64,000 nucleotides of DNA from Desulfobacteraceae bacterium (lineage in GTDB: Bacteria > Desulfobacterota > Desulfobacteria > Desulfobacterales > Desulfobacteraceae): contig JAAELK010000004.1 in assembly GCA_024226935.1 (NCBI GenBank), forward strand, positions 1-64,000. The letters are read 5' to 3'. Below are positions 1-64,000 of this stretch, piece after piece. Position 1 is the first letter of the stretch, and every line of letters begins with the position of its first letter. The translations under genes and the position numbers were made by a program. Below the pieces are notes generated by a model. That model ran no database searches. It had not been told where the DNA came from and saw nothing but the letters and a program-made list of their open reading frames with translations.

Positions 1-1145
1 ATAAAGATGAGTTCATGGGTGCCGTGAATCAAATGATAAAATATAATATCATTGTCGGGATCATTGTTCTGGTTATTGTGGGGCTATTGATTTTTGTGGT
101 TGCTTTGCAGATTATCCGGCCCATCAATGATGCCGTGGAAGGGCTTGGAGAGATTTCCCAGGGCGAAGGGGATCTGACCAAGCGGTTAACGGTTGCCAGC
201 AAGGATGAAGTTGGAATACTTTCCCAGGCATTTAATACCTTTATCGGCAAGCTCCAGACCATGATTACCGAGATTAGCCAGGGGGTGGATACTCTTTCGT
301 CTTCTTCTACGCAATTATCATCCATTGCTGAATCAATGTCGTCCAGTGCTGAACAGACATCCCAAAAGTCCAATACCGTGGCCACCGCCGCCGAAGAGAT
401 GACGTCCAATATGAATTCTGTCTCCGCCGCCATGGAGCAGTCCAGCAACAACGTTAATACAGTGGCATCCGCAGCAGAAGAGATGAATTCCACCATTAAT
501 GAAATTGCCCAGAATGCCGAAAAAGCCAGGGGAATTTCTGTCAGTGCTGTGGAAAAAGTGAATGAATCCACGGATAAGATGAACCAATTAGGAGTTGCCG
601 CCCAGGCCATCGGTCAGGTAGTGGAAACCATTACCGATATCTCCGAACAGGTTAACCTATTATCTTTGAATGCCACCATAGAAGCTGCTAGAGCCGGGGA
701 AGCCGGCAAGGGGTTTGCCGTTGTTGCCAATGAAATTAAGGATCTTGCCAAACAGACTTCGGATGCATCCATGGATATAAAAGAAAAGATAGATAATATC
801 CAGGAAAGTTCCACCGGTACCCTGGCCGGTATAGGTGAAGTCAGAACAGTTATTTCCGATGTCAACGATATTGTAGCCACTATTGCAACAGCGGTGGAGG
901 AACAATCATCCGCCACAAGGGAAATAGCTGAAAACATTGCCCAGGCTTCCACTGGCATCGAAGAGGTAAACCAGAATGTGAGTCAAAGTTCTGTCGTGGC
1001 CGATGAAATTACAAAAGAGATCACAGATGTCAATGAGTCCTCGGGCGAAATAGCTGACAAAAGTGGTCAGGTAAGTCTGAGTGCTGAAGATCTGTCCGAG
1101 TTGGCAGCCAAGCTTGATCAGCTGGTGGGCAGGTTTAAAGTTTAA
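1..1145 (+). CDS. Methyl-accepting chemotaxis protein (5' partial)
   Basis: C-terminal part of a membrane chemoreceptor that passes ligand signals to CheA/CheW. The reading frame is already open at the left edge (codons for KDEF precede the first Met at 15), so the sensor domain lies outside the window. Counting from Met 15 there is one membrane helix (about residues 10-34), a HAMP domain (about 35-87) and a long coiled-coil signalling domain. Its hairpin tip carries the family signature [16 protein letters not shown] at about 213-228. Q/E-rich heptads typical of methylation sites flank it. The protein ends GRFKV, with no CheR-tethering pentapeptide visible. A CheD gene lies at 29 kb. Family assignment is secure; the ligand is unknown. 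Confidence 0.95.
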
Positions 1146-1351
1146 TTTGCGCATCCAGGTTTTGTGGTCGGGATCATCCCGGCCGCAAAACTTTTCTACT
1201 CTCTTTTTTTCAAAAAAAACTCCAATAATCACACACAATAAAATTGTTATAAGCAAAATTATCTATTTTACTTGCGATGTGCTGATAAACAATCTAATTT
1301 ATAAATTTGAACAGCGCAGGGTAGATGATTTTTTAAAAAAAGGAATCGACA

Positions 1352-4300
1352 TTGGAAAAAGACGGCAAACTGGACATCTTGAGCCATGCCTCCATCTTTG
1401 AAGAGGAATTTTCCATCGACTGGGTTATAGAAATAACCGGCAAAAAAGCCCTGGTTGTTTTATCTGCCCTGGAATACGGGTGTGAAAGACTTTGGCTTAA
1501 AACCCGTGATACCGGTATATTCAGCTTTACCGATCTTGATAAACTCACCTGGATCAGGACCTTGCTGACACCGGAAAAAACACGCCAACTCCATGCCAAA
1601 GCCCTGGAGATTTTGTCATCGGAACTGCCGGATCTCCCAGGAAAAAATGAGCAGTTAACAAAGCACCTGCTAAAAATGCAAAACACAATTCCGGGGTGCC
1701 GCCTGCTGCTCAAAGAAGGCAATAAACAAAGAAAAGCCTGCCGGATTGACAGGGCAAAAAAATACTATGACAAGGCCATCAAGGATCTTGCACAACTCAC
1801 AGGAAAGCAATCCGATACTCTTTTTGTGGAGATAACCCTTCAATATGCCAAGATCTGGACCACAAGCCAGAACTATCAACAGGCCCAATCCACATTAAAA
1901 AAGGCCGTTATCAAAGCAAAAAATATAGGAGACACAACCTGTCTTCCCCTGTTACACCTGCATCTGGCCCATCAGGAACTGTTTTTCGGACAATATGAAG
2001 AGGCCGAAAAACAATTTAAATCCGGCAGGGCCATGATCAAAGCAAATAATAACACCTCTCTTATTCGCCCCCTGCAATTATTTGAAATGTTTCTTCTCTA
2101 TTGGCAGGGCTCTTTCCACCAGGCCTTTTCCAACTATGAGGCCCATATCCCCACCATTGAAACTCCGCCTGAAAGCCGATTCGACTGCATTGCAAAGCTT
2201 ATTGCAGGACACGCTTCAGGCCTGACCGGAGACATCACCCAGGGAATGGGTATGATAGATTCCGTGCATCGGCATTGCACAAACACCAAAGATGTAGGCA
2301 TTGCCACCTATGCCTCCCTTGCCATGGGGTCCCTGCTTGGAATGCTCAACCGCTTTGAAGAGGCCATCCATTACTACAACAAAGCCCTGGACGAAGCCAT
2401 TATAAGCCGAAGCAACCGGTCACGAATCTATGGGCTTTTATCCCTTGCCCATGCCAGTTTCAAGCTCAAAGACAATAAATCTTCCGTAAAATATCTCCGA
2501 AGTTACCTGACCTTAAGTAAAAAAAAATATTTCCAGGTGGTTCAGGATCCATTTTTACTAGAAATCGCCTGGGCCATGGAAGAAAAACGATATCCGGAAA
2601 TCAAAGGATTCTCCCTGGAACAAGAGCTGGATCACACAAAAAAAAGCCACAACCTCTTCATGCAGGGCGTTGCCGATTATTACAAGGCCATGGCCATGGA
2701 AAAAAGAAAGGCCCCCTTTGAGAAAATAATTTATATCTACAAACAGGCCCTGGAAAAAATTCGCCGGTCCGGCCATAAAATTTACCTGGCCCATGTGGGC
2801 CTTTCCATGGCTCGGCTCATGGAACAAAAGGGCCAAAAAGAAGAGGCCGGAAAAACTGCGGCTCCCCTGGTCAAGACCCTGGCTTCCATAGACAAACATC
2901 TGATCCCCGATGATTTTTTATTTCTGATCAAGGATTCTTCAAACAAGGAAAGCCTTCTCAAGGAAATTTTAAATCTCGGCCAGGAGATCACCAATATGAG
3001 AAACACCCATGATCTTCTGGGAAAAATCATCTCAACTGTCAACCGCATAACAGCAGCAGAAAGAGGGGCAATCTTTCTTGCCGGGAAAAGTCCTCAAGAC
3101 CTGCACCTGGAAGCTGCAAAAAATCTGACCCAGAAGCAAATTTTGTCCAGGGGTTTTGCGGCCTCGATGAAAATTGTGGAAAAGATTGCCCTGTCGGAAA
3201 AAGGAGAGATCTTCGAGCCTGTCGGGGACCCGGAAAACAAGTTCGCAAAATGGGAAAGAATACGCTCCCTGATCTGTGTCCCCATGCGCCTTAAAAATCG
3301 TTTAATCGGGGTACTCTACCATGACAATCGCCTGTTTAAAAGTGTATTTAAGGAATCCGACCTGGAAATTTTGAACTACTTTGCGGCCCAGGCCGCCATC
3401 GCCATCGATAATGCAAGGGTCTACCAGACCTTGGAAAACCTTTACCAAAAAGAAAGAGAAGAAAAAAAATACTACGAGGAACAATATCGCGAAAATTTAG
3501 CAGGGGGTGAAATTATTGGTAAAAGTGAGGCCATCAAACAGGTTTTTTCCCTGGTGGAATCTGTTGCCAGAACAGATACCGCGGTTCTCATCACAGGAGA
3601 AACAGGAGTGGGAAAAGAGCTTATTGCAAGGGCCCTGCATCAAAACAGCCAGCGCCGGGAGGGCCCCTTTATCCGGGTCAATTGTGCGGCTCTTCCCGAA
3701 AGCCTCATCGCCAGTGAGTTGTTCGGCCACGAAAAAGGAGCCTTCACCGGAGCCACCCGCCGGAGAAGGGGCCGTTTTGAACTGGCTGACACAGGCACTT
3801 TGTTTTTAGATGAAATTGGAGATATCCCCCCCTATATCCAGGTACGAATGCTAAGAGTTCTACAAAACCATAAGTTCGAGCGGGTGGGCGGCCAGACCAC
3901 TATTTCTTCAAATTTCAGACTCATCACGGCCACAAACAAAGATCTAAGGCAAGAGGTAAAAAACAATCGATTCAGGGAGGATCTTTTCTACCGGTTAAAT
4001 ATTTTTCCCATCCACATCCCCCCCTTGAGAAACCGGCCCGGGGACATCCCGATTCTGGTCCGGCATTTTCTCAATAAAAGCGCTAAACGATTGAACAAGC
4101 AGATTAATAAGATCTCAGGAGAGGAGATCGATAAACTTTTAACCTATCAATGGCCCGGCAACATCCGGGAATTGGAAAATCTTGTCGAAAGAGGGGTTAT
4201 CCTCAGCCAGGGCCCCCATCTTAAAATCCCCAAGGTCCAGGGGCGGTCAATACCACCTATGCCCCGCCCCATGGAACTTTCCCTGGAAGAGATGGAACGT

Positions 4301-4450
4301 AAGCATATACTGCAAATTCTCAAATCCACCGGGGGAAAAATCAACGGCAAAGGCGGGGCGGCGGAAAAACTCAAACTCCATCCCAGCACCCTGCGGTTTC
4401 GCATCAAAAAACTAAATATCATCATGGAACGCACACCCAGCGGGGTGTAA
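1352..4450 (+). CDS. Sigma54-dependent activator with TPR and GAF domains
   Basis: Large (1032 aa) one-component regulator that should open sigma54-RNA polymerase complexes by ATP hydrolysis. The start is TTG at 1352, preceded by AGGA at 1341-1344. Order of parts: a ~100-residue N-terminal segment I do not recognise; helical TPR-like repeats to about residue 540; a GAF domain about 555-690 ([21 protein letters not shown]); the AAA+ domain about 715-950 with Walker A GETGVGKE at 749, GAFTGA at 796-801 and Walker B LFLDEIGD near 817; a C-terminal Fis-type helix-turn-helix. Related proteins often carry an N-terminal Ser/Thr kinase, which is absent here. It converges with the acyl-CoA operon at 4.5-10.2 kb; a regulatory link is possible but I found no clear -24/-12 site. 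Confidence 0.93.
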
Positions 4451-4515
4451 AAAATCCCGCTTTATTTATCTTACCCCGGCAAATAAATGCTGCCAAGGGC
4501 ACTTGTTCCAAGCTG

Positions 4516-4974
4516 TCATCTGGTAAAAAACAGAGTAAGACTTTCTGCGTAACAGGCCGGTTTTTTGTTGCCTTTTATTTCAACCGTGTGATTGACCGTG
4601 ATCAGGATTCTGCCCCGGGTCTTTTTTTCCACACGGGCCAGGACGATGCGGTCCCGGATATGGGAATCCACCGTGACCGGGGAAAGATGGCGAACTTTAT
4701 TCATCCCATAATAGATAGCCATGACCGCCCCTTCGGGAACTACCATGAAGCTCTCATTAAAATAGGTCAGCAAAGAAACAATAAGATTTGCCTGGGCAAT
4801 GGTCTTGCCGAAAAACCCCTGTCCAGCGCTTTCAACATCGACATGAACCCAGTGGTTATCCAAGGTGCAATGGGCAAATTTATCTATCCTGGCCTGATCA
4901 ATGGGAAACCAGTCGGAACAGCCGATCTGTTTTCCCAAAAATTTTTCCATCCCTTCCGGTGGCAAAATTTGCAT
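4516..4974 (-). CDS. MaoC-like hotdog dehydratase
   Basis: A 152-aa single hotdog-fold protein of the MaoC/R-specific enoyl-CoA hydratase superfamily. These proteins add water to trans-2-enoyl-CoA or related thioesters in the cytoplasm. Visible features are the motif region FAHCTLDNHWVHVDVESA near residues 33-51, with the Asp-x-x-x-x-His arrangement of the active-site loop, and VRHLSPVTV further on. It is the last gene of the minus-strand operon that starts at 10163, with about 50 bases between it and the enoyl-CoA hydratase upstream. Substrate cannot be told from sequence. The predicted RBS (GAGATG) is weak. Confidence 0.85.
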   Translation of the reverse strand: MQILPPEGMEKFLGKQIGCSDWFPIDQARIDKFAHCTLDNHWVHVDVESAGQGFFGKTIAQANLIVSLLTYFNESFMVVPEGAVMAIYYGMNKVRHLSPVTVDSHIRDRIVLARVEKKTRGRILITVNHTVEIKGNKKPACYAESLTLFFTR

Positions 4975-5026
4975 GATTCATCTCTTCTTATATACACTTT
5001 ATTCAAAACCAGAACCGGCCGGTAAA

Positions 5027-5830
5027 TCATTTTCCCTTGAATTTTGGTTCCCGTTTTTCCTTAAAGGCCCGTGGGCCCTCCTGGGCATCCTGGCTTAAAA
5101 AAACCGGAATAGCCAGCTCCACTTCCCGGGCAAGCCCCTGGGCAAGGCTGACACCGATATTAGACAACACAGCTTTTTTTACCGCTGAAACAGCCACTGG
5201 ACCATTTTTAATGATGATCTTAGCCAGTCGTTCACATTCCTCCATTACCCTGTCCCGGGGAACCACACGGTTGATCAACCCCAGAGCCAATGCCTCATCG
5301 GCTTCGATCAACTCCCCGGTAAGAAGCATTTCCATGGCCCGGGCATAGGGAATCTGCCGGGACAGTTTAACACTGGAGCCCCCCATGGGAAATATCCCCC
5401 ATTTTACCTCCTGGAGACCAAACCTGGCCCCCTGTGCGCTTATGCGGATATCGGTGGAATAAAGCAGTTCGAGGCCGCCGGCAATGGCCTGGCCGTTGAT
5501 CCCGGCAATGATGGGCTTAAAGATATCAAGATCCCGCAATAGAGCTTTTTGAATAATCATGGGGTCCGCCGCCACTTTTTTTTCGGCCTCGGTCACGGGA
5601 GTTTTACCCCCTGTAAACAAGGGGACAAGGGTACCAAGATCAGCCCCGGCACAAAAAGTATGCTCTCCTGCCCCTGTGACAATGGCACAACGAATCCCGG
5701 AATCATCCCTGAAGTTTTCCCAGGCTGAAATCAATTGAACAATGGTTTCGGGGTCAAGGGCATTATGGGCATGGGGGCGATTAAGGGTGATATAGGCAAT
5801 CCTATCTTTTTTCTCATAAATGATGGACAT
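5027..5830 (-). CDS. Enoyl-CoA hydratase/isomerase (crotonase family)
   Basis: A 267-aa crotonase-fold enzyme, expected to hydrate 2-enoyl-CoA in beta-oxidation. The N-terminal pattern HAHNALD, the oxyanion-hole segment FCAGADLG (about residues 59-66) and the second oxyanion segment QAIAGGLELL are all clear. Both acidic positions used by hydratases are present: Glu in GGLEL and Glu in FGLQEVKWG. The C-terminus EPKFKGK is typical of the family. Start ATG at 5830 has GGGGA upstream. It lies 13 bases after the acyl-CoA ligase in the same operon. Isomerase or other crotonase activities cannot be excluded. Confidence 0.92.
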   Translation of the reverse strand: MSIIYEKKDRIAYITLNRPHAHNALDPETIVQLISAWENFRDDSGIRCAIVTGAGEHTFCAGADLGTLVPLFTGGKTPVTEAEKKVAADPMIIQKALLRDLDIFKPIIAGINGQAIAGGLELLYSTDIRISAQGARFGLQEVKWGIFPMGGSSVKLSRQIPYARAMEMLLTGELIEADEALALGLINRVVPRDRVMEECERLAKIIIKNGPVAVSAVKKAVLSNIGVSLAQGLAREVELAIPVFLSQDAQEGPRAFKEKREPKFKGK

Positions 5831-5843
5831 GAATTTTCCCCTT

Positions 5844-7643
5844 TTAATTTAAATCAGCATACATGGAATCAATTAATTGCCGGTGCCGTTTTACAATTAC
5901 ATTTCGTTTCAATTTCAAGGATGCGGTGAGTTCTCCCCCCACGGAAGAAAAAGGATTCTTGAGAATCAAATATTTTTTTATGGTCTCATACCGGGCAAGG
6001 CGGGCATTTTTTTTTGCCACATGGACGGCAATTATTTTTAAAAAATCGGAGCTTTCCAGAAGCTCCTCCGGCCGGTCGAAAAAAATTTTATTTTTCCGGG
6101 CAAGAAAAGAGGCCTGGACCAAATTGATGTTTAAAAGGGCTGTCAAAAATTTACGGCTTTCTCCAATCACGATCACATGCTCGAAAAGAGGATCACTTTT
6201 GAACAACCCCTCAATTTTCTGTGGGGCAATATTTTTCCCCCCCGAGGTGATGATCAAATCTTTTTTTCTGTCTGTGATTTTTAGAAATCCATCTTCAAAT
6301 TCCCCGATATCACCACTCTTAAAATAGCCGTCTTTGGTGAAGACTTTTCTAGTGGCCTCCTCCATCTTCCAATAGCCTGCAAATACATTATCACCCCTGA
6401 TCAAAATTTCACCATCATCGGCCAGCTTGATATCAACCCCTGGAATTGGATACCCCACCGTGCCGATGCGAAAATCATCCAAATGGCTCATGCAGGCAGG
6501 AGCACAACATTCTGTCATTCCATACCCCTCCACCACGGTGATGCCGGCAGCATTGAAAAAAAGAATGATATCCCGGGATGTGGCAGCCCCCGAGGCCGTT
6601 ATCCAACGCACCCTGCCCCCCAGGGCCCGGGCCAGCTTCTTAAAAATCAGCAGATAGGCCAATTTATACTTAAGAGCCAGGAAAAAAGAAACGGGTTTAT
6701 TTTCCTCCCGAAGGCCGCTGATCTCGATACCTATACCATGTCCCCACTTAAAAATTTTTTGCTTCCACAAAGGCTGCCCGTCCACCTGTTCCAAAATCTT
6801 TCTATAAATTTTTTCACACACCCTCGGCACAGCCTGGATCACATGGGGACACCTTTCTTTGATATCCCTTGCAAACTCGCTGATACTCTCGGCATAGGAG
6901 GCGGTTACCCCGATATATATACCAAAAAAATGATCGCCAAACCGGGCATAAACGTGGGAAAGGGGTAAAAAAGGTACCACCTGATCGGTGTCATAGCAGT
7001 ATCGGGGCCGGACACTTGAAAGACTGCGCAGCACGGCCATAATATTTTTATGGGTTATCACGGCTCCCTTGGGAACCCCGGTGGTTCCAGAGGTGTAGAC
7101 AATGGTGGCCATATCATCAGGCTCAACCCCACAAGAAAGTTGCTCAAAAAAACCTGGACATTCTTTTTGTTTTTGACGCCCCCGGCGGGAAAACTCTTTA
7201 AAAGAAAGAAAATCTTTTCCCTCGGCATCCCCTGGGTCCAGAACTACAATCTGTTCCAGGTTGGACAAATTTTCCCGACAGGCCAGCACCTTATCCAATT
7301 GGGATCTATCCTCAACAAAGATGACCCTTGCCCCGCAATTTTCAATCAGATATCCCACCTCCGCCGGAGGAAGAGTGGTATAGATGGGTACCACCACCCC
7401 ACCCAATCCCAATGTCCCCATGTCCGCATACAACCACTCCAGACGATTTTCCGCCAGGATGCAGACCCTGTCTCCTTTTTTTATACCCAAAAAATGGAGA
7501 GCCAGGCCTACATCCCTTGCCGCCCCATAGTACTGGTGCCAGCTTGCTGATTCCCAGACTCCCCTGGATTTTTTTTCAACGGCAATCCTGTTTTTGTATT
7601 TTTTGGCCCTGTTCCTGAAAACTTCATTGATAGTCTTTTCCAT
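5844..7643 (-). CDS. Long-chain acyl-CoA synthetase (AMP-dependent)
   Basis: Activates a carboxylic acid to its CoA thioester with ATP, giving AMP and PPi. ATG at 7643 is chosen over the longer reading frame (to 7700) because GAGGA at 7649-7653 sits 5 bases before it and the protein then starts MEKTINEVF; this gives 599 aa, normal for the family. Signatures: P-loop IVYTSGTTGVPKGAV, A5 motif EGYGMTECC, and the adenylate/hinge segment GDIGEFEDGFLKITDRKKD followed by IITSGGKNIAP. It resembles the FadD15/long-chain group. It probably loads the substrate for the dehydrogenase, hydratase and fusion protein encoded beside it. Chain length or ring structure of the substrate is unknown. Confidence 0.94.
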   Translation of the reverse strand: MEKTINEVFRNRAKKYKNRIAVEKKSRGVWESASWHQYYGAARDVGLALHFLGIKKGDRVCILAENRLEWLYADMGTLGLGGVVVPIYTTLPPAEVGYLIENCGARVIFVEDRSQLDKVLACRENLSNLEQIVVLDPGDAEGKDFLSFKEFSRRGRQKQKECPGFFEQLSCGVEPDDMATIVYTSGTTGVPKGAVITHKNIMAVLRSLSSVRPRYCYDTDQVVPFLPLSHVYARFGDHFFGIYIGVTASYAESISEFARDIKERCPHVIQAVPRVCEKIYRKILEQVDGQPLWKQKIFKWGHGIGIEISGLREENKPVSFFLALKYKLAYLLIFKKLARALGGRVRWITASGAATSRDIILFFNAAGITVVEGYGMTECCAPACMSHLDDFRIGTVGYPIPGVDIKLADDGEILIRGDNVFAGYWKMEEATRKVFTKDGYFKSGDIGEFEDGFLKITDRKKDLIITSGGKNIAPQKIEGLFKSDPLFEHVIVIGESRKFLTALLNINLVQASFLARKNKIFFDRPEELLESSDFLKIIAVHVAKKNARLARYETIKKYLILKNPFSSVGGELTASLKLKRNVIVKRHRQLIDSMYADLN

Positions 7644-7696
7644 AAAGATCCTCAAACAAGTTTGACCTGGTGATAAATGTTTAAACCCTGCCCTTT

Positions 7697-8860
7697 TCAC
7701 ATGACAAAAGAAGATATGATCTCCTTCATGATCTCGGTGGTCCCCCCTCCTATGGAAAGAATCCTGTTATCCCTGTAAAGCCTTTCCACCAGATACCCCC
7801 GCATATATCCATAGCCTCCAAAGATCTGCACCGCATCGTAGGTCACCTTGTCACTGACCATACATGCAAAATTTTTAGCCATGGAAACCTCCTTGAGCTG
7901 GTCCACACCGGCACCGATTTTGGCGGCCACCCGATAGGTGAACTCGGTGCTGGCTTCCACCAGGGTTGCCATATCCACAAGCTTATGCCTGGTAACCTGG
8001 AAGCCGTTGAGCTTTTTTCCAAAGGCCTGGCGCTTTTTTGCATAATCCACAGATTCCTCCAGGGCCAGCCTTGCAGTCATATTGGCCATGATGGCAAGGG
8101 CCAGACGCTCCTGCTGGAAATTGGTCATGATTGCAAAAAAACCCTGGTTCTCCTGGCCGATAAGATTTGCCCGGGGCACCCGGCAATCATCAAAAAATAT
8201 TTCGACAGTATCAGAAGCCCACCAGCCGGTTTTCTTTAATTTGCTCGACACGGAATATCCCGGGGTGGAGCGCTCAATGACCAACAAACTGATGCCGTGG
8301 GCCCCCTCGGGTCCTGTTCTCACGGCACAGGTAAGTTGATCCGCCCGGGCACCGCTGGTGATAAAGGTCTTGCTGCCGTTAACCAGATAAAAATCTCCAT
8401 CGGCCCGGGCCGTGGTCTTTAAATTGGCCACATCGGACCCACCACCGGGTTCTGTGATACCGAGAGCTGCTATTTTCTCCCCGGCCAATACCGGAGCCAC
8501 AAATTTTTGTTTCTGTTCATCCGTGCCAAAGGCCACCAGGGGCGGCAGGGCAATGTTCAAAGAACCAAGACCACTGGTGAACCCACCGGATCCGGCTCGC
8601 ATCAATTCTTCCGTGGTAACCACCTGGAAAAAAATATCCCCGGAAGTCCCCCCCAGTTCTTCGGGAAAACCCATGCCCAGGATACCGACTTCGGCGGCTT
8701 TTTTATACATATCCCTGGGAAATTCCCCGGCTTCTTCCCAGTCATCAATGAAGGGCTTTACCTCCTTGTTGATAAATTCACGTACCGCCTTTCTCACCCT
8801 GTCATGGGCCTTTGAAAAATATTGCTGATAACTTGATTTTGTGGAGAATGCGTCTTCCAT
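7697..8860 (-). CDS. Acyl-CoA dehydrogenase
   Basis: FAD enzyme that introduces the 2,3 double bond into an acyl-CoA, passing electrons to ETF. The frame is open to 8992 and would overlap the upstream gene, but ATG at 8858-8860 has AAGGAAA before it and gives 387 aa, the usual size. Motifs: ALGITEPGGGSDVANLKT (FAD/substrate loop), NGSKTFITSGARAD, IFGGYGYMRGYLVERLYRDNRI (catalytic Glu in VERLYRD) and the end GGTTEIMKEIISSFV. It sits between the SCP2-DUF35-MaoC fusion and the ligase, so it likely acts on the same CoA ester. It is distinct from the ~616-aa dehydrogenase at 26 kb. Confidence 0.95.
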   Translation of the reverse strand: MEDAFSTKSSYQQYFSKAHDRVRKAVREFINKEVKPFIDDWEEAGEFPRDMYKKAAEVGILGMGFPEELGGTSGDIFFQVVTTEELMRAGSGGFTSGLGSLNIALPPLVAFGTDEQKQKFVAPVLAGEKIAALGITEPGGGSDVANLKTTARADGDFYLVNGSKTFITSGARADQLTCAVRTGPEGAHGISLLVIERSTPGYSVSSKLKKTGWWASDTVEIFFDDCRVPRANLIGQENQGFFAIMTNFQQERLALAIMANMTARLALEESVDYAKKRQAFGKKLNGFQVTRHKLVDMATLVEASTEFTYRVAAKIGAGVDQLKEVSMAKNFACMVSDKVTYDAVQIFGGYGYMRGYLVERLYRDNRILSIGGGTTEIMKEIISSFVM

Positions 8861-8942
8861 GGATATTTCCTTTTTATGTTTGAACCCAGATTTAAATGAT
8901 CCCAGTACCATGACATAGGATAAAAAAGCTTGAGATCCCTGC

Positions 8943-10163
8943 TCAGGCCATGGGCGGCAGAACCAGGGCAGACCCCTGGGCAACCAGTTCATTGTGCTGG
9001 TTGGTAAAGGTCAGATCCATTCTCACCCATCGTCTTTCGGGCAGCTTTTCCACCACCTCCCCTGTGGCCGTGATGGTGTCCCCGAAATAGGTGGGGGCCT
9101 TGAACCGGGTGGTGATCTCGAGAGCTATGGTACCAAGTCCCGGCAGCTTCATGCCCAATACCGGTGCGATCAGACATTGGGGAAGGGCTCCGTGGGCAAT
9201 ACGCGTACCCATGGGAGTGGTTTTTGCAAACTCTTCGTTCATGTGCATGGGATTAAAATCGCCAGATATCCCGGCAAACAAATAAACATCAGTCTCACTA
9301 ATGGTCTTGGTAAAAGAGTCGGACATACCCTCCTCAAGTTCATCATAGGAATATCCAAGTTTAAATTTTGGTTCCCTGTTAACCGGTTTAAAATGATCAA
9401 TCTCCATGACGGTGGAAGTTTTTTGCCTGGTGAAGACCGCCTCCACTCTGAGCCCCTCTTGCATTTTGGACAGAGCCAGCCCCTTTACAATGTGTTCAAA
9501 GGGGGCATCCACACCATCCAGTTTGATAAAAGCTTTGATATAAGGCGGTTTCAACGATTGCCCTGATTCTTTATTTCTAACGATGGCAAACTTTGTCACA
9601 ATGCCCTGCCCGGACAATTCAACCCAGTTTTTTGAAATATCTCCAAAACAGACCCCGCAGGTGGACCTAAGTGGAACAAACACCCTGTCGCACTCCTTGC
9701 ATTTGAGTCCCAATATTTTTGTGTTATCACGAGAAGAAACCATAAAAAGGCTTCCTGGATTTTCAGGATCATCTCGATAGGGGGGGGCAAGTTCCTCAAC
9801 AATTTCCTGGGAACCCCCCGGGGGAGTATATGGTTTAAAAAAGTTTGCAGCCCTTGGCAAAATATCCATTTTCCCCTCCACCTTAAGCCGACCAGAGGAA
9901 AAAGCTGTCATTCCATCCAGCTTTCCCAGGGTGATGTCAATCCAGTCTTCATCTTTGCAGGTGGTGATAACATCGGGGGTAACCAGTTTTTCTCTCACGC
10001 TCACCTTTCCGTTTTCCAGGCATACTGTCCAGTTTCCTCCACTTGGTCCTGTTATTACATATCCGTAATTGGCCGTGATACCATCAACCCCATCGGGGTT
10101 AACCCGCCCTTCCATGGTCCCAAAAATATCGGCAACCAGATTGTCCCTGTTTTTTTCACCCAT
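8943..10163 (-). CDS. SCP2-like / DUF35 OB-fold / MaoC triple-domain protein
   Basis: First gene of the acyl-CoA operon, 406 aa with three parts. Residues about 1-110 look like an SCP2 sterol/lipid-carrier domain (GGNWTVCLENGKV, GKLDGMTAFSSGRLKVEG). Residues about 128-265 are a DUF35 acyl-CoA-associated OB fold with a zinc ribbon (Cys155, Cys158, Cys169, Cys172). Residues about 275-406 are a MaoC hydratase-2 domain with the complete motif SGDFNPMH (Asp302, His307) and RIAHG. DUF35 plus MaoC is the architecture of the ChsH1/ChsH2 hydratase of cholesterol side-chain degradation, usually as separate subunits. A single chain that also carries a lipid carrier suggests hydration of a bulky hydrophobic enoyl-CoA; that substrate is inference. 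No thiolase is adjacent. Confidence 0.85.
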   Translation of the reverse strand: MGEKNRDNLVADIFGTMEGRVNPDGVDGITANYGYVITGPSGGNWTVCLENGKVSVREKLVTPDVITTCKDEDWIDITLGKLDGMTAFSSGRLKVEGKMDILPRAANFFKPYTPPGGSQEIVEELAPPYRDDPENPGSLFMVSSRDNTKILGLKCKECDRVFVPLRSTCGVCFGDISKNWVELSGQGIVTKFAIVRNKESGQSLKPPYIKAFIKLDGVDAPFEHIVKGLALSKMQEGLRVEAVFTRQKTSTVMEIDHFKPVNREPKFKLGYSYDELEEGMSDSFTKTISETDVYLFAGISGDFNPMHMNEEFAKTTPMGTRIAHGALPQCLIAPVLGMKLPGLGTIALEITTRFKAPTYFGDTITATGEVVEKLPERRWVRMDLTFTNQHNELVAQGSALVLPPMA

Positions 10164-10306
10164 AAAAAGACCTCCTGTCCAGATTAAGAAATTAAATTAT
10201 GCTTTTACAGGGCCAGATACTTGATAATGAGCCTTGGCCTTTTTTTCTTGAGATATTGCCTGGAACCATCCATTAACGGCTTTTGATTGATACCCTGGGC
10301 AATTAA
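10164..10306. other. Leader of the acyl-CoA operon
   Basis: Non-coding stretch upstream of the SCP2-DUF35-MaoC gene. On the minus strand an AGGAGG-like Shine-Dalgarno (complement of cctcct at 10171-10176) precedes the start at 10163. I see no convincing -24/-12 (sigma54) element and only weak -35/-10 pairs. Confidence 0.4.
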
Positions 10307-10470
10307 TTAGTGCTTGACCGAAAACTCACCCATCTGCCGCGTTGCTACAAAACTCTGCCAAATTATAAAATCGGGGCTCATGTACAAAAGTACACTCCGG
10401 TTTCAAACTTTCTTGCGCCTTGCATATGGGCAAGTTTTCATCCAAGCCCGGGTTTTCGGTCAGCCACTAC
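10307..10470 (+). repeat. Dispersed hairpin repeat A, copy 1
   Basis: A 164-bp intergenic element that begins TTAGTGCTTGA and ends GCAGCCACTA-like. The two halves are imperfect inverted copies of each other: CCCATCTGCCGCGTTGCT in the left half matches the complement of the right-half segment GCGCCTTGCATATGGG. The centre is a GTAC...GTAC dyad at about 10383-10394. The element also occurs at 19319-19482 (opposite orientation) and 39824-39973, and as a half copy at 55166-55224. It contains a meaningless 69-codon open frame. It resembles a MITE or a large REP-type palindrome. No target duplication is obvious. Confidence 0.85.
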
Positions 10471-10717
10471 ATAAAACAAAAAGCAACAAATGTGCCAATC
10501 TCGAAGATAAGGAATTTTATTAAATATTTCAAATAGTTATGGACTATATCGTTTTGTAATCGACGATCAACAGGTATCAATATATTGATAAAAAACCAAA
10601 TATTGTGATTTTTATGAAGAACAGACCGGGCTGGAAATGCAGTTCACCGATTGAACAATTATCGGGTGTTTTAAAATTACACCGGACTGAAGGCTAAAAA
10701 CTACCCACCACCCGATA
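10471..10717. other. AT-rich intergenic stretch
   Basis: No gene is visible between repeat A and the methyltransferase. An 8-bp inverted repeat ATCGGGTG (10661-10668) / CACCCGAT (10709-10716) lies just after the methyltransferase stop codon on its strand. It could be a weak transcription end, but no T-run follows. Confidence 0.3.
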
Positions 10718-11347
10718 CTAATTTGTTTTTACGGAAAACAATGCTAAATTACCGCCGCTGACAATCTTCTTTTTCTCTACAAATAGATTATTTTTTTCTA
10801 TCAATGGCGGCAGACCTTTGCTTTCAAGAAAGTCTCTATAATTTCTAAAATGCTCTCGTCCGGCAACTCTTTCAAAAAAAAGAATATTTATTTTATATAA
10901 CCAGCCTTTTGGAAAGCGAAGAGGACCGGGATGAAAATCAACAAACAATAAGCGGCCATCCTGTTTCACTACCCTTGACATCTCATTCATTATGGGTGAC
11001 CTGATTGAATTGGGCATTTCATGCAAGGTCAACATGGTAATCACCAGATCAAAGTAATTATCTAAATAAGGCATCTGTGAAGCATCTCCCAATTTGATCT
11101 GGGCCTGTTCTCCAAGTTTTCTGGTCGCAACTTTTAACATGGAAGCAGATAAATCAATTCCGTAAACTTCACATCCAGCTTGTTGGTAAAGCTTGAGGTT
11201 TGTGCCTGTGCCACATCCAACCTCAAGTACACGCATACCTTTTTGAGGAAGATACATCTTCAACATCATCTTTCTTATTGCAGCCACAGATGGTTCAACA
11301 AATGCGTCATACAATTTTGCTAAATTTTGATACGGGTCCTTACTCAT
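10718..11347 (-). CDS. Class I SAM-dependent methyltransferase (UbiE/Methyltransf_11-like)
   Basis: A 209-aa cytoplasmic methyltransferase. ATG at 11347 is preferred to the GTG at 11359 because GGGAG lies 5 bases before it, inside the longer frame. Motif I is VLEVGCGTGTN (about residues 41-51), then VYGIDLSASML (motif II) and FDLVITMLTLHEMP (motif IV region). The acceptor is unknown; small-molecule methylation is typical. It stands alone between non-coding stretches. A perfect 23-bp tandem duplication sits just upstream at 11362-11407. Confidence 0.85.
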   Translation of the reverse strand: MSKDPYQNLAKLYDAFVEPSVAAIRKMMLKMYLPQKGMRVLEVGCGTGTNLKLYQQAGCEVYGIDLSASMLKVATRKLGEQAQIKLGDASQMPYLDNYFDLVITMLTLHEMPNSIRSPIMNEMSRVVKQDGRLLFVDFHPGPLRFPKGWLYKINILFFERVAGREHFRNYRDFLESKGLPPLIEKNNLFVEKKKIVSGGNLALFSVKTN

Positions 11348-11361
11348 TTTATCTCCCACAT

Positions 11362-11407
11362 TCTTTTATGAAATGCTTCCTCAATCTTTTATGAAATGCT
11401 TCCTCAA
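11362..11407. repeat. Perfect 23-bp tandem duplication
   Basis: The unit TCTTTTATGAAATGCTTCCT plus CAA occurs twice without mismatch (11362-11384 and 11385-11407), directly upstream of the methyltransferase gene. It may duplicate part of its leader or promoter region. Confidence 0.9.
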
Positions 11408-11923
11408 TGAGGAGAACCTTCCAGTTTTCATGGTCTTTTTCAGGATTGGGCAGATTGTTTGCCCCCGTTAATCAATTTTATTTTTTTTAACTCCATCATT
11501 CTTTGTTGTTCCCACCGAACAACTTTTCAAATCATTCAACCATAGAACACCCCAAAAGGATAAAATCCTGCTAAATCAGCTCAAACAAGGTTAAAAATAA
11601 CGAGTTCAAATGAAAAAGACAAGTTTTCTTTCCATATTTAATCTAAATCAGAGATGATTTAAATCAAAGTTTCCGGCCAGGATATCAAAAGGAAAATAAA
11701 ACTTTACCGATTAAGCGGGAGGAATTTTATCTTTGAAAAAATCCCCGTCAATAAATTGACGGCAATCTCTGGAACTAATAATATTTTTTTACAATGCAAC
11801 AAAGAATGAGGCAATTGGTTTACAATTGCCCCGGGGCATTCCATGGCTTGACTTTCTTACTCCAGAACACTATTTTAAAAAAAACAATTTAACCCGATTT
11901 GAATATGGATTTAAAGAAAAACC
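11408..11923. promoter_or_regulatory. Long regulatory region upstream of mobB
   Basis: No open frame. It holds several dyads: ATGATTTAAATCAA at 11654-11667, one base from the FNR/CRP-type consensus TTGAT-N4-ATCAA; CCGTCAAT-AA-ATTGACGG at 11745-11762; and GGCAATTG-N5-CAATTGCC at 11810-11830. A sigma70-like promoter follows: TTGACT (11848-11853), 17 bases, TATTTT (11871-11876), pointing to mobB. The roles of the dyads are inference. Confidence 0.45.
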
Positions 11924-12418
11924 ATGGAAACACAGATCATCTGTATTACTGGAAAATCCAATTCCGGTAAGACCACCCTCCTGGAAAAACTGATTTTCGA
12001 GTTAAACAGCCGGGGGTATAAAATAGGATCTGTCAAACACACCCATGACAGATTTGACTTCGATAAGAAAGGCAAAGACAGCTGGCGTCATAAGAAGGCG
12101 GGGGCTGCGGCGACCCTGGTGGTGACAGATACAAAAGTTGCCCTGGTCAAGGATGATACCGGCTCCTATATCGAGAAAATGAAAACCTTTCTGGGGGATA
12201 ACGATCTTATATTGGCCGAAGGGTTTAAAAAACAACCCCTGGCAAAAATTGAAATTTTTCGAACCGGCAGCGACCATACCGAACCCATGTGCCTGGAAGA
12301 CCCTAACCTGATTGCCTTTGTCACAGACTCTAAATACCGCCCCCGGGTGCCGATCTTCGGGCTGGATGATGTACAAGAGATTGCTTTATTTATTGAAAAA
12401 AACTATTTGAACCCTTAA
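11924..12418 (+). CDS. mobB: Molybdopterin-guanine dinucleotide biosynthesis protein MobB
   Basis: A 164-aa GTP-binding adapter that assists MobA in attaching GMP to molybdopterin, giving the cofactor of formate dehydrogenases and similar enzymes. The P-loop GKSNSGKTTL is at about residues 9-18. It is followed by the family segment GSVKHTHDRFDFDKKGKDSWRHKKAGA, with the conserved H, D and W-R-H pattern. The full family length is present. It is not next to mobA or moeA here; an exported protein follows 8 bases later. No strong Shine-Dalgarno precedes the ATG. Confidence 0.93.
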   Translation: METQIICITGKSNSGKTTLLEKLIFELNSRGYKIGSVKHTHDRFDFDKKGKDSWRHKKAGAAATLVVTDTKVALVKDDTGSYIEKMKTFLGDNDLILAEGFKKQPLAKIEIFRTGSDHTEPMCLEDPNLIAFVTDSKYRPRVPIFGLDDVQEIALFIEKNYLNP

Positions 12419-12426
12419 AAAGGCAG

Positions 12427-13311
12427 GTGCTTATTTACTCCGATGATTTAACAATCAAATCCTGGCAAAATTTCTGGGTAGTTATTTTCATTTGTTTAAT
12501 CTGTGGTCCCAATGATTATGCCCAGGCCTTTTCAAAAAACGATCATTGCATTACCCTTTTTAACAACGGACAGATCAATTGGAGCACAGGCAAGATAAGC
12601 GCCATGGGCAAGGCCAGTCCCAAGGAAAATAACGAAGAATCCAATGAAGCAGTTCCAGGAGAAGCCAGGGCAAATGCCAGCCGGAATATCATTGATATCC
12701 TGAAACAGATTAAAATTACCAACACACTGACTGTGGGTCAATATGCCTCCCACAACGATATAATTCTGGCCGGCATCGAAAAAACCGCCAGGGACGCCAC
12801 CATAATCAAACAATATTATACCTCGGCCCTGGATGTGGAGATTAAAATGGAAACCAATCTTCTGGGGGGATTTCTTCAATTGGTCCTGCCCGACGATATC
12901 CGACAGATCTCCAAAATCAAAACGGAAAACCCGGCTAACTCCTCACCAAAGTCAGGGATGGGCAAGATCCCATACACCGGCCTGATCATTGATGCCCGGG
13001 AACTTGAACTTGAACCCATCCTTTACCCCACAATTGTCAGTGAACAAGGCAACGAAATTTACTCAGCTCTTTTTATCAGCCGGGAATTTGCCGTCCAATA
13101 CGGAGTCTGCACCTATATATGCAGCATGGACAAAGCTGTCCAGGAAGAGAGAATCGGAAAACACCCCCTGGTATTCAAGGGGCTTAGAAAATCAAACAAT
13201 GAAAACGCCTCTATTGTCATCAGCATGTCAGACACAAAGCAGATTGAAAGAGTCCCAGAACGGCACATTTTCCTAAAGGAATGCCGGGTAATTATTGTAT
13301 TGGGTCAATAA
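12427..13311 (+). CDS. Exported LPP20-like protein
   Basis: A 294-aa protein with GTG start. A hydrophobic N-terminal segment (about residues 15-33, WVVIFICLICGPNDYAQA) looks like a signal peptide ending near AQA. The mature part resembles the LPP20/FlgT-type family: INWSTGKISAMGKA, a helical stretch RANASRNIIDILKQIKI, then YTGLIIDARELELEPILYP, SREFAVQYG and NPLVFKGL-like sequence. Such proteins occur in the periplasm or outer membrane of many deltaproteobacteria; their job is largely unknown. Its last 20 bases overlap the 3' end of panC on the other strand. Confidence 0.7.
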   Translation: MLIYSDDLTIKSWQNFWVVIFICLICGPNDYAQAFSKNDHCITLFNNGQINWSTGKISAMGKASPKENNEESNEAVPGEARANASRNIIDILKQIKITNTLTVGQYASHNDIILAGIEKTARDATIIKQYYTSALDVEIKMETNLLGGFLQLVLPDDIRQISKIKTENPANSSPKSGMGKIPYTGLIIDARELELEPILYPTIVSEQGNEIYSALFISREFAVQYGVCTYICSMDKAVQEERIGKHPLVFKGLRKSNNENASIVISMSDTKQIERVPERHIFLKECRVIIVLGQ

Positions 13312-14143
13312 TTATATTATCGATCAAGCGGGTTTTGTCCACCTGGACCGCAAGGGATAGAAGAGTTTGTTTATCTATGAACTTAACAGGTTCAAGGGTC
13401 TGGGGATCACAAAAGCAGATATAATCGATCCTTGTCTGGGAAAAACTTTGAATAAAAGCTGTTAGCTGCTTTACGATGACACCTGAATTTTTTTCCCCCC
13501 CGGCAATAGCCTGCTCGGCCATCTTAAGGGATCGGGAAAGGCTCAGGGCTGATTCCCTCTGCTCTGTCGTCAGATAGGCATTTCTGGAGCTCATGGCAAG
13601 CCCATCGGGCTCCCGGACGATCTCTCCACCCAAAATTTTGATATTCAAATCCAGATCACGAATCATCTGCCGAATAATCAGGAACTGCTGATAATCTTTT
13701 TTCCCGAAAATGGTCACATCGGGCATGACAATATTAAACAACTTGGTAACCACCGTTACAATACCACCAAAAAATACAGGCCGGGATTTGCCGCACAAAT
13801 GATCGGGCAAAAAATCAAGAGATATCCTTGTCTGAAAATCATCGGGATAAATCTCTTCTTTTTGGGGTAAAAAGACAACAGTCACCCCAGCAGCTTCGGC
13901 CAGACGAAGATCATTTTCAATATTATTCGGATAGGTGTCCAGATCCTCATTGGGACCGAACTGGGTTGGATTTACAAAGATACTCAAGACCAGTTCATCA
14001 CACAGGGGCTTTCCCTTTTCCAAAAGGGAAATATGACCCTGGTGAAGATATCCCATGGTGGGAACAAAACAAATGGTTTTGGAAGTTTTCTTTTTGCCCA
14101 CGGACCATTCCTGCATATGTTTTTTTGTCTTTAAAATTTCCAC
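13292..14143 (-). CDS. panC: Pantothenate synthetase (pantoate-beta-alanine ligase)
   Basis: Last step of pantothenate (coenzyme A precursor) synthesis: pantoate + beta-alanine + ATP. At 283 aa it is full length. Signatures: the HIGH-type motif VPTMGYLHQGHISLL (about residues 28-42), VNPTQFGPNEDLDTYP, VFFGGIVTVVTKLFNI, FGKKDYQQFLIIRQM and the KMSKS-like loop GLAMSSRNAYLT. It converges with the LPP20-like gene and overlaps it by 20 bp. panB, panD and panE are not adjacent; a PanE homologue lies at 53.4 kb. Confidence 0.97.
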   Translation of the reverse strand: MEILKTKKHMQEWSVGKKKTSKTICFVPTMGYLHQGHISLLEKGKPLCDELVLSIFVNPTQFGPNEDLDTYPNNIENDLRLAEAAGVTVVFLPQKEEIYPDDFQTRISLDFLPDHLCGKSRPVFFGGIVTVVTKLFNIVMPDVTIFGKKDYQQFLIIRQMIRDLDLNIKILGGEIVREPDGLAMSSRNAYLTTEQRESALSLSRSLKMAEQAIAGGEKNSGVIVKQLTAFIQSFSQTRIDYICFCDPQTLEPVKFIDKQTLLSLAVQVDKTRLIDNIIIDPIQ

Positions 14144-14352
14144 TGATTCTCAAGCTCCTCTTTCCTGGCAATCTCCATGCCCAATATTCTATATTTTTTC
14201 ATTCTAAAGGTTTTTTCCAAAAATTATGGGGAGTTATTAATACCTCTTTTGATTTAAAATGTCCACCGACACTTTAAAATCCACCGGCATTTTCGAAACC
14301 AAACCAACTTAATAAAAATTTTTACCCCTATAATTAGGGATATCATATTACG

Positions 14353-14381
14353 TTGACTTCAACCTTGTTAAAAGATAAGAA
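14353..14381 (+). promoter_or_regulatory. Sigma70-like promoter of the HD-domain gene
   Basis: TTGACT (14353-14358), 17-base spacer, TAAGAA (14376-14381), about 50 bases before the start codon at 14431. It is a prediction from consensus only. Confidence 0.45.
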
Positions 14382-14430
14382 ACCTAGGCACAATGTTGAA
14401 CTAAAAATATAATTAATTTAAAGGATACCC

Positions 14431-15009
14431 ATGCCCCCCTACATACCCACCCGGAAAGATGCCATGGAGTTGCTCAAAAAATATAATAAAAAAGACGGAT
14501 TGATCCGACATGCCCTGGCCGTTGAATCGGTAATGGAACATTTTGCAAACATTTTTGGAGAAGATGCCCAGAAATGGAAAGTCATAGGGCTGGTCCATGA
14601 TCTTGATTATGAGATGTATCCGGACCAGCACTGCGTCAAATGTATCGAATTGTTTGAAGCCCATGACTGGCCCGAAGAATATATTCGAGCAGTAACAAGC
14701 CATGGGTGGGGTATCTGCACAGATGTAAAACCCGAAACCCCTCTGGAAAAAACCTTATATGCCGTCGACGAACTCACGGGCCTTGTTGCCAGCACAGCTA
14801 TAGTAAGACCTTCCAAAAGCATCCTGGATATCAAGGTAAAATCTGTTAAAAAGAAATTCAAAGATAAAAGTTTTGCCGCTGGAGTTGACAGACAAGTTAT
14901 TAAAAAAGGGGCGCAACTTTTAAATATGGAAGTTTCCGAACTGATCACCCAGGTGATCCTGGGTATGCAGCCGGTTGCAGAAAAAATCGGTTTAAAAGGA
15001 AGCCTCTAA
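14431..15009 (+). CDS. HD-domain hydrolase-like protein
   Basis: A 192-aa cytoplasmic protein of the HDIG/HD superfamily of metal-dependent phosphohydrolases. Metal ligands are visible as LIRHALAVESVM (His 27), VIGLVHDLDYEMYPDQH (His-Asp 55-56) and the later Asp in VDELTGLVAS. This pattern is found in a small conserved group of anaerobe proteins, often annotated as hydrolase or tRNA-nucleotidyltransferase-like. The substrate is unknown. It is monocistronic as far as visible, with its own promoter candidate. A GGDEF gene follows 219 bases later, but co-function is not implied. Confidence 0.8.
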   Translation: MPPYIPTRKDAMELLKKYNKKDGLIRHALAVESVMEHFANIFGEDAQKWKVIGLVHDLDYEMYPDQHCVKCIELFEAHDWPEEYIRAVTSHGWGICTDVKPETPLEKTLYAVDELTGLVASTAIVRPSKSILDIKVKSVKKKFKDKSFAAGVDRQVIKKGAQLLNMEVSELITQVILGMQPVAEKIGLKGSL

Positions 15010-15228
15010 ACAATTTCATGGGTGGCAGGCATTGCCGGGTGCCTGTCAAACCATTGACAAACCATGGGATAAATTCCTGCATTTTTTTCCGGGTAGCCAT
15101 CCAGCCTAAATCCAATTAACTTTATAACGCTTTGAAATAAAAGAACATATATCCATCCTCCTGATTTTGGCACAGCTATTGCTTTAATTTTATTCAAAGA
15201 AACACAGAACTTTTAATGAGGAATAAGA

Positions 15229-16311
15229 ATGAAGCTGACCCTGGAAAAAATAACCAACAATCTTTCTGCCTTGTTTTCGGTGATTTTCACCTCCGCTGCA
15301 AAGCAGGCATCAATACATAATAAACTAAGCCGCCATATTGTCGCCCTTAATAAAAAAACCTCTTCAGAAGAGATCATCAATGAAGTGGCCGTCTGTCTGA
15401 AGGATATCCTGGATTATCGCCTCTTTGCCTTTGTTGTCAAAAAAAAGGACGGCGTGGACGTATGGCTCGATCCAAGGATGTATAAAAAATCCCTTGAAGA
15501 TATTATTTTGAAAGATTTTAAGATCGGCCAGAAGGACCTCAACTATCTGAACCAGAACTTTGAACCCGATGAACTCCAGGAAGAATTTTCCATGGAAAAC
15601 CTGGTTTATTATGAACTCAATGAAGAGAACTGCTGTTCCAGGTTGTATATGCTGCCCAAAAAAAGCATCTCTTCCTTTCACAATGAGGTCGCTAACCTGA
15701 TTCTCCAGGGATGTGCCACGGCATTATCAAAACAGATAAAAATGGAAAATCTCAGGGACGCCGCAGTCATCGATCCTTTAACAGGATGTTACAACCGCAG
15801 GGAATTTGAAAACCAGATCAACCGGCATATTGCCACGGCCGCCCGTCACAAGAAACAATTATCCCTTTTTATGTTTGATCTGGATTATTTTAAAAAGGTC
15901 AACGACACCCACGGTCACCTTGGCGGAGATCTGGTTCTCAAAAAGATATCTTTTCTGGTTAAAGACAATATGAGAAAAGAAGATATCCTGGCCAGATATG
16001 GCGGGGAAGAGTTCGTCGCCATCCTTCCTGAAACAGACAAAAATAAAGCCATGGAACTTGCGGACCGCCTCAGATCCAAGATTGCCGATATCCGGATCCC
16101 CCATAACGGAAGCACCATTCGTGTAACGGCCAGCTTCGGCGTATCTGAACTTACACCCAATGCCGATATGAACAAGATCATCCAGGATGCAGACACCATG
16201 TTGTACAGGGCAAAAGTCAACGGTAGAAACAGGGTGATGCCCGGCCTGATCAAGATCTGTTCCCCAAAAAAAACAAAGCTCCAATTTCAAAATAGTTCCG
16301 GCGGCATATAG
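15229..16311 (+). CDS. Diguanylate cyclase (GGDEF)
   Basis: A 360-aa protein that should make cyclic di-GMP. The N-terminal ~175 residues have no membrane segment and look GAF-like, with a possible sensor role. The GGDEF domain starts at DPLTGCYNRREFE; the active site GGEEF is at 258-262. The product-inhibition I-site RKED is at 249-252 with the correct 5-residue gap, so both catalysis and feedback inhibition are expected. A good Shine-Dalgarno (GAGGAA) precedes the start. It converges with the following minus-strand gene. Confidence 0.94.
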   Translation: MKLTLEKITNNLSALFSVIFTSAAKQASIHNKLSRHIVALNKKTSSEEIINEVAVCLKDILDYRLFAFVVKKKDGVDVWLDPRMYKKSLEDIILKDFKIGQKDLNYLNQNFEPDELQEEFSMENLVYYELNEENCCSRLYMLPKKSISSFHNEVANLILQGCATALSKQIKMENLRDAAVIDPLTGCYNRREFENQINRHIATAARHKKQLSLFMFDLDYFKKVNDTHGHLGGDLVLKKISFLVKDNMRKEDILARYGGEEFVAILPETDKNKAMELADRLRSKIADIRIPHNGSTIRVTASFGVSELTPNADMNKIIQDADTMLYRAKVNGRNRVMPGLIKICSPKKTKLQFQNSSGGI

Positions 16312-16330
16312 ACACCAGCCCGGGCAGATC

Positions 16331-16370
16331 ATAAAAAAATCTGGTCCGGAAAGTTTTTTTTCCGGACCAG
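16331..16370 (-). terminator. Rho-independent terminator
   Basis: Perfect 12-bp stem CTGGTCCGGAAA (16341-16352) / TTTCCGGACCAG (16359-16370) with a 6-base loop. Read on the minus strand it is followed by a run of seven T. It therefore ends the gene at 16453-17703 and may also stop the convergent GGDEF transcript. The stem sequence recurs at 19255-19285. Confidence 0.85.
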
Positions 16371-16452
16371 GCCTTACATCATAATCAATGGATATGGCAT
16401 AAATATCCGTGATTTTTTGATAAAATTTGCGCCCACCCAGGCAGATATTTCA

Positions 16453-17703
16453 TTAGTTCAACGCCTTCCACCCCGGAACAATATGAGCAAATTCCTCCTG
16501 GAAAGCCGGTCGCCGGAGATTATCATTTTTGACCTTAACTGCAAGTGCCTGCCATCGGTCCTGGTCCCTGATCACATCGACAAGCATATGACAAACCTTG
16601 GCCATCACCCCGGCTTTTCTTGCATATTCTTCACGTTTCTGACTGGAAGAAAGATTGCCCAGTCCTGAAAGGTACCATTTGAGGATTTTTTCAGGATAAC
16701 GTTTTTCAAGATTTTCTGCAATTTGCACCGCTCCATGGCTGTCCCAGTCATCCATGGGATAACTACTCTTTGATAAAACACCCACGGCCTTTTCATGCTC
16801 CCTTCGATCCATATAAATTTTCATCTGCTCAATGTTTCCGGCCTTTTTCAGTTTTTTAAGCACCCTGGGCTCAAATAGTTCCCACTCTCCGTCTGTACAC
16901 ATGGTTTTAAAGCTTTTGTATTTATCAAGCGTTATACGATCTGTAGCCTGATCAAACTGAAGTTCAACCCAAAAATCCCGGTCTCCCGACTCTTTTGCTC
17001 TGTCTGCAACAAACGCCCGCAATTCATCCATCCGCCCTTTTGCTTTCTTAAGGCCTTTTTGGGCAGTTTGAATCGATTTTTCCTTTTCTCCTGATTTCCA
17101 ATAAAACATAGCCAGATCATGATAATCAGCACCATATTCCATATACTTCAACCGCAATTCAAGATATTTTTCATGATCTCCAATCTGGAGATAAATGTTG
17201 CGGGCATTCCGGGTTTGCCAGTCATCATCCATGGCCTCCAGGCTTTCAGCCAGAAACCGCAATTCAGAATCGGTATAGCAGGCAGCATAGGCAAGCTCAT
17301 CCAAGACATCCCCCGCTCCGGTATTTCCACTTTTAATAAACGGAAAAACAAAATTGAGGAGCTTACGACGAAAGGTTTCATCAACATTTTTTGAAGTCAG
17401 ATGTTTTATAATCTCATACAGCAGTTCCCACACCCGGTCTTCCATCCCATAAGGTCCTCCGCCATACTCATCCAGCTCTTCAAGATCCGGCAAAAGCTCT
17501 GCCCATATGGACATGATGGCCTCCCCCTCCGACTTGTTTTTCAGCTTTTTGGAAACAACCCCATGGGATTTTAAATAATCAAAACATTTTCTGCGGATAT
17601 CCGCCTTGCCTGCCCCAAGCTCAAGGACCAGTTCTGAAAGAACCTCAATCGGAGCCGCTGCAATCAGTTCCGCCAGGGCTTTATCTTTTTTTTTCTTTGC
17701 CAT
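16453..17703 (-). CDS. Helical-repeat protein of unknown function
   Basis: A 416-aa soluble protein, mostly alpha-helical with TPR-like pairs ([42 protein letters not shown]). The N-terminus is lysine-rich (MAKKKKDK). Its C-terminal half ([16 protein letters not shown]...[16 protein letters not shown]...RRPAFQEEF) resembles the C-terminal region of SWIM zinc-finger proteins, but no CxC...CxH SWIM motif is present. No catalytic motif is recognised. A scaffold or binding role is plausible. It precedes nothing on its strand and ends at a strong terminator. Confidence 0.6.
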
Positions 17704-17779
17704 ATCTATCTGACCTTTTTTTCATTCCAAAAGGATTTCTCTTATTTGTATTATAAAGTTTTTTATAGAACACCATTTG

Positions 17780-18925
17780 TTATTTTGTCTTACCCGGGTC
17801 ACCGAATTCCGCCTCCAGCTCTTCAATGGACGGCAAACTTGGTTTCAGATTGTCAGGCAGAGCACGGGTCAGTTGATATTCGGAAACGCCCATGGGTTTA
17901 CCGATATCGCTCAAGGCATATTCCACTACCACCCGGTCACGGGATTTGCACAGCAGAATACCAATGGTTGACTCATCCCGGCCGCCGCGCAGTTGCTCAT
18001 CCACTGCCTTCAGGTAAAAATTGAGCTTACCCGCATACTCCGGTTCAAATTCTCCGGTTTTCAGTTCAATCACTACATAGCAGTGCAGTTTTGTGTGATA
18101 AAATAACAGATCGAGAAAAAAATCACGCTCACCAACCTGCAATCCCTTCTGACGTCCCACAAAAGCAAATCCCGTTCCCAGTTCAAGCAAAAATTTTGTT
18201 ATGTGGTCTATCAGGGCCTTTTCCAGTTCCCGTTCGTTGTAGTCCCCGGTCAACATCAGGAAATCAAAGGTGTAAGGATCTTTGATCAACTGCTGTGCAA
18301 GATCCGACTGCGGAGAAGGCAGGGTATCGGTAAAATTGGTAATGGCCTTTCCCTCACGGTGATACAAACCACTTTCAATCTGGTGGGTCAGCACATTCCG
18401 GCTCCAGTTGTGCTCAATAGTTTTGTTGACATAGTAAAGGGCCTCGGTCACATCCCTGCATTTGGAGATGATGACAAGATTATGTCCCCAGGGAACCTGG
18501 GTCAATTTGGCAACAACCTGTTGCCCTTTTAATTGCGGAACAGCCTGCCCCGCATTTTCCACTGGTTTTTGTTCCGAAAATTGCTCGACAACATGTGATT
18601 CAATTTGGCAACAGCTTGTTGCCAAATTAGCAATGGCTTGTGAATAAAAGAGATACCAGCTTCGAATATACCGGAGGTTCCGATGGGAGAACCCCTTCAT
18701 ATCCGGGAATTCTGCCATCAGATCAGCGCTCAATTGTTTCAGAAAACCACTGCCCCATTTCGAAGTTTTCTGACGTTCCACAATATCTGCACCCATCTCC
18801 CAGTAAAAGGTGAGCAGCGCCCTGTTCACCTGGGATGCTGCCTTTACCTGGGCCTGTCGGATTCGCTGTTTGATATCGGTCAGCCAGTTGCGATATTCGG
18901 GTGTTTTTAAAGACCGATCCGTCAT
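17780..18925 (-). CDS. DUF1016/YhcG-family PD-(D/E)xK nuclease-like protein
   Basis: A 381-aa protein. The N-terminal DUF1016 helical domain (VNRALLTFYWEMGADIVE, WGSGFLKQLSADLMAEFPDMKGFSHRNLRYIR) is followed by VPWGHNLVII and a C-terminal restriction-endonuclease-like fold with FFLDLLFYH...YVVIELKTGEF, which supplies the Asp and Glu-x-Lys. This family is scattered among bacteria and often found near defence and mobile genes; its true function is unsettled. The start at 18925 has AAGGAG. Between the two domains lies an extra ~45-residue stretch made of nucleotide repeats (see the repeat at 18502-18623). No partner methylase or toxin gene is adjacent. Confidence 0.85.
   Translation of the reverse strand: MTDRSLKTPEYRNWLTDIKQRIRQAQVKAASQVNRALLTFYWEMGADIVERQKTSKWGSGFLKQLSADLMAEFPDMKGFSHRNLRYIRSWYLFYSQAIANLATSCCQIESHVVEQFSEQKPVENAGQAVPQLKGQQVVAKLTQVPWGHNLVIISKCRDVTEALYYVNKTIEHNWSRNVLTHQIESGLYHREGKAITNFTDTLPSPQSDLAQQLIKDPYTFDFLMLTGDYNERELEKALIDHITKFLLELGTGFAFVGRQKGLQVGERDFFLDLLFYHTKLHCYVVIELKTGEFEPEYAGKLNFYLKAVDEQLRGGRDESTIGILLCKSRDRVVVEYALSDIGKPMGVSEYQLTRALPDNLKPSLPSIEELEAEFGDPGKTK
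18502..18623. repeat. Pair of palindromic repeats inside the DUF1016 gene
   Basis: A 24-bp sequence TCAATTTGGCAACA(A/G)C(C/T) plus TGTTGCC occurs at 18502-18525 and 18600-18623. The second copy extends into a perfect palindrome AATTTGGCAACA-GCT-TGTTGCCAAATT. The copies are 98 bp apart and read in different frames (QQVVAKL and LATSCCQI), so the similarity is at DNA level. They lie in the linker between the two domains of the encoded protein. Confidence 0.85.
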
Positions 18926-19246
18926 TTTGATCTCCTTTGCTTTTTACTGTGAACATTGTCAGACTGCTCCCTAAAACCGCCCCATGTTCAAAACCATTTG
19001 CAAGATGAGAAGCCCCCGCTCTATCATTTCCTGAAAAACCCCGAATTACTGCCGGATTTCTCCTGATCGTTCTCAAATATTTTTTAATTATCAAGTCCCA
19101 TTCAAAACAGCAAAATATAACATCTGCCACAGAGTATGCAAGTTGAAAGAAAAATAGGTTCTGCTATATTCCGTCTTGTTCGATACGCAATACCTGCAAT
19201 CGCTGATACAAAAAAGAATCTAACTATGCTCGACTGATCCTACCCC
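18926..19246. other. Intergenic stretch without recognised features
   Basis: Between the DUF1016 start and the terminator at 19247. I see no coding pattern and no clear promoter. A short open frame on the minus strand runs into the DUF1016 gene in another frame and looks accidental. Confidence 0.4.
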
Positions 19247-19285
19247 AAAAAAAACCTGGTCCAAAAAATTATCTCCCGGACCAGG
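19247..19285 (-). terminator. Terminator of the tetR-racemase-GMC-ALDH operon
   Basis: Stem CCTGGTCC (19255-19262) / GGACCAGG (19278-19285), followed on the minus strand by eight T (complement of 19247-19254). It lies about 200 bases after the ALDH stop, beyond repeat A copy 2, and shares its stem sequence with the terminator at 16331-16370. Confidence 0.75.
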
Positions 19286-19318
19286 CCTGTCTTGGTTTTA
19301 CCTTAATAATCTATATAT

Positions 19319-19482
19319 TTAGTGGCTAACTGAAAACTCGTTCTTGGATAAAAACTTGCCCATATGCAAGGCGCAAGAAAATTTGAAACCGGAGTGTACT
19401 ATAGTACATGAGGCCCGATTCTATAATTTGGCAAATTTTTGCAGCAACGCGGCAGATGGGTGAGTTTTCGTTCAAGTACTAT
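19319..19482 (-). repeat. Dispersed hairpin repeat A, copy 2
   Basis: A 164-bp copy in opposite orientation to copies 1 and 3, starting TTAGTGGCT and ending next to the ALDH stop codon (stop at 19483-19485). The centre has the dyad GTACTATAGTAC. It contains all blocks of copy 1: GCCCATATGCAAGGCGCAAG, TTTGAAACCGGAGTG, AGCAACGCGGCAGATGGGTG. Confidence 0.85.
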
Positions 19483-21444
19483 TTATTTACGGCCCTTTTT
19501 AGCCAGTTTCTTAACATAGGTCTCAAGCTTCAGCCCGTAAAAGGCGCTTTTGATAAGCCCTGATATCCTGCCAGGAGAATACAAAGCCCGGGTCAGATCT
19601 GAAAATATCCGGTATTTTTTGGCAGTATAGGGAAACCAGTTGGCTTCCATCTTTGCACTGTTCTGATCTATTAGCACAGCCTTGATATTGGCAAAGGCAT
19701 AAAAGCCGAACTCGCCCTTATATCGGCCGAACCCGCTTTTTTGAACCCCCCCAAAGGGCAGGGCATGATTGCCTTCGGTGAGCATCACATTGTTGATGGA
19801 AACATTACCTGTATAAATCCTGCGGGCCACCCGGTCTGCTCTTTTAAGATCCTGGGACCAGACACTGGCTGACAACCCATATTCAGGATCATTGGCCAGA
19901 TCAATAGCCTCGGCTTCACTGGAAAAGGTATAGATGGGAAGCAAAGGGCCAAAATTTTCTTCCCGGTCAATGAGCATCTCACTTGTCACCCCTTCAACTA
20001 TCATGGGGGGCACAAACTCAGACCGGCCGTCCCAATCTCCTCCTGTAAGAAAGACGGCGCCCTTTTCTTTGGCATCGGCCACCTGGGCCGCAATGGCTTC
20101 AACCTGGCCCCTGGTGGTCATGGGACCTATGTCGGCATTACCGTCATCATCGGTTGCCTGGACCAGTTTTAAGGTTTCTTTAATAAGATTTTGTTTAAAT
20201 TGTTCATAGATACTATCCTGGACAAACAATCGTTCCACCGAGGTGCAGGACTGGCCTGTTGTGGTAAAAGCCCCCCAGATGGCACCGGCCACGGCCCGGT
20301 CGATATTGACATCCTCAAAAACCACCATGGGATCTTTTCCCCCCAGTTCCAGCTCAACGGGAATCAGATATTTGGCAGCTCTTTCCATGATCAGTTTTCC
20401 CACGGTCTGGCTACCGATCAAAAAGATTTTATCCGGCTTTCCATCCACCAGGGCGTTGCCGATCTTTCCTCCTTTACCATAGACAACCTGGACCCAGCCG
20501 GGAAGAAATCCTGCCTGGCTGAGCATATCTTCCACAAGCCCTTTTAAGGGGGTATCGCTGGAGGGCTTGAAAACCACGGCATTTCCGACGATAAAGGCCT
20601 GGCAAATGGGAACGATGGCCTGGTAAAAAGGATAATTCCAGGGAGAAATCAAGAGAGCTGTCCCCAGGGGTTCAAAATAAACCTTTGATTTTTTACCCAT
20701 CAGGGCAAAGGGAGTGGGCACCTTACGATCGGACAGAATCTTAACCGCATTTTTTTCCAGATAATCCAGAAAATCCAGGACCCCGAAAATTTCTGCTGTA
20801 ATTGCATCAAAACGGGATTTTTTAGTATCCGCCTGGAGGCGATCAAGGATATATTCCTGATTCTTAAGAATAACGGCCTTGAGGTTTGAAATAAACTGAA
20901 GCCTTTTTTTCACCCCCCAGTCCCGAATCTCGGGGCCTGATTCCCTGGCCACTTTGTAAATTTTTTCCACATCTTCGGATGTGGGACTATCCAGGTTAAC
21001 AGGCGTTTGCTTCACCGGCATCCCATCCTCGTTGACAAAAAATTTCGGGTGCCAACCGATGACATCATAAACCTTATTGCCTTCATAACCAGAAGCTGTA
21101 AGATTGGCATAATAGGGAGATAAGGTGGCCCCCTTGAGCCCTATCTCAAGCATTCTCAGCCCTGCTCCTATAAAAGAAGGAAAAGAATTACTATGGCTAC
21201 AAAGCTTGAGAAGAAGGGTGATAACCCATTTGGGCATCCATCTTAGGACAAAAAAAACCATCTGCAGACCGTTAAGGTCATCTGGGGACAGGTATTTTGC
21301 CATTCGGTCAATATGGTTAATACATCCGGTGGATGAAAAAGAGGGAGATACATTGGTTCCCGGAAGAATCACATCACCTGTTTTTAACAACCCCTTTAAC
21401 TGGGATTTGGAAAAATATTTTGAAATCATCATTTTATCTATCAT
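19483..21444 (-). CDS. Aldehyde dehydrogenase with extra N-terminal domain
   Basis: A 653-aa protein. Residues about 165-620 form a NAD(P)-dependent aldehyde dehydrogenase of the class-3/fatty-aldehyde type: SPWNYPFYQAIVPI, FLIGSQTVGKLI, VELELGGKDPMVV (catalytic Glu) and TTGQSCTSVERL (catalytic Cys). The first ~150 residues are extra for this family: LSPDDLNGLQMVFFVL, a hydrophobic helix near WVITLLLKLC, and GATLSPYYANLTASGYEG. This segment recalls helical small-subunit-like regions of GMC alcohol oxidases; that is inference. The upstream GMC gene ends 1 base before this start, so alcohol-to-aldehyde-to-acid oxidation by an associated pair is likely. AAGGAG precedes the start. Confidence 0.9.
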   Translation of the reverse strand: MIDKMMISKYFSKSQLKGLLKTGDVILPGTNVSPSFSSTGCINHIDRMAKYLSPDDLNGLQMVFFVLRWMPKWVITLLLKLCSHSNSFPSFIGAGLRMLEIGLKGATLSPYYANLTASGYEGNKVYDVIGWHPKFFVNEDGMPVKQTPVNLDSPTSEDVEKIYKVARESGPEIRDWGVKKRLQFISNLKAVILKNQEYILDRLQADTKKSRFDAITAEIFGVLDFLDYLEKNAVKILSDRKVPTPFALMGKKSKVYFEPLGTALLISPWNYPFYQAIVPICQAFIVGNAVVFKPSSDTPLKGLVEDMLSQAGFLPGWVQVVYGKGGKIGNALVDGKPDKIFLIGSQTVGKLIMERAAKYLIPVELELGGKDPMVVFEDVNIDRAVAGAIWGAFTTTGQSCTSVERLFVQDSIYEQFKQNLIKETLKLVQATDDDGNADIGPMTTRGQVEAIAAQVADAKEKGAVFLTGGDWDGRSEFVPPMIVEGVTSEMLIDREENFGPLLPIYTFSSEAEAIDLANDPEYGLSASVWSQDLKRADRVARRIYTGNVSINNVMLTEGNHALPFGGVQKSGFGRYKGEFGFYAFANIKAVLIDQNSAKMEANWFPYTAKKYRIFSDLTRALYSPGRISGLIKSAFYGLKLETYVKKLAKKGRK

Positions 21445-21445
21445 C

Positions 21446-22852
21446 CTATCGGCTCCTTAATATGCCGGCGGCTGCCTTTTTAGAAAGGGCCATTATGGTT
21501 AAAGAAGGATTTATCCCCGGTGCATTGGGGAAAATGCTGGAATCGGCCGCAAAAATATTGCCATGGCCGTGGAGTCTGAATTCCGGATCAATCACCGAGG
21601 TAGCAGGATCGGTGCCGATGGCACAACATCCCATTAGATGCAGTCCAATACCAAATCGGCCGTGGACAATCTCTTTTGCCCCGGTACTCTTGAAAATATC
21701 ATCGATAACCTTTGCCCCCTTTTCGTAGCGGTTGATGTCTTCCTTGTTTTGCTCCTTACGTATCAGGGCCTTTCCCTTACGATTCACCTTAATCTGACCT
21801 GGATTGGTATCCCTGGTACACACCTCGATACAGGCAAAATGAGAGAGTTTTTCCATGTATTCATGGTGAATTCTACCAAAATCCGGCACCAGAAGAGCTA
21901 TGCCTTCAGGTCCTGCATAGACATTTTCAAGCTTGAAGCCTTCCTGGCGAAAGCCTTTATCATCGGATTTAAAAGCCTGGAAAGCCCCCAGATGGGAGTT
22001 TATTTTTTCGTCATAAATACCGAAACTCATGAATTGGGGATGGCAAAAAAAGCCCTGACCGATGTGGGGCAGTTTTTTCCCAAACCCGGAGTTGAGCAGC
22101 AATCTGGCATTACCGATGGCCCCGCCCCCCAGTACCAGATTATGGGCACGATAGGAAACCTGGCCGCCCATTGCGTCACGGCCTATTACCCGGATATCCC
22201 CGTTCTTTGCAATTATCTGTGTTACCTCCACCTGGGAGGCCAGGGTCAACCCGTTTTCAAGGGCTGTTTTTAACACAGTTTCAGGGGTGCTCTGCTTGCT
22301 TCCCAGGCGACAGCCGTTGAGACACTCAATACAGCAATTACCCTCTTCCAGGCGGCAATCGTTCTGGGCTCTTCGCAGGGGAGCATTGTCAAAGTTAAGG
22401 TTCTTAAACCCCTGGTCAAAGATCTCGGCATTTTTATTTCTAAATTTGGCAGGAATCTCCTGGATCTCTATCTCCGATTCGGCTTTATCATACCAGGTTG
22501 CCATATCGGCCATGGAAAAATCTTTGATGCCGGAAACCGATTTCCAATCATCCAAGGCAACATCGTCAAACCTATCCACCAGGGCCTGATTCATAATTGA
22601 ACCGCCTCCCACCACCTTGGGCCTTAAAAAGGCAATCTTGGCATCATGACCAAGCTCCAGGCCTCCTGCCCAATACATCTGGGACGTCCCATCAAGGCCA
22701 TTGGTAGGATAGGTTCTGCGCGTATAATGATTGCCAGCTTCCAGCATCAGACAGTTCGCTCCCCCCTTACACAGGTCATTGGCGATAAACGGACCTGAAA
22801 TACCGGCCCCCACAAAGATAAAATCAAAAACTTTAAAATAATCTTTTGCCAC
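21446..22852 (-). CDS. GMC-family FAD-dependent oxidoreductase
   Basis: A 468-aa flavoprotein that probably oxidises an alcohol. GTG start at 22852 with AAGGAGG 6 bases upstream. The FAD-binding motif is FIFVGAGISGPFIANDL (about residues 11-27) with the downstream Glu in LMLEAGNHY. VGGGSIMNQALVDRF and the C-terminal HLMGCCAIGTDPATSVIDPEFRLHG...FPNAPGINPSLTIMALSKKAA are GMC hallmarks. A Cys cluster (CRLEEGNCCIECLNGCRLG, about residues 167-185) may bind metal and is typical of this subgroup rather than of choline oxidases. It is coupled to the ALDH downstream (1-base gap) and the PLP protein upstream (11-base gap). Confidence 0.9.
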   Translation of the reverse strand: MAKDYFKVFDFIFVGAGISGPFIANDLCKGGANCLMLEAGNHYTRRTYPTNGLDGTSQMYWAGGLELGHDAKIAFLRPKVVGGGSIMNQALVDRFDDVALDDWKSVSGIKDFSMADMATWYDKAESEIEIQEIPAKFRNKNAEIFDQGFKNLNFDNAPLRRAQNDCRLEEGNCCIECLNGCRLGSKQSTPETVLKTALENGLTLASQVEVTQIIAKNGDIRVIGRDAMGGQVSYRAHNLVLGGGAIGNARLLLNSGFGKKLPHIGQGFFCHPQFMSFGIYDEKINSHLGAFQAFKSDDKGFRQEGFKLENVYAGPEGIALLVPDFGRIHHEYMEKLSHFACIEVCTRDTNPGQIKVNRKGKALIRKEQNKEDINRYEKGAKVIDDIFKSTGAKEIVHGRFGIGLHLMGCCAIGTDPATSVIDPEFRLHGHGNIFAADSSIFPNAPGINPSLTIMALSKKAAAGILRSR

Positions 22853-22863
22853 CCCTTACCTCC

Positions 22864-24084
22864 TTATAAGAATGCATGGCCCTGCCCACGATATGTGGAC
22901 GTTGTGCCAATAATTTTATTTTCCTTTACCAGATAGAGTTGATTGAACCGCTCACAGAGTTCTCCGGCCTTGGCATGTTGAAAAAAAACCGGATCACAAA
23001 GCCTTAAATCCCGGCAATCTTTCGGCAACTTCAGGGGCGTTTGAACCTCTCCGGCACCTTCCATGGACAAATATTGCAGACCCCGGGGCATAACCGGCCA
23101 GGGAAGCCGATTCGCATTGACCTCACCGGACCCCACATAACCTCCCCCCTGGCAGGTAATCACGCCCGGGGCCGGAATCCGTGTAACCTGAAGACCAAAA
23201 AAAGCCGCAGGTTCAAAATAAACTTCATGGAAATATCTAAACAGGCCCGGGGCAAAAAAAGCCGAACCCGCCGTAACTTCGGTAACAGAATCATCCCTTC
23301 CGGTTGATATGAGACTGCCGCTACCGCCACCATTGACAACACTCAGACAAAGGCCCTCTGACTTAAGCCTGTCCACGATCATCTGGCGACGATGACTAAG
23401 CTCTTTAACAGATTGTTTTTTAAACAATCTGATTAATTTATTTTTAATAAATTGTGTTGGATAATTATCATTGGTGGAGGCAATCTGGGCTTCATACCCC
23501 ATTACAGATGTAATACACACCCCGGAGAGTTCCCTGGCCGCCCTTGCCAATTCCAGGGCCTGGTCAACAGAATGGATAGGGCTGCGCCTCACCCCCAGAT
23601 GACTGACTTTTCCAAGGGGACGATAGGACATATCAATATCCAGGCAAAGATTAAACACAAGATCAGCCTTTTGCCCTGCTGCTGATAATAACCTGAGATG
23701 ATCCAGACAATCCACCACCAGACAAAGATTGGCCCCTCCACGGACTTTTTTGGCAAAGATCTTAAGATCTCCCGGCTGGACCGAAGGATAGGCCACAATA
23801 ATATCATCCATCCCATTATCGATGAGAAAAGAGGCTTCTTCCATGGTAAAGGCAAGAATTCCACGGAAGACCCCTCCGCCTTTTTCAAACACCCGCTGAA
23901 TCAACTCAAGGGATCGAATGGATTTGGATGCCACCCGGATGGTCTTACCGGTCTCTTTCTGGGTGGAGGCCACATAGTCAATATTCCGGTCAAATTTATC
24001 AAGATCTACAAAGGCAAGGGGAAATCGATGACCTTTAAACAGGTCTTTGTAGATCTCATAGGCATTATCCCAATTAGGTATCAT
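22864..24084 (-). CDS. PLP-dependent alanine racemase-fold protein
   Basis: A 406-aa protein of the fold-type III PLP family (alanine racemase N-terminal barrel; D-threonine aldolase/D-serine dehydratase-like group). ATG at 24084 is chosen over the longer frame because AAGGAGG lies 5 bases upstream. The PLP lysine is expected in the segment FVDLDKFDRNIDYV...IRVASKSIRS (Lys of SKS); YPSVQPGDL, VNGGGSGSL and VTEVTAGSAFF match the family. It may act on a D-amino acid or beta-hydroxy amino acid. Placement between tetR and the GMC/ALDH pair suggests it feeds an alcohol or aldehyde into them; this is inference. Confidence 0.8.
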   Translation of the reverse strand: MIPNWDNAYEIYKDLFKGHRFPLAFVDLDKFDRNIDYVASTQKETGKTIRVASKSIRSLELIQRVFEKGGGVFRGILAFTMEEASFLIDNGMDDIIVAYPSVQPGDLKIFAKKVRGGANLCLVVDCLDHLRLLSAAGQKADLVFNLCLDIDMSYRPLGKVSHLGVRRSPIHSVDQALELARAARELSGVCITSVMGYEAQIASTNDNYPTQFIKNKLIRLFKKQSVKELSHRRQMIVDRLKSEGLCLSVVNGGGSGSLISTGRDDSVTEVTAGSAFFAPGLFRYFHEVYFEPAAFFGLQVTRIPAPGVITCQGGGYVGSGEVNANRLPWPVMPRGLQYLSMEGAGEVQTPLKLPKDCRDLRLCDPVFFQHAKAGELCERFNQLYLVKENKIIGTTSTYRGQGHAFL

Positions 24085-24097
24085 AGCACCTCCTTCA

Positions 24098-24703
24098 TTA
24101 AATGCTGGTGGGATTTTCAATAAAAAATTGAATCAATGTCCGGGTGGCAGCCAGTGCATCCTCGAGGCAAACAGCAGAAGGATCGGCAAACCATTGCAAC
24201 TCAATTCCTTCGTGAAAGGCCACAATCATGGATGCACACATCTGTTTTTGCCGGGCTGCAAGCTCTGAAAATTCAGCCATATCGTTCAAATGATCCATTA
24301 TTGCCCCGCGAAACCTGGCAAAAAGATCTGCAATGGTCTCCTTAATCCGGCTATTGTGCCGGGCGGCAACACAACATTCCAGGAAAAACCCGGTGGCTTC
24401 GAGACTGATCATTTCCTGGCTGAAGAGAAATTCTATCCCCTTGGACAGACGGATTTTCCCATCGGTATGGGGGATGATTTTTTCGGTAAATTCCTTAAAA
24501 ATTTTATCTGTAAAATAAACCACCGCTTCTTCTATAATTTCGTTACGACTCGTAAAATAATGATGAAGAGTGCTGGGCAATACCCCTGCCTCATTGGCAA
24601 TTTTCCGAATGGAAGCCCCGGCTGCCCCGTGGTTGACCACACACGTGTAAAATGCCAGAATAATTTGAGTGCGACGCTCATCTGCTATGCTTTTTCTGCC
24701 CAT
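24098..24703 (-). CDS. TetR/AcrR-family regulator, first gene of the GMC-ALDH operon
   Basis: A 201-aa repressor-type protein with an N-terminal helix-turn-helix (GASIRKIANEAGVLPSTLHHYFTSRNEIIEEAV, about residues 29-61) and a ligand-binding helical C-terminal half. It ends 13 bases before the racemase-like gene on the same strand, so it probably leads the operon tetR-racemase-GMC-ALDH. A perfect 11-bp-arm palindrome at 24729-24758, 25 bases upstream of its start, is the likely operator for autoregulation. The ligand is probably a substrate or product of the operon. Confidence 0.9.
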   Translation of the reverse strand: MGRKSIADERRTQIILAFYTCVVNHGAAGASIRKIANEAGVLPSTLHHYFTSRNEIIEEAVVYFTDKIFKEFTEKIIPHTDGKIRLSKGIEFLFSQEMISLEATGFFLECCVAARHNSRIKETIADLFARFRGAIMDHLNDMAEFSELAARQKQMCASMIVAFHEGIELQWFADPSAVCLEDALAATRTLIQFFIENPTSI

Positions 24704-24728
24704 TTTCTATTCCATAATCTCTTATGTT

Positions 24729-24758
24729 ATAAATTGATCGGACGTATGATCAATTTAT
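24729..24758. promoter_or_regulatory. Palindromic operator candidate of the tetR operon
   Basis: ATAAATTGATC (24729-24739), 8 bases, GATCAATTTAT (24748-24758): perfect 11-bp arms, directly upstream of tetR and between it and the divergent amidohydrolase. Its size and position fit a TetR dimer-pair site. Confidence 0.7.
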
Positions 24759-24864
24759 TATCCAGGGACAAATTTTTGTCAAATACTTTTTTCAATTTGA
24801 CAAAATACCCATTCTGTTGCAAAAAATAATTAAGACTATAAAATCGCTATGGTGGGAAAATATA

Positions 24865-25662
24865 ATGAAAAAAAAAACATCCGAAAAAACAATGATAGTA
24901 GATTGTCATACACATTTTCTTCCTTTACCAGGCAATGACTTACTAAAGGAATTAAAACGAGCAAAAATCACACATGCTGTCGTCATGATTATTCCCTCAA
25001 AAATAACCATAACTAAAAAAGGGGACTATGCTCTTGACATAAACGACACAACACTCAAATCTCTTGAAGATGACAATTGTCGGTTAGGAAAGTGGAGTAA
25101 AAATGTTGAAGCAAATTTATTACCGTTCGCCTGGCTTGATTACCGAATGAAGGACGTTGTGTCTTTTTTTGAAAATCTTGTGGTTCACTATAATTTCAAA
25201 GGTCTCAAAATTCATCAAGTCTTCAATGGTCCTGCCGATGAACGTTATTACGAACTTGTCAACAAGGCCACAGAGCTTGATGTTCCTGTCATTATTCACA
25301 CAGGATTTCGGGAACCGGCATATGCTCAAAATATTGGTATACTTGCATCGCAATTCCCGCAGGGTAAGTTTATTTGCGCCCACCTTCTTGAAGAGTTCGG
25401 ACTAAATAACAAATCCGATTTCCTCCGATTGGCAAACAATCATGACAACGTGTACTTTGAATGTTCATATGTCAGACATCCCCGAAGACTGCGGGAACTT
25501 ACTGAGGGCATCGGTTCCCATCGTATTCTGTTTGGTTCAGATTTCCCTTTTGGTGCAAAAGACATTAAATGGGATTTGACAAAAGTTCTTTGGGCAGAAA
25601 TTGATCATGCCGCAAAGGAAAAGATTTTATGGAAAAATGCTGCTGCATTATTCAAGTTATAG
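24865..25662 (+). CDS. Amidohydrolase-family (TIM-barrel) protein
   Basis: About 265 aa of the amidohydrolase-2 superfamily (decarboxylases and hydrolases such as ACMSD). The start is taken at ATG 24865; the open frame reaches 24817 but the extension is not conserved-looking. Metal-site motifs: VDCHTHFLP at the N-terminus, HTGF and FICAHL in the middle, LFGSDFPFG near the C-terminus (last metal Asp). The body is rich in AT-ending codons compared with the neighbouring operons, which may point to a different origin. It is divergent from tetR with the palindrome between them. Substrate unknown. Confidence 0.85.
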   Translation: MKKKTSEKTMIVDCHTHFLPLPGNDLLKELKRAKITHAVVMIIPSKITITKKGDYALDINDTTLKSLEDDNCRLGKWSKNVEANLLPFAWLDYRMKDVVSFFENLVVHYNFKGLKIHQVFNGPADERYYELVNKATELDVPVIIHTGFREPAYAQNIGILASQFPQGKFICAHLLEEFGLNNKSDFLRLANNHDNVYFECSYVRHPRRLRELTEGIGSHRILFGSDFPFGAKDIKWDLTKVLWAEIDHAAKEKILWKNAAALFKL

Positions 25663-26030
25663 AAAAACCTCATCATCTAGCCCGATATGGCTTCTCGGGC
25701 GGAAGAAAAAATTATGAGCCTGCTCACAGTGGGATGCGTTATCCAGTCATCGGCAGAATACTTTTTTCTTTGATTATAATAAATTTCAATATCTTTAAAA
25801 AGAATTTTTCAACCTCTCTGAAATTATATTCAGCAAAAGATTTGAAATTTAATTAGGGGTTGTGGTGTGCCAGGATTTAAGCATTATTTGAATGTTTCCT
25901 TGACTTAGAAAAAAGGGTTTATTATGTTCAACTCAAACAAGAATCAAAAAAAAGAGGCAGGGATGAAAGCATGAAGGAGACCTTCCCTCTCCTTCTTAAA
26001 TCCATAATCTTTAATCTGTTAGGAGACCCA
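25663..26030. promoter_or_regulatory. Intergenic region with promoter of the large acyl-CoA dehydrogenase
   Basis: No gene visible. TTGACT (25900-25905), 17 bases, TATGTT (25923-25928) is a sigma70-like promoter about 100 bases before the start at 26031. AGGAG precedes that start. Confidence 0.5.
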
Positions 26031-27881
26031 ATGGCAGCCCAATTAATTGCAGACCGACGCGACGTTGATTTCGTACTTTTTGAACAGCTTAAAGTTGAAG
26101 ACCTTCAACAGAGCGAAAAATTTCAGGATATGGACAAAAAATTTTTTGATATGGTCATCGGAGAAGCCAGAAAATTTGCCATAAAAGAGATCCTCCCCCT
26201 TAACGAGATCGGTGACAGGGAGGGGCTTGTGTTTGAAAACAACCAGGTGACCATCCCTGCATCCTTTCACCGTCCCTATAAGCAATTTAAAGAAGGAGGA
26301 TGGATCTCCATGAAGGAAGATCCATCCATCGGAGGCCAGGGACTTCCCTTCTCCATTGCCCAGGCAGCTTCAGAGTATCTGGTGGGGGCTGATTTTTCCT
26401 TTGGAGCCTTTGGATATGCCACCCACGGGGCTGCCAAGATGATCGAAGTGTTCGGGACCCCTGAACAAAAAAGACTATATATGGACAAAATGTATAAGGG
26501 GGAATGGACCGGCACCATGGTACTCACTGAATCCGAAGCTGGATCCGATGTGGGCGCCTTGACCACCACTGCCAAAAAAAACGGAGACGGCTCCTATTCC
26601 ATCACCGGCAATAAAATCTTTATCACCTGCGGAGAACATGATCTCACCGAGAATATTGTCCATCCGGTTCTGGCACGGATTGAAGGGGCGCAAGCCGGTA
26701 CCAGGGGAATTTCCCTTTTCATAGTACCCAAGATCCGGGTCAATAAAGATGGCAGCCTTGGTGAACCCAATGATGTGATCTGCACGGGCATTGAAGAAAA
26801 AATGGGAATCCATGCCAGCCCCACCTGTCAGCTTGCCTTTGGAGCTAAAGGCAATTGCAGGGGGGTGTTGCTGGGTGAAGAAAACCAGGGGATGAAAGTC
26901 ATGTTCCACATGATGAATAAGGCCCGACTAGGAGTTGGCGCCCTGGGATTGTTCAACGGATCATCCGCCTATCTCTACGCCCTGGATTATGCCAGGCAGC
27001 GGGTGCAGGGACGTAAACTGACAAAGGTCATGGACAAAGACGCCCCCTCCGTGCCCATCATCAACCATCCAGACATCCGGCGCCAGCTCATGTGGATGAA
27101 ATCCCATGTGGAGGGTATGAGAAGCCTGATCTACTACGTTGCCAATCTCATTGATAAAATGGATATAGCTCAGTCGGAGGAGGAAAAGACAAACTTGTCC
27201 GATCTGATCGATCTATTGACCCCCATTATCAAATCCTATTGTACTGACAAAGGCTTTGATTGCTGTGTCACAGCCATGCAGGTCTACGGCGGATACGGAT
27301 ATATCCGGGATTATCCAATCGAGCGCCTGGTCAGAGATTCCAAGATAAACTCCATTTACGAAGGCACCAACGGAATCCAGGCCATGGACTTTCTGGGACG
27401 CAAAATGGGCACCAAAAAAGGAGCTGTGGTTATCGCTCTTTTTAATCTGATGAATGAAACCGCCGGGGCTGCTTCCCAATATCCGGCCCTCAAGGAGATA
27501 GCAGGTAAATTTGAATCGGTGGTCCAGAGACTTAGCAATACAGCAATGGCCATAGGCAGTACCGTGATGTCGAAAGATATCCTCCATGCCTTTGCCCAGG
27601 CCAAACCCTTTCTGGATGTCACAGGGGACGTGATCATGGCCTGGATGTTATTGTGGCGGGCCCATACAGCAAAAGCCCGGCTTGATCTCATGGAAGCAGA
27701 TCCGAAATTTAAAACCCTCAATGGCAAAAAAGTCAGGGATAAAGATTTTTACCAGGGCCAAATCAGCTCCGCCCAATTTTTTATTGAGACCATTTTACCC
27801 CAGACCATTGGACAGATGACCTCCATAGAAGCCTTTTCAAAGACAATGGTGGATCTACCGGACCCATGTTTTGGCGGATAA
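26031..27881 (+). CDS. Large acyl-CoA dehydrogenase (~600 aa class)
   Basis: A 616-aa FAD dehydrogenase of the larger class with an additional C-terminal helical domain, found beside ETF-linked long-chain oxidation genes. The frame is open from 25971, but ATG at 26031 with GGAG 6 bases upstream gives the family start MAAQLIADRRDVDFVLFEQL. Motifs: VLTESEAGSDVGALTT, ITGNKIFITCGEHD, RQRVQGRKL, CVTAMQVYGGYGYIRDYPIERLVRD and INSIYEGTNGIQAMDFLGRK (catalytic Glu in YEGTNGIQ). It is monocistronic. Substrate probably a medium- or long-chain acyl-CoA. Confidence 0.95.
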   Translation: MAAQLIADRRDVDFVLFEQLKVEDLQQSEKFQDMDKKFFDMVIGEARKFAIKEILPLNEIGDREGLVFENNQVTIPASFHRPYKQFKEGGWISMKEDPSIGGQGLPFSIAQAASEYLVGADFSFGAFGYATHGAAKMIEVFGTPEQKRLYMDKMYKGEWTGTMVLTESEAGSDVGALTTTAKKNGDGSYSITGNKIFITCGEHDLTENIVHPVLARIEGAQAGTRGISLFIVPKIRVNKDGSLGEPNDVICTGIEEKMGIHASPTCQLAFGAKGNCRGVLLGEENQGMKVMFHMMNKARLGVGALGLFNGSSAYLYALDYARQRVQGRKLTKVMDKDAPSVPIINHPDIRRQLMWMKSHVEGMRSLIYYVANLIDKMDIAQSEEEKTNLSDLIDLLTPIIKSYCTDKGFDCCVTAMQVYGGYGYIRDYPIERLVRDSKINSIYEGTNGIQAMDFLGRKMGTKKGAVVIALFNLMNETAGAASQYPALKEIAGKFESVVQRLSNTAMAIGSTVMSKDILHAFAQAKPFLDVTGDVIMAWMLLWRAHTAKARLDLMEADPKFKTLNGKKVRDKDFYQGQISSAQFFIETILPQTIGQMTSIEAFSKTMVDLPDPCFGG

Positions 27882-27923
27882 AAAACCTGGCAAATTAACT
27901 TAAAAAAAGGAAATTGTAATATA

Positions 27924-28127
27924 CTATAAATAACCATTATCCATATACCAGTCATAGGCATCATCCACCATTTTTGAAACCGGGATCACTTGGTCATCTA
28001 AACTATTCATGAACAGACATGTATCGAGCGACTCCCGGATCAACCTCCGATGTTTTTTTATTTCATCCGGTTCTGGGTTTTCAAAATGGTCCTGTCCATA
28101 ACAAATTCCACCAGGCCAGGGCACCAC
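27924..28127 (-). CDS. Possible small ORF overlapping the SDR 3' end
   Basis: A 67-codon frame beginning inside the SDR gene and running 134 bases past its stop. The part after the SDR stop has a protein-like composition (EIKKHRRLIRESLDTCLFMN, VSKMVDDAYDWYMDNGYL). It could be a separate small protein starting at an internal Met, or the true C-terminus of the SDR separated by a frameshift. I recognise no family. Confidence 0.25.
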   Translation of the reverse strand: MVPWPGGICYGQDHFENPEPDEIKKHRRLIRESLDTCLFMNSLDDQVIPVSKMVDDAYDWYMDNGYL

Positions 28128-28885
28128 CGCTTCAGGTAATAACTCAATTTTGCATCAAATCCGGGAATTATCATTTTTTTACCCCTGGCAATTCCCTTAA
28201 TCAGCTGCCTTGCAACCTGCTCAGATTCTAAAATACCGCCGCTTTCCGAAATAGCCTTTGTCTCTTCCGGTTTTGTCTGGTTTTCCACTTCAAATCCCGG
28301 TGTCCTGGTGTCCGGGGGGCATAATATGGAAACACCGATATTGTATCTTTTAAACTCACTTCTCAACGCCTCTGAAAGCCCCAGAATACCAAACTTTGAT
28401 GCAGCATAATCTGTGTATCCAAACACCCCTATATATCCTACCACCGACGATGTATTGACAATGACTCCTCCCTTTTTTTTCATATGGGGTAATGCCGCAG
28501 CAATGGTGTTCCAAATACCAAAAAGGTTGATTTTCATTGTTTCTTCAAACTGCTCGTGGGTGATGAATTCAAAATGATCAGGGTATGCCCGGCCTGCACA
28601 ATTGATGAGGATATCGGGAGGGCCATATGTCTCAACAGATGTATTTATGGCCTTGTTGACTTCCAGGTGATCTGCAATATCCACCGACATCCAAGCGACC
28701 CTCTGGGTATTTACCCGTCTTTGTTGTTTGATCTGTGTTGCGGCTGCCTGCAAACCAGCCTTGTTCCTGGCATGGATAAACAGATTAGCCCCCAGGCCGG
28801 CAAGCTGTAGACCTGCCGCAAGACCGATCCCTGAAGAACCGCCAAAGATGTAAATATTTTTTCCTTCAAAGGAAAGAATTTTCAT
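28058..28885 (-). CDS. Short-chain dehydrogenase/reductase (KDSR-like)
   Basis: A 275-aa NAD(P)-dependent oxidoreductase. Rossmann motif FGGSSGIGLAAGLQLA (about residues 14-29), NxAG as ILINCAGRAY, catalytic Ser in VNTSSVVGYIG and YTDYAASK (Tyr and Lys). The C-terminal segment with KRWCPGLVEFVMDR and the overall spacing resemble 3-ketodihydrosphingosine reductase-like SDRs, so a lipid ketone is a reasonable guess. No downstream partner is clear. The 3' end overlaps an unexplained frame. Confidence 0.88.
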   Translation of the reverse strand: MKILSFEGKNIYIFGGSSGIGLAAGLQLAGLGANLFIHARNKAGLQAAATQIKQQRRVNTQRVAWMSVDIADHLEVNKAINTSVETYGPPDILINCAGRAYPDHFEFITHEQFEETMKINLFGIWNTIAAALPHMKKKGGVIVNTSSVVGYIGVFGYTDYAASKFGILGLSEALRSEFKRYNIGVSILCPPDTRTPGFEVENQTKPEETKAISESGGILESEQVARQLIKGIARGKKMIIPGFDAKLSYYLKRWCPGLVEFVMDRTILKTQNRMK

Positions 28886-29254
28886 TTTACCCCCCGCTTA
28901 ATGATTATTTCCAGATTGGATAAAATCCCCTGGATAATAAGATCAGGATTTTCATCGGCTTCCATCAAATTTGCGTTGCTATGAAGAGAAATTATCCCCA
29001 GAAAGAGAATTGCCCATTATCCTTCCTTGACTTTTTTTATTCTGATCAAGTATTATATAAACAACTTTTATTCAAAGTAAGCCACACATTCAAATTGCTT
29101 TATAGTGCTGGAAAATGATTTAAGAATTTACCCGGACCATTCACCCGTTTTCATGCAATGCCCCAACACCACGGAGTGGAAGAGCAATTCGTTGATGACG
29201 ATGGTGATCGTATAAATTATCCGAAAGCAAAAATTCTTTGTTAAGGAAACAACA
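28886..29254. promoter_or_regulatory. Divergent intergenic region, promoter for the cheD operon
   Basis: No gene visible. TTGACT (29027-29032), 18 bases, TATTAT (29051-29056) points toward cheD, about 200 bases before its start. AAGGAAA precedes the cheD ATG. Confidence 0.45.
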
Positions 29255-29734
29255 ATGAAACATATCGTGGGCGTTGCAGATATGAAAACAAGCAACCGGC
29301 CGGAGGATTCCATCCTCACCTATTCCCTTGGATCCTGCATTGGATTAATAATCTATGATCCTGTTGCCAAAGCCGGCGGCATGCTGCATTACATGCTACC
29401 CGATTCTTCCATTGACAAAGACAAAGCAAAAACAAAACCTCTCATGTTTGCCGATACCGGCATTCCCATGCTTTTTAAGGAAACCTACACCCTGGGGGCT
29501 AAAAAAACCAGGCTCAAGGTTTTTATTGCCGGGGGGGCACAAATCCTCGATCAAAAGGGTTTTTTTAATATTGGTAAACGCAATTACATGGCCTTAAAAA
29601 AGATGATGTTCCGAAACAATGTACTGATCAACCAACAAATTGTTGGCGGACAGGTCAACAGGACTGTCCGGCTGGAAATTGCCACCGGCGATATTTATCT
29701 CAAAACATCGGGGGGACCCGAGGAAAAAATATGA
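29255..29734 (+). CDS. cheD: Chemoreceptor glutamine deamidase CheD
   Basis: A 159-aa enzyme that deamidates receptor glutamines and tunes chemotaxis. The catalytic triad positions of the family are present: Thr22 and Cys28 in LTYSLGSCIGL and His45 in GGMLHYMLP; FIAGGAQIL and NIGKRN also match. It overlaps the HDOD gene by 4 bases (ATGA) and heads a four-gene plus-strand operon with HDOD, CheY-like and CheX-like genes. No cheA, cheW, cheR or cheB is nearby. The chemoreceptor at the left edge of the window is a possible client. Confidence 0.95.
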   Translation: MKHIVGVADMKTSNRPEDSILTYSLGSCIGLIIYDPVAKAGGMLHYMLPDSSIDKDKAKTKPLMFADTGIPMLFKETYTLGAKKTRLKVFIAGGAQILDQKGFFNIGKRNYMALKKMMFRNNVLINQQIVGGQVNRTVRLEIATGDIYLKTSGGPEEKI

Positions 29735-30579
29735 CTGCTATTCAAATACTGCTAAAAGAAATTAAAAATTTAAAACCCATCCCGGCCGTTGTTCATCAAT
29801 TGCTTAATGTGGTAAACAAGCCTGACAGCAGCATGTCGGATATTGCCAAAATCATCCAATATGACCCGGCCATTACGGCCAGTGTTCTTCGAACCTGCAA
29901 TGCCGCCTATTTCGGATTAAAGCACCCGGCCGAATCCATTAAAGATGCGGTTAATCTTCTGGGTATAGATCAAATCATTGACCTGGTACTATTAAAATCC
30001 GGAGCAAAGGTATTATCTGGAAAACATAAAGGCTATGGTCTCCAGGAAGGAGCCATGTGGAAATTTTCAGTCTCTTCTGCCATCATTGCAAAACAGATTG
30101 CCAAAGAACTTGAGCTGGGCCAGGAAAATGCCATTTTCACGGCTGCCCTGCTCAAAGATATAGGGAAAACAATTCTGGACCGGTTCATACTCAACTCCTT
30201 TCACAAAATATCAGATCTGGTTACCCATGAGAATCTAAGCTTTATGGAAGCTGAAAAAAAAATTATCGGCGTGGACCATGCCGAACTTGGCGGTATGATT
30301 GCAAAAATATGGAAATTTTCTCCTAAGATGGTAAAGATAATCAGAAATCATCATTTAAAGGATATCGCCCAGGCAAAGGACAAGGATGTTGCCGTGGTTT
30401 ATCTGGCAGACTGCATCTGTATGATGCTTGGGATGGGTGGTAACGCCGACGGTCTGGCCTATCGATTCCATGAAGACGCCATGAACCTGCTTGGTATTTC
30501 TGCCGATGATATCACAAAAATCATTGTCTCATTTACCTGTCAAATGCAGGAAGTGGAAGATCTTTTACATGTGGTCTAA
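29731..30579 (+). CDS. HDOD-domain signalling protein
   Basis: A 282-aa protein with the HD-related output domain: LKPIPAVVHQLLNVVNKPDSSMSDIAKIIQYDPAITASVLRTCN is the classic N-terminal signature (shown in part), then VNLLGIDQIIDLVL and AALLKDIGKTILDRF. The metal-binding His-Asp pair of true HD hydrolases is replaced, so it is expected to be non-catalytic. HDOD proteins commonly accompany chemotaxis and c-di-GMP genes. Translation is coupled to cheD (4-base overlap). Confidence 0.93.
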   Translation: MTAIQILLKEIKNLKPIPAVVHQLLNVVNKPDSSMSDIAKIIQYDPAITASVLRTCNAAYFGLKHPAESIKDAVNLLGIDQIIDLVLLKSGAKVLSGKHKGYGLQEGAMWKFSVSSAIIAKQIAKELELGQENAIFTAALLKDIGKTILDRFILNSFHKISDLVTHENLSFMEAEKKIIGVDHAELGGMIAKIWKFSPKMVKIIRNHHLKDIAQAKDKDVAVVYLADCICMMLGMGGNADGLAYRFHEDAMNLLGISADDITKIIVSFTCQMQEVEDLLHVV

Positions 30580-30611
30580 TAATACTAATGTACAAAATCA
30601 AGAGGAGCCCC

Positions 30612-31037
30612 ATGTCTTTTTCAATCTTAATTGTTGATGATTCATTGCCCATGCGGGGCGTATTAAAAAAAACATTCCGGGCAGCCGGGTATGGTGGAGC
30701 CAGTTTTCTGGAAGCTGAAGACGGCCAACAGGCACTGGAGATGCTCAAAGGAAATTGGATTGATATTGTCATTACTGACTTTAACATGCCGATAATGAAT
30801 GGCCTGGAAATGATTCAAAAAATGAAGGAACACGACCTGTTCAAAAATATACCAGTTGTGGTGGTAACGACAGAGGGCAGCCAGGAAAAAATAGATGAGT
30901 TCATTGAACAAGGGGCTTCGGGATATATAAAAAAACCGTTTACTCCGGAACAGATAAAGGAGTTGCTCATTCAATTATTAGGAGAATCAACCGATGAAGA
31001 AGAGATTGATACAGCAGGTGACCAATTCGATTTTTGA
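30612..31037 (+). CDS. CheY-like single-domain response regulator
   Basis: A 141-aa receiver. ATG at 30612 is preferred to 30588 because GAGGAG lies 4 bases before it. The phosphorylation site is Asp56 (VITDFNMP), with acidic pocket Asp9/Asp10, Thr86-Thr87 and Lys108 (GYIKKPF). No output domain is present; an acidic tail (STDEEEIDTAGDQ) follows. The last 44 bases overlap the CheX-like gene. It may talk to a CheA encoded elsewhere and be dephosphorylated by the adjacent CheX-like protein. Confidence 0.95.
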   Translation: MSFSILIVDDSLPMRGVLKKTFRAAGYGGASFLEAEDGQQALEMLKGNWIDIVITDFNMPIMNGLEMIQKMKEHDLFKNIPVVVVTTEGSQEKIDEFIEQGASGYIKKPFTPEQIKELLIQLLGESTDEEEIDTAGDQFDF

Positions 31038-31455
31038 AGTCATGGAAACCATGTTTTTCCTCACTGTGGAAGAACAACAAAAAAGTGATCCACCATTACA
31101 AGCCCAGCCTGTTTCCGAAGAAATAAAAGCATGCAGTATTAAATTCTCAGGATCTTTTTCCGGGACAATTTTCCTTGAAATCCCCATGGAACTACTGAAA
31201 ACCATGACAGAAAATTTTATGGGTCAGGATCTATCCCCCTTGTCCGAAGAGTATATGGAAGGCACCCTCAAAGAGGCATTGAACATGATTGCAGGCAACA
31301 CCCTGACCCAAATAGATAAAACCTCCTACATGGGACTCGGTATCCCCGATATCACCACCATTACCTCCCCGGAGGATGTGGATGAAACCGCCATATTCAA
31401 CACCGAGAACGGTACCATAACCGCCCATATCAAACTCAATGAACCGGAACAATAG
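30994..31455 (+). CDS. CheX-like phosphatase
   Basis: A 153-aa protein of the CheC/CheX/FliY family that dephosphorylates CheY-P. The active-site helix pattern Glu-x-x-Asn with Gly-Asn is clear in LKEALNMIAGNTLTQID (about residues 91-107). The SFSGTIFLEIP segment matches the CheX beta sheet. Its start lies 44 bases inside the cheY-like gene, in another frame, implying translational coupling. It is the last gene of the cheD operon; hisHF converges 40 bases further. Confidence 0.85.
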   Translation: MKKRLIQQVTNSIFEVMETMFFLTVEEQQKSDPPLQAQPVSEEIKACSIKFSGSFSGTIFLEIPMELLKTMTENFMGQDLSPLSEEYMEGTLKEALNMIAGNTLTQIDKTSYMGLGIPDITTITSPEDVDETAIFNTENGTITAHIKLNEPEQ

Positions 31456-31494
31456 ATTAGTGAAGATACTAAGCTATGACGGCTCTGCCCATTT

Positions 31495-33075
31495 TCATTG
31501 ACGAACCTGAATTCCCCTTTGGGTAAGATGATTTTTTACCGCCTGTATGGATACCTCTTTGCGGTGAAAAATTCCGGCGGCAAGGGCAGCCTCGGCACCT
31601 GTTTTTTCAAACACTTCGGAAAAATGAGCTTCACAGCCGGCCCCGGAAGAGGCAATCACCGGGATGGATACCGCATTTCTAACCCCATTGATAAGATCCA
31701 TGTCAAACCCCGCATTACTGCCGTCCCTGTCAATGCAATTGAGCAGGATTTCTCCGGCTCCCAGGGCCTCACAGGCTCTGGCAAGGGCCACAGCATCAAG
31801 ATTCCTGGTTTGCCTTCCTCCCTGAACTGTACATTGGTACCAGCAATAGGCCTGGTTGTCAGGCCCGGGTTCCGAGGTTTTTATCACCTGGTGCCCCTTT
31901 GCATCAGCCGGTGAATCCACCCATACCCTTTTAGGATCAATGGAAATAACAACGGCCTGGTTGCCATATACTCTGGAGATCTGTTCAATGGCACTTTTGC
32001 CGGTTTTTTGTCCGGTTTTTATGTAGGCCTGGGCAATATCTACGGCATCACTGCCGATGGATATTTTATCCGCCCCTGATCTAAAATATTGGGCGGCCAC
32101 ATCCAGGGCACAATATTTTTTACCATCACTGGCTGTATAATCCCTGATACCGCCTCCAATGGTCAAAGGAACAAACACATTTTTAGAGGTTTCTTCAAGA
32201 ACCTTGAGCATGGGCATATCCTTGAGGGGAAAATCCCGGAATCCGGTGATATTCAAAAACGTAATTTCATCGGCTCCTTCCCTGTAATACCGCTTGGCCA
32301 GGGCCACTGGCTGACCAAGATTTCTAACTCCCCCCTTGTCCCGGACATCATATTGATCCCCTTTGGTCACCACCAGATCTCCATCATCATTGGACCGAAC
32401 ATCCAGACAAGCTATGACCCGTTTTGCCAGGCCATTGCCCGAAATATCCATGGGGCCTGTGGCATGCAAATCATCGGATTTTATAAAATTTTCCAACAAC
32501 CCCATGCCGACTTTCCCACTTTTTTCAGGATGAAACTGGGTACCCATGACATTGCCCTTCTGTACAGAGCTTACAAATTCATAATCGTAGGTGGTGGTGG
32601 TAAGAATCACGGACGGATCTTCCGGAACCAGGTGATAGGAATGGACAAAATAAAACCTGGCACCGGGATCAACCCCTTCAAGCAAAGGAGATTTTTGTTT
32701 GATATTAATCCCGTTCCAGCCGATATGGGGAATGGCCAGATCGGTTTTAAACCGCTCAACCCGGCCCTTGAAAAAACCCAGGCTCTCATGCTCTGAGTTA
32801 TCCTCCTCACTGTCATCAAACAAAGCCTGCATCCCCAGGCAGATGCCAAAAAACGGCCTGTCAGCTTCCAGATATTTTCTCAGCGGCTCAATATAATTTT
32901 TCTGATTAAGGATCTTGATCATATTCCCATAGTTTCCCACCCCGGGAAAAAGCAATTTTTCCGCAGTTAAGATATCTTCAGGTTTTGTGACAAGTTTCAG
33001 GGTACCGCCCAGCTTTTCAACTGCATTCATGACGCTTCGAACATTTCCCGCACCATAATCAAGTAGAGTAATCAT
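31495..33075 (-). CDS. hisHF: Bifunctional imidazole glycerol-phosphate synthase HisH-HisF
   Basis: A single 526-aa chain joining the glutaminase and cyclase of histidine synthesis, as in yeast HIS7 and plants; most bacteria keep them separate. The HisH part has Cys79 (FFGICLGMQ), His182 and Glu184 (GTQFHPEKSG). The HisF barrel begins near residue 217 with IACLDV (Asp225) and continues with KGDQYDVRDKGGVRNLG, FLNITGFRD, LTIGGGIRD and CWYQCTVQGGR. The long inserts (SNDDGDLVVTKGDQYDVRDK, YTASDGKKYCALDVAAQYF) follow the eukaryotic pattern rather than bacterial HisF. No other his gene is nearby. Confidence 0.96.
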   Translation of the reverse strand: MITLLDYGAGNVRSVMNAVEKLGGTLKLVTKPEDILTAEKLLFPGVGNYGNMIKILNQKNYIEPLRKYLEADRPFFGICLGMQALFDDSEEDNSEHESLGFFKGRVERFKTDLAIPHIGWNGINIKQKSPLLEGVDPGARFYFVHSYHLVPEDPSVILTTTTYDYEFVSSVQKGNVMGTQFHPEKSGKVGMGLLENFIKSDDLHATGPMDISGNGLAKRVIACLDVRSNDDGDLVVTKGDQYDVRDKGGVRNLGQPVALAKRYYREGADEITFLNITGFRDFPLKDMPMLKVLEETSKNVFVPLTIGGGIRDYTASDGKKYCALDVAAQYFRSGADKISIGSDAVDIAQAYIKTGQKTGKSAIEQISRVYGNQAVVISIDPKRVWVDSPADAKGHQVIKTSEPGPDNQAYCWYQCTVQGGRQTRNLDAVALARACEALGAGEILLNCIDRDGSNAGFDMDLINGVRNAVSIPVIASSGAGCEAHFSEVFEKTGAEAALAAGIFHRKEVSIQAVKNHLTQRGIQVRQ

Positions 33076-33128
33076 ATTTTTCCTAAAGTTTGTACAAAAG
33101 AACCAGTCAACTTATCGGATTCTTTCAT

Positions 33129-33179
33129 GTTTTGTTGTGGGCAACCCAATGGAAGACCCTGGGCGGCCCATGGCCGTTA
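33129..33179 (-). repeat. Stop-codon-linked repeat B, copy 1
   Basis: Read on the minus strand the element starts with the TAA stop of the methyltransferase gene and continues CGGCCATGGGCCGCCCAGG, then TTCCAT and TGCCCACAACAAAA. It is nearly identical to 63695-63745, which begins immediately after the sulfotransferase stop. TGGGC and GCCCA form the base of a hairpin. Confidence 0.8.
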
Positions 33180-34121
33180 TTTAAATATTTTCTTCCAGTT
33201 CGGTTCCACCCGGTCACAATTTTGGAAACTATTTTTTACGGCATGGATACCCTGGAGACGATCATTGAACACCACCCTTGAAAACCCAACCTCTTCCAGC
33301 CGTTTCATGGCATTTTTAATGAACCTGTCCTGGTGTTGAATCTTTTTGGGGCTGCCCGTGTAATGAAAAAGACGGGAAACAGGTTTCATCACCCGGAAAA
33401 GCTGGGCATAAAAAATTTTGCCGTACAAATGGCCTGTGGCCGAGGTAAATCGTGGAGGATCATGGATAACAGAATCGAAAGTTGAATCATCCAACTCATT
33501 AATATATTGGGTAATATCTGCATTGATCAAATTAATATGGGTGTGATCGGTCCGACCCAGGCCGATCCTATCAAAACCATCTGCCATCAGCCAGGGATTT
33601 TGACACCGAATCTGCATCACCCCCCGACTCTTTTCCGTTGATACCACTTTTTTAGCCCCGGCTTTCAGGGCAAATACAGCAGAATAACCCAATCCCCCGC
33701 AGGTATCTAAAACCTGATCTCCGGGCTTTACCACCAGTTTGGTTTTTAGCCCGGCATCCACCAGGGGATCAATATCCTTGGACCGATGCATTTTGATTCC
33801 ATCAATTTCAAGGGTGGGGACAGTATCCGTGGGAACCAGTTTATAATAAGCGTCTGTCCGGACCTCAATGGGGAAAAGGCCTTCGCAACTTAAAACAAAA
33901 ACCTTTTGCCCAGAGGATCTAACAGGATCGAGTTCCTTTATATCAATTTCCAGAGTTTCATCCAGCACCAGACAATTTTGCCTGATTTCAAACCGCTTAC
34001 TGGATAGATTCAGGTCCAGGGAAAGTTCAATAAAATTATTGTCGGCCTCCACTGCATCCAATATTTTCTGGACCAGTTCAGCGTGGAAATAATACAATGT
34101 TTTTTTCATCTTCTTGTCCAA
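33177..34121 (-). CDS. Predicted SAM-dependent methyltransferase (COG2521-like)
   Basis: A 314-aa protein. The N-terminal ~130 residues are mostly beta and of uncertain fold. The Rossmann methyltransferase core follows, with motif I LDTCGGLGYSAVFAL (about residues 147-161), VVSTEKS (motif II) and FDSVIHDPPRF (the DPPR motif typical of N-methyltransferases on nucleic acid or protein amides). This architecture matches predicted methyltransferases common in archaea and some anaerobes. The start is TTG at 34121 or ATG at 34109; AAAGG overlaps the end of asnS and suits the TTG. It lies 6 bases after asnS in one transcript. Confidence 0.8.
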   Translation of the reverse strand: MDKKMKKTLYYFHAELVQKILDAVEADNNFIELSLDLNLSSKRFEIRQNCLVLDETLEIDIKELDPVRSSGQKVFVLSCEGLFPIEVRTDAYYKLVPTDTVPTLEIDGIKMHRSKDIDPLVDAGLKTKLVVKPGDQVLDTCGGLGYSAVFALKAGAKKVVSTEKSRGVMQIRCQNPWLMADGFDRIGLGRTDHTHINLINADITQYINELDDSTFDSVIHDPPRFTSATGHLYGKIFYAQLFRVMKPVSRLFHYTGSPKKIQHQDRFIKNAMKRLEEVGFSRVVFNDRLQGIHAVKNSFQNCDRVEPNWKKIFK

Positions 34122-34127
34122 TAACCT

Positions 34128-35507
34128 TTAGAAATCAACATTGCCTGGAGTTCTGGGGAAGGGAACCACGTCCCGGATATTGGTAACCCCGGTTATCATC
34201 ATCAAAAACCGTTCAAATCCCAACCCAAACCCTGCGTGGGGAACAGAACCAAATTTTCTGGAATCCAGATACCACCAATAGGGGTCCCGGGGCAGATTCA
34301 TCTCTTCCATCCGGTTTTCCAATCGATCCAGACGTTCCTCCCGCTGGCTGCCACCGATGAGTTCCCCGATCCTGGGCACCAGAAGATCAACAGCCGCAAC
34401 GGTTTTTTCATCATCATTCATGCGCATATAAAAGGGTTTGATTCCCTTGGGATAATCCGTGAGAAAAACAGGTTTTTTAAAATACTGCTCTGCAAGATAT
34501 CGTTCATGTTCCGACTGAAGATCGATTCCATAGGCCACATTAAACTCAAATTTTTGATTGGATTTTTCTAAAATTTTGATGGCCTCGGTATAGGATAACC
34601 TGGCAAATTCTTGATTCAACAAAGTATCCATGAGCCCCGGTAATGATTTATCCACAAACTGAAAAAACAAGGACAGGTCCTCTTCACAAAACTCCAGGGC
34701 ATGGGCCACCAGATACTTGACCAGCTCTTCCCCATGGTCCATGTTTCCTTCAAGATCGCAAAAAGCCATCTCAGGCTCCAGCATCCAGAACTCCGCCACA
34801 TGGCGGCTGGTATTGGAATTTTCCGCCCGGAATGTGGGCCCGAAGGTATAAACATCCCCAAGGGACAAAGCAAACATTTCCGCAGACAATTGCCCGGACA
34901 CGGTAAGATTGGCTTCCTGACCAAAAAAATCTTTAGTAAAATCCATTTTTCCCGCAGCCTGCACATCGGAGGGAGAAAGGCTTGTGACCCGAAACATCTC
35001 TCCTGCCCCTTCACAATCAGACCCGGTGATCAAGGGAGCTGTCAAATATTTAAACCCTTTTTCACGGTAAAATTTATGGATGGCAAAAGCCATTTCCGAA
35101 CGGATCCGAAAAATTGCCCCATATTTATTGGTTCTGGGTCGCAAATGAGCAATAGTCCGCAAATATTCATCTGAATGACGTTTCTTTTGAAGAGGATAAG
35201 ATTCCGGTGCAAGATTCACAATCTCAACGCTGCTTGCCTGAATTTCCCATTTTTGACCCTTCCCGGGAGATTCAACCAGATCCCCAATCACTATGAGAGA
35301 AGTCCCTGTGGTAATACCTTGAATTTCCAGGTAATTATCCAGATTATTATTTGCAATAATCTGAATATTTTTAAGACATGACCCGTCATTCATCTCCATA
35401 AAAGAGAATTCTTTTGAGTCACGTTTAGTTCTGACCCACCCCTTGACTAAAACCTGACCCGGCGTTGTCTCAAGCCTAGTCAGTATGTTGATTTTTGTTC
35501 TTTTCAT
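34128..35507 (-). CDS. asnS: Asparaginyl-tRNA synthetase
   Basis: A 459-aa class IIb synthetase that charges tRNA-Asn. It has an N-terminal OB anticodon-binding domain (VLVKGWVRTKRDSKEFSFMEMNDGS), class II motif 2 around FRAENSNTSRHVAEFWMLEPE and motif 3 GFGLGFERFLMMI. The end RDVVPFPRTPGNVDF is typical of AsnRS. The substrate-discriminating region IGGSQREERLDRL is also that of AsnRS. AGGAAAAGG precedes the start. It is divergent from the radical SAM gene. Confidence 0.98.
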   Translation of the reverse strand: MKRTKINILTRLETTPGQVLVKGWVRTKRDSKEFSFMEMNDGSCLKNIQIIANNNLDNYLEIQGITTGTSLIVIGDLVESPGKGQKWEIQASSVEIVNLAPESYPLQKKRHSDEYLRTIAHLRPRTNKYGAIFRIRSEMAFAIHKFYREKGFKYLTAPLITGSDCEGAGEMFRVTSLSPSDVQAAGKMDFTKDFFGQEANLTVSGQLSAEMFALSLGDVYTFGPTFRAENSNTSRHVAEFWMLEPEMAFCDLEGNMDHGEELVKYLVAHALEFCEEDLSLFFQFVDKSLPGLMDTLLNQEFARLSYTEAIKILEKSNQKFEFNVAYGIDLQSEHERYLAEQYFKKPVFLTDYPKGIKPFYMRMNDDEKTVAAVDLLVPRIGELIGGSQREERLDRLENRMEEMNLPRDPYWWYLDSRKFGSVPHAGFGLGFERFLMMITGVTNIRDVVPFPRTPGNVDF

Positions 35508-35593
35508 TGCCTTTTCCTACAAAAAATAATATATTAGAAAATTTGATTATACTCAATAATTTAAAGGTTATAATTTTTATAAATTTTAGTATC

Positions 35594-38107
35594 ATGCATA
35601 AACAAAATTATCAAGATATCCTTGCACAGGTCCAGACCCCGACCCGGTATGCAGGCAACGAAATAAATGCCGTAAAAAAAGACCTGGACCAGGTAGATCT
35701 GACCTTTGGCTTGATCTTTCCAGACCTTTATGAAATAGGCACCTCCCACTTTGGACTCCAAATTTTATACTCCATTCTTAACCAGCAAGAAAATATAGCT
35801 GCGGAACGTTTTTTTGCACCGGCACCGGACATGGAACAACTCATGGAAAAGCACAACATTCCCTGCCTGTCCATGGAGTCACAAAAAGAACTTGCCTCCT
35901 TTGACATCATAGGTATCAGTCTCTTATACGAACTGAACTTCACCAATATTCTGACTCTGCTTTCCCTTTCCAAGATCCCTTTTTATGCAGACAAAAGAGA
36001 TGAGACCTTTCCCCTTATCATCGGGGGTGGCCCCTGTGCATTTAACCCCGAACCCCTGGCTGATTTTTTTGATGCTTTTGTCATCGGGGACGGAGAAGAG
36101 GTAGTAAAACTTATTGCCAATCAAGTCATTGAGTTCAAAAAACAAGGAGATGGCAATAAAAAAAACCTGCTGAGACTATTATCAAAAATCACAGGTGTCT
36201 ATATACCTTCTTTTTTTACTCCCCAATGGGATGGGGCCGGTATCCAGACTCTGATCCCTTTGTATGAAGATTATACAAAGATCAAACGGGCTTTCTTACC
36301 CGAACTTTCCCTGGACAATTTCCCCATGGACCCCATCGTCCCCTATGCCAAGCCGGTACATGACAGACTACGTCTGGAAATTGCCAGGGGATGCTCCAGG
36401 GGGTGCAGGTTTTGCCAGGCCGGTATTATCTACCGACCGGTGAGAGAGCGATCCACCCAGGACCTGTTGACCATTGCCAAAGCCTCTTTAAAATCAACCG
36501 GATATTCGGAAATGTCTCTTCTCTCTTTGAGTACTGGAGATTATTCAAATCTATCCCGATTGATGCAGCAATTGCTGACCATAAATCCTGGCCAGTGTAA
36601 TTCCATTTCCCTGCCTTCCATCCGGGCGGAAAAATTGACCCCGGAACTGATGCAATTGATCAAGACGGTTCGAAAAACCGGATTTACTATTGCTCCGGAA
36701 GCAGGCACCCAACGCCTTCGGGATATTATCAACAAAAATCTCACAGAAGAAAGCATAGATGCAACTGTTAAAAATGCCCTGGAACTGGGTTGGAAAAACA
36801 TCAAACTCTATTTTATGATGGGCCTGCCCTTTGAAGAAATGGCTGACCTGGAAGGCATCTGCCGCCTATCCACCCACTTGGCAGCAGCCTATGCCAAGGG
36901 GAAAAAGAACATCAATGTATCTGTAACAAGTTTTATACCCAAAGCCCATACTCCGTTCCAGCGCCATTCACAGATGACACTTTCCCAAACAAAAGAAAAA
37001 CTGCAATATTTAAAAGATAATTTGCGACACAAAAAGACCAAACTCAAGTGGCAAGACCCCCAAATGAGCTTATTGGAAGGCGTATGGGCCAGGGGAGACA
37101 GAAAACTTGCCCCCTTGCTGGTCGCAGCCTTTGAAAATGGGTGCCGCCTGGATGGATGGACCGATCACTTTAATTTTAACCTCTGGCAAAAAGCCTTTGA
37201 TGACACCGGCATCGATCCTTTATTTTATACCTCAAGAAAAAGAAGTGAAGACGAACCACTGCCCTGGGACCACATCGATTCGGGAGTAACAGACACCTTC
37301 TTTAAAAAAGAGTTTCAAAAGGCCAAAGAAAAATCCCTGACGCTGGATTGCCGGGAACATGACTGCAGCGGATGCGGGGTCTGCAATTTTAAAACAATTC
37401 AACCTGTCATCCATGGGGAGCAACCTATACCACAAGGCACACCTGTCCCATTGATTTGCCCCGCAACCCAACTACCCGATGATGCTTTTTTTAAATTTGA
37501 TCTTATATTTTCAAAACTGGACAAAGCACGATTTTTCGGACACCTGGAGCTTGCCACCATCATCCAGCGAGCTATAAAACGAGCAGGACTCACCGTCAAA
37601 TATTCCCAGGGATTTAATCCGTCCATGCGACTTTCCTTTGAAAATGCTTTACCCCTGGGCATGGAAAGCGAGGAAGAGACTGCCTTTATCTTTCTTGAAA
37701 AAGGCAGTCGACCCGAAGAGATAAAAAATGCTTTAAACAAGGTGCTTCCCACGGGCCTGAATATCATTGATTGCCGTCACCATTCCAAATTCAGACAAGA
37801 GGATAATAGACAATCTGCCTACCGGATCCGCTTTTCCACCCCCTGTATGGATCAAAAAAAGATTGAGCAATTTCTGGAGTTATCTGAATTTATGGTTGAA
37901 GATATCAGCAAAAAAGGTAAAATTCGGAAGACAGATTTGAGACAAGCTGTTCAAACTATTTGCCCCATTGATCAAACGCAAATTGAAATGGTATTAAAGC
38001 AGTACAATGAAAGAAACATAAGACCCACAGAGGTATTGGCAAAATATTTTAATATAGATGAAGGTTCTATAAAGACAGCAAGAATAAAAAAAATCAAACA
38101 AGGATGA
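35594..38107 (+). CDS. TIGR03960-type radical SAM protein fused to DUF2344 domain
   Basis: About 837 aa when started at ATG 35594 (the open frame reaches 35495 but would overlap asnS). The N-terminal B12-binding-like segment (FGLIFPDLYEIGTSHFGLQIL, PLIIGGGPCAFNPEPLADFFD) is followed by the radical SAM core with the 4Fe-4S motif GCSRGCRFC (CxxxCxxC). The C-terminal ~200 residues form the DUF2344 radical-SAM-linked domain (RFFGHLELATIIQRAIKRAG, SQGFNPSMRLSF). A Cys-rich linker CREHDCSGCGVC lies between. These two parts are separate genes in some bacteria, fused here. It sits 4 bases before rng, an association seen widely, suggesting RNA or ribosome modification; the reaction is unknown. Confidence 0.92.
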   Translation: MHKQNYQDILAQVQTPTRYAGNEINAVKKDLDQVDLTFGLIFPDLYEIGTSHFGLQILYSILNQQENIAAERFFAPAPDMEQLMEKHNIPCLSMESQKELASFDIIGISLLYELNFTNILTLLSLSKIPFYADKRDETFPLIIGGGPCAFNPEPLADFFDAFVIGDGEEVVKLIANQVIEFKKQGDGNKKNLLRLLSKITGVYIPSFFTPQWDGAGIQTLIPLYEDYTKIKRAFLPELSLDNFPMDPIVPYAKPVHDRLRLEIARGCSRGCRFCQAGIIYRPVRERSTQDLLTIAKASLKSTGYSEMSLLSLSTGDYSNLSRLMQQLLTINPGQCNSISLPSIRAEKLTPELMQLIKTVRKTGFTIAPEAGTQRLRDIINKNLTEESIDATVKNALELGWKNIKLYFMMGLPFEEMADLEGICRLSTHLAAAYAKGKKNINVSVTSFIPKAHTPFQRHSQMTLSQTKEKLQYLKDNLRHKKTKLKWQDPQMSLLEGVWARGDRKLAPLLVAAFENGCRLDGWTDHFNFNLWQKAFDDTGIDPLFYTSRKRSEDEPLPWDHIDSGVTDTFFKKEFQKAKEKSLTLDCREHDCSGCGVCNFKTIQPVIHGEQPIPQGTPVPLICPATQLPDDAFFKFDLIFSKLDKARFFGHLELATIIQRAIKRAGLTVKYSQGFNPSMRLSFENALPLGMESEEETAFIFLEKGSRPEEIKNALNKVLPTGLNIIDCRHHSKFRQEDNRQSAYRIRFSTPCMDQKKIEQFLELSEFMVEDISKKGKIRKTDLRQAVQTICPIDQTQIEMVLKQYNERNIRPTEVLAKYFNIDEGSIKTARIKKIKQG

Positions 38108-38111
38108 TCCC

Positions 38112-39701
38112 ATGTTAAAAGAGCTTGTTGTAAATTGGACCCCCCATGAAACCCGCGTCGCCCTCCTTGAAAACGGCACCATAGTAGAGGTTTTCATTGA
38201 AAGAGAAGACGAAAGCAGCATTGCCGGAAATATCTATAAAGGAAGGGTCCAACGGGTCCTTCCAGGTATGCAGGCAGCCTTTGTGGACATTGGATTTAAC
38301 ATGGCTGCCTTTATCTATGTGGATGATGTTCTGGACACAGCAAGCCATACAATGTATCAAAAATTTGAACAGGACACAGATATTGAAAATGATGGACCAA
38401 CAGATGTGTCCGACATGGAAACCAGCGGAATTGAAAAATCCCACAATTCCTGGAAGGCAGACCTGACACCTGAATGCAACATCGAAGATCTTCTGACAGA
38501 AGGACAGGAAATCCTGGTCCAGGTGGCCAAATCTTCCATCGGGACAAAGGGCCCCAGAGTCACCACCCATATTTCCCTTGCCGGCCGATACATGGTCCTC
38601 ATGCCCACGGTAGATCACATCGGCATCTCCAAACGCATTGAAGATGAAGAAGAAAGAACCCGGCTCAAGGACCTTCTTTTGCCCATTCGAAAAAATAAGT
38701 TCGGTTATATTTTCAGGACCCAGGCCCAGGGCATCGACCAGGCCACCATCAAAAAAGAGATCGATTTTCTTAATAACACCTGGGACGACATCATGACTCG
38801 GAGCCGTAGCCTTTCGGCAACCGCTCTTGTGCACAAAGATCTGACAGTAACTTTTAGGGCAGTCCGTGATCTTCTGGCCAACGAAGCTGACAAACTAGTT
38901 ATTGACTCCAGGCAAGAGTATAAAAATGTCCAGAATTTTTTAAAAAGGCTCATGCCCGACGTAAATTTGAGCGTTGAACTTTACCAAGGCCAGGAATCTA
39001 TTTTTGATGCCTATAATATCGAAGCCGATGTGGCAAGATCCCTGAAGAAAAAAGTCTGGCTCAAATCCGGCGGATATATCATAATTGAACAGACCGAAGC
39101 CCTGATAGCAATCGATGTAAACACGGGTAGATATGTAGGCAACCATAATTTTGATGAAACCATTTTGAAAACCAATCTTGAAGCCGTCAAGGAAATTGCA
39201 TACCAGATAAGGCTGCGCAATATGGGCGGCATCATCATCATCGACTTTATTGACATGAAAAAAGAATCCCACAAGGAAAAAGTCATGTCCCGCATGAACG
39301 GGGCCATGAAAAAGGATAAAAGTCAGACAAATATCCTTCCTTTGACGGAACTTGGCCTGGTTCAAATGACCAGGAAAAGAACCAGAAGAAATCTGACCAG
39401 AACCCTGTGCAAGCCCTGTTTTTATTGCAACGGCAACGGCCACCTACTATCGGGTAAATCCATCTGCCACAAAATATACAGAGATCTTATTTCTGAAGCC
39501 AGTGATATCATGGGCAATCATTTTACCGTAAAGGTCCATCCTGAAATTGCCCAACTCTTCCACGGCAGAGAAAAACACTTGATCGCCTCTCTGGAAAAGC
39601 AAATTTCCAAACCCATTGCCATCTACCCGGAACCCCATTATCACATTGAGGAATACCATATTTTTGAATCCCTGGTAAAACAGGACAAAACGCAAGAATA
39701 A
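38112..39701 (+). CDS. rng: Ribonuclease G (RNase E/G family)
   Basis: A 529-aa endoribonuclease that matures rRNA and decays mRNA. N-terminal S1 domain (GNIYKGRVQRVLPGMQAAFVDIG) carries a ~50-residue acidic insert (about residues 85-135). The DNase I-like catalytic domain has the metal Asp residues in IAIDVNTGRYVG and IIIIDFIDMK. The Zn-link CKPCFYCNGNG supports dimer/tetramer formation. Length and end match RNase G rather than RNase E. It is translated together with the radical SAM gene. Confidence 0.96.
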   Translation: MLKELVVNWTPHETRVALLENGTIVEVFIEREDESSIAGNIYKGRVQRVLPGMQAAFVDIGFNMAAFIYVDDVLDTASHTMYQKFEQDTDIENDGPTDVSDMETSGIEKSHNSWKADLTPECNIEDLLTEGQEILVQVAKSSIGTKGPRVTTHISLAGRYMVLMPTVDHIGISKRIEDEEERTRLKDLLLPIRKNKFGYIFRTQAQGIDQATIKKEIDFLNNTWDDIMTRSRSLSATALVHKDLTVTFRAVRDLLANEADKLVIDSRQEYKNVQNFLKRLMPDVNLSVELYQGQESIFDAYNIEADVARSLKKKVWLKSGGYIIIEQTEALIAIDVNTGRYVGNHNFDETILKTNLEAVKEIAYQIRLRNMGGIIIIDFIDMKKESHKEKVMSRMNGAMKKDKSQTNILPLTELGLVQMTRKRTRRNLTRTLCKPCFYCNGNGHLLSGKSICHKIYRDLISEASDIMGNHFTVKVHPEIAQLFHGREKHLIASLEKQISKPIAIYPEPHYHIEEYHIFESLVKQDKTQE

Positions 39702-39823
39702 ATATTCTTTCATAAATTGGATTCCAGGGGTTGTTTAGATGATACGATGATAATCAACGGTTTTTTTCACGATATTTATATTGAGTGCTTTAACAAAAGC
39801 GTGTACACTAAAATAAGCTTTAA
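39702..39823. other. Intergenic stretch after rng
   Basis: AT-rich and without coding pattern. No strong terminator hairpin with a T-run is seen after rng. Confidence 0.3.
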
Positions 39824-39973
39824 TTAGTGCTTGAACGAGAACTCACCCATCTGCCGCGTTGCTGCAAAAACTTGAAATCCTCATGTACTAGAGTACACTC
39901 CGGTTTCAAATTTTCTTGCGCCTTGCATATGGGCAAGCTTTCATCCAAGCACGGGTTTTCGGGCAGCCACTAA
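39824..39973 (+). repeat. Dispersed hairpin repeat A, copy 3
   Basis: A 150-bp copy in the same orientation as copy 1, starting TTAGTGCTTGAACGAGAACT and ending GGGCAGCCACTAA. AATTA flanks both ends as an inverted pair. Compared with copy 1 it lacks ~14 bases in the left half before the central GTACTAGAGTAC dyad. Confidence 0.85.
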
Positions 39974-40099
39974 TTAACCTGATATAAAATATTCTGGAAC
40001 TTGCGTCGCGACTTAAAATAAATCTCAAGCTGGATTTTTAGCAATACTATAATTGAGATCAAGAGACGTTTATTAATTAAGGTAAATATTTACAATGAC

Positions 40100-40879
40100 A
40101 TGATCCGCTCTTTTGTTCAAAAACTTGGTATGAGAACCATCTCTGGGGGACGATTTTGCTTTACCTTGATAGAGCTTGTATGGGACATCTTAAGCGGATT
40201 TTACAAACTGACAAACAAGGCTGTTTTTGCCGAAATGATTCGTCAAATTCATTTTATTGCGGTTCAGACCTTACCTCTCATATTAATTTGCGCGCTTGCC
40301 ATGGGTTCTATTGTTGTCCATTTCCTGCTGAACCTGTTAACCAGTTTGGGAGCCTATGATGAAATTGGTAAATATTTAGCCTCAACCATGCTCAATGAGA
40401 TTGCACCAATTGCAACTTCAATAATAATTCTTGTACGGGTTGTACCAGCGATAACAGCTCAGCTTTCAATTATGAAAATAACTAACGAAACCACCACCTT
40501 CAAAATGCTGGATATTGATATAAGAAAATATGTTTATCTTCCAAGGGTGTTTGCATTCGGTTTTGCGGGCTTTAGTTTAAGCATCATCTTTGCTGCTACG
40601 GCCCTTGTGGGGGGCTTTGTTATCACAGGTCACAGACATGATATTACATGGGAAAATTATATTGATCGTATAATATATGCGCCGGGACTCAAAGAGGTTC
40701 TGATCCTGTTTTGTAAACCTTTTCTAATGTCTGTGGGAATCGCATTTTCTTCACTGGTCAACTGCATGCATGCTGAAAATTCATTTGCTAAAGTCCCGGA
40801 AATACTAACCAGGGGAATGATGATTTCCATAATAGTAATAATATTTATGGAAGGATTGTTTTTTTTCATTGTGAGGTAA
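40100..40879 (+). CDS. MlaE-family ABC permease of a lipid transport (Mce) system
   Basis: A 259-aa inner-membrane protein with about five to six hydrophobic segments. The MlaE-type core is FAEMIRQIHFIAVQTLPLILICALAMGSIV, then EIAPIATSIIILVRVVPAITAQLSIMKITNETTTF (shown in part) with the conserved Glu in the coupling region. Mla/Mce systems move phospholipids or other lipids between membranes. It is the first gene of a four-gene operon: permease, degenerate ATPase-like protein, MCE protein, lipoprotein. The start ATG 40100 has no strong Shine-Dalgarno. Confidence 0.88.
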   Translation: MIRSFVQKLGMRTISGGRFCFTLIELVWDILSGFYKLTNKAVFAEMIRQIHFIAVQTLPLILICALAMGSIVVHFLLNLLTSLGAYDEIGKYLASTMLNEIAPIATSIIILVRVVPAITAQLSIMKITNETTTFKMLDIDIRKYVYLPRVFAFGFAGFSLSIIFAATALVGGFVITGHRHDITWENYIDRIIYAPGLKEVLILFCKPFLMSVGIAFSSLVNCMHAENSFAKVPEILTRGMMISIIVIIFMEGLFFFIVR

Positions 40880-40889
40880 TGTATACCCA

Positions 40890-41429
40890 ATGGACAATGA
40901 AATAGAAATTTTTGCGGCCTGTGATTTAAATCAAAACATGCTGTTTACAACCAGCAGGCAGAAACGCATCGACGGCTTTATTGAATCGGTCTTAAACCCT
41001 AAAAGCAAGATCGGTATCGTTGATCAAGTCCGTTGTCCTCTTATCTCAACTTTAAGCGTGGCTGAAAATATTGTTCTTTGGAACATGTACCATGAAAACG
41101 TTTGCCGGGAAGACGCCCTTGAATTGATTATGCCTTTTATCATAAGCCTTGGATTCGAAAAAAAAATTCATGGGGGAAAGCAACTGCTCAATAACGAGGA
41201 GTTGTTTAACGCAGGGGTTTTAAGATGTATTACAAGTAAAAAGCAGGTTGTTTTATTTGATTCTCCGGAGCCCTATGATATTTATGTTCTTTTAAATTGG
41301 CTTACGCAAATGGACCTGGATTTAAAAATCTGGATCTGCTGCCTCATCGATAAGGCAGCAATATATGATCGAATGTCCTTAAAAACAGTTGATCTATTAA
41401 AAAATTATGAAAAATCAAACAAAACTTGA
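40890..41429 (+). CDS. Degenerate MlaF-like (ABC ATPase-derived) protein
   Basis: A 179-aa protein in the ATPase position of the Mce operon. Its middle and C-terminus align by eye with MlaF-type ATPases: CPLISTLSVAENIVLWNMYH (residues 49-68) corresponds to the Q-loop/TVxENV region, LLNNEELFNAGVLRCI (99-114) to the LSGGM...RVALARA signature, and QVVLFDSPEPYD (119-130) to Walker B LLLLDEPTSGLD. The N-terminal Walker A is missing, the signature is LNNEE, the catalytic Glu is Ser125, and the switch His is not there (CCLIDK). It cannot hydrolyse ATP by the usual mechanism. The reading frame is intact and coupled to mlaD, so it is probably functional as a structural or regulatory subunit. Confidence 0.65.
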   Translation: MDNEIEIFAACDLNQNMLFTTSRQKRIDGFIESVLNPKSKIGIVDQVRCPLISTLSVAENIVLWNMYHENVCREDALELIMPFIISLGFEKKIHGGKQLLNNEELFNAGVLRCITSKKQVVLFDSPEPYDIYVLLNWLTQMDLDLKIWICCLIDKAAIYDRMSLKTVDLLKNYEKSNKT

Positions 41430-42390
41430 AATTAAGGTCGGACTATTTGTCCTGTTTTTATCCCTAATTATGATCCTCATTGCAGGATACGTGGGGATCA
41501 AACGAGATCTTTTTGCCAAAAAAATTTATTATTATCTTGACAGTACTTCCGGAGATAACCTTGAACGGGGAATACCCGTTAAAATATCTGGTATTAAAGT
41601 AGGTCAGGTGAGCAATATTATCATGCATGATGTGGATAAAATTGAAATTGAAATTGAAATTTTTAAAAAAAATATGCACTGGTTTAGAGAGAAAACCACA
41701 GCCAATCTTATTGTTGAATTTCCAATTGGAAACGCTTTTTTGGACGTAAAACCAGGAAAGAAGGACAATGCGGTTCTTCCGGCTGGGTCAAGACTCAAAT
41801 TTTCAAGAAACCTAGATTTTCTGTCAACAGCTCAAAAGGATTTTAAGCCGGTTATCGAAGAGGTGAAAACCATAGTATCAAATATCCGTTTTATGACACA
41901 GCAATTTCTTGATCCCAATGAACCTCTTCAGACCATCCTTGTCGATATTAAAAAAATACTCGAAAATGTTTCTGAAGGACAGGGGCTTTTAAAACTTTTA
42001 GTTGATGATCCCGAACCCGTGGAAAGAATAAAATCCATCCTCGAAAAAAGTGATAACTTGATAGCCATATTAAACGATATGACCTTAAACCTATCCGGCA
42101 GAATTAACGAGGCGGATAAACTCAAAGAGGAAATCGCTAAACTTTTTTCCGATATCGATGGTTTTGTATACGTTCTTACAAAAATTGCCAAAGACCTTGA
42201 ACCTGCGGCTTCAAACACTGTGGTCATAACAAAAGAGGTTCGCAAGGCAGTAAATGACCTTGCTGTCATGCGCAATAAGGCCGAGCAAACACTGATGCTG
42301 GGAAATGAACTATTGATCAAAATGGGTAATACATGGCCTTTTTCAGGTAAAACCTTACCCGAAGATAAGGATGATTTTCCAATGCCATAG
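41407..42390 (+). CDS. MlaD/MCE-domain substrate-binding protein
   Basis: A 327-aa protein with one N-terminal membrane helix (LEIKVGLFVLFLSLIMILIAGYVGI, residues 7-31, shown in part), an MCE domain (about 38-118: LERGIPVKISGIKVGQV, VEFPIGNAFLDVKPG) and a long helical C-terminal region that in the family forms a tube across the periplasm. It starts 23 bases inside the degenerate ATPase gene, so the two are translationally coupled. It likely binds lipid for the MlaE-like permease. Confidence 0.92.
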   Translation: MKNQTKLEIKVGLFVLFLSLIMILIAGYVGIKRDLFAKKIYYYLDSTSGDNLERGIPVKISGIKVGQVSNIIMHDVDKIEIEIEIFKKNMHWFREKTTANLIVEFPIGNAFLDVKPGKKDNAVLPAGSRLKFSRNLDFLSTAQKDFKPVIEEVKTIVSNIRFMTQQFLDPNEPLQTILVDIKKILENVSEGQGLLKLLVDDPEPVERIKSILEKSDNLIAILNDMTLNLSGRINEADKLKEEIAKLFSDIDGFVYVLTKIAKDLEPAASNTVVITKEVRKAVNDLAVMRNKAEQTLMLGNELLIKMGNTWPFSGKTLPEDKDDFPMP

Positions 42391-42401
42391 GAGAGATACA
42401 C

Positions 42402-43121
42402 TTGATCCATTTTTGTAAAACCTGTTTTTATTATCTAACTATTATTTTCGTTTTAATACCTGTATCCTGCTCTTTTTACACTCCCCGGGATACATTCAGT
42501 CCGCCTGAAGATCTTAAACTGGCCCCAATAAGACGGGATGAATTTGTTAATGCATTCCTCCAGGGAAAATGGTGTGATTCCCTACGGCTTTTTAATATCA
42601 GCAATGAATACTATTTAAGAAAGGATGATTTTTGTCGTGTCTCCCGCAACTATTTTCTCGCATGGAAATTAAAACGTTATATAGGGATTGTTGACGTTGA
42701 GCTTATAAATAAAGCTCAATATTATAATGACCTCGGTATCGATTGCTCTGATCCCCTGATTTTAACTCCTGGATTTGAAAAAAATAGAAACCTCTTTTCC
42801 AAGCAAGATATTTTGTATAGAAAACTTATTACAGAGCATAAATTTGTTAATATCCAAAAAAAACTAACCCTTGAAAAGGATAAAATTTATGCTTCTGTTT
42901 ATGGCAGGAAAGCCGCAGAATCAGCCATTCAGGAAAATAGTTTTCCGGAAGCAAAAAAATTGATAAAATTAACACTGGCCATTGACGGCGAGCATGGATG
43001 GATTATTTTTTTAATAAAAGATTGGAAACTTTACGGACAAATTGCAAATGATAAGGAAAAAAAAGTTATAACCGAAAGAATTAAAAGATTAAAAGATCTG
43101 GTCAGGCCGTGTTTGGAATAA
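42402..43121 (+). CDS. Putative lipoprotein of the Mce operon
   Basis: A 239-aa protein starting at TTG 42402 (GGAGAG 6 bases upstream). An N-terminal hydrophobic segment YYLTIIFVLIPVSC ends at a Cys that could be lipidated; the residue at -3 is Pro, so the lipobox is imperfect. The rest is helical and charged with no family I recognise. Its position at the end of an Mce operon, where MlaA-, MlaB- or PqiC-like lipoproteins are common, suggests an accessory outer-membrane or periplasmic role. Confidence 0.6.
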   Translation: MIHFCKTCFYYLTIIFVLIPVSCSFYTPRDTFSPPEDLKLAPIRRDEFVNAFLQGKWCDSLRLFNISNEYYLRKDDFCRVSRNYFLAWKLKRYIGIVDVELINKAQYYNDLGIDCSDPLILTPGFEKNRNLFSKQDILYRKLITEHKFVNIQKKLTLEKDKIYASVYGRKAAESAIQENSFPEAKKLIKLTLAIDGEHGWIIFLIKDWKLYGQIANDKEKKVITERIKRLKDLVRPCLE

Positions 43122-43141
43122 AAATCAGGATAGAATCTATT

Positions 43142-44317
43142 CTAAAGGTCTAAATCAACAAGGTCAACGAACTTTTGCAATGTTATGATGAAGGCCGCTC
43201 CTTTACCAACTTCACTTTCAATATTAATCGTTCCATTCAAACTTTTGACAATCTTTGTGAGTCCGGAAATACCAAATCCATTTCCGCCTTTCCCTTTTGT
43301 ACTCAAAATCATTCCTTTTCTGATTCCCGTCAATACATCTTCATTAATCCCCGGCCCATTATCAATAACATAAACCTGAACGGTATTTTCCATATCTTCA
43401 ATCTTCAAGATAATCTTGGGATTGGATATCTCTCGTTTTTTCAAGACGTCCATCGCATTTACAATAAGGTTCATAAACACCCTTACCAATTGTCCGTTTC
43501 CCATCACCATTAGCTGATTTTCTTCATCGGATTCAATCTCCCATAATATACCTTCTTGCATCATGCCATGGGAAACAAGATTGATAGCCTGGTGGATGGT
43601 CTTATGTATATTAACCGGCACAACCTCTTCGTTTTTTCTATTGATGGAAAGTAATGATTCTAAAAAATCCATGCAGTGAATGGAATTGGAATGCACCTCG
43701 GAAATATCAAATAAAACTTCTTTTACCCAATCTTCAGATTGATCCAGGTTTTCATTTAATCTTGGGATAATCATGGATTCCAACAACATTATCATGGCTG
43801 AGATGAATTTTTTAGTATCATGGACGACACTTGCGACAAGGGAGCCTGTCTCAAATAATGCCGACATATCAGCAATGGTAGCTTGAAGCTGGTCAACGTA
43901 GATAGCAATGGTCTGCCTGTTATGTTTTAGTTCCAGATGAGTCTTAACCCTTGAATGTAATTCTTCGCCATTAAAGGGCTTTGTAAGATAGTCCACACCA
44001 CCGCACTTAAATGCCTTAACTTTTTCCTTTGTATCTGAAAAGCCGCTTACGAAGATAATAGGAATATTTTTTAGTGCATGATTTGATTTTATATGTTTAC
44101 ATACCTCATAACCACTCATATCCGGCAAATCAATATCAAGCAATACCAGATCGGGAGGCTCAATTTCACAAGCATCAATCGCCTCCTTTCCGGATTGAAC
44201 AGATACAATTTTATACCGGAAATCCACCAACATACGTTCCAAAAGGTCTAAATTTTCAATATTATCATCCACGACAAGAATACGGCTTGCGACGGCACTT
44301 TCATCAATCTCATTCAT
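43142..44317 (-). CDS. Hybrid sensor: receiver domain plus histidine kinase
   Basis: A 391-aa soluble protein. Residues about 12-130 form a receiver domain (VVDDN, phospho-Asp in VLLDIDLPDMSG, KPF). A short coiled coil leads to a histidine-containing helix with VVHDTKKFISAM (phospho-His near residue 167). The HATPase domain follows, with FMNLIVNAMD (N box), VIDNGPGI (G1) and GKGGNGFGISGLTKIVKSLNG (G2, shown in part). Such receiver-first kinases act downstream of another kinase. It stands alone, convergent with the Mce operon, 20 bases apart. Confidence 0.92.
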   Translation of the reverse strand: MNEIDESAVASRILVVDDNIENLDLLERMLVDFRYKIVSVQSGKEAIDACEIEPPDLVLLDIDLPDMSGYEVCKHIKSNHALKNIPIIFVSGFSDTKEKVKAFKCGGVDYLTKPFNGEELHSRVKTHLELKHNRQTIAIYVDQLQATIADMSALFETGSLVASVVHDTKKFISAMIMLLESMIIPRLNENLDQSEDWVKEVLFDISEVHSNSIHCMDFLESLLSINRKNEEVVPVNIHKTIHQAINLVSHGMMQEGILWEIESDEENQLMVMGNGQLVRVFMNLIVNAMDVLKKREISNPKIILKIEDMENTVQVYVIDNGPGINEDVLTGIRKGMILSTKGKGGNGFGISGLTKIVKSLNGTINIESEVGKGAAFIITLQKFVDLVDLDL

Positions 44318-44615
44318 GGTAAACTCCCTGTTTGATTCATGAAAACTAAAACTACATCAACGATATAATTATATGATAAACGGCCTGGTAATCTGTGGTT
44401 TTTTGAAGATCCACATCCTTTTTTAGATATTAAATCATTAGTACCCCCCCGATCAAGAGAAATCTAAATCACCCCAATCTATTTCTAATAATAATTTGCA
44501 TTATCATTACCGCTATTGTAAATTATTAATGCAAATAGAACATAGATCAAACTTGAGCATCTATTATTTTACCAAAAAAATTTTCCTCTTTGGTAAGGCG
44601 GTTGCGAAAAATATT
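44318..44615. promoter_or_regulatory. Divergent intergenic region before the SLC13 gene
   Basis: Contains an inverted repeat ATTTGCATTA (44494-44503) / TAATGCAAAT (44527-44536) with a 23-base spacer, a possible operator for the permease gene. No coding pattern and no clear -35/-10. Confidence 0.35.
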
Positions 44616-46478
44616 ATGACACTACCAGACAATATGACATTAGAGATGCTCATCGTTTTTGGATTTTTGATCTTTGCCACTGGACTCTTTGTCTTTGAAA
44701 TTGTTCGAATGGACATGGTGGGGCTTCTCATGATGGTGTCACTACCCCTGGCCGGCGTTATTACACCATCCGATGCCATAAGCGGCCTAAGTTCCAACGC
44801 CGTAGTATCCATCATTGCAGTGATCATCATGGGACACGGCCTGGACAAAACCGGTGTCATGAACGGCTTTGCCCGACATATAATTCGATTTTCAGGCAAA
44901 AGCCAGGTTAGAATGATTTCTTTGATATCAGCCACCGTTGCTGTTATTTCCAGTTTTATGCAAAATATCGGAGCCGCGGCACTCTTCCTTCCATCCACCA
45001 ATCGCATGTGCAAACAGCTCAATGTACCCATTTCCCGGGTACTAATCCCCATGGGATATTGTGCCGTCATAGGCGGCTGCATCACTCTGGTTGGCTCCAG
45101 CCCCCTGATTCTGCTCAATGATCTCATGGCCTCCTGGTGGTCCAACAATCAGTCCTTTTTGGGAAATCAGCCCTTTAAGGCCTTTGGCCTTTTCAGTGTA
45201 GCACCCATCGGTATTGCCCTGGTCATCGCAGCCATTCTCTATTTCATTTTACTGGGCAGATTTGTACTACCCAAGACAAAAATTCAAACCGATTCATGTT
45301 CCCTTTTAAACCATGACCTGGAGTGCACCTACGGCCGGGAAGTGGGAACAGTATTTGAAATGCAGGTCCCGAGCAATTTTTACACCCGACGACTTGAAGA
45401 ATTAAAACTCAGACCCCTATACCACGCCACAGTGGTCTGCATCAATAAGCATCACGGCCGTTACCAAATTAATGTGCCGGGCCGGGCCGATGTCATTGAA
45501 CCCAATGATGTGGTGGGAATAGTCAGCAACCATGAACATGCCCAAAAGCTGGCAAAGGATATGGGATGGCACCTGTGCGATGAGCTGGACATGCTCAACG
45601 GGATACTATCCCCGGACCATTCCGGTATCACCCAAGCCATTGTCACCCCCAGATCAGAACTTGTGGGCAAAACCTTACATGCCTATGGATTTCGAAAAAA
45701 ACTCCAAATTAATCCCCTGGCAATCTACCGAAGGGACAAGGTCATCTTGGAAGATATTTCGGAAATCAAGATTCAAACCGGGGATGCCTTCCTCCTCCAC
45801 GGGGAATGGGAAAAATTCCATCTACTCAAACTAAAGCCAATACTGGCATTTACCGAGCACCTCCAGGGAGAAATAATGCACCCGGAAAAAGCAGGCTTTG
45901 CCGTTATCTGCCTGATTCTGGCCCTGGTTCTGGCACTGGGTTTCAAAATCCAACTATCCATTGCTCTTTTGACGGGGGCGGTGGGCATGATTCTGTCCCG
46001 GGTCCTGAGCCTGGACGAAGCCTATCAAAGTGTTGACTGGATGACCGTCTTCCTTCTGGCAGGATTGATCCCCCTTGGGATCGCCTTTGAGGAAACAGGA
46101 GCGGCCAGATTCCTTGCCACCTTTCTTACCGATCTTATCCTGGGCAAATTAACCCCTGTAATCCTCTTTTTGATCATCGGCTGCTTAACCTCTTTTTTCA
46201 CCCTGGTTACTTCCAATATAGGTGCCACCGTACTCATGATACCCCTGGCCATGAATATGGCAATCCAACATGACGCCGATCCCAGAATGGCTGCTCTGCT
46301 GGTGGCAATCACAGCATCCAACACCTTTATTTTACCCACCCACCAGGTCAACGCCCTGATCATGAGACCCGGCGGTTACAAAGTCAAAGATTATGTAAGG
46401 GCCGGCAGTGGAATGACCCTGCTCTATCTCAGCGTGGTCATAATAATCATGTATTTTTTCTACGGCATAGCTGCTTAA
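44616..46478 (+). CDS. SLC13/DASS-family anion permease with TrkA-C domains
   Basis: About 620 aa. Start taken at ATG 44616, just before the first membrane helix; the frame is open to 44496 but that part is not protein-like. N-terminal and C-terminal membrane halves carry the SLC13 repeats (MDMVGLLMMVSLPLAGVI, MQNIGAAALFLP; VLMIPLAMNMAIQ, TASNTFILPTHQVNALI). They are separated by two cytoplasmic RCK/TrkA-C regulatory domains (about residues 225-375; EVGTVFEMQVP, SELVGKTLHAYGFRKKLQINPLAIYR shown in part). Members import sulfate, dicarboxylates or other anions with Na+. Sulfate would suit a sulfate reducer, but the substrate is not readable from sequence. Confidence 0.9.
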   Translation: MTLPDNMTLEMLIVFGFLIFATGLFVFEIVRMDMVGLLMMVSLPLAGVITPSDAISGLSSNAVVSIIAVIIMGHGLDKTGVMNGFARHIIRFSGKSQVRMISLISATVAVISSFMQNIGAAALFLPSTNRMCKQLNVPISRVLIPMGYCAVIGGCITLVGSSPLILLNDLMASWWSNNQSFLGNQPFKAFGLFSVAPIGIALVIAAILYFILLGRFVLPKTKIQTDSCSLLNHDLECTYGREVGTVFEMQVPSNFYTRRLEELKLRPLYHATVVCINKHHGRYQINVPGRADVIEPNDVVGIVSNHEHAQKLAKDMGWHLCDELDMLNGILSPDHSGITQAIVTPRSELVGKTLHAYGFRKKLQINPLAIYRRDKVILEDISEIKIQTGDAFLLHGEWEKFHLLKLKPILAFTEHLQGEIMHPEKAGFAVICLILALVLALGFKIQLSIALLTGAVGMILSRVLSLDEAYQSVDWMTVFLLAGLIPLGIAFEETGAARFLATFLTDLILGKLTPVILFLIIGCLTSFFTLVTSNIGATVLMIPLAMNMAIQHDADPRMAALLVAITASNTFILPTHQVNALIMRPGGYKVKDYVRAGSGMTLLYLSVVIIIMYFFYGIAA

Positions 46479-46603
46479 AGCCCATTGGGGTATCAAAATT
46501 TAAAAAAATCAGGAACGGGAGCCAAATTCTCCGACAAGGCAGTCTCGACACTGCCTGTTATACAAAAAAAATAGATAATGGCTTTTAGACATCAGGTTCA
46601 TTC

Positions 46604-46697
46604 TTGACTTTTTCCACAAAAAACGTTAAAGTCTTGTGTTTATGGTAGTTAGAGCTACAATATTTTGGTAAACTAATTTAGTTAAGGATTGTGATTT
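46604..46697 (+). promoter_or_regulatory. rpmH promoter region with DnaA-box-like sequence
   Basis: TTGACT (46604-46609), 17 bases, TAAAGT (46627-46632). A second pair, TTGTGT (46634-46639), 16 bases, TACAAT (46656-46661), lies closer to rpmH. TTTTCCACA at 46610-46618 differs by one base from the DnaA box TTATCCACA. In many bacteria dnaA/oriC lies near rpmH; here only a single box-like site is seen. Confidence 0.4.
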
Positions 46698-46832
46698 ATG
46701 AAACGAACATTTCAACCCAGCAATAGAAAAAGAACAAGAAAACATGGTTTTCTTAAAAGAATGTCCACACCTGGTGGCAGACGGGTCATCAATGCAAGAA
46801 GAGCCAAGGGAAGAAAAAAACTCACTGTTTAA
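46698..46832 (+). CDS. rpmH: 50S ribosomal protein L34
   Basis: A 44-aa, strongly basic ribosomal protein: it starts [18 protein letters not shown], contains [14 protein letters not shown] and ends KGRKKLTV, the near-universal L34 sequence. Start and length are exact for the family. It is the first gene of the block rpmH-rnpA-yidD-yidC-jag-mnmE, conserved in many bacteria. Confidence 0.98.
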
Positions 46833-46845
46833 TAATAGGAATTTA

Positions 46846-47193
46846 TTGGATAATTTTTCTTTACCCAAAGATGTGAGACTCTTAAAAAGGGGTCAGTTTT
46901 TAACGCTTTCAAAACAAGGGCAAAAGATATACACGGGCTATTTTATAGCAGCCGTCCTCCAGGGGGCAGGCCGATACAATCGAATTGGGATTACCGTATC
47001 TAAAAAAGTGGGGAATGCAGTAGCGCGTAACCGGATAAAACGAATTATAAGAGAATATTTCAGACACAGGAAAAATTCTATTCCGGGAACCAGGGACATA
47101 AATATTATCGGACGGAAAGGTCTGACTACGCTATCTAACAGACAGATTATTGAAAAGCTTAATAAACTTTTTACAAAAATAACAGCGACCTGA
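46846..47193 (+). CDS. rnpA: Ribonuclease P protein component
   Basis: A 115-aa protein that assists the RNase P RNA in trimming tRNA 5' ends. TTG at 46846 with AGGA 5 bases upstream is the best start and places the gene 13 bases after rpmH. The frame is also open back to an ATG at 46744 inside rpmH, which would give 149 aa. RNA-binding signature: [22 protein letters not shown]. The family start [16 protein letters not shown] fits. Confidence 0.94.
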
Positions 47194-47195
47194 TT

Positions 47196-47408
47196 ATGAT
47201 TAAACAGCTATTATTAATATTTATTAAATTTTATCAATTTTTTATATCACCGCTAACAGGTCAAAATTGTAGATATTATCCTACCTGTTCGGCATATGCG
47301 TTTGAAGCGATTGCAAAACACGGCAGTCTCAAGGGCAGTGTACTTGCTGCCAAAAGAGTGTTGCGTTGTCATCCATTCCATGCCGGAGGCTATGACCCGG
47401 TTCCATAA
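47196..47408 (+). CDS. yidD: Membrane protein insertion efficiency factor YidD
   Basis: A 70-aa protein with the complete YidD motif: [32 protein letters not shown], and [17 protein letters not shown] (shown in parts), including the conserved cysteines. It helps YidC-dependent insertion at the inner membrane. It follows rnpA by 2 bases. Confidence 0.97.
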
Positions 47409-47484
47409 CTAATCCGTAGCGCCTAACTGTTTTCCTCTTCTTTATTATGAAATCCTTTTAAAATTTTCAAGTTTAGGAGAGACA

Positions 47485-49173
47485 ATGGATGAGCAAAAAA
47501 GATTATTATTAGCGGTGGTGCTTTCCGTGGTGGTCCTTGTGGGCTATCAATATTTTTTTACGGCACCGGCTGACATTAATAATCCGTCCCAGGAAGTCCA
47601 GACCCGGCAAACGGGACAAGTAAATACTCCGGTAAAAAATCCCAATGTTTCAGATTATACATCAGGAACCGGAAACCAGGCAGTTCAAAACAATCAGCCC
47701 AGGCCTGCGAAAAAAAACTATCGGAACATATCTGTGTCCACCCCTTTGTATAAGATTGCCATATCCGAACATATGGCAGCCGTTAATAGTTTCGAACTAA
47801 AAAATTATAGAGAAACTACCCAGAAAAACTCTCCCCTGAAGCAATTGGTCCCCAAAGAGCTTGTTAACGGCACTCTATCCGTTAATATGGAAGGCGGAAC
47901 CATCCAGGGCCTTGACAACGCTGTCTATACCGCTGATACAGGCTCTTCCTATGTAGATCTGTCCCAGGGGAAAAAAACCATTGTTTTTTCATGGAAGAAC
48001 GCCCAGGGAATTTCAGTCAAAAAAATCTTCACCTTCAGAGCCGATTCCTTTCTCATTGATTGCAATATTCTTATTCAAAATGGTTCCGGTATGCCATTGA
48101 ATGATTCTATTGTCATTAACACACCGGGTTTTTATAATGCAGAAATTAAAAAGCAATCCCGTTTTGCCTTCCAGGGCCCTGTGGCATATATCAATGGAAA
48201 ATACGAGGCCATTGCACCGGATAAAATCAAAGACAAGGATACTTTTAATGGCAAGATCGGTTGGACCGGTTATACAAGCCAGTACTTTCTGACCTCTGTT
48301 GTACCCAAATCAACGACTGAAGACCCGGTTGAAGGCCAAGTCAAATTATCCTATGCCAATGATATTGTCACCAACCAGTTTATCCAGAAAATGACCCGTC
48401 TGGATTCCGGCAAACAAGGACAATATGATTATACCTATTATATGGGCCCAAAAAGTTATCAGATCTTAAGTCAATACGATAACAACCTGAAAAAAGCGAT
48501 TAATTTTGGATGGTTTGATATCATTGCCAAGCCTCTTTTGATCACTATGGATACCATCCATAAGGTAATCCCCAATTATGGTGTTGCCATTATTTTACTG
48601 ACCATTCTCATCAAACTCATCTTCTGGCCCCTTGGCACAAAAAGCTATAGGTCCATGAATGAAATGAAAAAAGTTCAGCCCTTGATGATGGAGCTGAGGG
48701 AAAAATATAAAGACGATAAACAGCGAATGAACAAGGAAGTTATGGGCTTATATAAAACCTATAAGGTCAACCCGGCTTCCGGCTGCCTGCCTCTGCTTGT
48801 TCAGATGCCCATATTCTTTGCATTATACCGTATGTTATACCAGGCCATTGAGCTTCGCCATGCCCCCTTTATCGGGTGGATCACTGACCTGTCGGCCCCG
48901 GACCGGCTCTTTAGTTTCAATTTTGCCATTCCAATGATGCAAAAACCTTACGGTATTCCCGTGCTAACCCTCCTCATGGGTGCATCCTTCCTGCTCCAGC
49001 AGAAAATGACCCCCACTGCAGGAGATCCCATGCAGGCAAAAATGATGATGCTAATGCCCATATTCATGACCGTCCTATTCATTAACTTTCCGGCCGGACT
49101 GGTCTTGTACATGCTTGTTAACAATATTATTTCAATGGGCCAGCAGTATTATACTCAAAAGAAATTTTCCTAA
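47485..49173 (+). CDS. yidC: Membrane protein insertase YidC
   Basis: A 562-aa inner-membrane insertase (YidC/Oxa1/Alb3). An N-terminal membrane anchor (residues about 6-26) is followed by a large periplasmic beta domain to about residue 345, typical of Gram-negative YidC. The conserved five-helix core comes next: WFDIIAKPLLITMDTIHKVI, GVAIILLTILIKLIFWPL with the functional Arg-region lysines, KVNPASGCLPLLVQMPIFFALYRML, and NFPAGLVLYMLVNNI. GGAGAG precedes the start. It works with YidD upstream. Confidence 0.98.
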   Translation: MDEQKRLLLAVVLSVVVLVGYQYFFTAPADINNPSQEVQTRQTGQVNTPVKNPNVSDYTSGTGNQAVQNNQPRPAKKNYRNISVSTPLYKIAISEHMAAVNSFELKNYRETTQKNSPLKQLVPKELVNGTLSVNMEGGTIQGLDNAVYTADTGSSYVDLSQGKKTIVFSWKNAQGISVKKIFTFRADSFLIDCNILIQNGSGMPLNDSIVINTPGFYNAEIKKQSRFAFQGPVAYINGKYEAIAPDKIKDKDTFNGKIGWTGYTSQYFLTSVVPKSTTEDPVEGQVKLSYANDIVTNQFIQKMTRLDSGKQGQYDYTYYMGPKSYQILSQYDNNLKKAINFGWFDIIAKPLLITMDTIHKVIPNYGVAIILLTILIKLIFWPLGTKSYRSMNEMKKVQPLMMELREKYKDDKQRMNKEVMGLYKTYKVNPASGCLPLLVQMPIFFALYRMLYQAIELRHAPFIGWITDLSAPDRLFSFNFAIPMMQKPYGIPVLTLLMGASFLLQQKMTPTAGDPMQAKMMMLMPIFMTVLFINFPAGLVLYMLVNNIISMGQQYYTQKKFS

Positions 49174-49187
49174 CACCAGGAGGTCAT

Positions 49188-50207
49188 ATGAAAGAAACCC
49201 AGGAATTTACCGGAAAAGATGTAGACGCTGCTATAAAAAAAGCTTGTTCAGCCTTGGGCATTGCCAAGGGAAAGCTGGACTATCAAGTCCTTTCAGCAGG
49301 CGCTTCCGGTATATTCGGAATTGTAGGCCGAAAGGATGCCAAGATAAAGGTAACCCTTTCAAATATAGAAACCACCGATGCTGAAGAGTTAGAAGGAATC
49401 AAATCCATTGTAGATGAAGCCTTTGGAGAAGATACCAGGCTGGAAGCAGATACAGCACCCAAAAAAGCAGCTCCAAAAAAAGCAGCTCCAAAAAAAGCGG
49501 CTCCAAAAAAAGCAGCTCCAAAAAAAGCGGCTCCAAAAAAAGCAGCACCAAAAAAAGCAGCTCCAAAAAAGGCAACTCCAAAAAAAGCAGCACCGGAAGC
49601 AGTAGATCCGGAACCGGATACCGAGATGGAACAGGTTCCTGATATGGATGACGACAATGGAAAGTGGGAATTAACTGCTGCTCCCATTGATGTCCCTCCA
49701 CCAGAAGACGTGACCCAGGAATCCATTGATCTGGGCAAGGAAGCCTTGCAGCAAATGGCAAACCTGATCACCGAGGATGCCATAGTCGAGGCGGAAACCG
49801 ACCAGGACAGGCTCACCCTTAGAATCACAGGAGGAAATTCCGGTATCCTCATTGGCCGCAAGGGGCAAACCCTGGATGCCATGCAATTTTTGACCGATAA
49901 AATTATTAATCGGAAAAGTGATGCCCGGGTCAGAGTAAAGGTCGATATTGAAGGGTATATGGAAACCCGGAAAACTAACCTCAAGCATCTGGCCCATAAA
50001 ATGGCGGAAAAAGCAAAAAAAACCGGACGCCCGACCACCATTAATCAGATGAGTGCCCAGGACCGACGAATTGTGCACCTTGCCCTCAAGGATGACGTCC
50101 AGGTAAGAACACAGAGCATGGGAGATGGCTATTACCGACGTCTGGTAATCTTCCCCAAAACGAAAAATTCCTTCAGGGGAAAGCGGCGATTTAGAAAACA
50201 AACATAA
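49188..50207 (+). CDS. jag: Jag/KhpB-type RNA-binding protein with (PKKAA)n linker
   Basis: A 339-aa protein: Jag_N domain (about residues 1-62; EFTGKDVDAAIKKAC...GIFGIVGRKDAKIKV), a basic linker of nine PKKAA-type units (residues 91-135), an acidic stretch, a KH domain (about 200-265; ILIGRKGQTLDAMQFL) and an R3H domain (RRIVHLALKDDVQVRTQSMG). KhpB/Jag proteins bind RNA and affect cell envelope growth and division. The alanine-lysine-proline linker is like histone H1 tails and may bind nucleic acid. AGGAGG precedes the start; its stop overlaps the mnmE start by one base. Confidence 0.95.
   Translation: MKETQEFTGKDVDAAIKKACSALGIAKGKLDYQVLSAGASGIFGIVGRKDAKIKVTLSNIETTDAEELEGIKSIVDEAFGEDTRLEADTAPKKAAPKKAAPKKAAPKKAAPKKAAPKKAAPKKAAPKKATPKKAAPEAVDPEPDTEMEQVPDMDDDNGKWELTAAPIDVPPPEDVTQESIDLGKEALQQMANLITEDAIVEAETDQDRLTLRITGGNSGILIGRKGQTLDAMQFLTDKIINRKSDARVRVKVDIEGYMETRKTNLKHLAHKMAEKAKKTGRPTTINQMSAQDRRIVHLALKDDVQVRTQSMGDGYYRRLVIFPKTKNSFRGKRRFRKQT
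49458..49592. repeat. Nine tandem 15-bp units in jag
   Basis: Units of the form CCAAAAAAAGCAGCT, nine in a row with silent changes and one Ala-to-Thr change in unit 8, coding for PKKAA repeats. Copy number is probably variable. A long antisense frame across the region is a composition artefact. Confidence 0.95.
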
Positions 50208-51613
50208 TGAATGATACAATCACCGCAATAGCAACCCCCTATGGAAGTGGCGGTATCGGTGTCATACGAATTTCCGGCCCCAGGTCTTTTGAGATTGCAT
50301 CCATGCTTTTTTCAAAAACCCGGGAGCCGGAAGAAACCGATACCACGCTGGTTTCCCATAGGGTAACCCACGGATTTATCCTGGATAAATCAGATCCTGA
50401 CAATATCGAAGTGGTAGATGAAGTACTATTGGTTCCAATGCAGGCTCCCCGTTCCTATACCGCTGAAGATGTAATCGAAATCCAGGCACATTCTGGAACT
50501 ATTGTGCTCAGGACCATTTTAGAACTTACCATATCCTGTGGAGCAAGACTTTCAGAACCGGGTGAATTTACAAAGCGGGCTTTCTTGAACCAGCGCATTG
50601 ATCTGACCCAGGCAGAAGCCGTTATCGATATCATCAATGCCAGATCGGTCAGCTCCTTAAAATTTGCATCTTCCCAAAATCTTGGGGAACTTAAATTTAA
50701 AATTGAACAATTACGAACGCCTCTGATCGATTTTTTATCCCGACTGGAAGCATCCATTGATTTCCCCGATGAAGTGGAAGCCTTTGAAATATCCCCCTCG
50801 GACTCAGATCAACTCGACCAGGTAATAGAAAAGTGCCGAGAATATATTCAACAACATGATGATGCATGCTTCCTTAAAGAAGGTATCAAGGTAGCCATTA
50901 CCGGTGAACCCAATGTAGGCAAATCAAGCTTGATGAACCGAATTCTGGAACGGGATAAATCCATTATAACACCCATACCCGGAACCACAAGAGATCCCAT
51001 TGAAGAAGGCTTAAACATCGATGGGATTCCATTTGTTTTCATCGACACGGCCGGAATTCATGAAACCGATGACCTGGTTGAAATCATCGGAATTGAAAAG
51101 GCAAAGGATCATATCGCAGATGCAGATCTAATTCTCTTCATGAAAGAGCCGGGTTCTGTTTTTTCCGATAAAGAATTTCAAAAAATAATTCCCCTGGAAA
51201 ACGACCTGGAAAAAAAGGTCATCCTGGTAATTAATAAAATGGACTTGGCCCAGGAAAATTCTGATAATCTGTGTCTGCCTACCTCGGACTATGCCCGGTT
51301 ACCTGTCATTAAAATTTCAGCCCTGCTAAACCAGGGGGTTAAGGAATTAAAAGAAAAAATCGTGGATCTTTGTATCCTGGATCTTTCCATGACAACCTCC
51401 GTAGTAATACCCAACTTAAGGCACAAAAAAGCATTGGAACTAACCCTTTCCTTCCTTGAATCAGTGAAAGCCGGCCTTGCCCAGGGACAGGAAGAAGAAA
51501 CTCTGGCAATCGATATGAAAAATAGTATTGATTCCCTTGGAACAATTACAGGGGAAACAGCCTCCATAGATATTTTGGATAATATTTTTAATAGTTTTTG
51601 CATTGGAAAATAA
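50207..51613 (+). CDS. mnmE: tRNA modification GTPase MnmE
   Basis: A 468-aa enzyme that with MnmG adds the (carboxy)aminomethyl group to wobble U34. N-terminal folate-binding domain (TIAAIATPYGSGGIGVIRISG-like, RSYTAEDVIEIQAHSG), GTPase domain with GEPNVGKSSLMNRI (about residue 229), DTAGIHETDD and NKMD, and the C-terminal motif FCIGK with the conserved Cys465. The start overlaps the jag stop by one base. Confidence 0.98.
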   Translation: MNDTITAIATPYGSGGIGVIRISGPRSFEIASMLFSKTREPEETDTTLVSHRVTHGFILDKSDPDNIEVVDEVLLVPMQAPRSYTAEDVIEIQAHSGTIVLRTILELTISCGARLSEPGEFTKRAFLNQRIDLTQAEAVIDIINARSVSSLKFASSQNLGELKFKIEQLRTPLIDFLSRLEASIDFPDEVEAFEISPSDSDQLDQVIEKCREYIQQHDDACFLKEGIKVAITGEPNVGKSSLMNRILERDKSIITPIPGTTRDPIEEGLNIDGIPFVFIDTAGIHETDDLVEIIGIEKAKDHIADADLILFMKEPGSVFSDKEFQKIIPLENDLEKKVILVINKMDLAQENSDNLCLPTSDYARLPVIKISALLNQGVKELKEKIVDLCILDLSMTTSVVIPNLRHKKALELTLSFLESVKAGLAQGQEEETLAIDMKNSIDSLGTITGETASIDILDNIFNSFCIGK

Positions 51614-51624
51614 AGGATAGCCCC

Positions 51625-52275
51625 ATGAATTTAAAAACACATTTTGTGAAATATGAAGCCCTGGTCCACATGATAGATGCCGTATTTGACCGGGTCAAAA
51701 AAGAATATCCCAAGGAAGTGTTCTGCCGGGAAAAATGTAGTGACTGCTGCTATGCTATTTTTGATCTAACCCTCATTGAATCTCTATATTTAAACAACAA
51801 ATTTCTGGAAAACTTTTCGGGAAAACCTAAAAATGATCTGATTGAAATTGCAGATAAAACAGACCGGGCCCTGGTAAAATTAAAAAGGGATGCCTTCAAA
51901 CAGGTGCAAAATGGCACTGACCAGCTGGAGGTTGTGGGAAAAATGTCCCAGGAAAGGGTTCGCTGCCCCCTTTTGGGAGAAAACAATTTATGCATAATGT
52001 ACGAACACCGGCCCATCACCTGTAGAGTTTACGGTATTCCCACCGCAACTGCCGGTGCCAGCCATATCTGCGGACGAACTAATTTCGTCCAGGGTGAACC
52101 CTATCCCACCCTGAATACGGACAAAATCTATACCCAACTCCAACTTTTGTCTGCGGAACTCATTAAAGATATCAATTCTGAAAACATCAAAATGCATGAA
52201 ATGCTGGTTCCGGTATCCATGGCCATGATCACAGATTTTAACGAAGACTACCTTGGAGTTAGAAAAAATGGATAA
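51625..52275 (+). CDS. YkgJ-family cysteine-cluster protein
   Basis: A 216-aa protein. ATG at 51625 (GGA upstream) is preferred to the longer frame overlapping mnmE. The family cluster CREKCSDCCY (CxxxCxxCC, about residues 33-41) and the later CPLLGENNLCIMYEHRPITCRVYGIP match proteins that bind Zn or Fe-S. Many are annotated as zinc/iron-chelating with no known reaction. Its end overlaps the next gene by 8 bases. Confidence 0.85.
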   Translation: MNLKTHFVKYEALVHMIDAVFDRVKKEYPKEVFCREKCSDCCYAIFDLTLIESLYLNNKFLENFSGKPKNDLIEIADKTDRALVKLKRDAFKQVQNGTDQLEVVGKMSQERVRCPLLGENNLCIMYEHRPITCRVYGIPTATAGASHICGRTNFVQGEPYPTLNTDKIYTQLQLLSAELIKDINSENIKMHEMLVPVSMAMITDFNEDYLGVRKNG

Positions 52276-52621
52276 ATTTACCCCCAAAGAAATTGAGGAG
52301 AAAAAAAAAGCCATTTTCGATGCCATGGGTAAAAGAGGACAGGGTCAGATTCTTAAAAAGGGATATGAAAAATGGAATCCATTTCAGGAACCCAAAGACC
52401 CCATTGATATCCGGAAAGATAAAACAAAGCGAACCTCCCAGGTATTAATCCGTGAATTTTTATCCCAGGTAGACCACGATGAATACAATAACTCCTTTGC
52501 CGGGGGAGCCTTTGAAATGTGTCTGGGAATTATCAATGACGAAGAAAAAATCAGGGGCATGTTCGAATTTGCCTGCTGGTATGAAGCCCTACTGAAAAAA
52601 GAAGGACATGATTCAATTTAA
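52268..52621 (+). CDS. Small conserved-looking protein of unknown function
   Basis: About 117 aa from ATG 52268 (GGAG 9 bases upstream). The N-terminal half is Lys/Glu-rich (KEIEEKKKAIFDAMGKRGQG); the C-terminal half is helical (FEMCLGIINDEEKIRGMFEFACWYEALLKKEG, shown in part). No family recognised. It overlaps the YkgJ-like gene at its start and the PrmA-like gene at its end (14 bases), so the three are translationally coupled. Confidence 0.65.
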   Translation: MDKFTPKEIEEKKKAIFDAMGKRGQGQILKKGYEKWNPFQEPKDPIDIRKDKTKRTSQVLIREFLSQVDHDEYNNSFAGGAFEMCLGIINDEEKIRGMFEFACWYEALLKKEGHDSI

Positions 52622-53420
52622 TAGAGATGTAATACTTAACATTCTCTACGAATCTGATACAAGACTGACAGCCCGGGCCTATATCAAGCGCATTGCCGCC
52701 GGGCTGTCCATTTCTTTTAGCCAGGCTAAAATTATCCTCAAATCCCTTGTGGATGAAGAGGAGTTAGCCTACCAGGACCTTTACGGCGCCACCTATGTCA
52801 CCCAGAATTTTTTAAAACCGGTTCGGGTTACCGAGAATTTCTTCCTCAGACCTCCGGCAAGAAAAAGTGAAGCAGGTCCCAATGATATTGATATTCTCAT
52901 TGATCAGGGAATCTCTTTTGGTTCAGGGCATCACCCCACCACCCGCCTCTGCCTTGAGGCCATTAACACTATCTATTTTACTGTTCCTGCCATTAAAATC
53001 CCCCCCAATTTACCAGGGGCGGATATCGGTACAGGCTCAGGAGTTCTGGCCATAGCTCTCTGCCTTGTTGGAATAGAGCGCTGCAAGGCCTGGGAAATTG
53101 ATCCCAACGCCGTGAGTGAAGCCAGAAAAAATGTAGCGGCAAATCATCTTTCCCATCGAATTTGTGTTATTGAGGGACATATGCCGATGTGCAAGCCCCC
53201 GTTTTCAGTCATCATTGCTAATTTAAGAGTTCCCACACTTAAGCTGCTATCCGGCCCCATACAGAATAATCTTTGTCCAAAGGGAGTGATCATTTTATCA
53301 GGAATCCGGCAATGGGAAAAAACGCAATTAATAGACCATTACACAAAAATAGGTTTCACATTGATCTGGCAAAAGGATGAAAAAGATTGGTCCGGTCTGA
53401 TCATGGAAAACAAAGGATAA
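52608..53420 (+). CDS. PrmA-like protein methyltransferase with atypical N-terminus
   Basis: A 270-aa SAM-dependent methyltransferase. The catalytic half matches ribosomal protein L11 methyltransferase: DQGISFGSGHHPTTRLCLEA, ADIGTGSGVLAIALC (motif I) and SVIIANLRVP (NLxxP in place of NPP/NIL). The first ~85 residues are not the usual PrmA recognition domain but a short helical, winged-helix-like region (LTARAYIKRIAAGLSISFSQA). The target may thus differ from L11. It ends the coupled trio after mnmE. Confidence 0.82.
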   Translation: MIQFNRDVILNILYESDTRLTARAYIKRIAAGLSISFSQAKIILKSLVDEEELAYQDLYGATYVTQNFLKPVRVTENFFLRPPARKSEAGPNDIDILIDQGISFGSGHHPTTRLCLEAINTIYFTVPAIKIPPNLPGADIGTGSGVLAIALCLVGIERCKAWEIDPNAVSEARKNVAANHLSHRICVIEGHMPMCKPPFSVIIANLRVPTLKLLSGPIQNNLCPKGVIILSGIRQWEKTQLIDHYTKIGFTLIWQKDEKDWSGLIMENKG

Positions 53421-53438
53421 TATCGGCTTAATTTTATT

Positions 53439-54371
53439 ATGAATAAATTAAATTTTTTATTAATTGGTACTGGTGCAGTCGGTAGTTACTACATGGGGAA
53501 AATTTCCAGGGCGGGTGTGCACATTACTTCATTATCCATAACAGATTATGAAATAATCAAAAAAAAGGGAATTCAAATAAATAGTATCAACAAGGATTTT
53601 AAATTTATTCCCGACAAAACAATAAAATCAACCTCCGAATATTTATTAATTCCCGACTATATTATTATTGCAACCAAAGCACTTCCTGAAATTGATGTGA
53701 TTGCCATGATAAAAAATATTATTCACAAAAAAACCACCATTGTTCTTCTTCAAAATGGCATTGATATTGAGACAAAAATCTTTAATGCATATCCAGATAA
53801 TGAAGTTATAAGCGGCCTTGCATATATAACTGTAAATAAAATTGCCCCTGCTACTATTAATCACCAGGCAAATGGCTGGTTGGTAATAGGCAAATATCCC
53901 AATGGAATTTCAAAAAAGACCAAACTACTTTCAAAGATATTTAATGAAGCCGGCGTTCAATGCACCCTGGAAAAAGACATTAATCTTGCCAGGTGGAAAA
54001 AACTTATCTGGAATGCATCATACAATGTAATCTCGGTTTTAGGGGGAGGTCTGACCACAAAAGAGATGACCCAATCAAAAGAGATCAATTCACTGATAAC
54101 AGGTATAATGAAAGAGGTCATATTACTGGCAGACAAATCCGGATATAAAATAGATGAATCCTTGATTGATGAATATATTAACTTTACCTCAAAAATGCCT
54201 GCAAATAAAACAAGCATGTTGTTGGATTATGAAAACAAACGTCCAATGGAGGTTGAAGCAATTTTAGGCAATACAATAAAAATGGCAAAAAAAATCAACA
54301 TGGCTGTTCCCCATCTGGAAAGCTTATATCCACTACTTAAAACCATTAATCAAAAAAACAGAAAAAACTAA
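53439..54371 (+). CDS. panE: 2-dehydropantoate 2-reductase (PanE/ApbA family)
   Basis: A 310-aa NADPH enzyme reducing ketopantoate to pantoate. N-terminal Rossmann motif LLIGTGAVGSYYMGKI (residues about 5-20), LLQNGIDIETKI, KKLIWNASYNVISVLGG (catalytic Lys) and SMLLDYENKRPMEVEAI (shown in part; conserved Ser and Glu). The gene is notably AT-rich compared with its neighbours. It is the only panE candidate here and could complete pantothenate synthesis with panC; paralogues acting on other 2-keto acids exist, so panE is probable rather than certain. Confidence 0.85.
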   Translation: MNKLNFLLIGTGAVGSYYMGKISRAGVHITSLSITDYEIIKKKGIQINSINKDFKFIPDKTIKSTSEYLLIPDYIIIATKALPEIDVIAMIKNIIHKKTTIVLLQNGIDIETKIFNAYPDNEVISGLAYITVNKIAPATINHQANGWLVIGKYPNGISKKTKLLSKIFNEAGVQCTLEKDINLARWKKLIWNASYNVISVLGGGLTTKEMTQSKEINSLITGIMKEVILLADKSGYKIDESLIDEYINFTSKMPANKTSMLLDYENKRPMEVEAILGNTIKMAKKINMAVPHLESLYPLLKTINQKNRKN

Positions 54372-54415
54372 ACTTCTATCATATTTTTATATATAAAAAT
54401 CCCAAGAGAATACCT

Positions 54416-55120
54416 GTGAATTACTACCAATTAAAAGATGGCGATATATTAATAATGACACCCCAAGGTGGAAGTAACTTTTTAACCAGGGGGCAAACTT
54501 TTTTAAAAAAATTCCAACCGGATACTGTTAATAAAACTCAAACGGCTGCCCATGCCGCCATTGTCTTTAAAGAACATACCGCAAACTCAATTGAATATTA
54601 TGCTGTCGATTCGTCGGGGCAGGGTATAAAAATAAATTACATTCAATATCAGATGCTTGCTCCTGCCAGCCCCTACGGCACGGCCAGTGTCTATCGGTTA
54701 AAAGGCTATAACGGATTTGCCAAGGAGGCTCAAATGGTTGCCTGCAGGTGGGCAAAGCCGGAAGATACAAAAGGTATCCCATATTCCATAAAAAAATCAC
54801 TTTCTCCAGTTTTTCATACCAGTTCATATGGACTACAGGCACAAAGACGGGCACAATTTTATGCGAAACATAAAAACACCCCCCTGGGTCCACCGAGCCA
54901 GGCAAAATACAGTGTTGTTCCACCAGGACTAAGGGGCAAAAAAGGGATGTTTTGTTCCATGTTTGTTATCGCTTGCTATCAAGCAGCCATAGGGGTCAGA
55001 CTATCCAGTTCACTCATGGCCCTGGACTCAAAAAACACATCCCCCATGAAACTGGAAAGTTATCTGGTAAAAAGCGTAAAATGGCAATATATCGGTCATT
55101 TAAATCAACGCTCAACATAG
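54416..55120 (+). CDS. Permuted papain-like (NlpC/P60-superfamily) protein, putative
   Basis: A 234-aa soluble protein with GTG start at 54416. Pattern: LKDGDILIMTP, then AAHAAIVFKEH with His46, AVDSSGQGI, and late MFCSMFVIACYQA with Cys180. His before Cys in this order is the hallmark of the permuted papain fold (YiiX/LRAT-like). Members cleave or transacylate amides or lipids. No signal peptide is visible. Neighbours give no clue. The assignment rests on motif spacing read by eye. Confidence 0.55.
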   Translation: MNYYQLKDGDILIMTPQGGSNFLTRGQTFLKKFQPDTVNKTQTAAHAAIVFKEHTANSIEYYAVDSSGQGIKINYIQYQMLAPASPYGTASVYRLKGYNGFAKEAQMVACRWAKPEDTKGIPYSIKKSLSPVFHTSSYGLQAQRRAQFYAKHKNTPLGPPSQAKYSVVPPGLRGKKGMFCSMFVIACYQAAIGVRLSSSLMALDSKNTSPMKLESYLVKSVKWQYIGHLNQRST

Positions 55121-55165
55121 GACACCATGGAGCAGGGCCGGATATGGCTTACCCGGGAACTTAAA

Positions 55166-55224
55166 TCAGTGCTTGAACGACAAGTCACCCATCTACCGCG
55201 TTGCTGCAAAAGTTTGAAAGCCCC
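55166..55224 (+). repeat. Dispersed hairpin repeat A, truncated copy 4
   Basis: The left ~59 bp only: CAGTGCTTGAACGACAAGTC, CACCCATCTACCGCGTTGCT, GCAAAAGTTTGAAA. The sequence then becomes unrelated, so this is a half element and cannot form the full hairpin. Confidence 0.75.
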
Positions 55225-55577
55225 TTGAAAACAGGCGCCGCAACATGGGCCAGAAATTTTTCATACTTTTCTTGACTAAAAGCATATTCTTATCCTACAC
55301 TGTGCCTGTCATTTCCGGACCAGATCCGATTAGAAACCGATATCAAAAATGGTCCGGCATGGAATAGATTCTCAAACCAAAACCAAGGTCCGCACGAAAA
55401 TAAGTTTGTATTTTTTCACCCTGACAGGGGTCGAATTTAGTTGATCCAATTGAGCCAAGCCCCAGGAATAAGGAGCTATTTTCAGGCATTGAAGATTGGA
55501 GAGCTGTCAAAGATACTCTAAGGCCGGGATGTATAAAATATAAAATTGTTTTCCCGCGAGTCCTAAAGGAGAAGACA
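55225..55577 (+). promoter_or_regulatory. Promoter and leader of the M14 peptidase gene
   Basis: TTGACT (55272-55277), 18 bases, TACACT (55296-55301) is a sigma70-like promoter. A dyad CCGGACCA (55315-55322) / TGGTCCGG (55350-55357) lies in the leader. AAGGAG precedes the ATG at 55578. No gene visible. Confidence 0.4.
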
Positions 55578-57923
55578 ATGGTAAAGAAAGGTTCCATCAG
55601 TTCAAGAAGATGCTTTATCCGGCGTTTAAATCTTATTGTGTTTATCACATTGGCTCTGATCATGCCGGGCAATGTGGTTGCCAAGACGACACCGGTACTG
55701 GACAAGACCAAGTACCACACCTGGAAAGAGGTCGATCATTATCTCAAGGCGATAGCTAAAAATCGACACCTCAAAGATATTGTTTCTCTAATCCCCATTG
55801 GGCACACCCGGGAAGGCAAGCCCATGAAGGTTCTACGCATATCAAAAAAAGGAATTCTGGGCAGCCATCCCGACACTAAACCAGCCGCCTTTATCATGGG
55901 CGCCCACCATGCCCGGGAGCATGTCTCCAAGGAAGCCGTCCTGGCGTTGATCGACAAGCTCATCAACGGCTATGGAAAAACCGATGCCGAAGGTCAGGCC
56001 ATCACCTATCTGATCAATGCAGGCACATTTTATCTGCTGCCCTGGGTCAACCCCGACGGCGGCATGAATCAGTTTTTGCACAACCCAGAACAGCGCAAGA
56101 CCAATTATGAAGTTGATGAACCCCAAATCGGTGCCGCTGATTGCGACACCTGTGGTGACGGAAATACCGATGAAGACAGCCCCGACATCGCCTTCGGTGA
56201 TGTCGGAGAATTCAGCGATTCAGGATTTGAAATCATATTTGGCGGTAACAATATCATCGGCCGCCATCTCCAGTTCTGGTACGAAAACGATGATTACACC
56301 TCGCCTGTGCTCGACCAGCGCGTTGCCCGCGTCCAGCCTGGATTTTCCCCCTATACCTTCAACTACGAGGGTAATGATCCGGATGGAGATGGCCTCTTTG
56401 CTCCTTATTCAGGTGAAGACTGGGTCGGGGGCACCGACCCCAACCGCAACTACGGTGAACCCCTTTGGGGAGACTGCGACAATGACGAGGGGTGCAGTCA
56501 CCTCTCCGGCGCCCAGACCTACTCAGGACCTGCCCCTTTTTCTGAGCCCGAAACCGCTGCAGTGGCAGCTTTCTTAAAAGCCCATCCAAATATTGTCAGC
56601 CTGGAAAGCCTGCACTCCGGCATCAACGAAATCTATCCGCCCTGGTATATCCATCCTGACGCATCCGATAAATCAACCATGGACCTGAGCTATTACGATT
56701 CCGTGGCTCAATACATCTCCCAGGAAACCGGATATGAAGTCGCCTATGGGGGCCCTTATGCCGTCAAGGGAGACACCACCGGTTACTCCTATGTCGGATC
56801 CAATCAAGACCCCGCCCATGGCCTTGATTTTTATGCAGGAGGTCTGCTTTCCTTTACCACTGAAATTTACGGCATGGGCAGCGATTCAGGTTCGGCAGAA
56901 GCCGTTCGAGATTGGTTCCCTCAGCATTACCAGCAGTTCGACACCGGATACCCCCAGGGCATCTTTCTGGCCTGGGGCGACTTTCCCTGGTGTACCACCT
57001 GCGACCCGGAGAAGATGCCGGGACCATTAAATATTTTTAATTATCTGCAATATACGGAATATTTTATTTTCAACAGCCGCGACCAATGCGACGGCAATGA
57101 CACTCCGGATATTTTTCACTGCGATTACTGGGGCATCGGAGACAGTACTGATTACTACGCAGACTTCGATATCTTCGCCTACTTCAACCCACCAGCAGTC
57201 AACCGCTGCTATGAAGACTGGAACTGCGACGGCAGTGCCTTAACACGCACCGTGGACCTACAGCTAAAACATCTCATGTACCGTCTCTACATCGCTCCTT
57301 TCATACGCGTGGACAGTGAACAGATCACAAGCGACGATACCAGCCTGAACATAGCCATAGAAAACACAGGATTTCTACGTTCCAGTGTGATGACCACAGG
57401 ACGCCAGGGAGAAGATTCCATGGAGAACCGTTATTATGATATGGGTCTTGTGGATGTAAAAATAGCCTACACCTCCGGATTTCAAGTAATAGGGGCCAAA
57501 TCGATCAATATCGGCTGGCTGGGTGGTGGACGTTCAGACGATCTTGAACCGCGTTCAAAAAGCGCCAGCTTCCAGGTCAGCGGACTGAATCCAGGTGATC
57601 TCTTCCTGATTAAAGCCAGCAGCCAAAAGACCGGAAAAACCTATGCCATGATTCAGGCTGTGACCGGTGACAAGACTGACGCCTTATCCTTCCAGGTGCT
57701 CTGGACCAATAACGTACCCCGCTCCAAAGAGGTCGACACCTATTTCACCGGCGGTTCTGTACTTGCTGCCCAGCGTGCCCCCGCAATGATGCGCAGCAAG
57801 AAGCAGATCCAGACAGATATGCAGCGTACCCAGCAAAAACGCCGGGAATGGAAACAGATAGAAGGTCCCTTTGACGTCCTCCCAGGCTACTCCAAAGGAA
57901 TCACTTTTCGAAAATATCATTAA
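55578..57923 (+). CDS. Secreted zinc carboxypeptidase (peptidase M14)
   Basis: A 781-aa exported enzyme. Signal peptide at residues about 18-36 (LIVFITLALIMPGNVVAKT). M14 domain: zinc ligands His111 and Glu114 in MGAHHAREHVSKEA, the third in ESLHSGINE, substrate-binding DPNRNYG, and catalytic Glu in LSFTTEIYGM. It carries several Asp/Cys-rich inserts (ADCDTCGDGNTDEDSPD, DPDGDGLFAPYSGED) that look like calcium-binding loops and are large for the family. A C-terminal ~200-residue beta-rich region without recognised family follows. Likely periplasmic or extracellular protein scavenging. The gene has own promoter and Shine-Dalgarno AAGGAG. Confidence 0.92.
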   Translation: MVKKGSISSRRCFIRRLNLIVFITLALIMPGNVVAKTTPVLDKTKYHTWKEVDHYLKAIAKNRHLKDIVSLIPIGHTREGKPMKVLRISKKGILGSHPDTKPAAFIMGAHHAREHVSKEAVLALIDKLINGYGKTDAEGQAITYLINAGTFYLLPWVNPDGGMNQFLHNPEQRKTNYEVDEPQIGAADCDTCGDGNTDEDSPDIAFGDVGEFSDSGFEIIFGGNNIIGRHLQFWYENDDYTSPVLDQRVARVQPGFSPYTFNYEGNDPDGDGLFAPYSGEDWVGGTDPNRNYGEPLWGDCDNDEGCSHLSGAQTYSGPAPFSEPETAAVAAFLKAHPNIVSLESLHSGINEIYPPWYIHPDASDKSTMDLSYYDSVAQYISQETGYEVAYGGPYAVKGDTTGYSYVGSNQDPAHGLDFYAGGLLSFTTEIYGMGSDSGSAEAVRDWFPQHYQQFDTGYPQGIFLAWGDFPWCTTCDPEKMPGPLNIFNYLQYTEYFIFNSRDQCDGNDTPDIFHCDYWGIGDSTDYYADFDIFAYFNPPAVNRCYEDWNCDGSALTRTVDLQLKHLMYRLYIAPFIRVDSEQITSDDTSLNIAIENTGFLRSSVMTTGRQGEDSMENRYYDMGLVDVKIAYTSGFQVIGAKSINIGWLGGGRSDDLEPRSKSASFQVSGLNPGDLFLIKASSQKTGKTYAMIQAVTGDKTDALSFQVLWTNNVPRSKEVDTYFTGGSVLAAQRAPAMMRSKKQIQTDMQRTQQKRREWKQIEGPFDVLPGYSKGITFRKYH

Positions 57924-58058
57924 TCATATAGTAAGGGGGGCAATCTGAGGATATGCCCCCCTCAATTATAGCCTTTAACCCCATCCCCCCCCCTTGCTTT
58001 TCATAAAAACCCGTCTTACTATTGCCTGATTAACAAAAGGACTACAAAGGAGACCTTG

Positions 58059-58829
58059 ATGATGTTGGAAAAGTGGAAGTTGGAAGGTATGCAGGCACTT
58101 ATCACCGGCGGGACAAAAGGGATTGGCCAGGCCATTGCCCAGGAGATGTTAAATCTCGGGGCAAAGGTATTTATCGTTGCCCGGAATGCGGATCAGATTA
58201 AAGAGTGTATTCAAGCATGGAACGACCAGGGTTTTGAAGCAAACGGATGTGCAGCCGATATTGCCACAACCAAAGGAAGAAAGGCGCTTTTTAAAATCCT
58301 TGGAGACAAATGGGAACGACTGGACATCCTGGTCAACAACGTGGGAACCAACATACGAAAAAAAGCGGTTGAATATTCAGATGAACAATATCTTTCCATC
58401 ATCAATACCAATATGCATTCAAGTTTTGCCATGTGCCGGGAGGCCTTTCCCATGCTGAAAAAATCCGATCAAGGCTCGGTTGTCAATGTATTGTCAGTTG
58501 CAGGCTTGACCCATCTGCGTACAGGAGCTCCCTATGGAATGACAAAGGCAGCCGGCCATCAACTGACCCGAAATCTTGCAGTTGAATGGGCACCAGACAA
58601 TATCCGGGTAAATGCCATCGCCCCCTGGTACACCAAAACACCCCTTGTTAAAAATTTATTGAAAGATGAGGCTTACACCGCTGACATCCTTGCACGAACA
58701 CCCATGGGCAGGATCGCCGATGCCCATGAGGTCGCCTCGGTTGCGGCATTTCTTTGTATGCAAAGCGCATCCTATGTTACAGGTCAGTGTATTGCAGTTG
58801 ACGGGGGATTTACGATCAACGGTTTTTAA
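58059..58829 (+). CDS. Short-chain dehydrogenase/reductase (tropinone reductase-like)
   Basis: A 256-aa NAD(P)-dependent oxidoreductase. ATG 58059 follows GGAG; an adjacent ATG at 58062 is an alternative. Cofactor motif [21 protein letters not shown] (NNxG), Ser in [11 protein letters not shown], Tyr-Lys in [10 protein letters not shown], and the C-terminal [19 protein letters not shown]. The closest pattern is the tropinone reductase-like group of classical SDRs. Substrate unknown. It converges with the TetR gene across a shared terminator. Confidence 0.92.
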
Positions 58830-58834
58830 CAAAA

Positions 58835-58864
58835 AAGCTGAACTTTAAAAAAAGTTCAGCTTTA
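58835..58864. terminator. Bidirectional terminator between SDR and tetR
   Basis: Perfect stem AAGCTGAACTTT (58835-58846), loop AAAA, AAAGTTCAGCTT (58851-58862). T-rich on both sides (TTT after the plus-strand stem; six T on the minus strand), between two convergent genes. Confidence 0.85.
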
Positions 58865-58928
58865 ATACTTCAAAAAAATCAAGAAAACTCCTCGGTATGC
58901 AAATTACCAAATGTTGTTGATCATTTAT

Positions 58929-59513
58929 CTATTTTTTCAACACAAGATTTAACCAGTTTTGAAAAATCTGAACCTTTGCATCTATTTCCGGTTCTTTATC
59001 CAGTTCCGTGGCCCGAATGATATATTTTTCAAAAATCTGTAAACCGAACCCAAAGGCCATCAGACCGGCAACAAGAGTTTTCGGTTCTATCTCCTTGCTC
59101 ATTTTTCCGGCTTCTTGATCCTTTTTTGCCAGTTGTATCATTTCCCTTATGAATGGGTAGTCCTGTTGTAAATTACCATCCGTGTCTTCCTCCAAAAGAG
59201 TTCGCGCCATAACCCTCCAGAATGAATCATTTTTACGTAAAATCCGCGCCGTTTGTCTCACAGCTTCTTCAAAACTGTTATTTTTCCCTATTTGTTGAAG
59301 AACATCCATGGTCATTTTTTCCTGGGTCACACGCCTTAATCCATCCTTGGATCCAAAATGGCGGCAAACTTGAGAATGATTCACACCGGCACGGGCAGCA
59401 ATCTGCCGTATCGATACACCTGCAACACCATGTTTTCCAAACAACTCACTAGCAGAGCAGATGAGGGCATCAACTACTTCATCTCGTCCAAATGGTTTTC
59501 CATTTTTCGGCAT
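58929..59513 (-). CDS. TetR/AcrR-family regulator
   Basis: A 194-aa regulator with helix-turn-helix ASELFGKHGVAGVSIRQIAARAGVNHSQVCRHFGSKDGL (about residues 17-55, shown in part; HSQVCRHFGS is a clear recognition helix). The C-terminal half is a generic ligand pocket. It is divergent from the secreted protein at 59871. Its own promoter and a palindromic operator candidate lie at 59558-59605, so it probably controls itself and perhaps the divergent gene. Confidence 0.9.
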   Translation of the reverse strand: MPKNGKPFGRDEVVDALICSASELFGKHGVAGVSIRQIAARAGVNHSQVCRHFGSKDGLRRVTQEKMTMDVLQQIGKNNSFEEAVRQTARILRKNDSFWRVMARTLLEEDTDGNLQQDYPFIREMIQLAKKDQEAGKMSKEIEPKTLVAGLMAFGFGLQIFEKYIIRATELDKEPEIDAKVQIFQNWLNLVLKK

Positions 59514-59557
59514 TTATTCAATTATCCTCTTTTTTTTAAAATGGCTTATTCATATCA

Positions 59558-59605
59558 CATTGACCACAACCCTGTGATTATGGTCAATGCCCCTCTCCCC
59601 GTCAA
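59558..59605 (-). promoter_or_regulatory. tetR promoter with overlapping operator candidate
   Basis: On the minus strand TTGACG (complement of 59600-59605), 17 bases, CATAAT (complement of 59577-59582). CATTGACCA (59558-59566), 14 bases, TGGTCAATG (59581-59589) forms a 9-bp-arm palindrome overlapping the -10, suited to TetR autorepression. Confidence 0.6.
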
Positions 59606-59659
59606 GTATTTATTCTCTTCAAATTTTTATTTAAAAAAAAATTTGAAGAGAATAAATAC
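59606..59659. repeat. 54-bp perfect inverted repeat
   Basis: Arms of 23 bp without mismatch: GTATTTATTCTCTTCAAATT plus TTT at 59606-59628 and its complement at 59637-59659, with an 8-base spacer. It begins at the base adjoining the tetR -35 element and lies between two divergent genes. AT-rich and without an obvious T-run, so a regulatory or cruciform role is as likely as termination. Confidence 0.9.
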
Positions 59660-59714
59660 AAAATTGCGTGTAAGTCAACAAATAACGAACAATGTTTTTT
59701 AAAAAAAATGTGTC

Positions 59715-59743
59715 TTGACAAGATGTATACGCCTGGATATATA
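59715..59743 (+). promoter_or_regulatory. Strong sigma70-like promoter
   Basis: TTGACA (59715-59720), exactly 17 bases, TATATA (59738-59743), upstream of the secreted protein at 59871. Leader of about 120 bases. Two GTATAC hexamers (about 59725 and 59777) flank the -10. Confidence 0.7.
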
Positions 59744-59870
59744 TGCCAATGATTGGGTACAAACATATTCAAATGTATACTTTTGTTTCTCAATTTTGCA
59801 AACGGTTAAGAGTATTTTATGACCCTTTTTATAAAGGGTCCATTTTTTTTCAACAACAAGAGAGGCAGTA

Positions 59871-61391
59871 ATGAATTTAAGAAATTTTTTTGGTAAAAAT
59901 ATGATTGGAATCGCCTTGGCGACCTTTATATCGATCCTGACTGTAGGCCCCGTCTTTGCCCTGGACAACGATGAACCGCCGGTAAATTCTTTTCTGGCAG
60001 ACTCCCCGTGGCCCATGAGCCATCGAAACCCTTATTGCCAGGCATCGTCTCCTTACCCTGGACCAGAAGCACCTGTGGCAGATGCAACATCCGACATAGT
60101 AACAGCCGAACCCGGTACAATAACCCTCGCAGTTTCAGGTCCCTATGAAGATGGCAGCCGGGTTATATGGACCAGTGCTGCAACAAAAGTTTATAAAATT
60201 GATGCCAATGGCGACAATTGGAAAAAAATCGATACAATGCCTAAAGAAAGGTTAGAGTGGGACGGCATGCCCACCGTTGAAGATGGACTGACCGGAGCAT
60301 ATACTCTTATCGACAAAGACAATATCTACTACATGCCAAGATACACAAAACTGTTTGCAATCGGAGATTCAGTGGAAGGTGATGCCTATTCTCCCATCGA
60401 AGTGAAAAGAGAATATGAAATTCCAACCCGCCTTCTGACAGATTCCACAAAGGAAAAGATTGTCGGTCTGAACATGACCTATGACGGCATGCTTGTTTTT
60501 GTAACCGGCAATGGCCTTGTGGGTGCCGTATCCCGGGATTTCAAAGAAGCATATTACCTGTCCCTTGGAGCTGGCAATGAAGTTTCCAATTCCATTGCCT
60601 GTGATGAAAACGGTGGCATTTATGTGGTTTCCAGCAAAAAAATGTACAAGATCCAGTGGACCGGTCAAAAACTTTCTCTGGATGAAAGAGATGGCGGCTG
60701 GGCAGCAGATTATGAAACCGGAGATACATCCTCCGGGATACGCCTGGGAGAGGGTTCCGGTTCCACACCAACATTGATGGGAACTGGAGATCAGGATAAG
60801 TTTGTCTGCATCACCGATGGAAAAGATTTAATGGATATAGTCCTGTTTTGGCGCGATCAAATCCCCGCCGACTGGAACCAGATCGAAGGAACCAAAGACA
60901 GACGAATCGCAGCCCAGAAAGCGATAACCTTCGGAAACCCCGATGCTGTACAATCTCTTTCAGAGCAATCCGTGTGTATCCGTGGGTACGGCGCATTTGT
61001 TGTAAATAATCAACTGGCTTATACCATAAGCAGCGGCTGGATGAACCTATTCGCTTCAGGCATCACCTTCAACGCTCCCCGGGGTGCGGAAAAATTTGTA
61101 TGGGATCCTGCCACAAGAACCCTTGATACAGCCTGGGTCAATCAAACCATCAGCTATCCCAATGCAATTCCCAGCATGAGTTCGGCTACCAATCTGATCT
61201 ACAATGTAGGCCAGGTCCCAGGAGGCGGATGGACATTTGACGCCCTTGACTGGGATACCGGAGAAAAGGTTTTCAGCTACACATACGGCCACGGCCCCCG
61301 TTTCAACAGTGCCTATGGAGGAACTGAAATAGGCCTTGACGGTTCACTGTATATCGGGTCCTTCGGAGGACCGTCCCATATGAAGCCATAA
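59871..61391 (+). CDS. Secreted protein, probable beta-propeller, unknown function
   Basis: A 506-aa exported protein; signal peptide at residues about 10-31 (MIGIALATFISILTVGPVFA, cleavage after FA). The mature N-terminus SPWPMSHRNPYCQASSPYPG recalls the start of PQQ-like propeller proteins, and several blades can be guessed from repeated strand-turn units (YTLIDKDNIYYM, SIACDENGGIYVVSS, TEIGLDGSLYIGSFGG). No catalytic motif is visible. It has the strongest promoter of the window and a large hairpin after it, suggesting an abundant, separately controlled product. Confidence 0.75.
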   Translation: MNLRNFFGKNMIGIALATFISILTVGPVFALDNDEPPVNSFLADSPWPMSHRNPYCQASSPYPGPEAPVADATSDIVTAEPGTITLAVSGPYEDGSRVIWTSAATKVYKIDANGDNWKKIDTMPKERLEWDGMPTVEDGLTGAYTLIDKDNIYYMPRYTKLFAIGDSVEGDAYSPIEVKREYEIPTRLLTDSTKEKIVGLNMTYDGMLVFVTGNGLVGAVSRDFKEAYYLSLGAGNEVSNSIACDENGGIYVVSSKKMYKIQWTGQKLSLDERDGGWAADYETGDTSSGIRLGEGSGSTPTLMGTGDQDKFVCITDGKDLMDIVLFWRDQIPADWNQIEGTKDRRIAAQKAITFGNPDAVQSLSEQSVCIRGYGAFVVNNQLAYTISSGWMNLFASGITFNAPRGAEKFVWDPATRTLDTAWVNQTISYPNAIPSMSSATNLIYNVGQVPGGGWTFDALDWDTGEKVFSYTYGHGPRFNSAYGGTEIGLDGSLYIGSFGGPSHMKP

Positions 61392-61414
61392 CTTTATTGC
61401 CTATTGTAAATAAT

Positions 61415-61458
61415 ATTCACCCCGTTGTACCTGATTTATCAGGCACAACGGGGTGAAT
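61415..61458. terminator. Large GC-rich hairpin after the secreted protein gene
   Basis: ATTCACCCCGTTGT-A-CCTGA / TCAGG-C-ACAACGGGGTGAAT, 19 pairs with a single mismatch and a 4-base loop. It follows the stop codon by 23 bases. No T-run follows, so it may be an mRNA 3' protective structure or a factor-dependent end. Confidence 0.65.
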
Positions 61459-61555
61459 CCATTCAGGCAAAAAGGGTTAAAAACAAAAGAATATAATGAA
61501 GAACAATCTTTGCCCCGGGAACCAGGGGCAAAGATTTTATAATTTTTCCTTACCA

Positions 61556-61691
61556 GCACCAAAGCCGAATCAACGGCTTGAAACAGGTTCTTCCATTTTC
61601 CCCTTACCTCTATATGGGTCTCATCCACCCTGGAAGAATCGTCAGTCTTTTTAAGTTTCGAGGAGAAATAGACCTCTGACTCTCTAACCAA
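61556..61691 (-). pseudogene. Remnant of an IS6-like transposase
   Basis: A 45-codon stretch in the minus-strand frame that starts at 61691 reads SSKLKKTDDSSRVDETHIEV and RGKWKNLFQAVDSA. This matches the DDE-domain start of IS6/IS26-family transposases (W-x-V-D-E-T-x-I-x-V-x-G-x-W-x-x-L-x-x-A-V-D), with the first catalytic Asp in VDET. The rest of the transposase is missing on both sides and no terminal inverted repeats were found, so it is a dead fragment. Confidence 0.65.
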
Positions 61692-61818
61692 CTCCCCCTA
61701 TTATTACGCTATATTTTTTTATCATAAGAACACAGCTTTCACATGGTGAACCATCCCTGTTTTTATTGTCGTCTGGAAGATTTTTGAATATCCTTTTACC
61801 ATTATATACAAAAAAAAC
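61692..61818. other. Intergenic stretch beyond the IS remnant
   Basis: AT-rich; no coding pattern or further transposase similarity recognised. Confidence 0.3.
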
Positions 61819-61869
61819 TTGACAGGTATAATACACACGTATTAAATATATGATTAATACGTGTGTATT
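61819..61869 (+). promoter_or_regulatory. tetR-sulfotransferase promoter with 40-bp palindromic operator
   Basis: TTGACA at 61819-61824 followed by a -10-like TTAAAT at 61842-61847 (17-base spacer). AATACACACGTATTAA (61830-61845), 8 bases, TTAATACGTGTGTATT (61854-61869): 16-bp arms without mismatch, covering the -10 and start region. It is the best-defined operator candidate in the window. Confidence 0.8.
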
Positions 61870-61890
61870 AATTTATTACAGGAGATATCC

Positions 61891-62550
61891 ATGCAATCCC
61901 AACAAGACAGTTTAACACGCAAGAGGTTATTTAATGCAGGAATTAAAGTGTTTGCAAAAAAAGGTTTTAGAGATGCTACAGTGAGAGAAATATGCAAGCA
62001 AGCCGACTCAGCTAACATTAATAGCGTTAACTATTATTTCGGGTCTAAGGAAAAACTCTACCGTGAAATCCTTGAACTCATTTTTTCAGAATATGACAAA
62101 TTCGATTTACAGGAATGGAAAAAGAAAACACCCGAGCTTCAGCTAAAAGAAATGATCCAAAATTTTTGCAGTATGCTTTACAAAAAAAATGTTTCTGCGT
62201 CAGATATCACGACAATTTTTGTTTATGAAATGACAAGACCTTCACCCTTTATCGAAGATTTTGTTTATCAGTACAATCGTCCCAGAGTTGAGCGACATTT
62301 GCAAATTTTCAACGATCTTTTAGGGGACGGGGCCACTGAAGATATGGTTCGTGATTGTTTGGTGTCAGTATCAGGGCAGTTGCTCTATTACAGTTTTGCT
62401 TGGCCGGTATTTTCCAGGCTTTTCCCTAAATATTCATTAGACGAAAAATATGAAGCGTGGGCTGATCATGTGTTTGAATTTTCAATGGGTGGCATAAATT
62501 CAATAAAAGAAAAATTAAAAAAGCACAAGGAGGATTCTCATGGGGATTGA
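61891..62550 (+). CDS. TetR-family regulator upstream of sulfotransferase
   Basis: A 219-aa regulator. ATG 61891 (GGAG 6 bases upstream) is preferred; the longer frame starts within the operator. Helix-turn-helix: FAKKGFRDATVREICKQADS followed by ANINSVNYYFGSKEKLYREI. The C-terminal region resembles the CecR/YbiH-type TetR group (DITTIFVYEMTRPSPFIEDF). It overlaps the sulfotransferase start by 11 bases, so the two are cotranslated and controlled by the palindrome at 61830-61869. Confidence 0.9.
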   Translation: MQSQQDSLTRKRLFNAGIKVFAKKGFRDATVREICKQADSANINSVNYYFGSKEKLYREILELIFSEYDKFDLQEWKKKTPELQLKEMIQNFCSMLYKKNVSASDITTIFVYEMTRPSPFIEDFVYQYNRPRVERHLQIFNDLLGDGATEDMVRDCLVSVSGQLLYYSFAWPVFSRLFPKYSLDEKYEAWADHVFEFSMGGINSIKEKLKKHKEDSHGD

Positions 62551-63694
62551 ATTATCTTCAGATTATTTTATTAATCAGGCAATAGAAAAAACAGGGTTGG
62601 AAGATTTTGGTAGTCAAACGTACAAAGAGGGGTTGGATGTTCTAATTAATTCGTTAAATAATGACATTGAACTTTCCGAGGGAACTGCGGGTTATTTTCA
62701 AAATCAGATTATGCAGCTTCTTATAAACAGGATTGAAGTTACTCAACTTTTTAAAGACTATCCTGAAATTTCAGATGAAATAATTGATGAGCCTATCTTC
62801 ATTGTAGGACTGCCTCGTTCAGGTACCACCATTTTACAGACCTTACTGGCTCTTGACCCAACATCCAGATATCTTAGAAATTTTGAAACCGCAGGCCCCT
62901 TCTGTCCACCGGCAGAATTAATTCCGGAATCAGTAGATCAGAGAATACAGCTTTGCCATGAGGGCATGGAAAGCTTTTTTAGCATGGCTCCAGTCCTACG
63001 TGGAATTAATGGAATCAATTTCATGGCTCACGGTACAGCCGAATGTCAAAATCTTATGGCCCATGAATTTGTTCATATGGGATGGAGTTCAGGGTCAAGC
63101 CTGTTTTCCCATGGAAACTGGGTCGGTGAATGCAATATGAAATCAGCCTATCAATGGCACAGGCGGTTACTTCAGATCCTGCAATGGAAACTACCCAATG
63201 AGCGCTGGGTACTTAAAGCCCCAATGCATCTGTTCGGATTGGATCTCTTAAAAGAAACCTACCCTGATGCCAAAGTGGTGTTTACCCATCGCCCCCCCTT
63301 TGATGCTATGGTTTCTGGTGTCAGTATGGTATATCATTGGACGCAATTTACAACAGGGCAAGCAAATATTCAGGCTATTGCTGAATGGTATCCAAAGCTT
63401 TGGTCAAAAGGTCTTGAACGAGCCTTATCAGCTAAAAAACATATAGATACTAATCAATGCCTGGATATTTTTCATACCGATTTGTCGGAAGACCCAATCA
63501 AAACCATTGAACATATTTATAATCATTTTGATATCCCTTTTTTAAAGGGAGCTAAAAAAAGAATGAAGACCTGGCTAAGGGATCATCCAAGATCCAAATT
63601 TGGCGGCCATAACTACACACCTGAAAAATACAGCTTAAATGCAGACCAGGAAAAAGAAAGGTTTTCATTTTATAATGAGCAATTTGATCTGTAA
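62540..63694 (+). CDS. Sulfotransferase-family protein
   Basis: A 384-aa protein with the PAPS 5'-phosphosulfate loop FIVGLPRSGTTILQTLL (about residues 89-105) and the 3'-phosphate segment VVFTHRPPFDAMVSGVSMVY. It belongs to the large bacterial Sulfotransfer_3-type group found in mycobacteria and marine proteobacteria. These transfer sulfate to lipids, sterols or small alcohols. Sensor-controlled expression (tetR in the same transcript) suggests the substrate or product is the effector. It is followed directly by repeat B copy 2 and a strong terminator. Confidence 0.9.
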   Translation: MGIELSSDYFINQAIEKTGLEDFGSQTYKEGLDVLINSLNNDIELSEGTAGYFQNQIMQLLINRIEVTQLFKDYPEISDEIIDEPIFIVGLPRSGTTILQTLLALDPTSRYLRNFETAGPFCPPAELIPESVDQRIQLCHEGMESFFSMAPVLRGINGINFMAHGTAECQNLMAHEFVHMGWSSGSSLFSHGNWVGECNMKSAYQWHRRLLQILQWKLPNERWVLKAPMHLFGLDLLKETYPDAKVVFTHRPPFDAMVSGVSMVYHWTQFTTGQANIQAIAEWYPKLWSKGLERALSAKKHIDTNQCLDIFHTDLSEDPIKTIEHIYNHFDIPFLKGAKKRMKTWLRDHPRSKFGGHNYTPEKYSLNADQEKERFSFYNEQFDL

Positions 63695-63745
63695 TAACGG
63701 CCATGGGCCGCCCAGGAAGTTCCATCGGCCTGCCCACAACAAAAA
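63695..63745 (+). repeat. Stop-codon-linked repeat B, copy 2
   Basis: Begins with TAA immediately after the sulfotransferase stop: TAACGGCCATGGGCCGCCCA, GG, three differing bases, TTCCAT, a variable 5-mer, TGCCCACAACAAAA. It matches 33129-33179 (minus strand) in about 42 of 51 positions. Confidence 0.8.
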
Positions 63746-63775
63746 AGGCGTATATCTGTGATATACGCCTTTTTT
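63741..63775. terminator. Bidirectional rho-independent terminator
   Basis: AAAAAAGGCGTATAT (63741-63755), loop CTGTG, ATATACGCCTTTTTT (63761-63775): 15-bp perfect arms with A- and T-runs. It serves both the sulfotransferase gene and the convergent ssb gene. Confidence 0.93.
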
Positions 63776-63802
63776 GTTTACACTATTTTATTAGATCATT
63801 CC

Positions 63803-64000
63803 CTAAAAAGGGATATCATCGTCCGGAATGGAATCCTGCCCGCCGGTCATACCGGGGCTGGTCTGGCCCTGATAATTGTTGCCGTTAGACATGGAGTTCC
63901 CCTGGGCAGGAGCGTTGCCGCCCTGGTACCCACCCTGGTTTCTCTGGTTTCTCTGATTTGTCTGATTTGTCTGATTTGTCTGATTTGTCTGATTTGTCTG
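63803..64000 (-). CDS. ssb: Single-stranded DNA-binding protein (3' part only)
   Basis: The C-terminal 65 codons of SSB run off the right edge. The protein ends SIPDDDIPF, the acidic tip that recruits repair and replication proteins, preceded by a Gly/Gln/Asn-rich disordered linker (GGYQGGNAPAQGN, NNYQGQTSPGMTGG). Before that lie repeated Asn-Gln-Thr triplets encoded by a 9-bp tandem repeat. The OB fold is outside the window. Confidence 0.93.
   Translation of the reverse strand, partial: QTNQTNQTNQTNQTNQRNQRNQGGYQGGNAPAQGNSMSNGNNYQGQTSPGMTGGQDSIPDDDIPF
63935..64000. repeat. 9-bp tandem repeat in ssb
   Basis: Seven or more units CTGGTTTCT (x2) then CTGATTTGT (x5, continuing past the edge), coding on the minus strand for NQR and NQT triplets in the SSB linker. 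Confidence 0.9.

Follow-up and report, generated by a model that had tools for sequence, protein, structure and literature searches.

Palindromic MITEs with ISNCY-type ends in a Desulfobacteraceae genome and their placement at stop codons

The imperfect hairpins that recur in the analysed 64,000-nucleotide stretch of a Desulfobacteraceae genome (the window) are, with a probability that we put at about 0.92, miniature inverted-repeat transposable elements (MITEs) that carry the ends of a clade of ISNCY insertion sequences, duplicate a TANNTA target and are moved in trans by a transposase of that type. All the defining features of a MITE that we tested are present save a clean empty site, and the ends mark the element as derived from the ISNCY clade. 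An anonymous repeat is now named and tied to ISNCY, a known but little-studied transposase family.

The source is a metagenome-assembled genome (MAG; G000, 6.09 Mb in 590 contigs, 95% complete). A preliminary description placed a hairpin element at four places in the window, and all four contain it, although the spans given there extended some way into the target duplications at both ends. Copy 1, of a 158-bp form, occupies positions 10310-10467 on the plus strand, with its left terminal inverted repeat GTGCTTGACCGAAAACTC at 10310-10327 (plus strand) and its right one, reading GTGGCTGACCGAAAACCC on the minus strand, at 10450-10467; it lies between TAATTA (10304-10309) and TACATA (10468-10473), which differ by one mismatch. 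Copy 2 is an inverted 158-bp form (19322-19479, minus strand) between two TATTTA duplications (19316-19321 and 19480-19485), and copy 3 is a 144-bp form (39827-39970, plus strand) between two of TAATTA (39821-39826 and 39971-39976). Two lengths, 158 and 144 bp, are thus represented among the full copies of the window. The fourth place holds a left half copy (about 55169-55222, plus strand), which matches positions 1-54 of the 144-bp consensus and ends 10 nt short of the palindrome centre. The consensus ends are GTGCTTGAACGAAAACTC on the left and GGGTTTTCGGTCAGCCAC on the right. The copies are indeed one repeat, but the term 'near-identical' used for them was generous, since copy 1 is 90% identical to copy 2 and 84% to copy 3. 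The exact contact of one copy with a stop codon, also noted in the preliminary description, is borne out as well: copy 2 adjoins the stop at 19483 of the open reading frame 19483-21444 on the minus strand because this TAA makes up the first three bases of the duplicated target, TAAATA on the gene strand.

The imperfect palindrome with its GTAC...GTAC centre is real, with an RNA fold of copy 1 at z = -4.0 that none of 200 shuffles equalled. With DNA parameters, copy 3 folds at z = -2.9 on the minus strand and at only -0.9 on the plus strand. That the interior is always palindromic was considered and rejected, as the fold z falls below -3 in only 34 of 66 interiors.

Across G000 we recovered 66 distinct marked sites after merging, 31 of which bear all four marks and 12 a single end alone. 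At least 40 matches came from a DNA similarity search, among the best 40 of its 71 candidates. Searching by pattern, we found the left core 46 times, the right core 41 times, the right end 44 times and the left end 63 times, against 0 or 1 matches for the reversed control patterns. The left core alone, at up to two mismatches, occurs at 46 places and its reversed control at none, so the repeat is not a chance match. Among the genus-mates, at E <= 0.01, G001 holds two matches (one full, one of 45 nt) and G002-G005 none; few copies without variation in presence, the situation that would have spoken against a mobile element, is not what is found at the species level. The 47 own elements bounded by both ends comprise 13 of 158 bp, 22 of 143-144 bp and six of 46 bp, with the remainder at 140, 126 (two), 69, 57 and 28 bp; the shortest, deletion forms of 28-69 bp, lack the hairpin tip. 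Short multicopy elements (28-158 bp, 66 sites) of this kind, with terminal inverted repeats and no space for a transposase gene, are what defines a MITE.

Partial copies have a pattern of their own. Among 16 that could be placed on the consensus, five of which rest on just 15-24 matching bases, 11 retain the left end, and none of these extends past the palindrome centre, seven breaking off no more than 12 nt from it; the other five retain the right end and all begin past the centre. Two copies cut close to the right end (L006 and L037) cross the centre, and the eight sites with the centre but one end missing are not all among the placed partial copies. The ends of the half copies fit breakage at the hairpin tip, assembly artefact being another possible source. 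Copies would thus appear to decay through loss of the tip or of one half, and half copies that end by the tip may be a natural record of long-palindrome breakage.

The preliminary description proposed a search for target-site duplications, and these are present at a fixed 6 bp, TANNTA. Comparing the six bases that precede GTG with the six that follow CAC, the two are identical in 22 of 47 own elements, against a mean of 4.3 and a maximum of 10 when partners were shuffled 1000 times, and in 60 of 87 elements from other genomes (mean 8.6, maximum 19, likewise over 1000 shuffles). Exact duplications are accordingly seen in under half of own copies. Where the inner NN is not palindromic, these two bases match directly between the flanks in 17 of 28 own elements and 48 of 63 others, and as reverse complements in 0 and 2, respectively; the flanks are therefore a true 6-bp TANNTA duplication rather than a continuation of the inverted repeat. 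A duplication of 8 bp was rejected, the constant G and C beside the six bases being part of the element. The base outside the duplication tends to be a purine (A39 G14 T18 C1 in own elements, A54 G40 T42 C16 in others). No clean empty site was obtained; the DNA downstream of the window copies is not conserved in the genus-mates. At one orthologous intergenic place of another family member, within a single genus, a MITE is present in two species (L091/L092) and 49-57 unrelated bases take its place in two others (L256-L259).

These duplications bear directly on whether the hairpins could instead be palindromes of the REP/BIME type, moved as single strands by a RAYT (Y1 tyrosine) transposase. REPs mobilised by RAYTs are not known to leave a target site duplication. 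The imperfect palindrome, the non-coding positions and the many copies would all suit such elements, but a 6-bp duplication is present, the element has no GTAG head, and both terminal inverted repeats are common to an ISNCY element. REP/BIME elements are intergenic palindromes too, with neither ends nor mechanism in common with the repeat described here. We hence regard the large REP-like palindrome, one of the identities first suggested, as extremely improbable, and the evidence sides with the other one, a MITE: terminal inverted repeats, a 6-bp duplication, many copies, and ends that an autonomous element also has.

That autonomous element is an insertion sequence of 1.84-2.08 kb, bounded by MITE-type ends and encoding an ISNCY-family transposase (NF033593). 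At two loci the ends lie 1890 and 1977 bp apart with transposases of 491 and 500 residues between them, which score 495 and 534 bits against NCBIfam NF033593.1 (ISNCY; cut-off 325); in one of them Pfam detects a DDE domain. Both ends are present at 0-3 mismatches (5 for one end of L188) at the query locus L106 and at six loci with near-complete transposases of 38-56% identity to it (L122, L188, L202, L205, L208 and L213; L079 is another view of L205). A transposase fragment at 51% identity (L225) has the right end only, and at 19 loci with transposases of 22-33% identity, some near contig ends, no ends were found at up to three mismatches. Within the taxonomic family of the host, the L205 transposase has counterparts at E <= 1e-20 in 19 of 86 genomes, mostly at 44-65% identity and some lower; the 19 include the genus-mates G001, G003 and G004, in which the matches are fragments. 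Eight of 12 family loci examined have both ends (0-3 mismatches) 1844-2079 bp apart, three of them with exact duplications; counting the copies with both flanks, the duplication is exact in 1 of 5 in the first locus set and 3 of 7 of the family loci. The terminal repeat, the TANNTA target and the 6-bp duplication of these insertion sequences are the same as those of the MITE, which differs in being 28-158 bp long and lacking the gene.

Two observations concern the wider ISNCY family. Several of its distant members (L206, L209, L215, L216 and L218) have a second end type, (A/G)TCCGGAAA replacing GA(A/C)CGAAAA. Furthermore, in L281, L282 and L283 and in copies in G422, G423, G428 and G462, the transposase is split near residue 150 into open reading frames of about 161-180 and 350 residues, with the break in L281-L283 at a run of nine A; as the same break recurs in several species, it suggests programmed frameshifting or slippage.

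A transposase with matching ends, as anticipated by the preliminary description, is thus found in relatives but not in the assembly itself: searches of G000 recovered no ISNCY transposase (best 4 of 6 candidates; 3 of 3 candidates with the L205 query). A multicopy insertion sequence could be absent from the assembly of a 590-contig MAG. From this absence, mobilisation in trans, or loss of the partner from host or assembly, is inferred, and the proposal that the element is moved in trans receives indirect support from matching insertion sequences in the same taxonomic family. We envision that the transposase of about 500 residues of a full-length relative recognises the terminal repeat of about 18 bp (GTGNYTGAMCGAAAACYC) and inserts at TANNTA, presumably by cut-and-paste chemistry, whereby those 6 bp would be duplicated. 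Having the same ends but no gene, the MITE would move only when such a transposase acts in trans.

The end pattern, with one mismatch at most allowed, is present in 38 of the 395 genomes from this phylum and coincides with ISNCY transposases, which are found in 14 of the 38 against 56 of the 357 other genomes (Fisher p = 0.003), or, at E <= 1e-40, in 7 of 38 against 16 of 357 (p = 0.003). Only three of these seven genomes hold the clade with matching ends (G215, G338 and G259), the other four (G194, G223, G299 and G300) having distant ISNCY only, and the co-occurrence therefore supports the family more than the clade. It may be argued that the ends are proper to a different, unseen transposase and that ISNCY elements merely have the same ones, as 24 of the 38 genomes with ends are without an ISNCY hit at E <= 1e-10. 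We consider this very unlikely: among the ISNCY loci examined, the ends, on both sides and with TANNTA-like duplications, occur only in the clade of 38-65% identity, and no other transposase gene was met between such ends at 16 loci read for open reading frames, among the matches listed.

In named genomes the exact degenerate end pattern marks at least 108 stretches, which, among the matches listed, include Desulfobacterota, Bacteroidota, Planctomycetota (Scalindua and another), Nitrosomonas, Propionivibrio, Parabeggiatoa and others. The interior of the window type (CCCATCT..GTAC..CCTTG) recurs in Scalindua (L130, L143, L147, L169, L184, L191 and L197) and at several Desulfobacula loci. As it is found in an anammox planctomycete, the MITE type itself, beyond its ends, is common to different phyla. 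At other loci (L085, L100, L108, L117, L145, L192 and others) the same ends surround unrelated, often palindromic repeats, with interiors of the types CATTGCGAG.., GTCATTTCGAC.., GGAATCC.. and ATCCGAA..; it is possible that MITE ends captured other repeats. A complete 135-bp MITE with a TATCTA duplication lies on a predicted viral contig from IMG/VR (L096, positions 193-327), its interior resembling that of a Desulfobacterales MAG (L174), and viral contigs are a possible route between hosts.

Next, we considered where the copies reside. Relative to open reading frames of at least 90 residues, called mechanically, 48 own elements comprise 25 in tandem, 17 in convergent and 3 in divergent positions, 1 possibly within a frame and 2 unplaceable. 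Copies would thus pile up in non-coding DNA, often at the 3' ends of genes, a bias that selection against damage to genes and promoters would be expected to leave. Stop codons were scored for elements with duplications differing by no more than two bases, 36 own and 76 others, the own set excluding L044 and L045 (G001), L059 (overlaps L028) and L082 (a duplicate of L001). In ten own elements, the TAG stop of an open reading frame is made up of the TA that closes the duplication and the G that opens the element, and joining the flanks without the element gives TAA in 8 and TAG in 2, as judged from the sequence. Such split stops (TA|A or TA|G) account for 10 of 33 non-genic own copies, compared with 15 of 233 sites in the background (p = 2e-4); in other genomes the figures are 10 of 70 and 44 of 782 (p = 0.009). 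A first background, from the window only and smaller, stood at 5 of 38. Any overlap with a stop is also enriched, at 13 of 33 own copies where the background has 46 of 233 (p = 0.023), and at 16 of 70 copies from other genomes where it has 81 of 782 (p = 0.005). Several of the reading frames with split stops are clear natural gene ends by family-model matches, including a glutaryl-CoA dehydrogenase next to L061 (matched at residues 1-387 of 387) and the HypB next to L016 (matched as far as 214 of 217). No family match was obtained for L009, L020 and L028, three of the ten proteins.

At an intact junction the first G of the element adjoins the duplicated TA, which is why it reads TAG, and an insertion into a TAA or TAG stop is therefore predicted to keep the stop of the gene. 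At about even odds, in our estimation, the insertions at stops are simply survivors: the element would insert at TANNTA at random, selection would clear genes and promoters, and TAA and TAG are common in AT-rich 3' ends. Congruent with this, genes are strongly avoided, with 3 of 36 elements buried in reading frames against 445 of 678 TANNTA sites of the same DNA. Restricted to sites within 30 nt of a stop, the split-stop excess in other genomes is not significant (10/26 against 44/171, p = 0.24), and lowering the reading-frame limit to 60 residues weakens the effects (p = 0.085 and 0.028 for own copies, 0.4 and 0.23 for others). The excess in own copies nevertheless persists within 30 nt of stops (10/22 against 15/87, p = 0.009) and when the flanking base must be a purine (10/31 against 15/171, p = 0.001; p = 0.03 for other genomes), on control backgrounds that are slightly smaller (225 own, 769 others). 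The split stops may reflect target choice, survivor bias or both.

More tentatively, and in our view at clearly less than even odds, the transposon family could be adapted to stop codons, with a target best written YTANNTAR and a built-in safe-haven strategy. The outer ends of YTANNTAR would read TAA or TAG, one per strand, and the near-invariant first G would rebuild TAG on the coding strand, so that an insertion into a stop codon would be silent, even between convergent genes. If true, this strategy would have helped the ends to reach many phyla, around interiors that are unrelated and often palindromic. The stop-codon pattern offers a simple, testable way for a transposon to settle in a compact bacterial genome while leaving its genes intact.

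The same placement could be read as retention for a host function (terminator, mRNA 3' stabiliser or small RNA), with mobility belonging to the past. The 17 convergent against 3 divergent positions would agree, yet survival alone predicts a bias to 3' ends. Similarly, two-sided changes keep the hairpin in 13 of 43 pairs across 27 elements (47 cells against 18.1 when shuffled and at most 8 when slid; 9 own elements, 1 from G001 and 17 from named Desulfobacula, Desulfobacter and Scalindua MAGs), for a fold derived from one member sequence, which favours that fold. Template switching can be a source of paired changes within a palindrome, and the consensus that RNAalifold itself derives pairs terminal repeat with terminal repeat and has just one two-sided pair. 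Terminator scans of copies 2 and 3 gave one weak 5-pair terminator-like site within copy 2 and none around copy 3 (39600-40150), leaving the suggestion that the hairpins end transcripts without support. Moreover, copy 2 is situated between the stop of its gene and a ready terminator-like structure outside the MITE, a separate 17-pair hairpin of the intrinsic type with a T-run, downstream on the minus strand (19288-19252). An Rfam scan of the window gave 0 matches, and the element is nearly absent from genus-mates. Aggregated, these points make a retained function unlikely, and we favour the mobile MITE of the ISNCY clade.

Several described systems are comparable. ISDol1 is named as a subfamily of ISNCY (PMC8147514). 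The 178-235-bp Chunjie MITE of Geobacter uraniireducens, likened here by description, also has full, shorter and many partial copies in one genome (PMC10969869). The MITEs of Candidatus Thiomargarita nelsonii, likewise a sulfur-cycle bacterium, are palindromic as well and have no identified parent insertion sequence, with 10-bp direct repeats reported for the hupL MITE, again compared by description, against 6 bp here (PMC4853749); relatives of the Thiomargarita group carry the ends of the present MITE (L118 and L173). Correia elements/NEMIS and RUP are likewise MITEs with TA at their ends, thought to be mobilised in trans; in RUP and the 155-bp Correia form, stop codons in all frames lie inside the repeat, whereas here the junction of duplication and first base rebuilds the stop of the host gene (PMC2229807). 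MITEAba12 is similarly tied through its ends to an autonomous insertion sequence, but to another one (ISAba12), and one described copy truncates its target gene, while the stop is kept here (PMC6382973). A further MITE has been assigned to an ISL3-type transposase (PMC11448079). In the part of the open-access literature covered (titles, beginnings of abstracts and passages), we met no described MITE of ISNCY and no stop-rebuilding transposon, and no papers matching the end sequence of the element or palindromic Desulfobacter MITEs; going by these searches alone, neither a MITE of ISNCY nor the rebuilding of stops would appear to have been described before.

The window also holds repeats of other kinds. 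A further pair of inverted repeats (CCCATGGC.GTTATT) lies at 33130-33181 and 63693-63744, and a portion of the sequence recurs after the MITE copy in L008, on its right flank; these perhaps constitute a second repeat family. Finally, a 15-bp tandem repeat (49425-49634) lies within the open reading frame 49188-50207 and by eye encodes Ala-Pro-Lys-Lys-Ala units.
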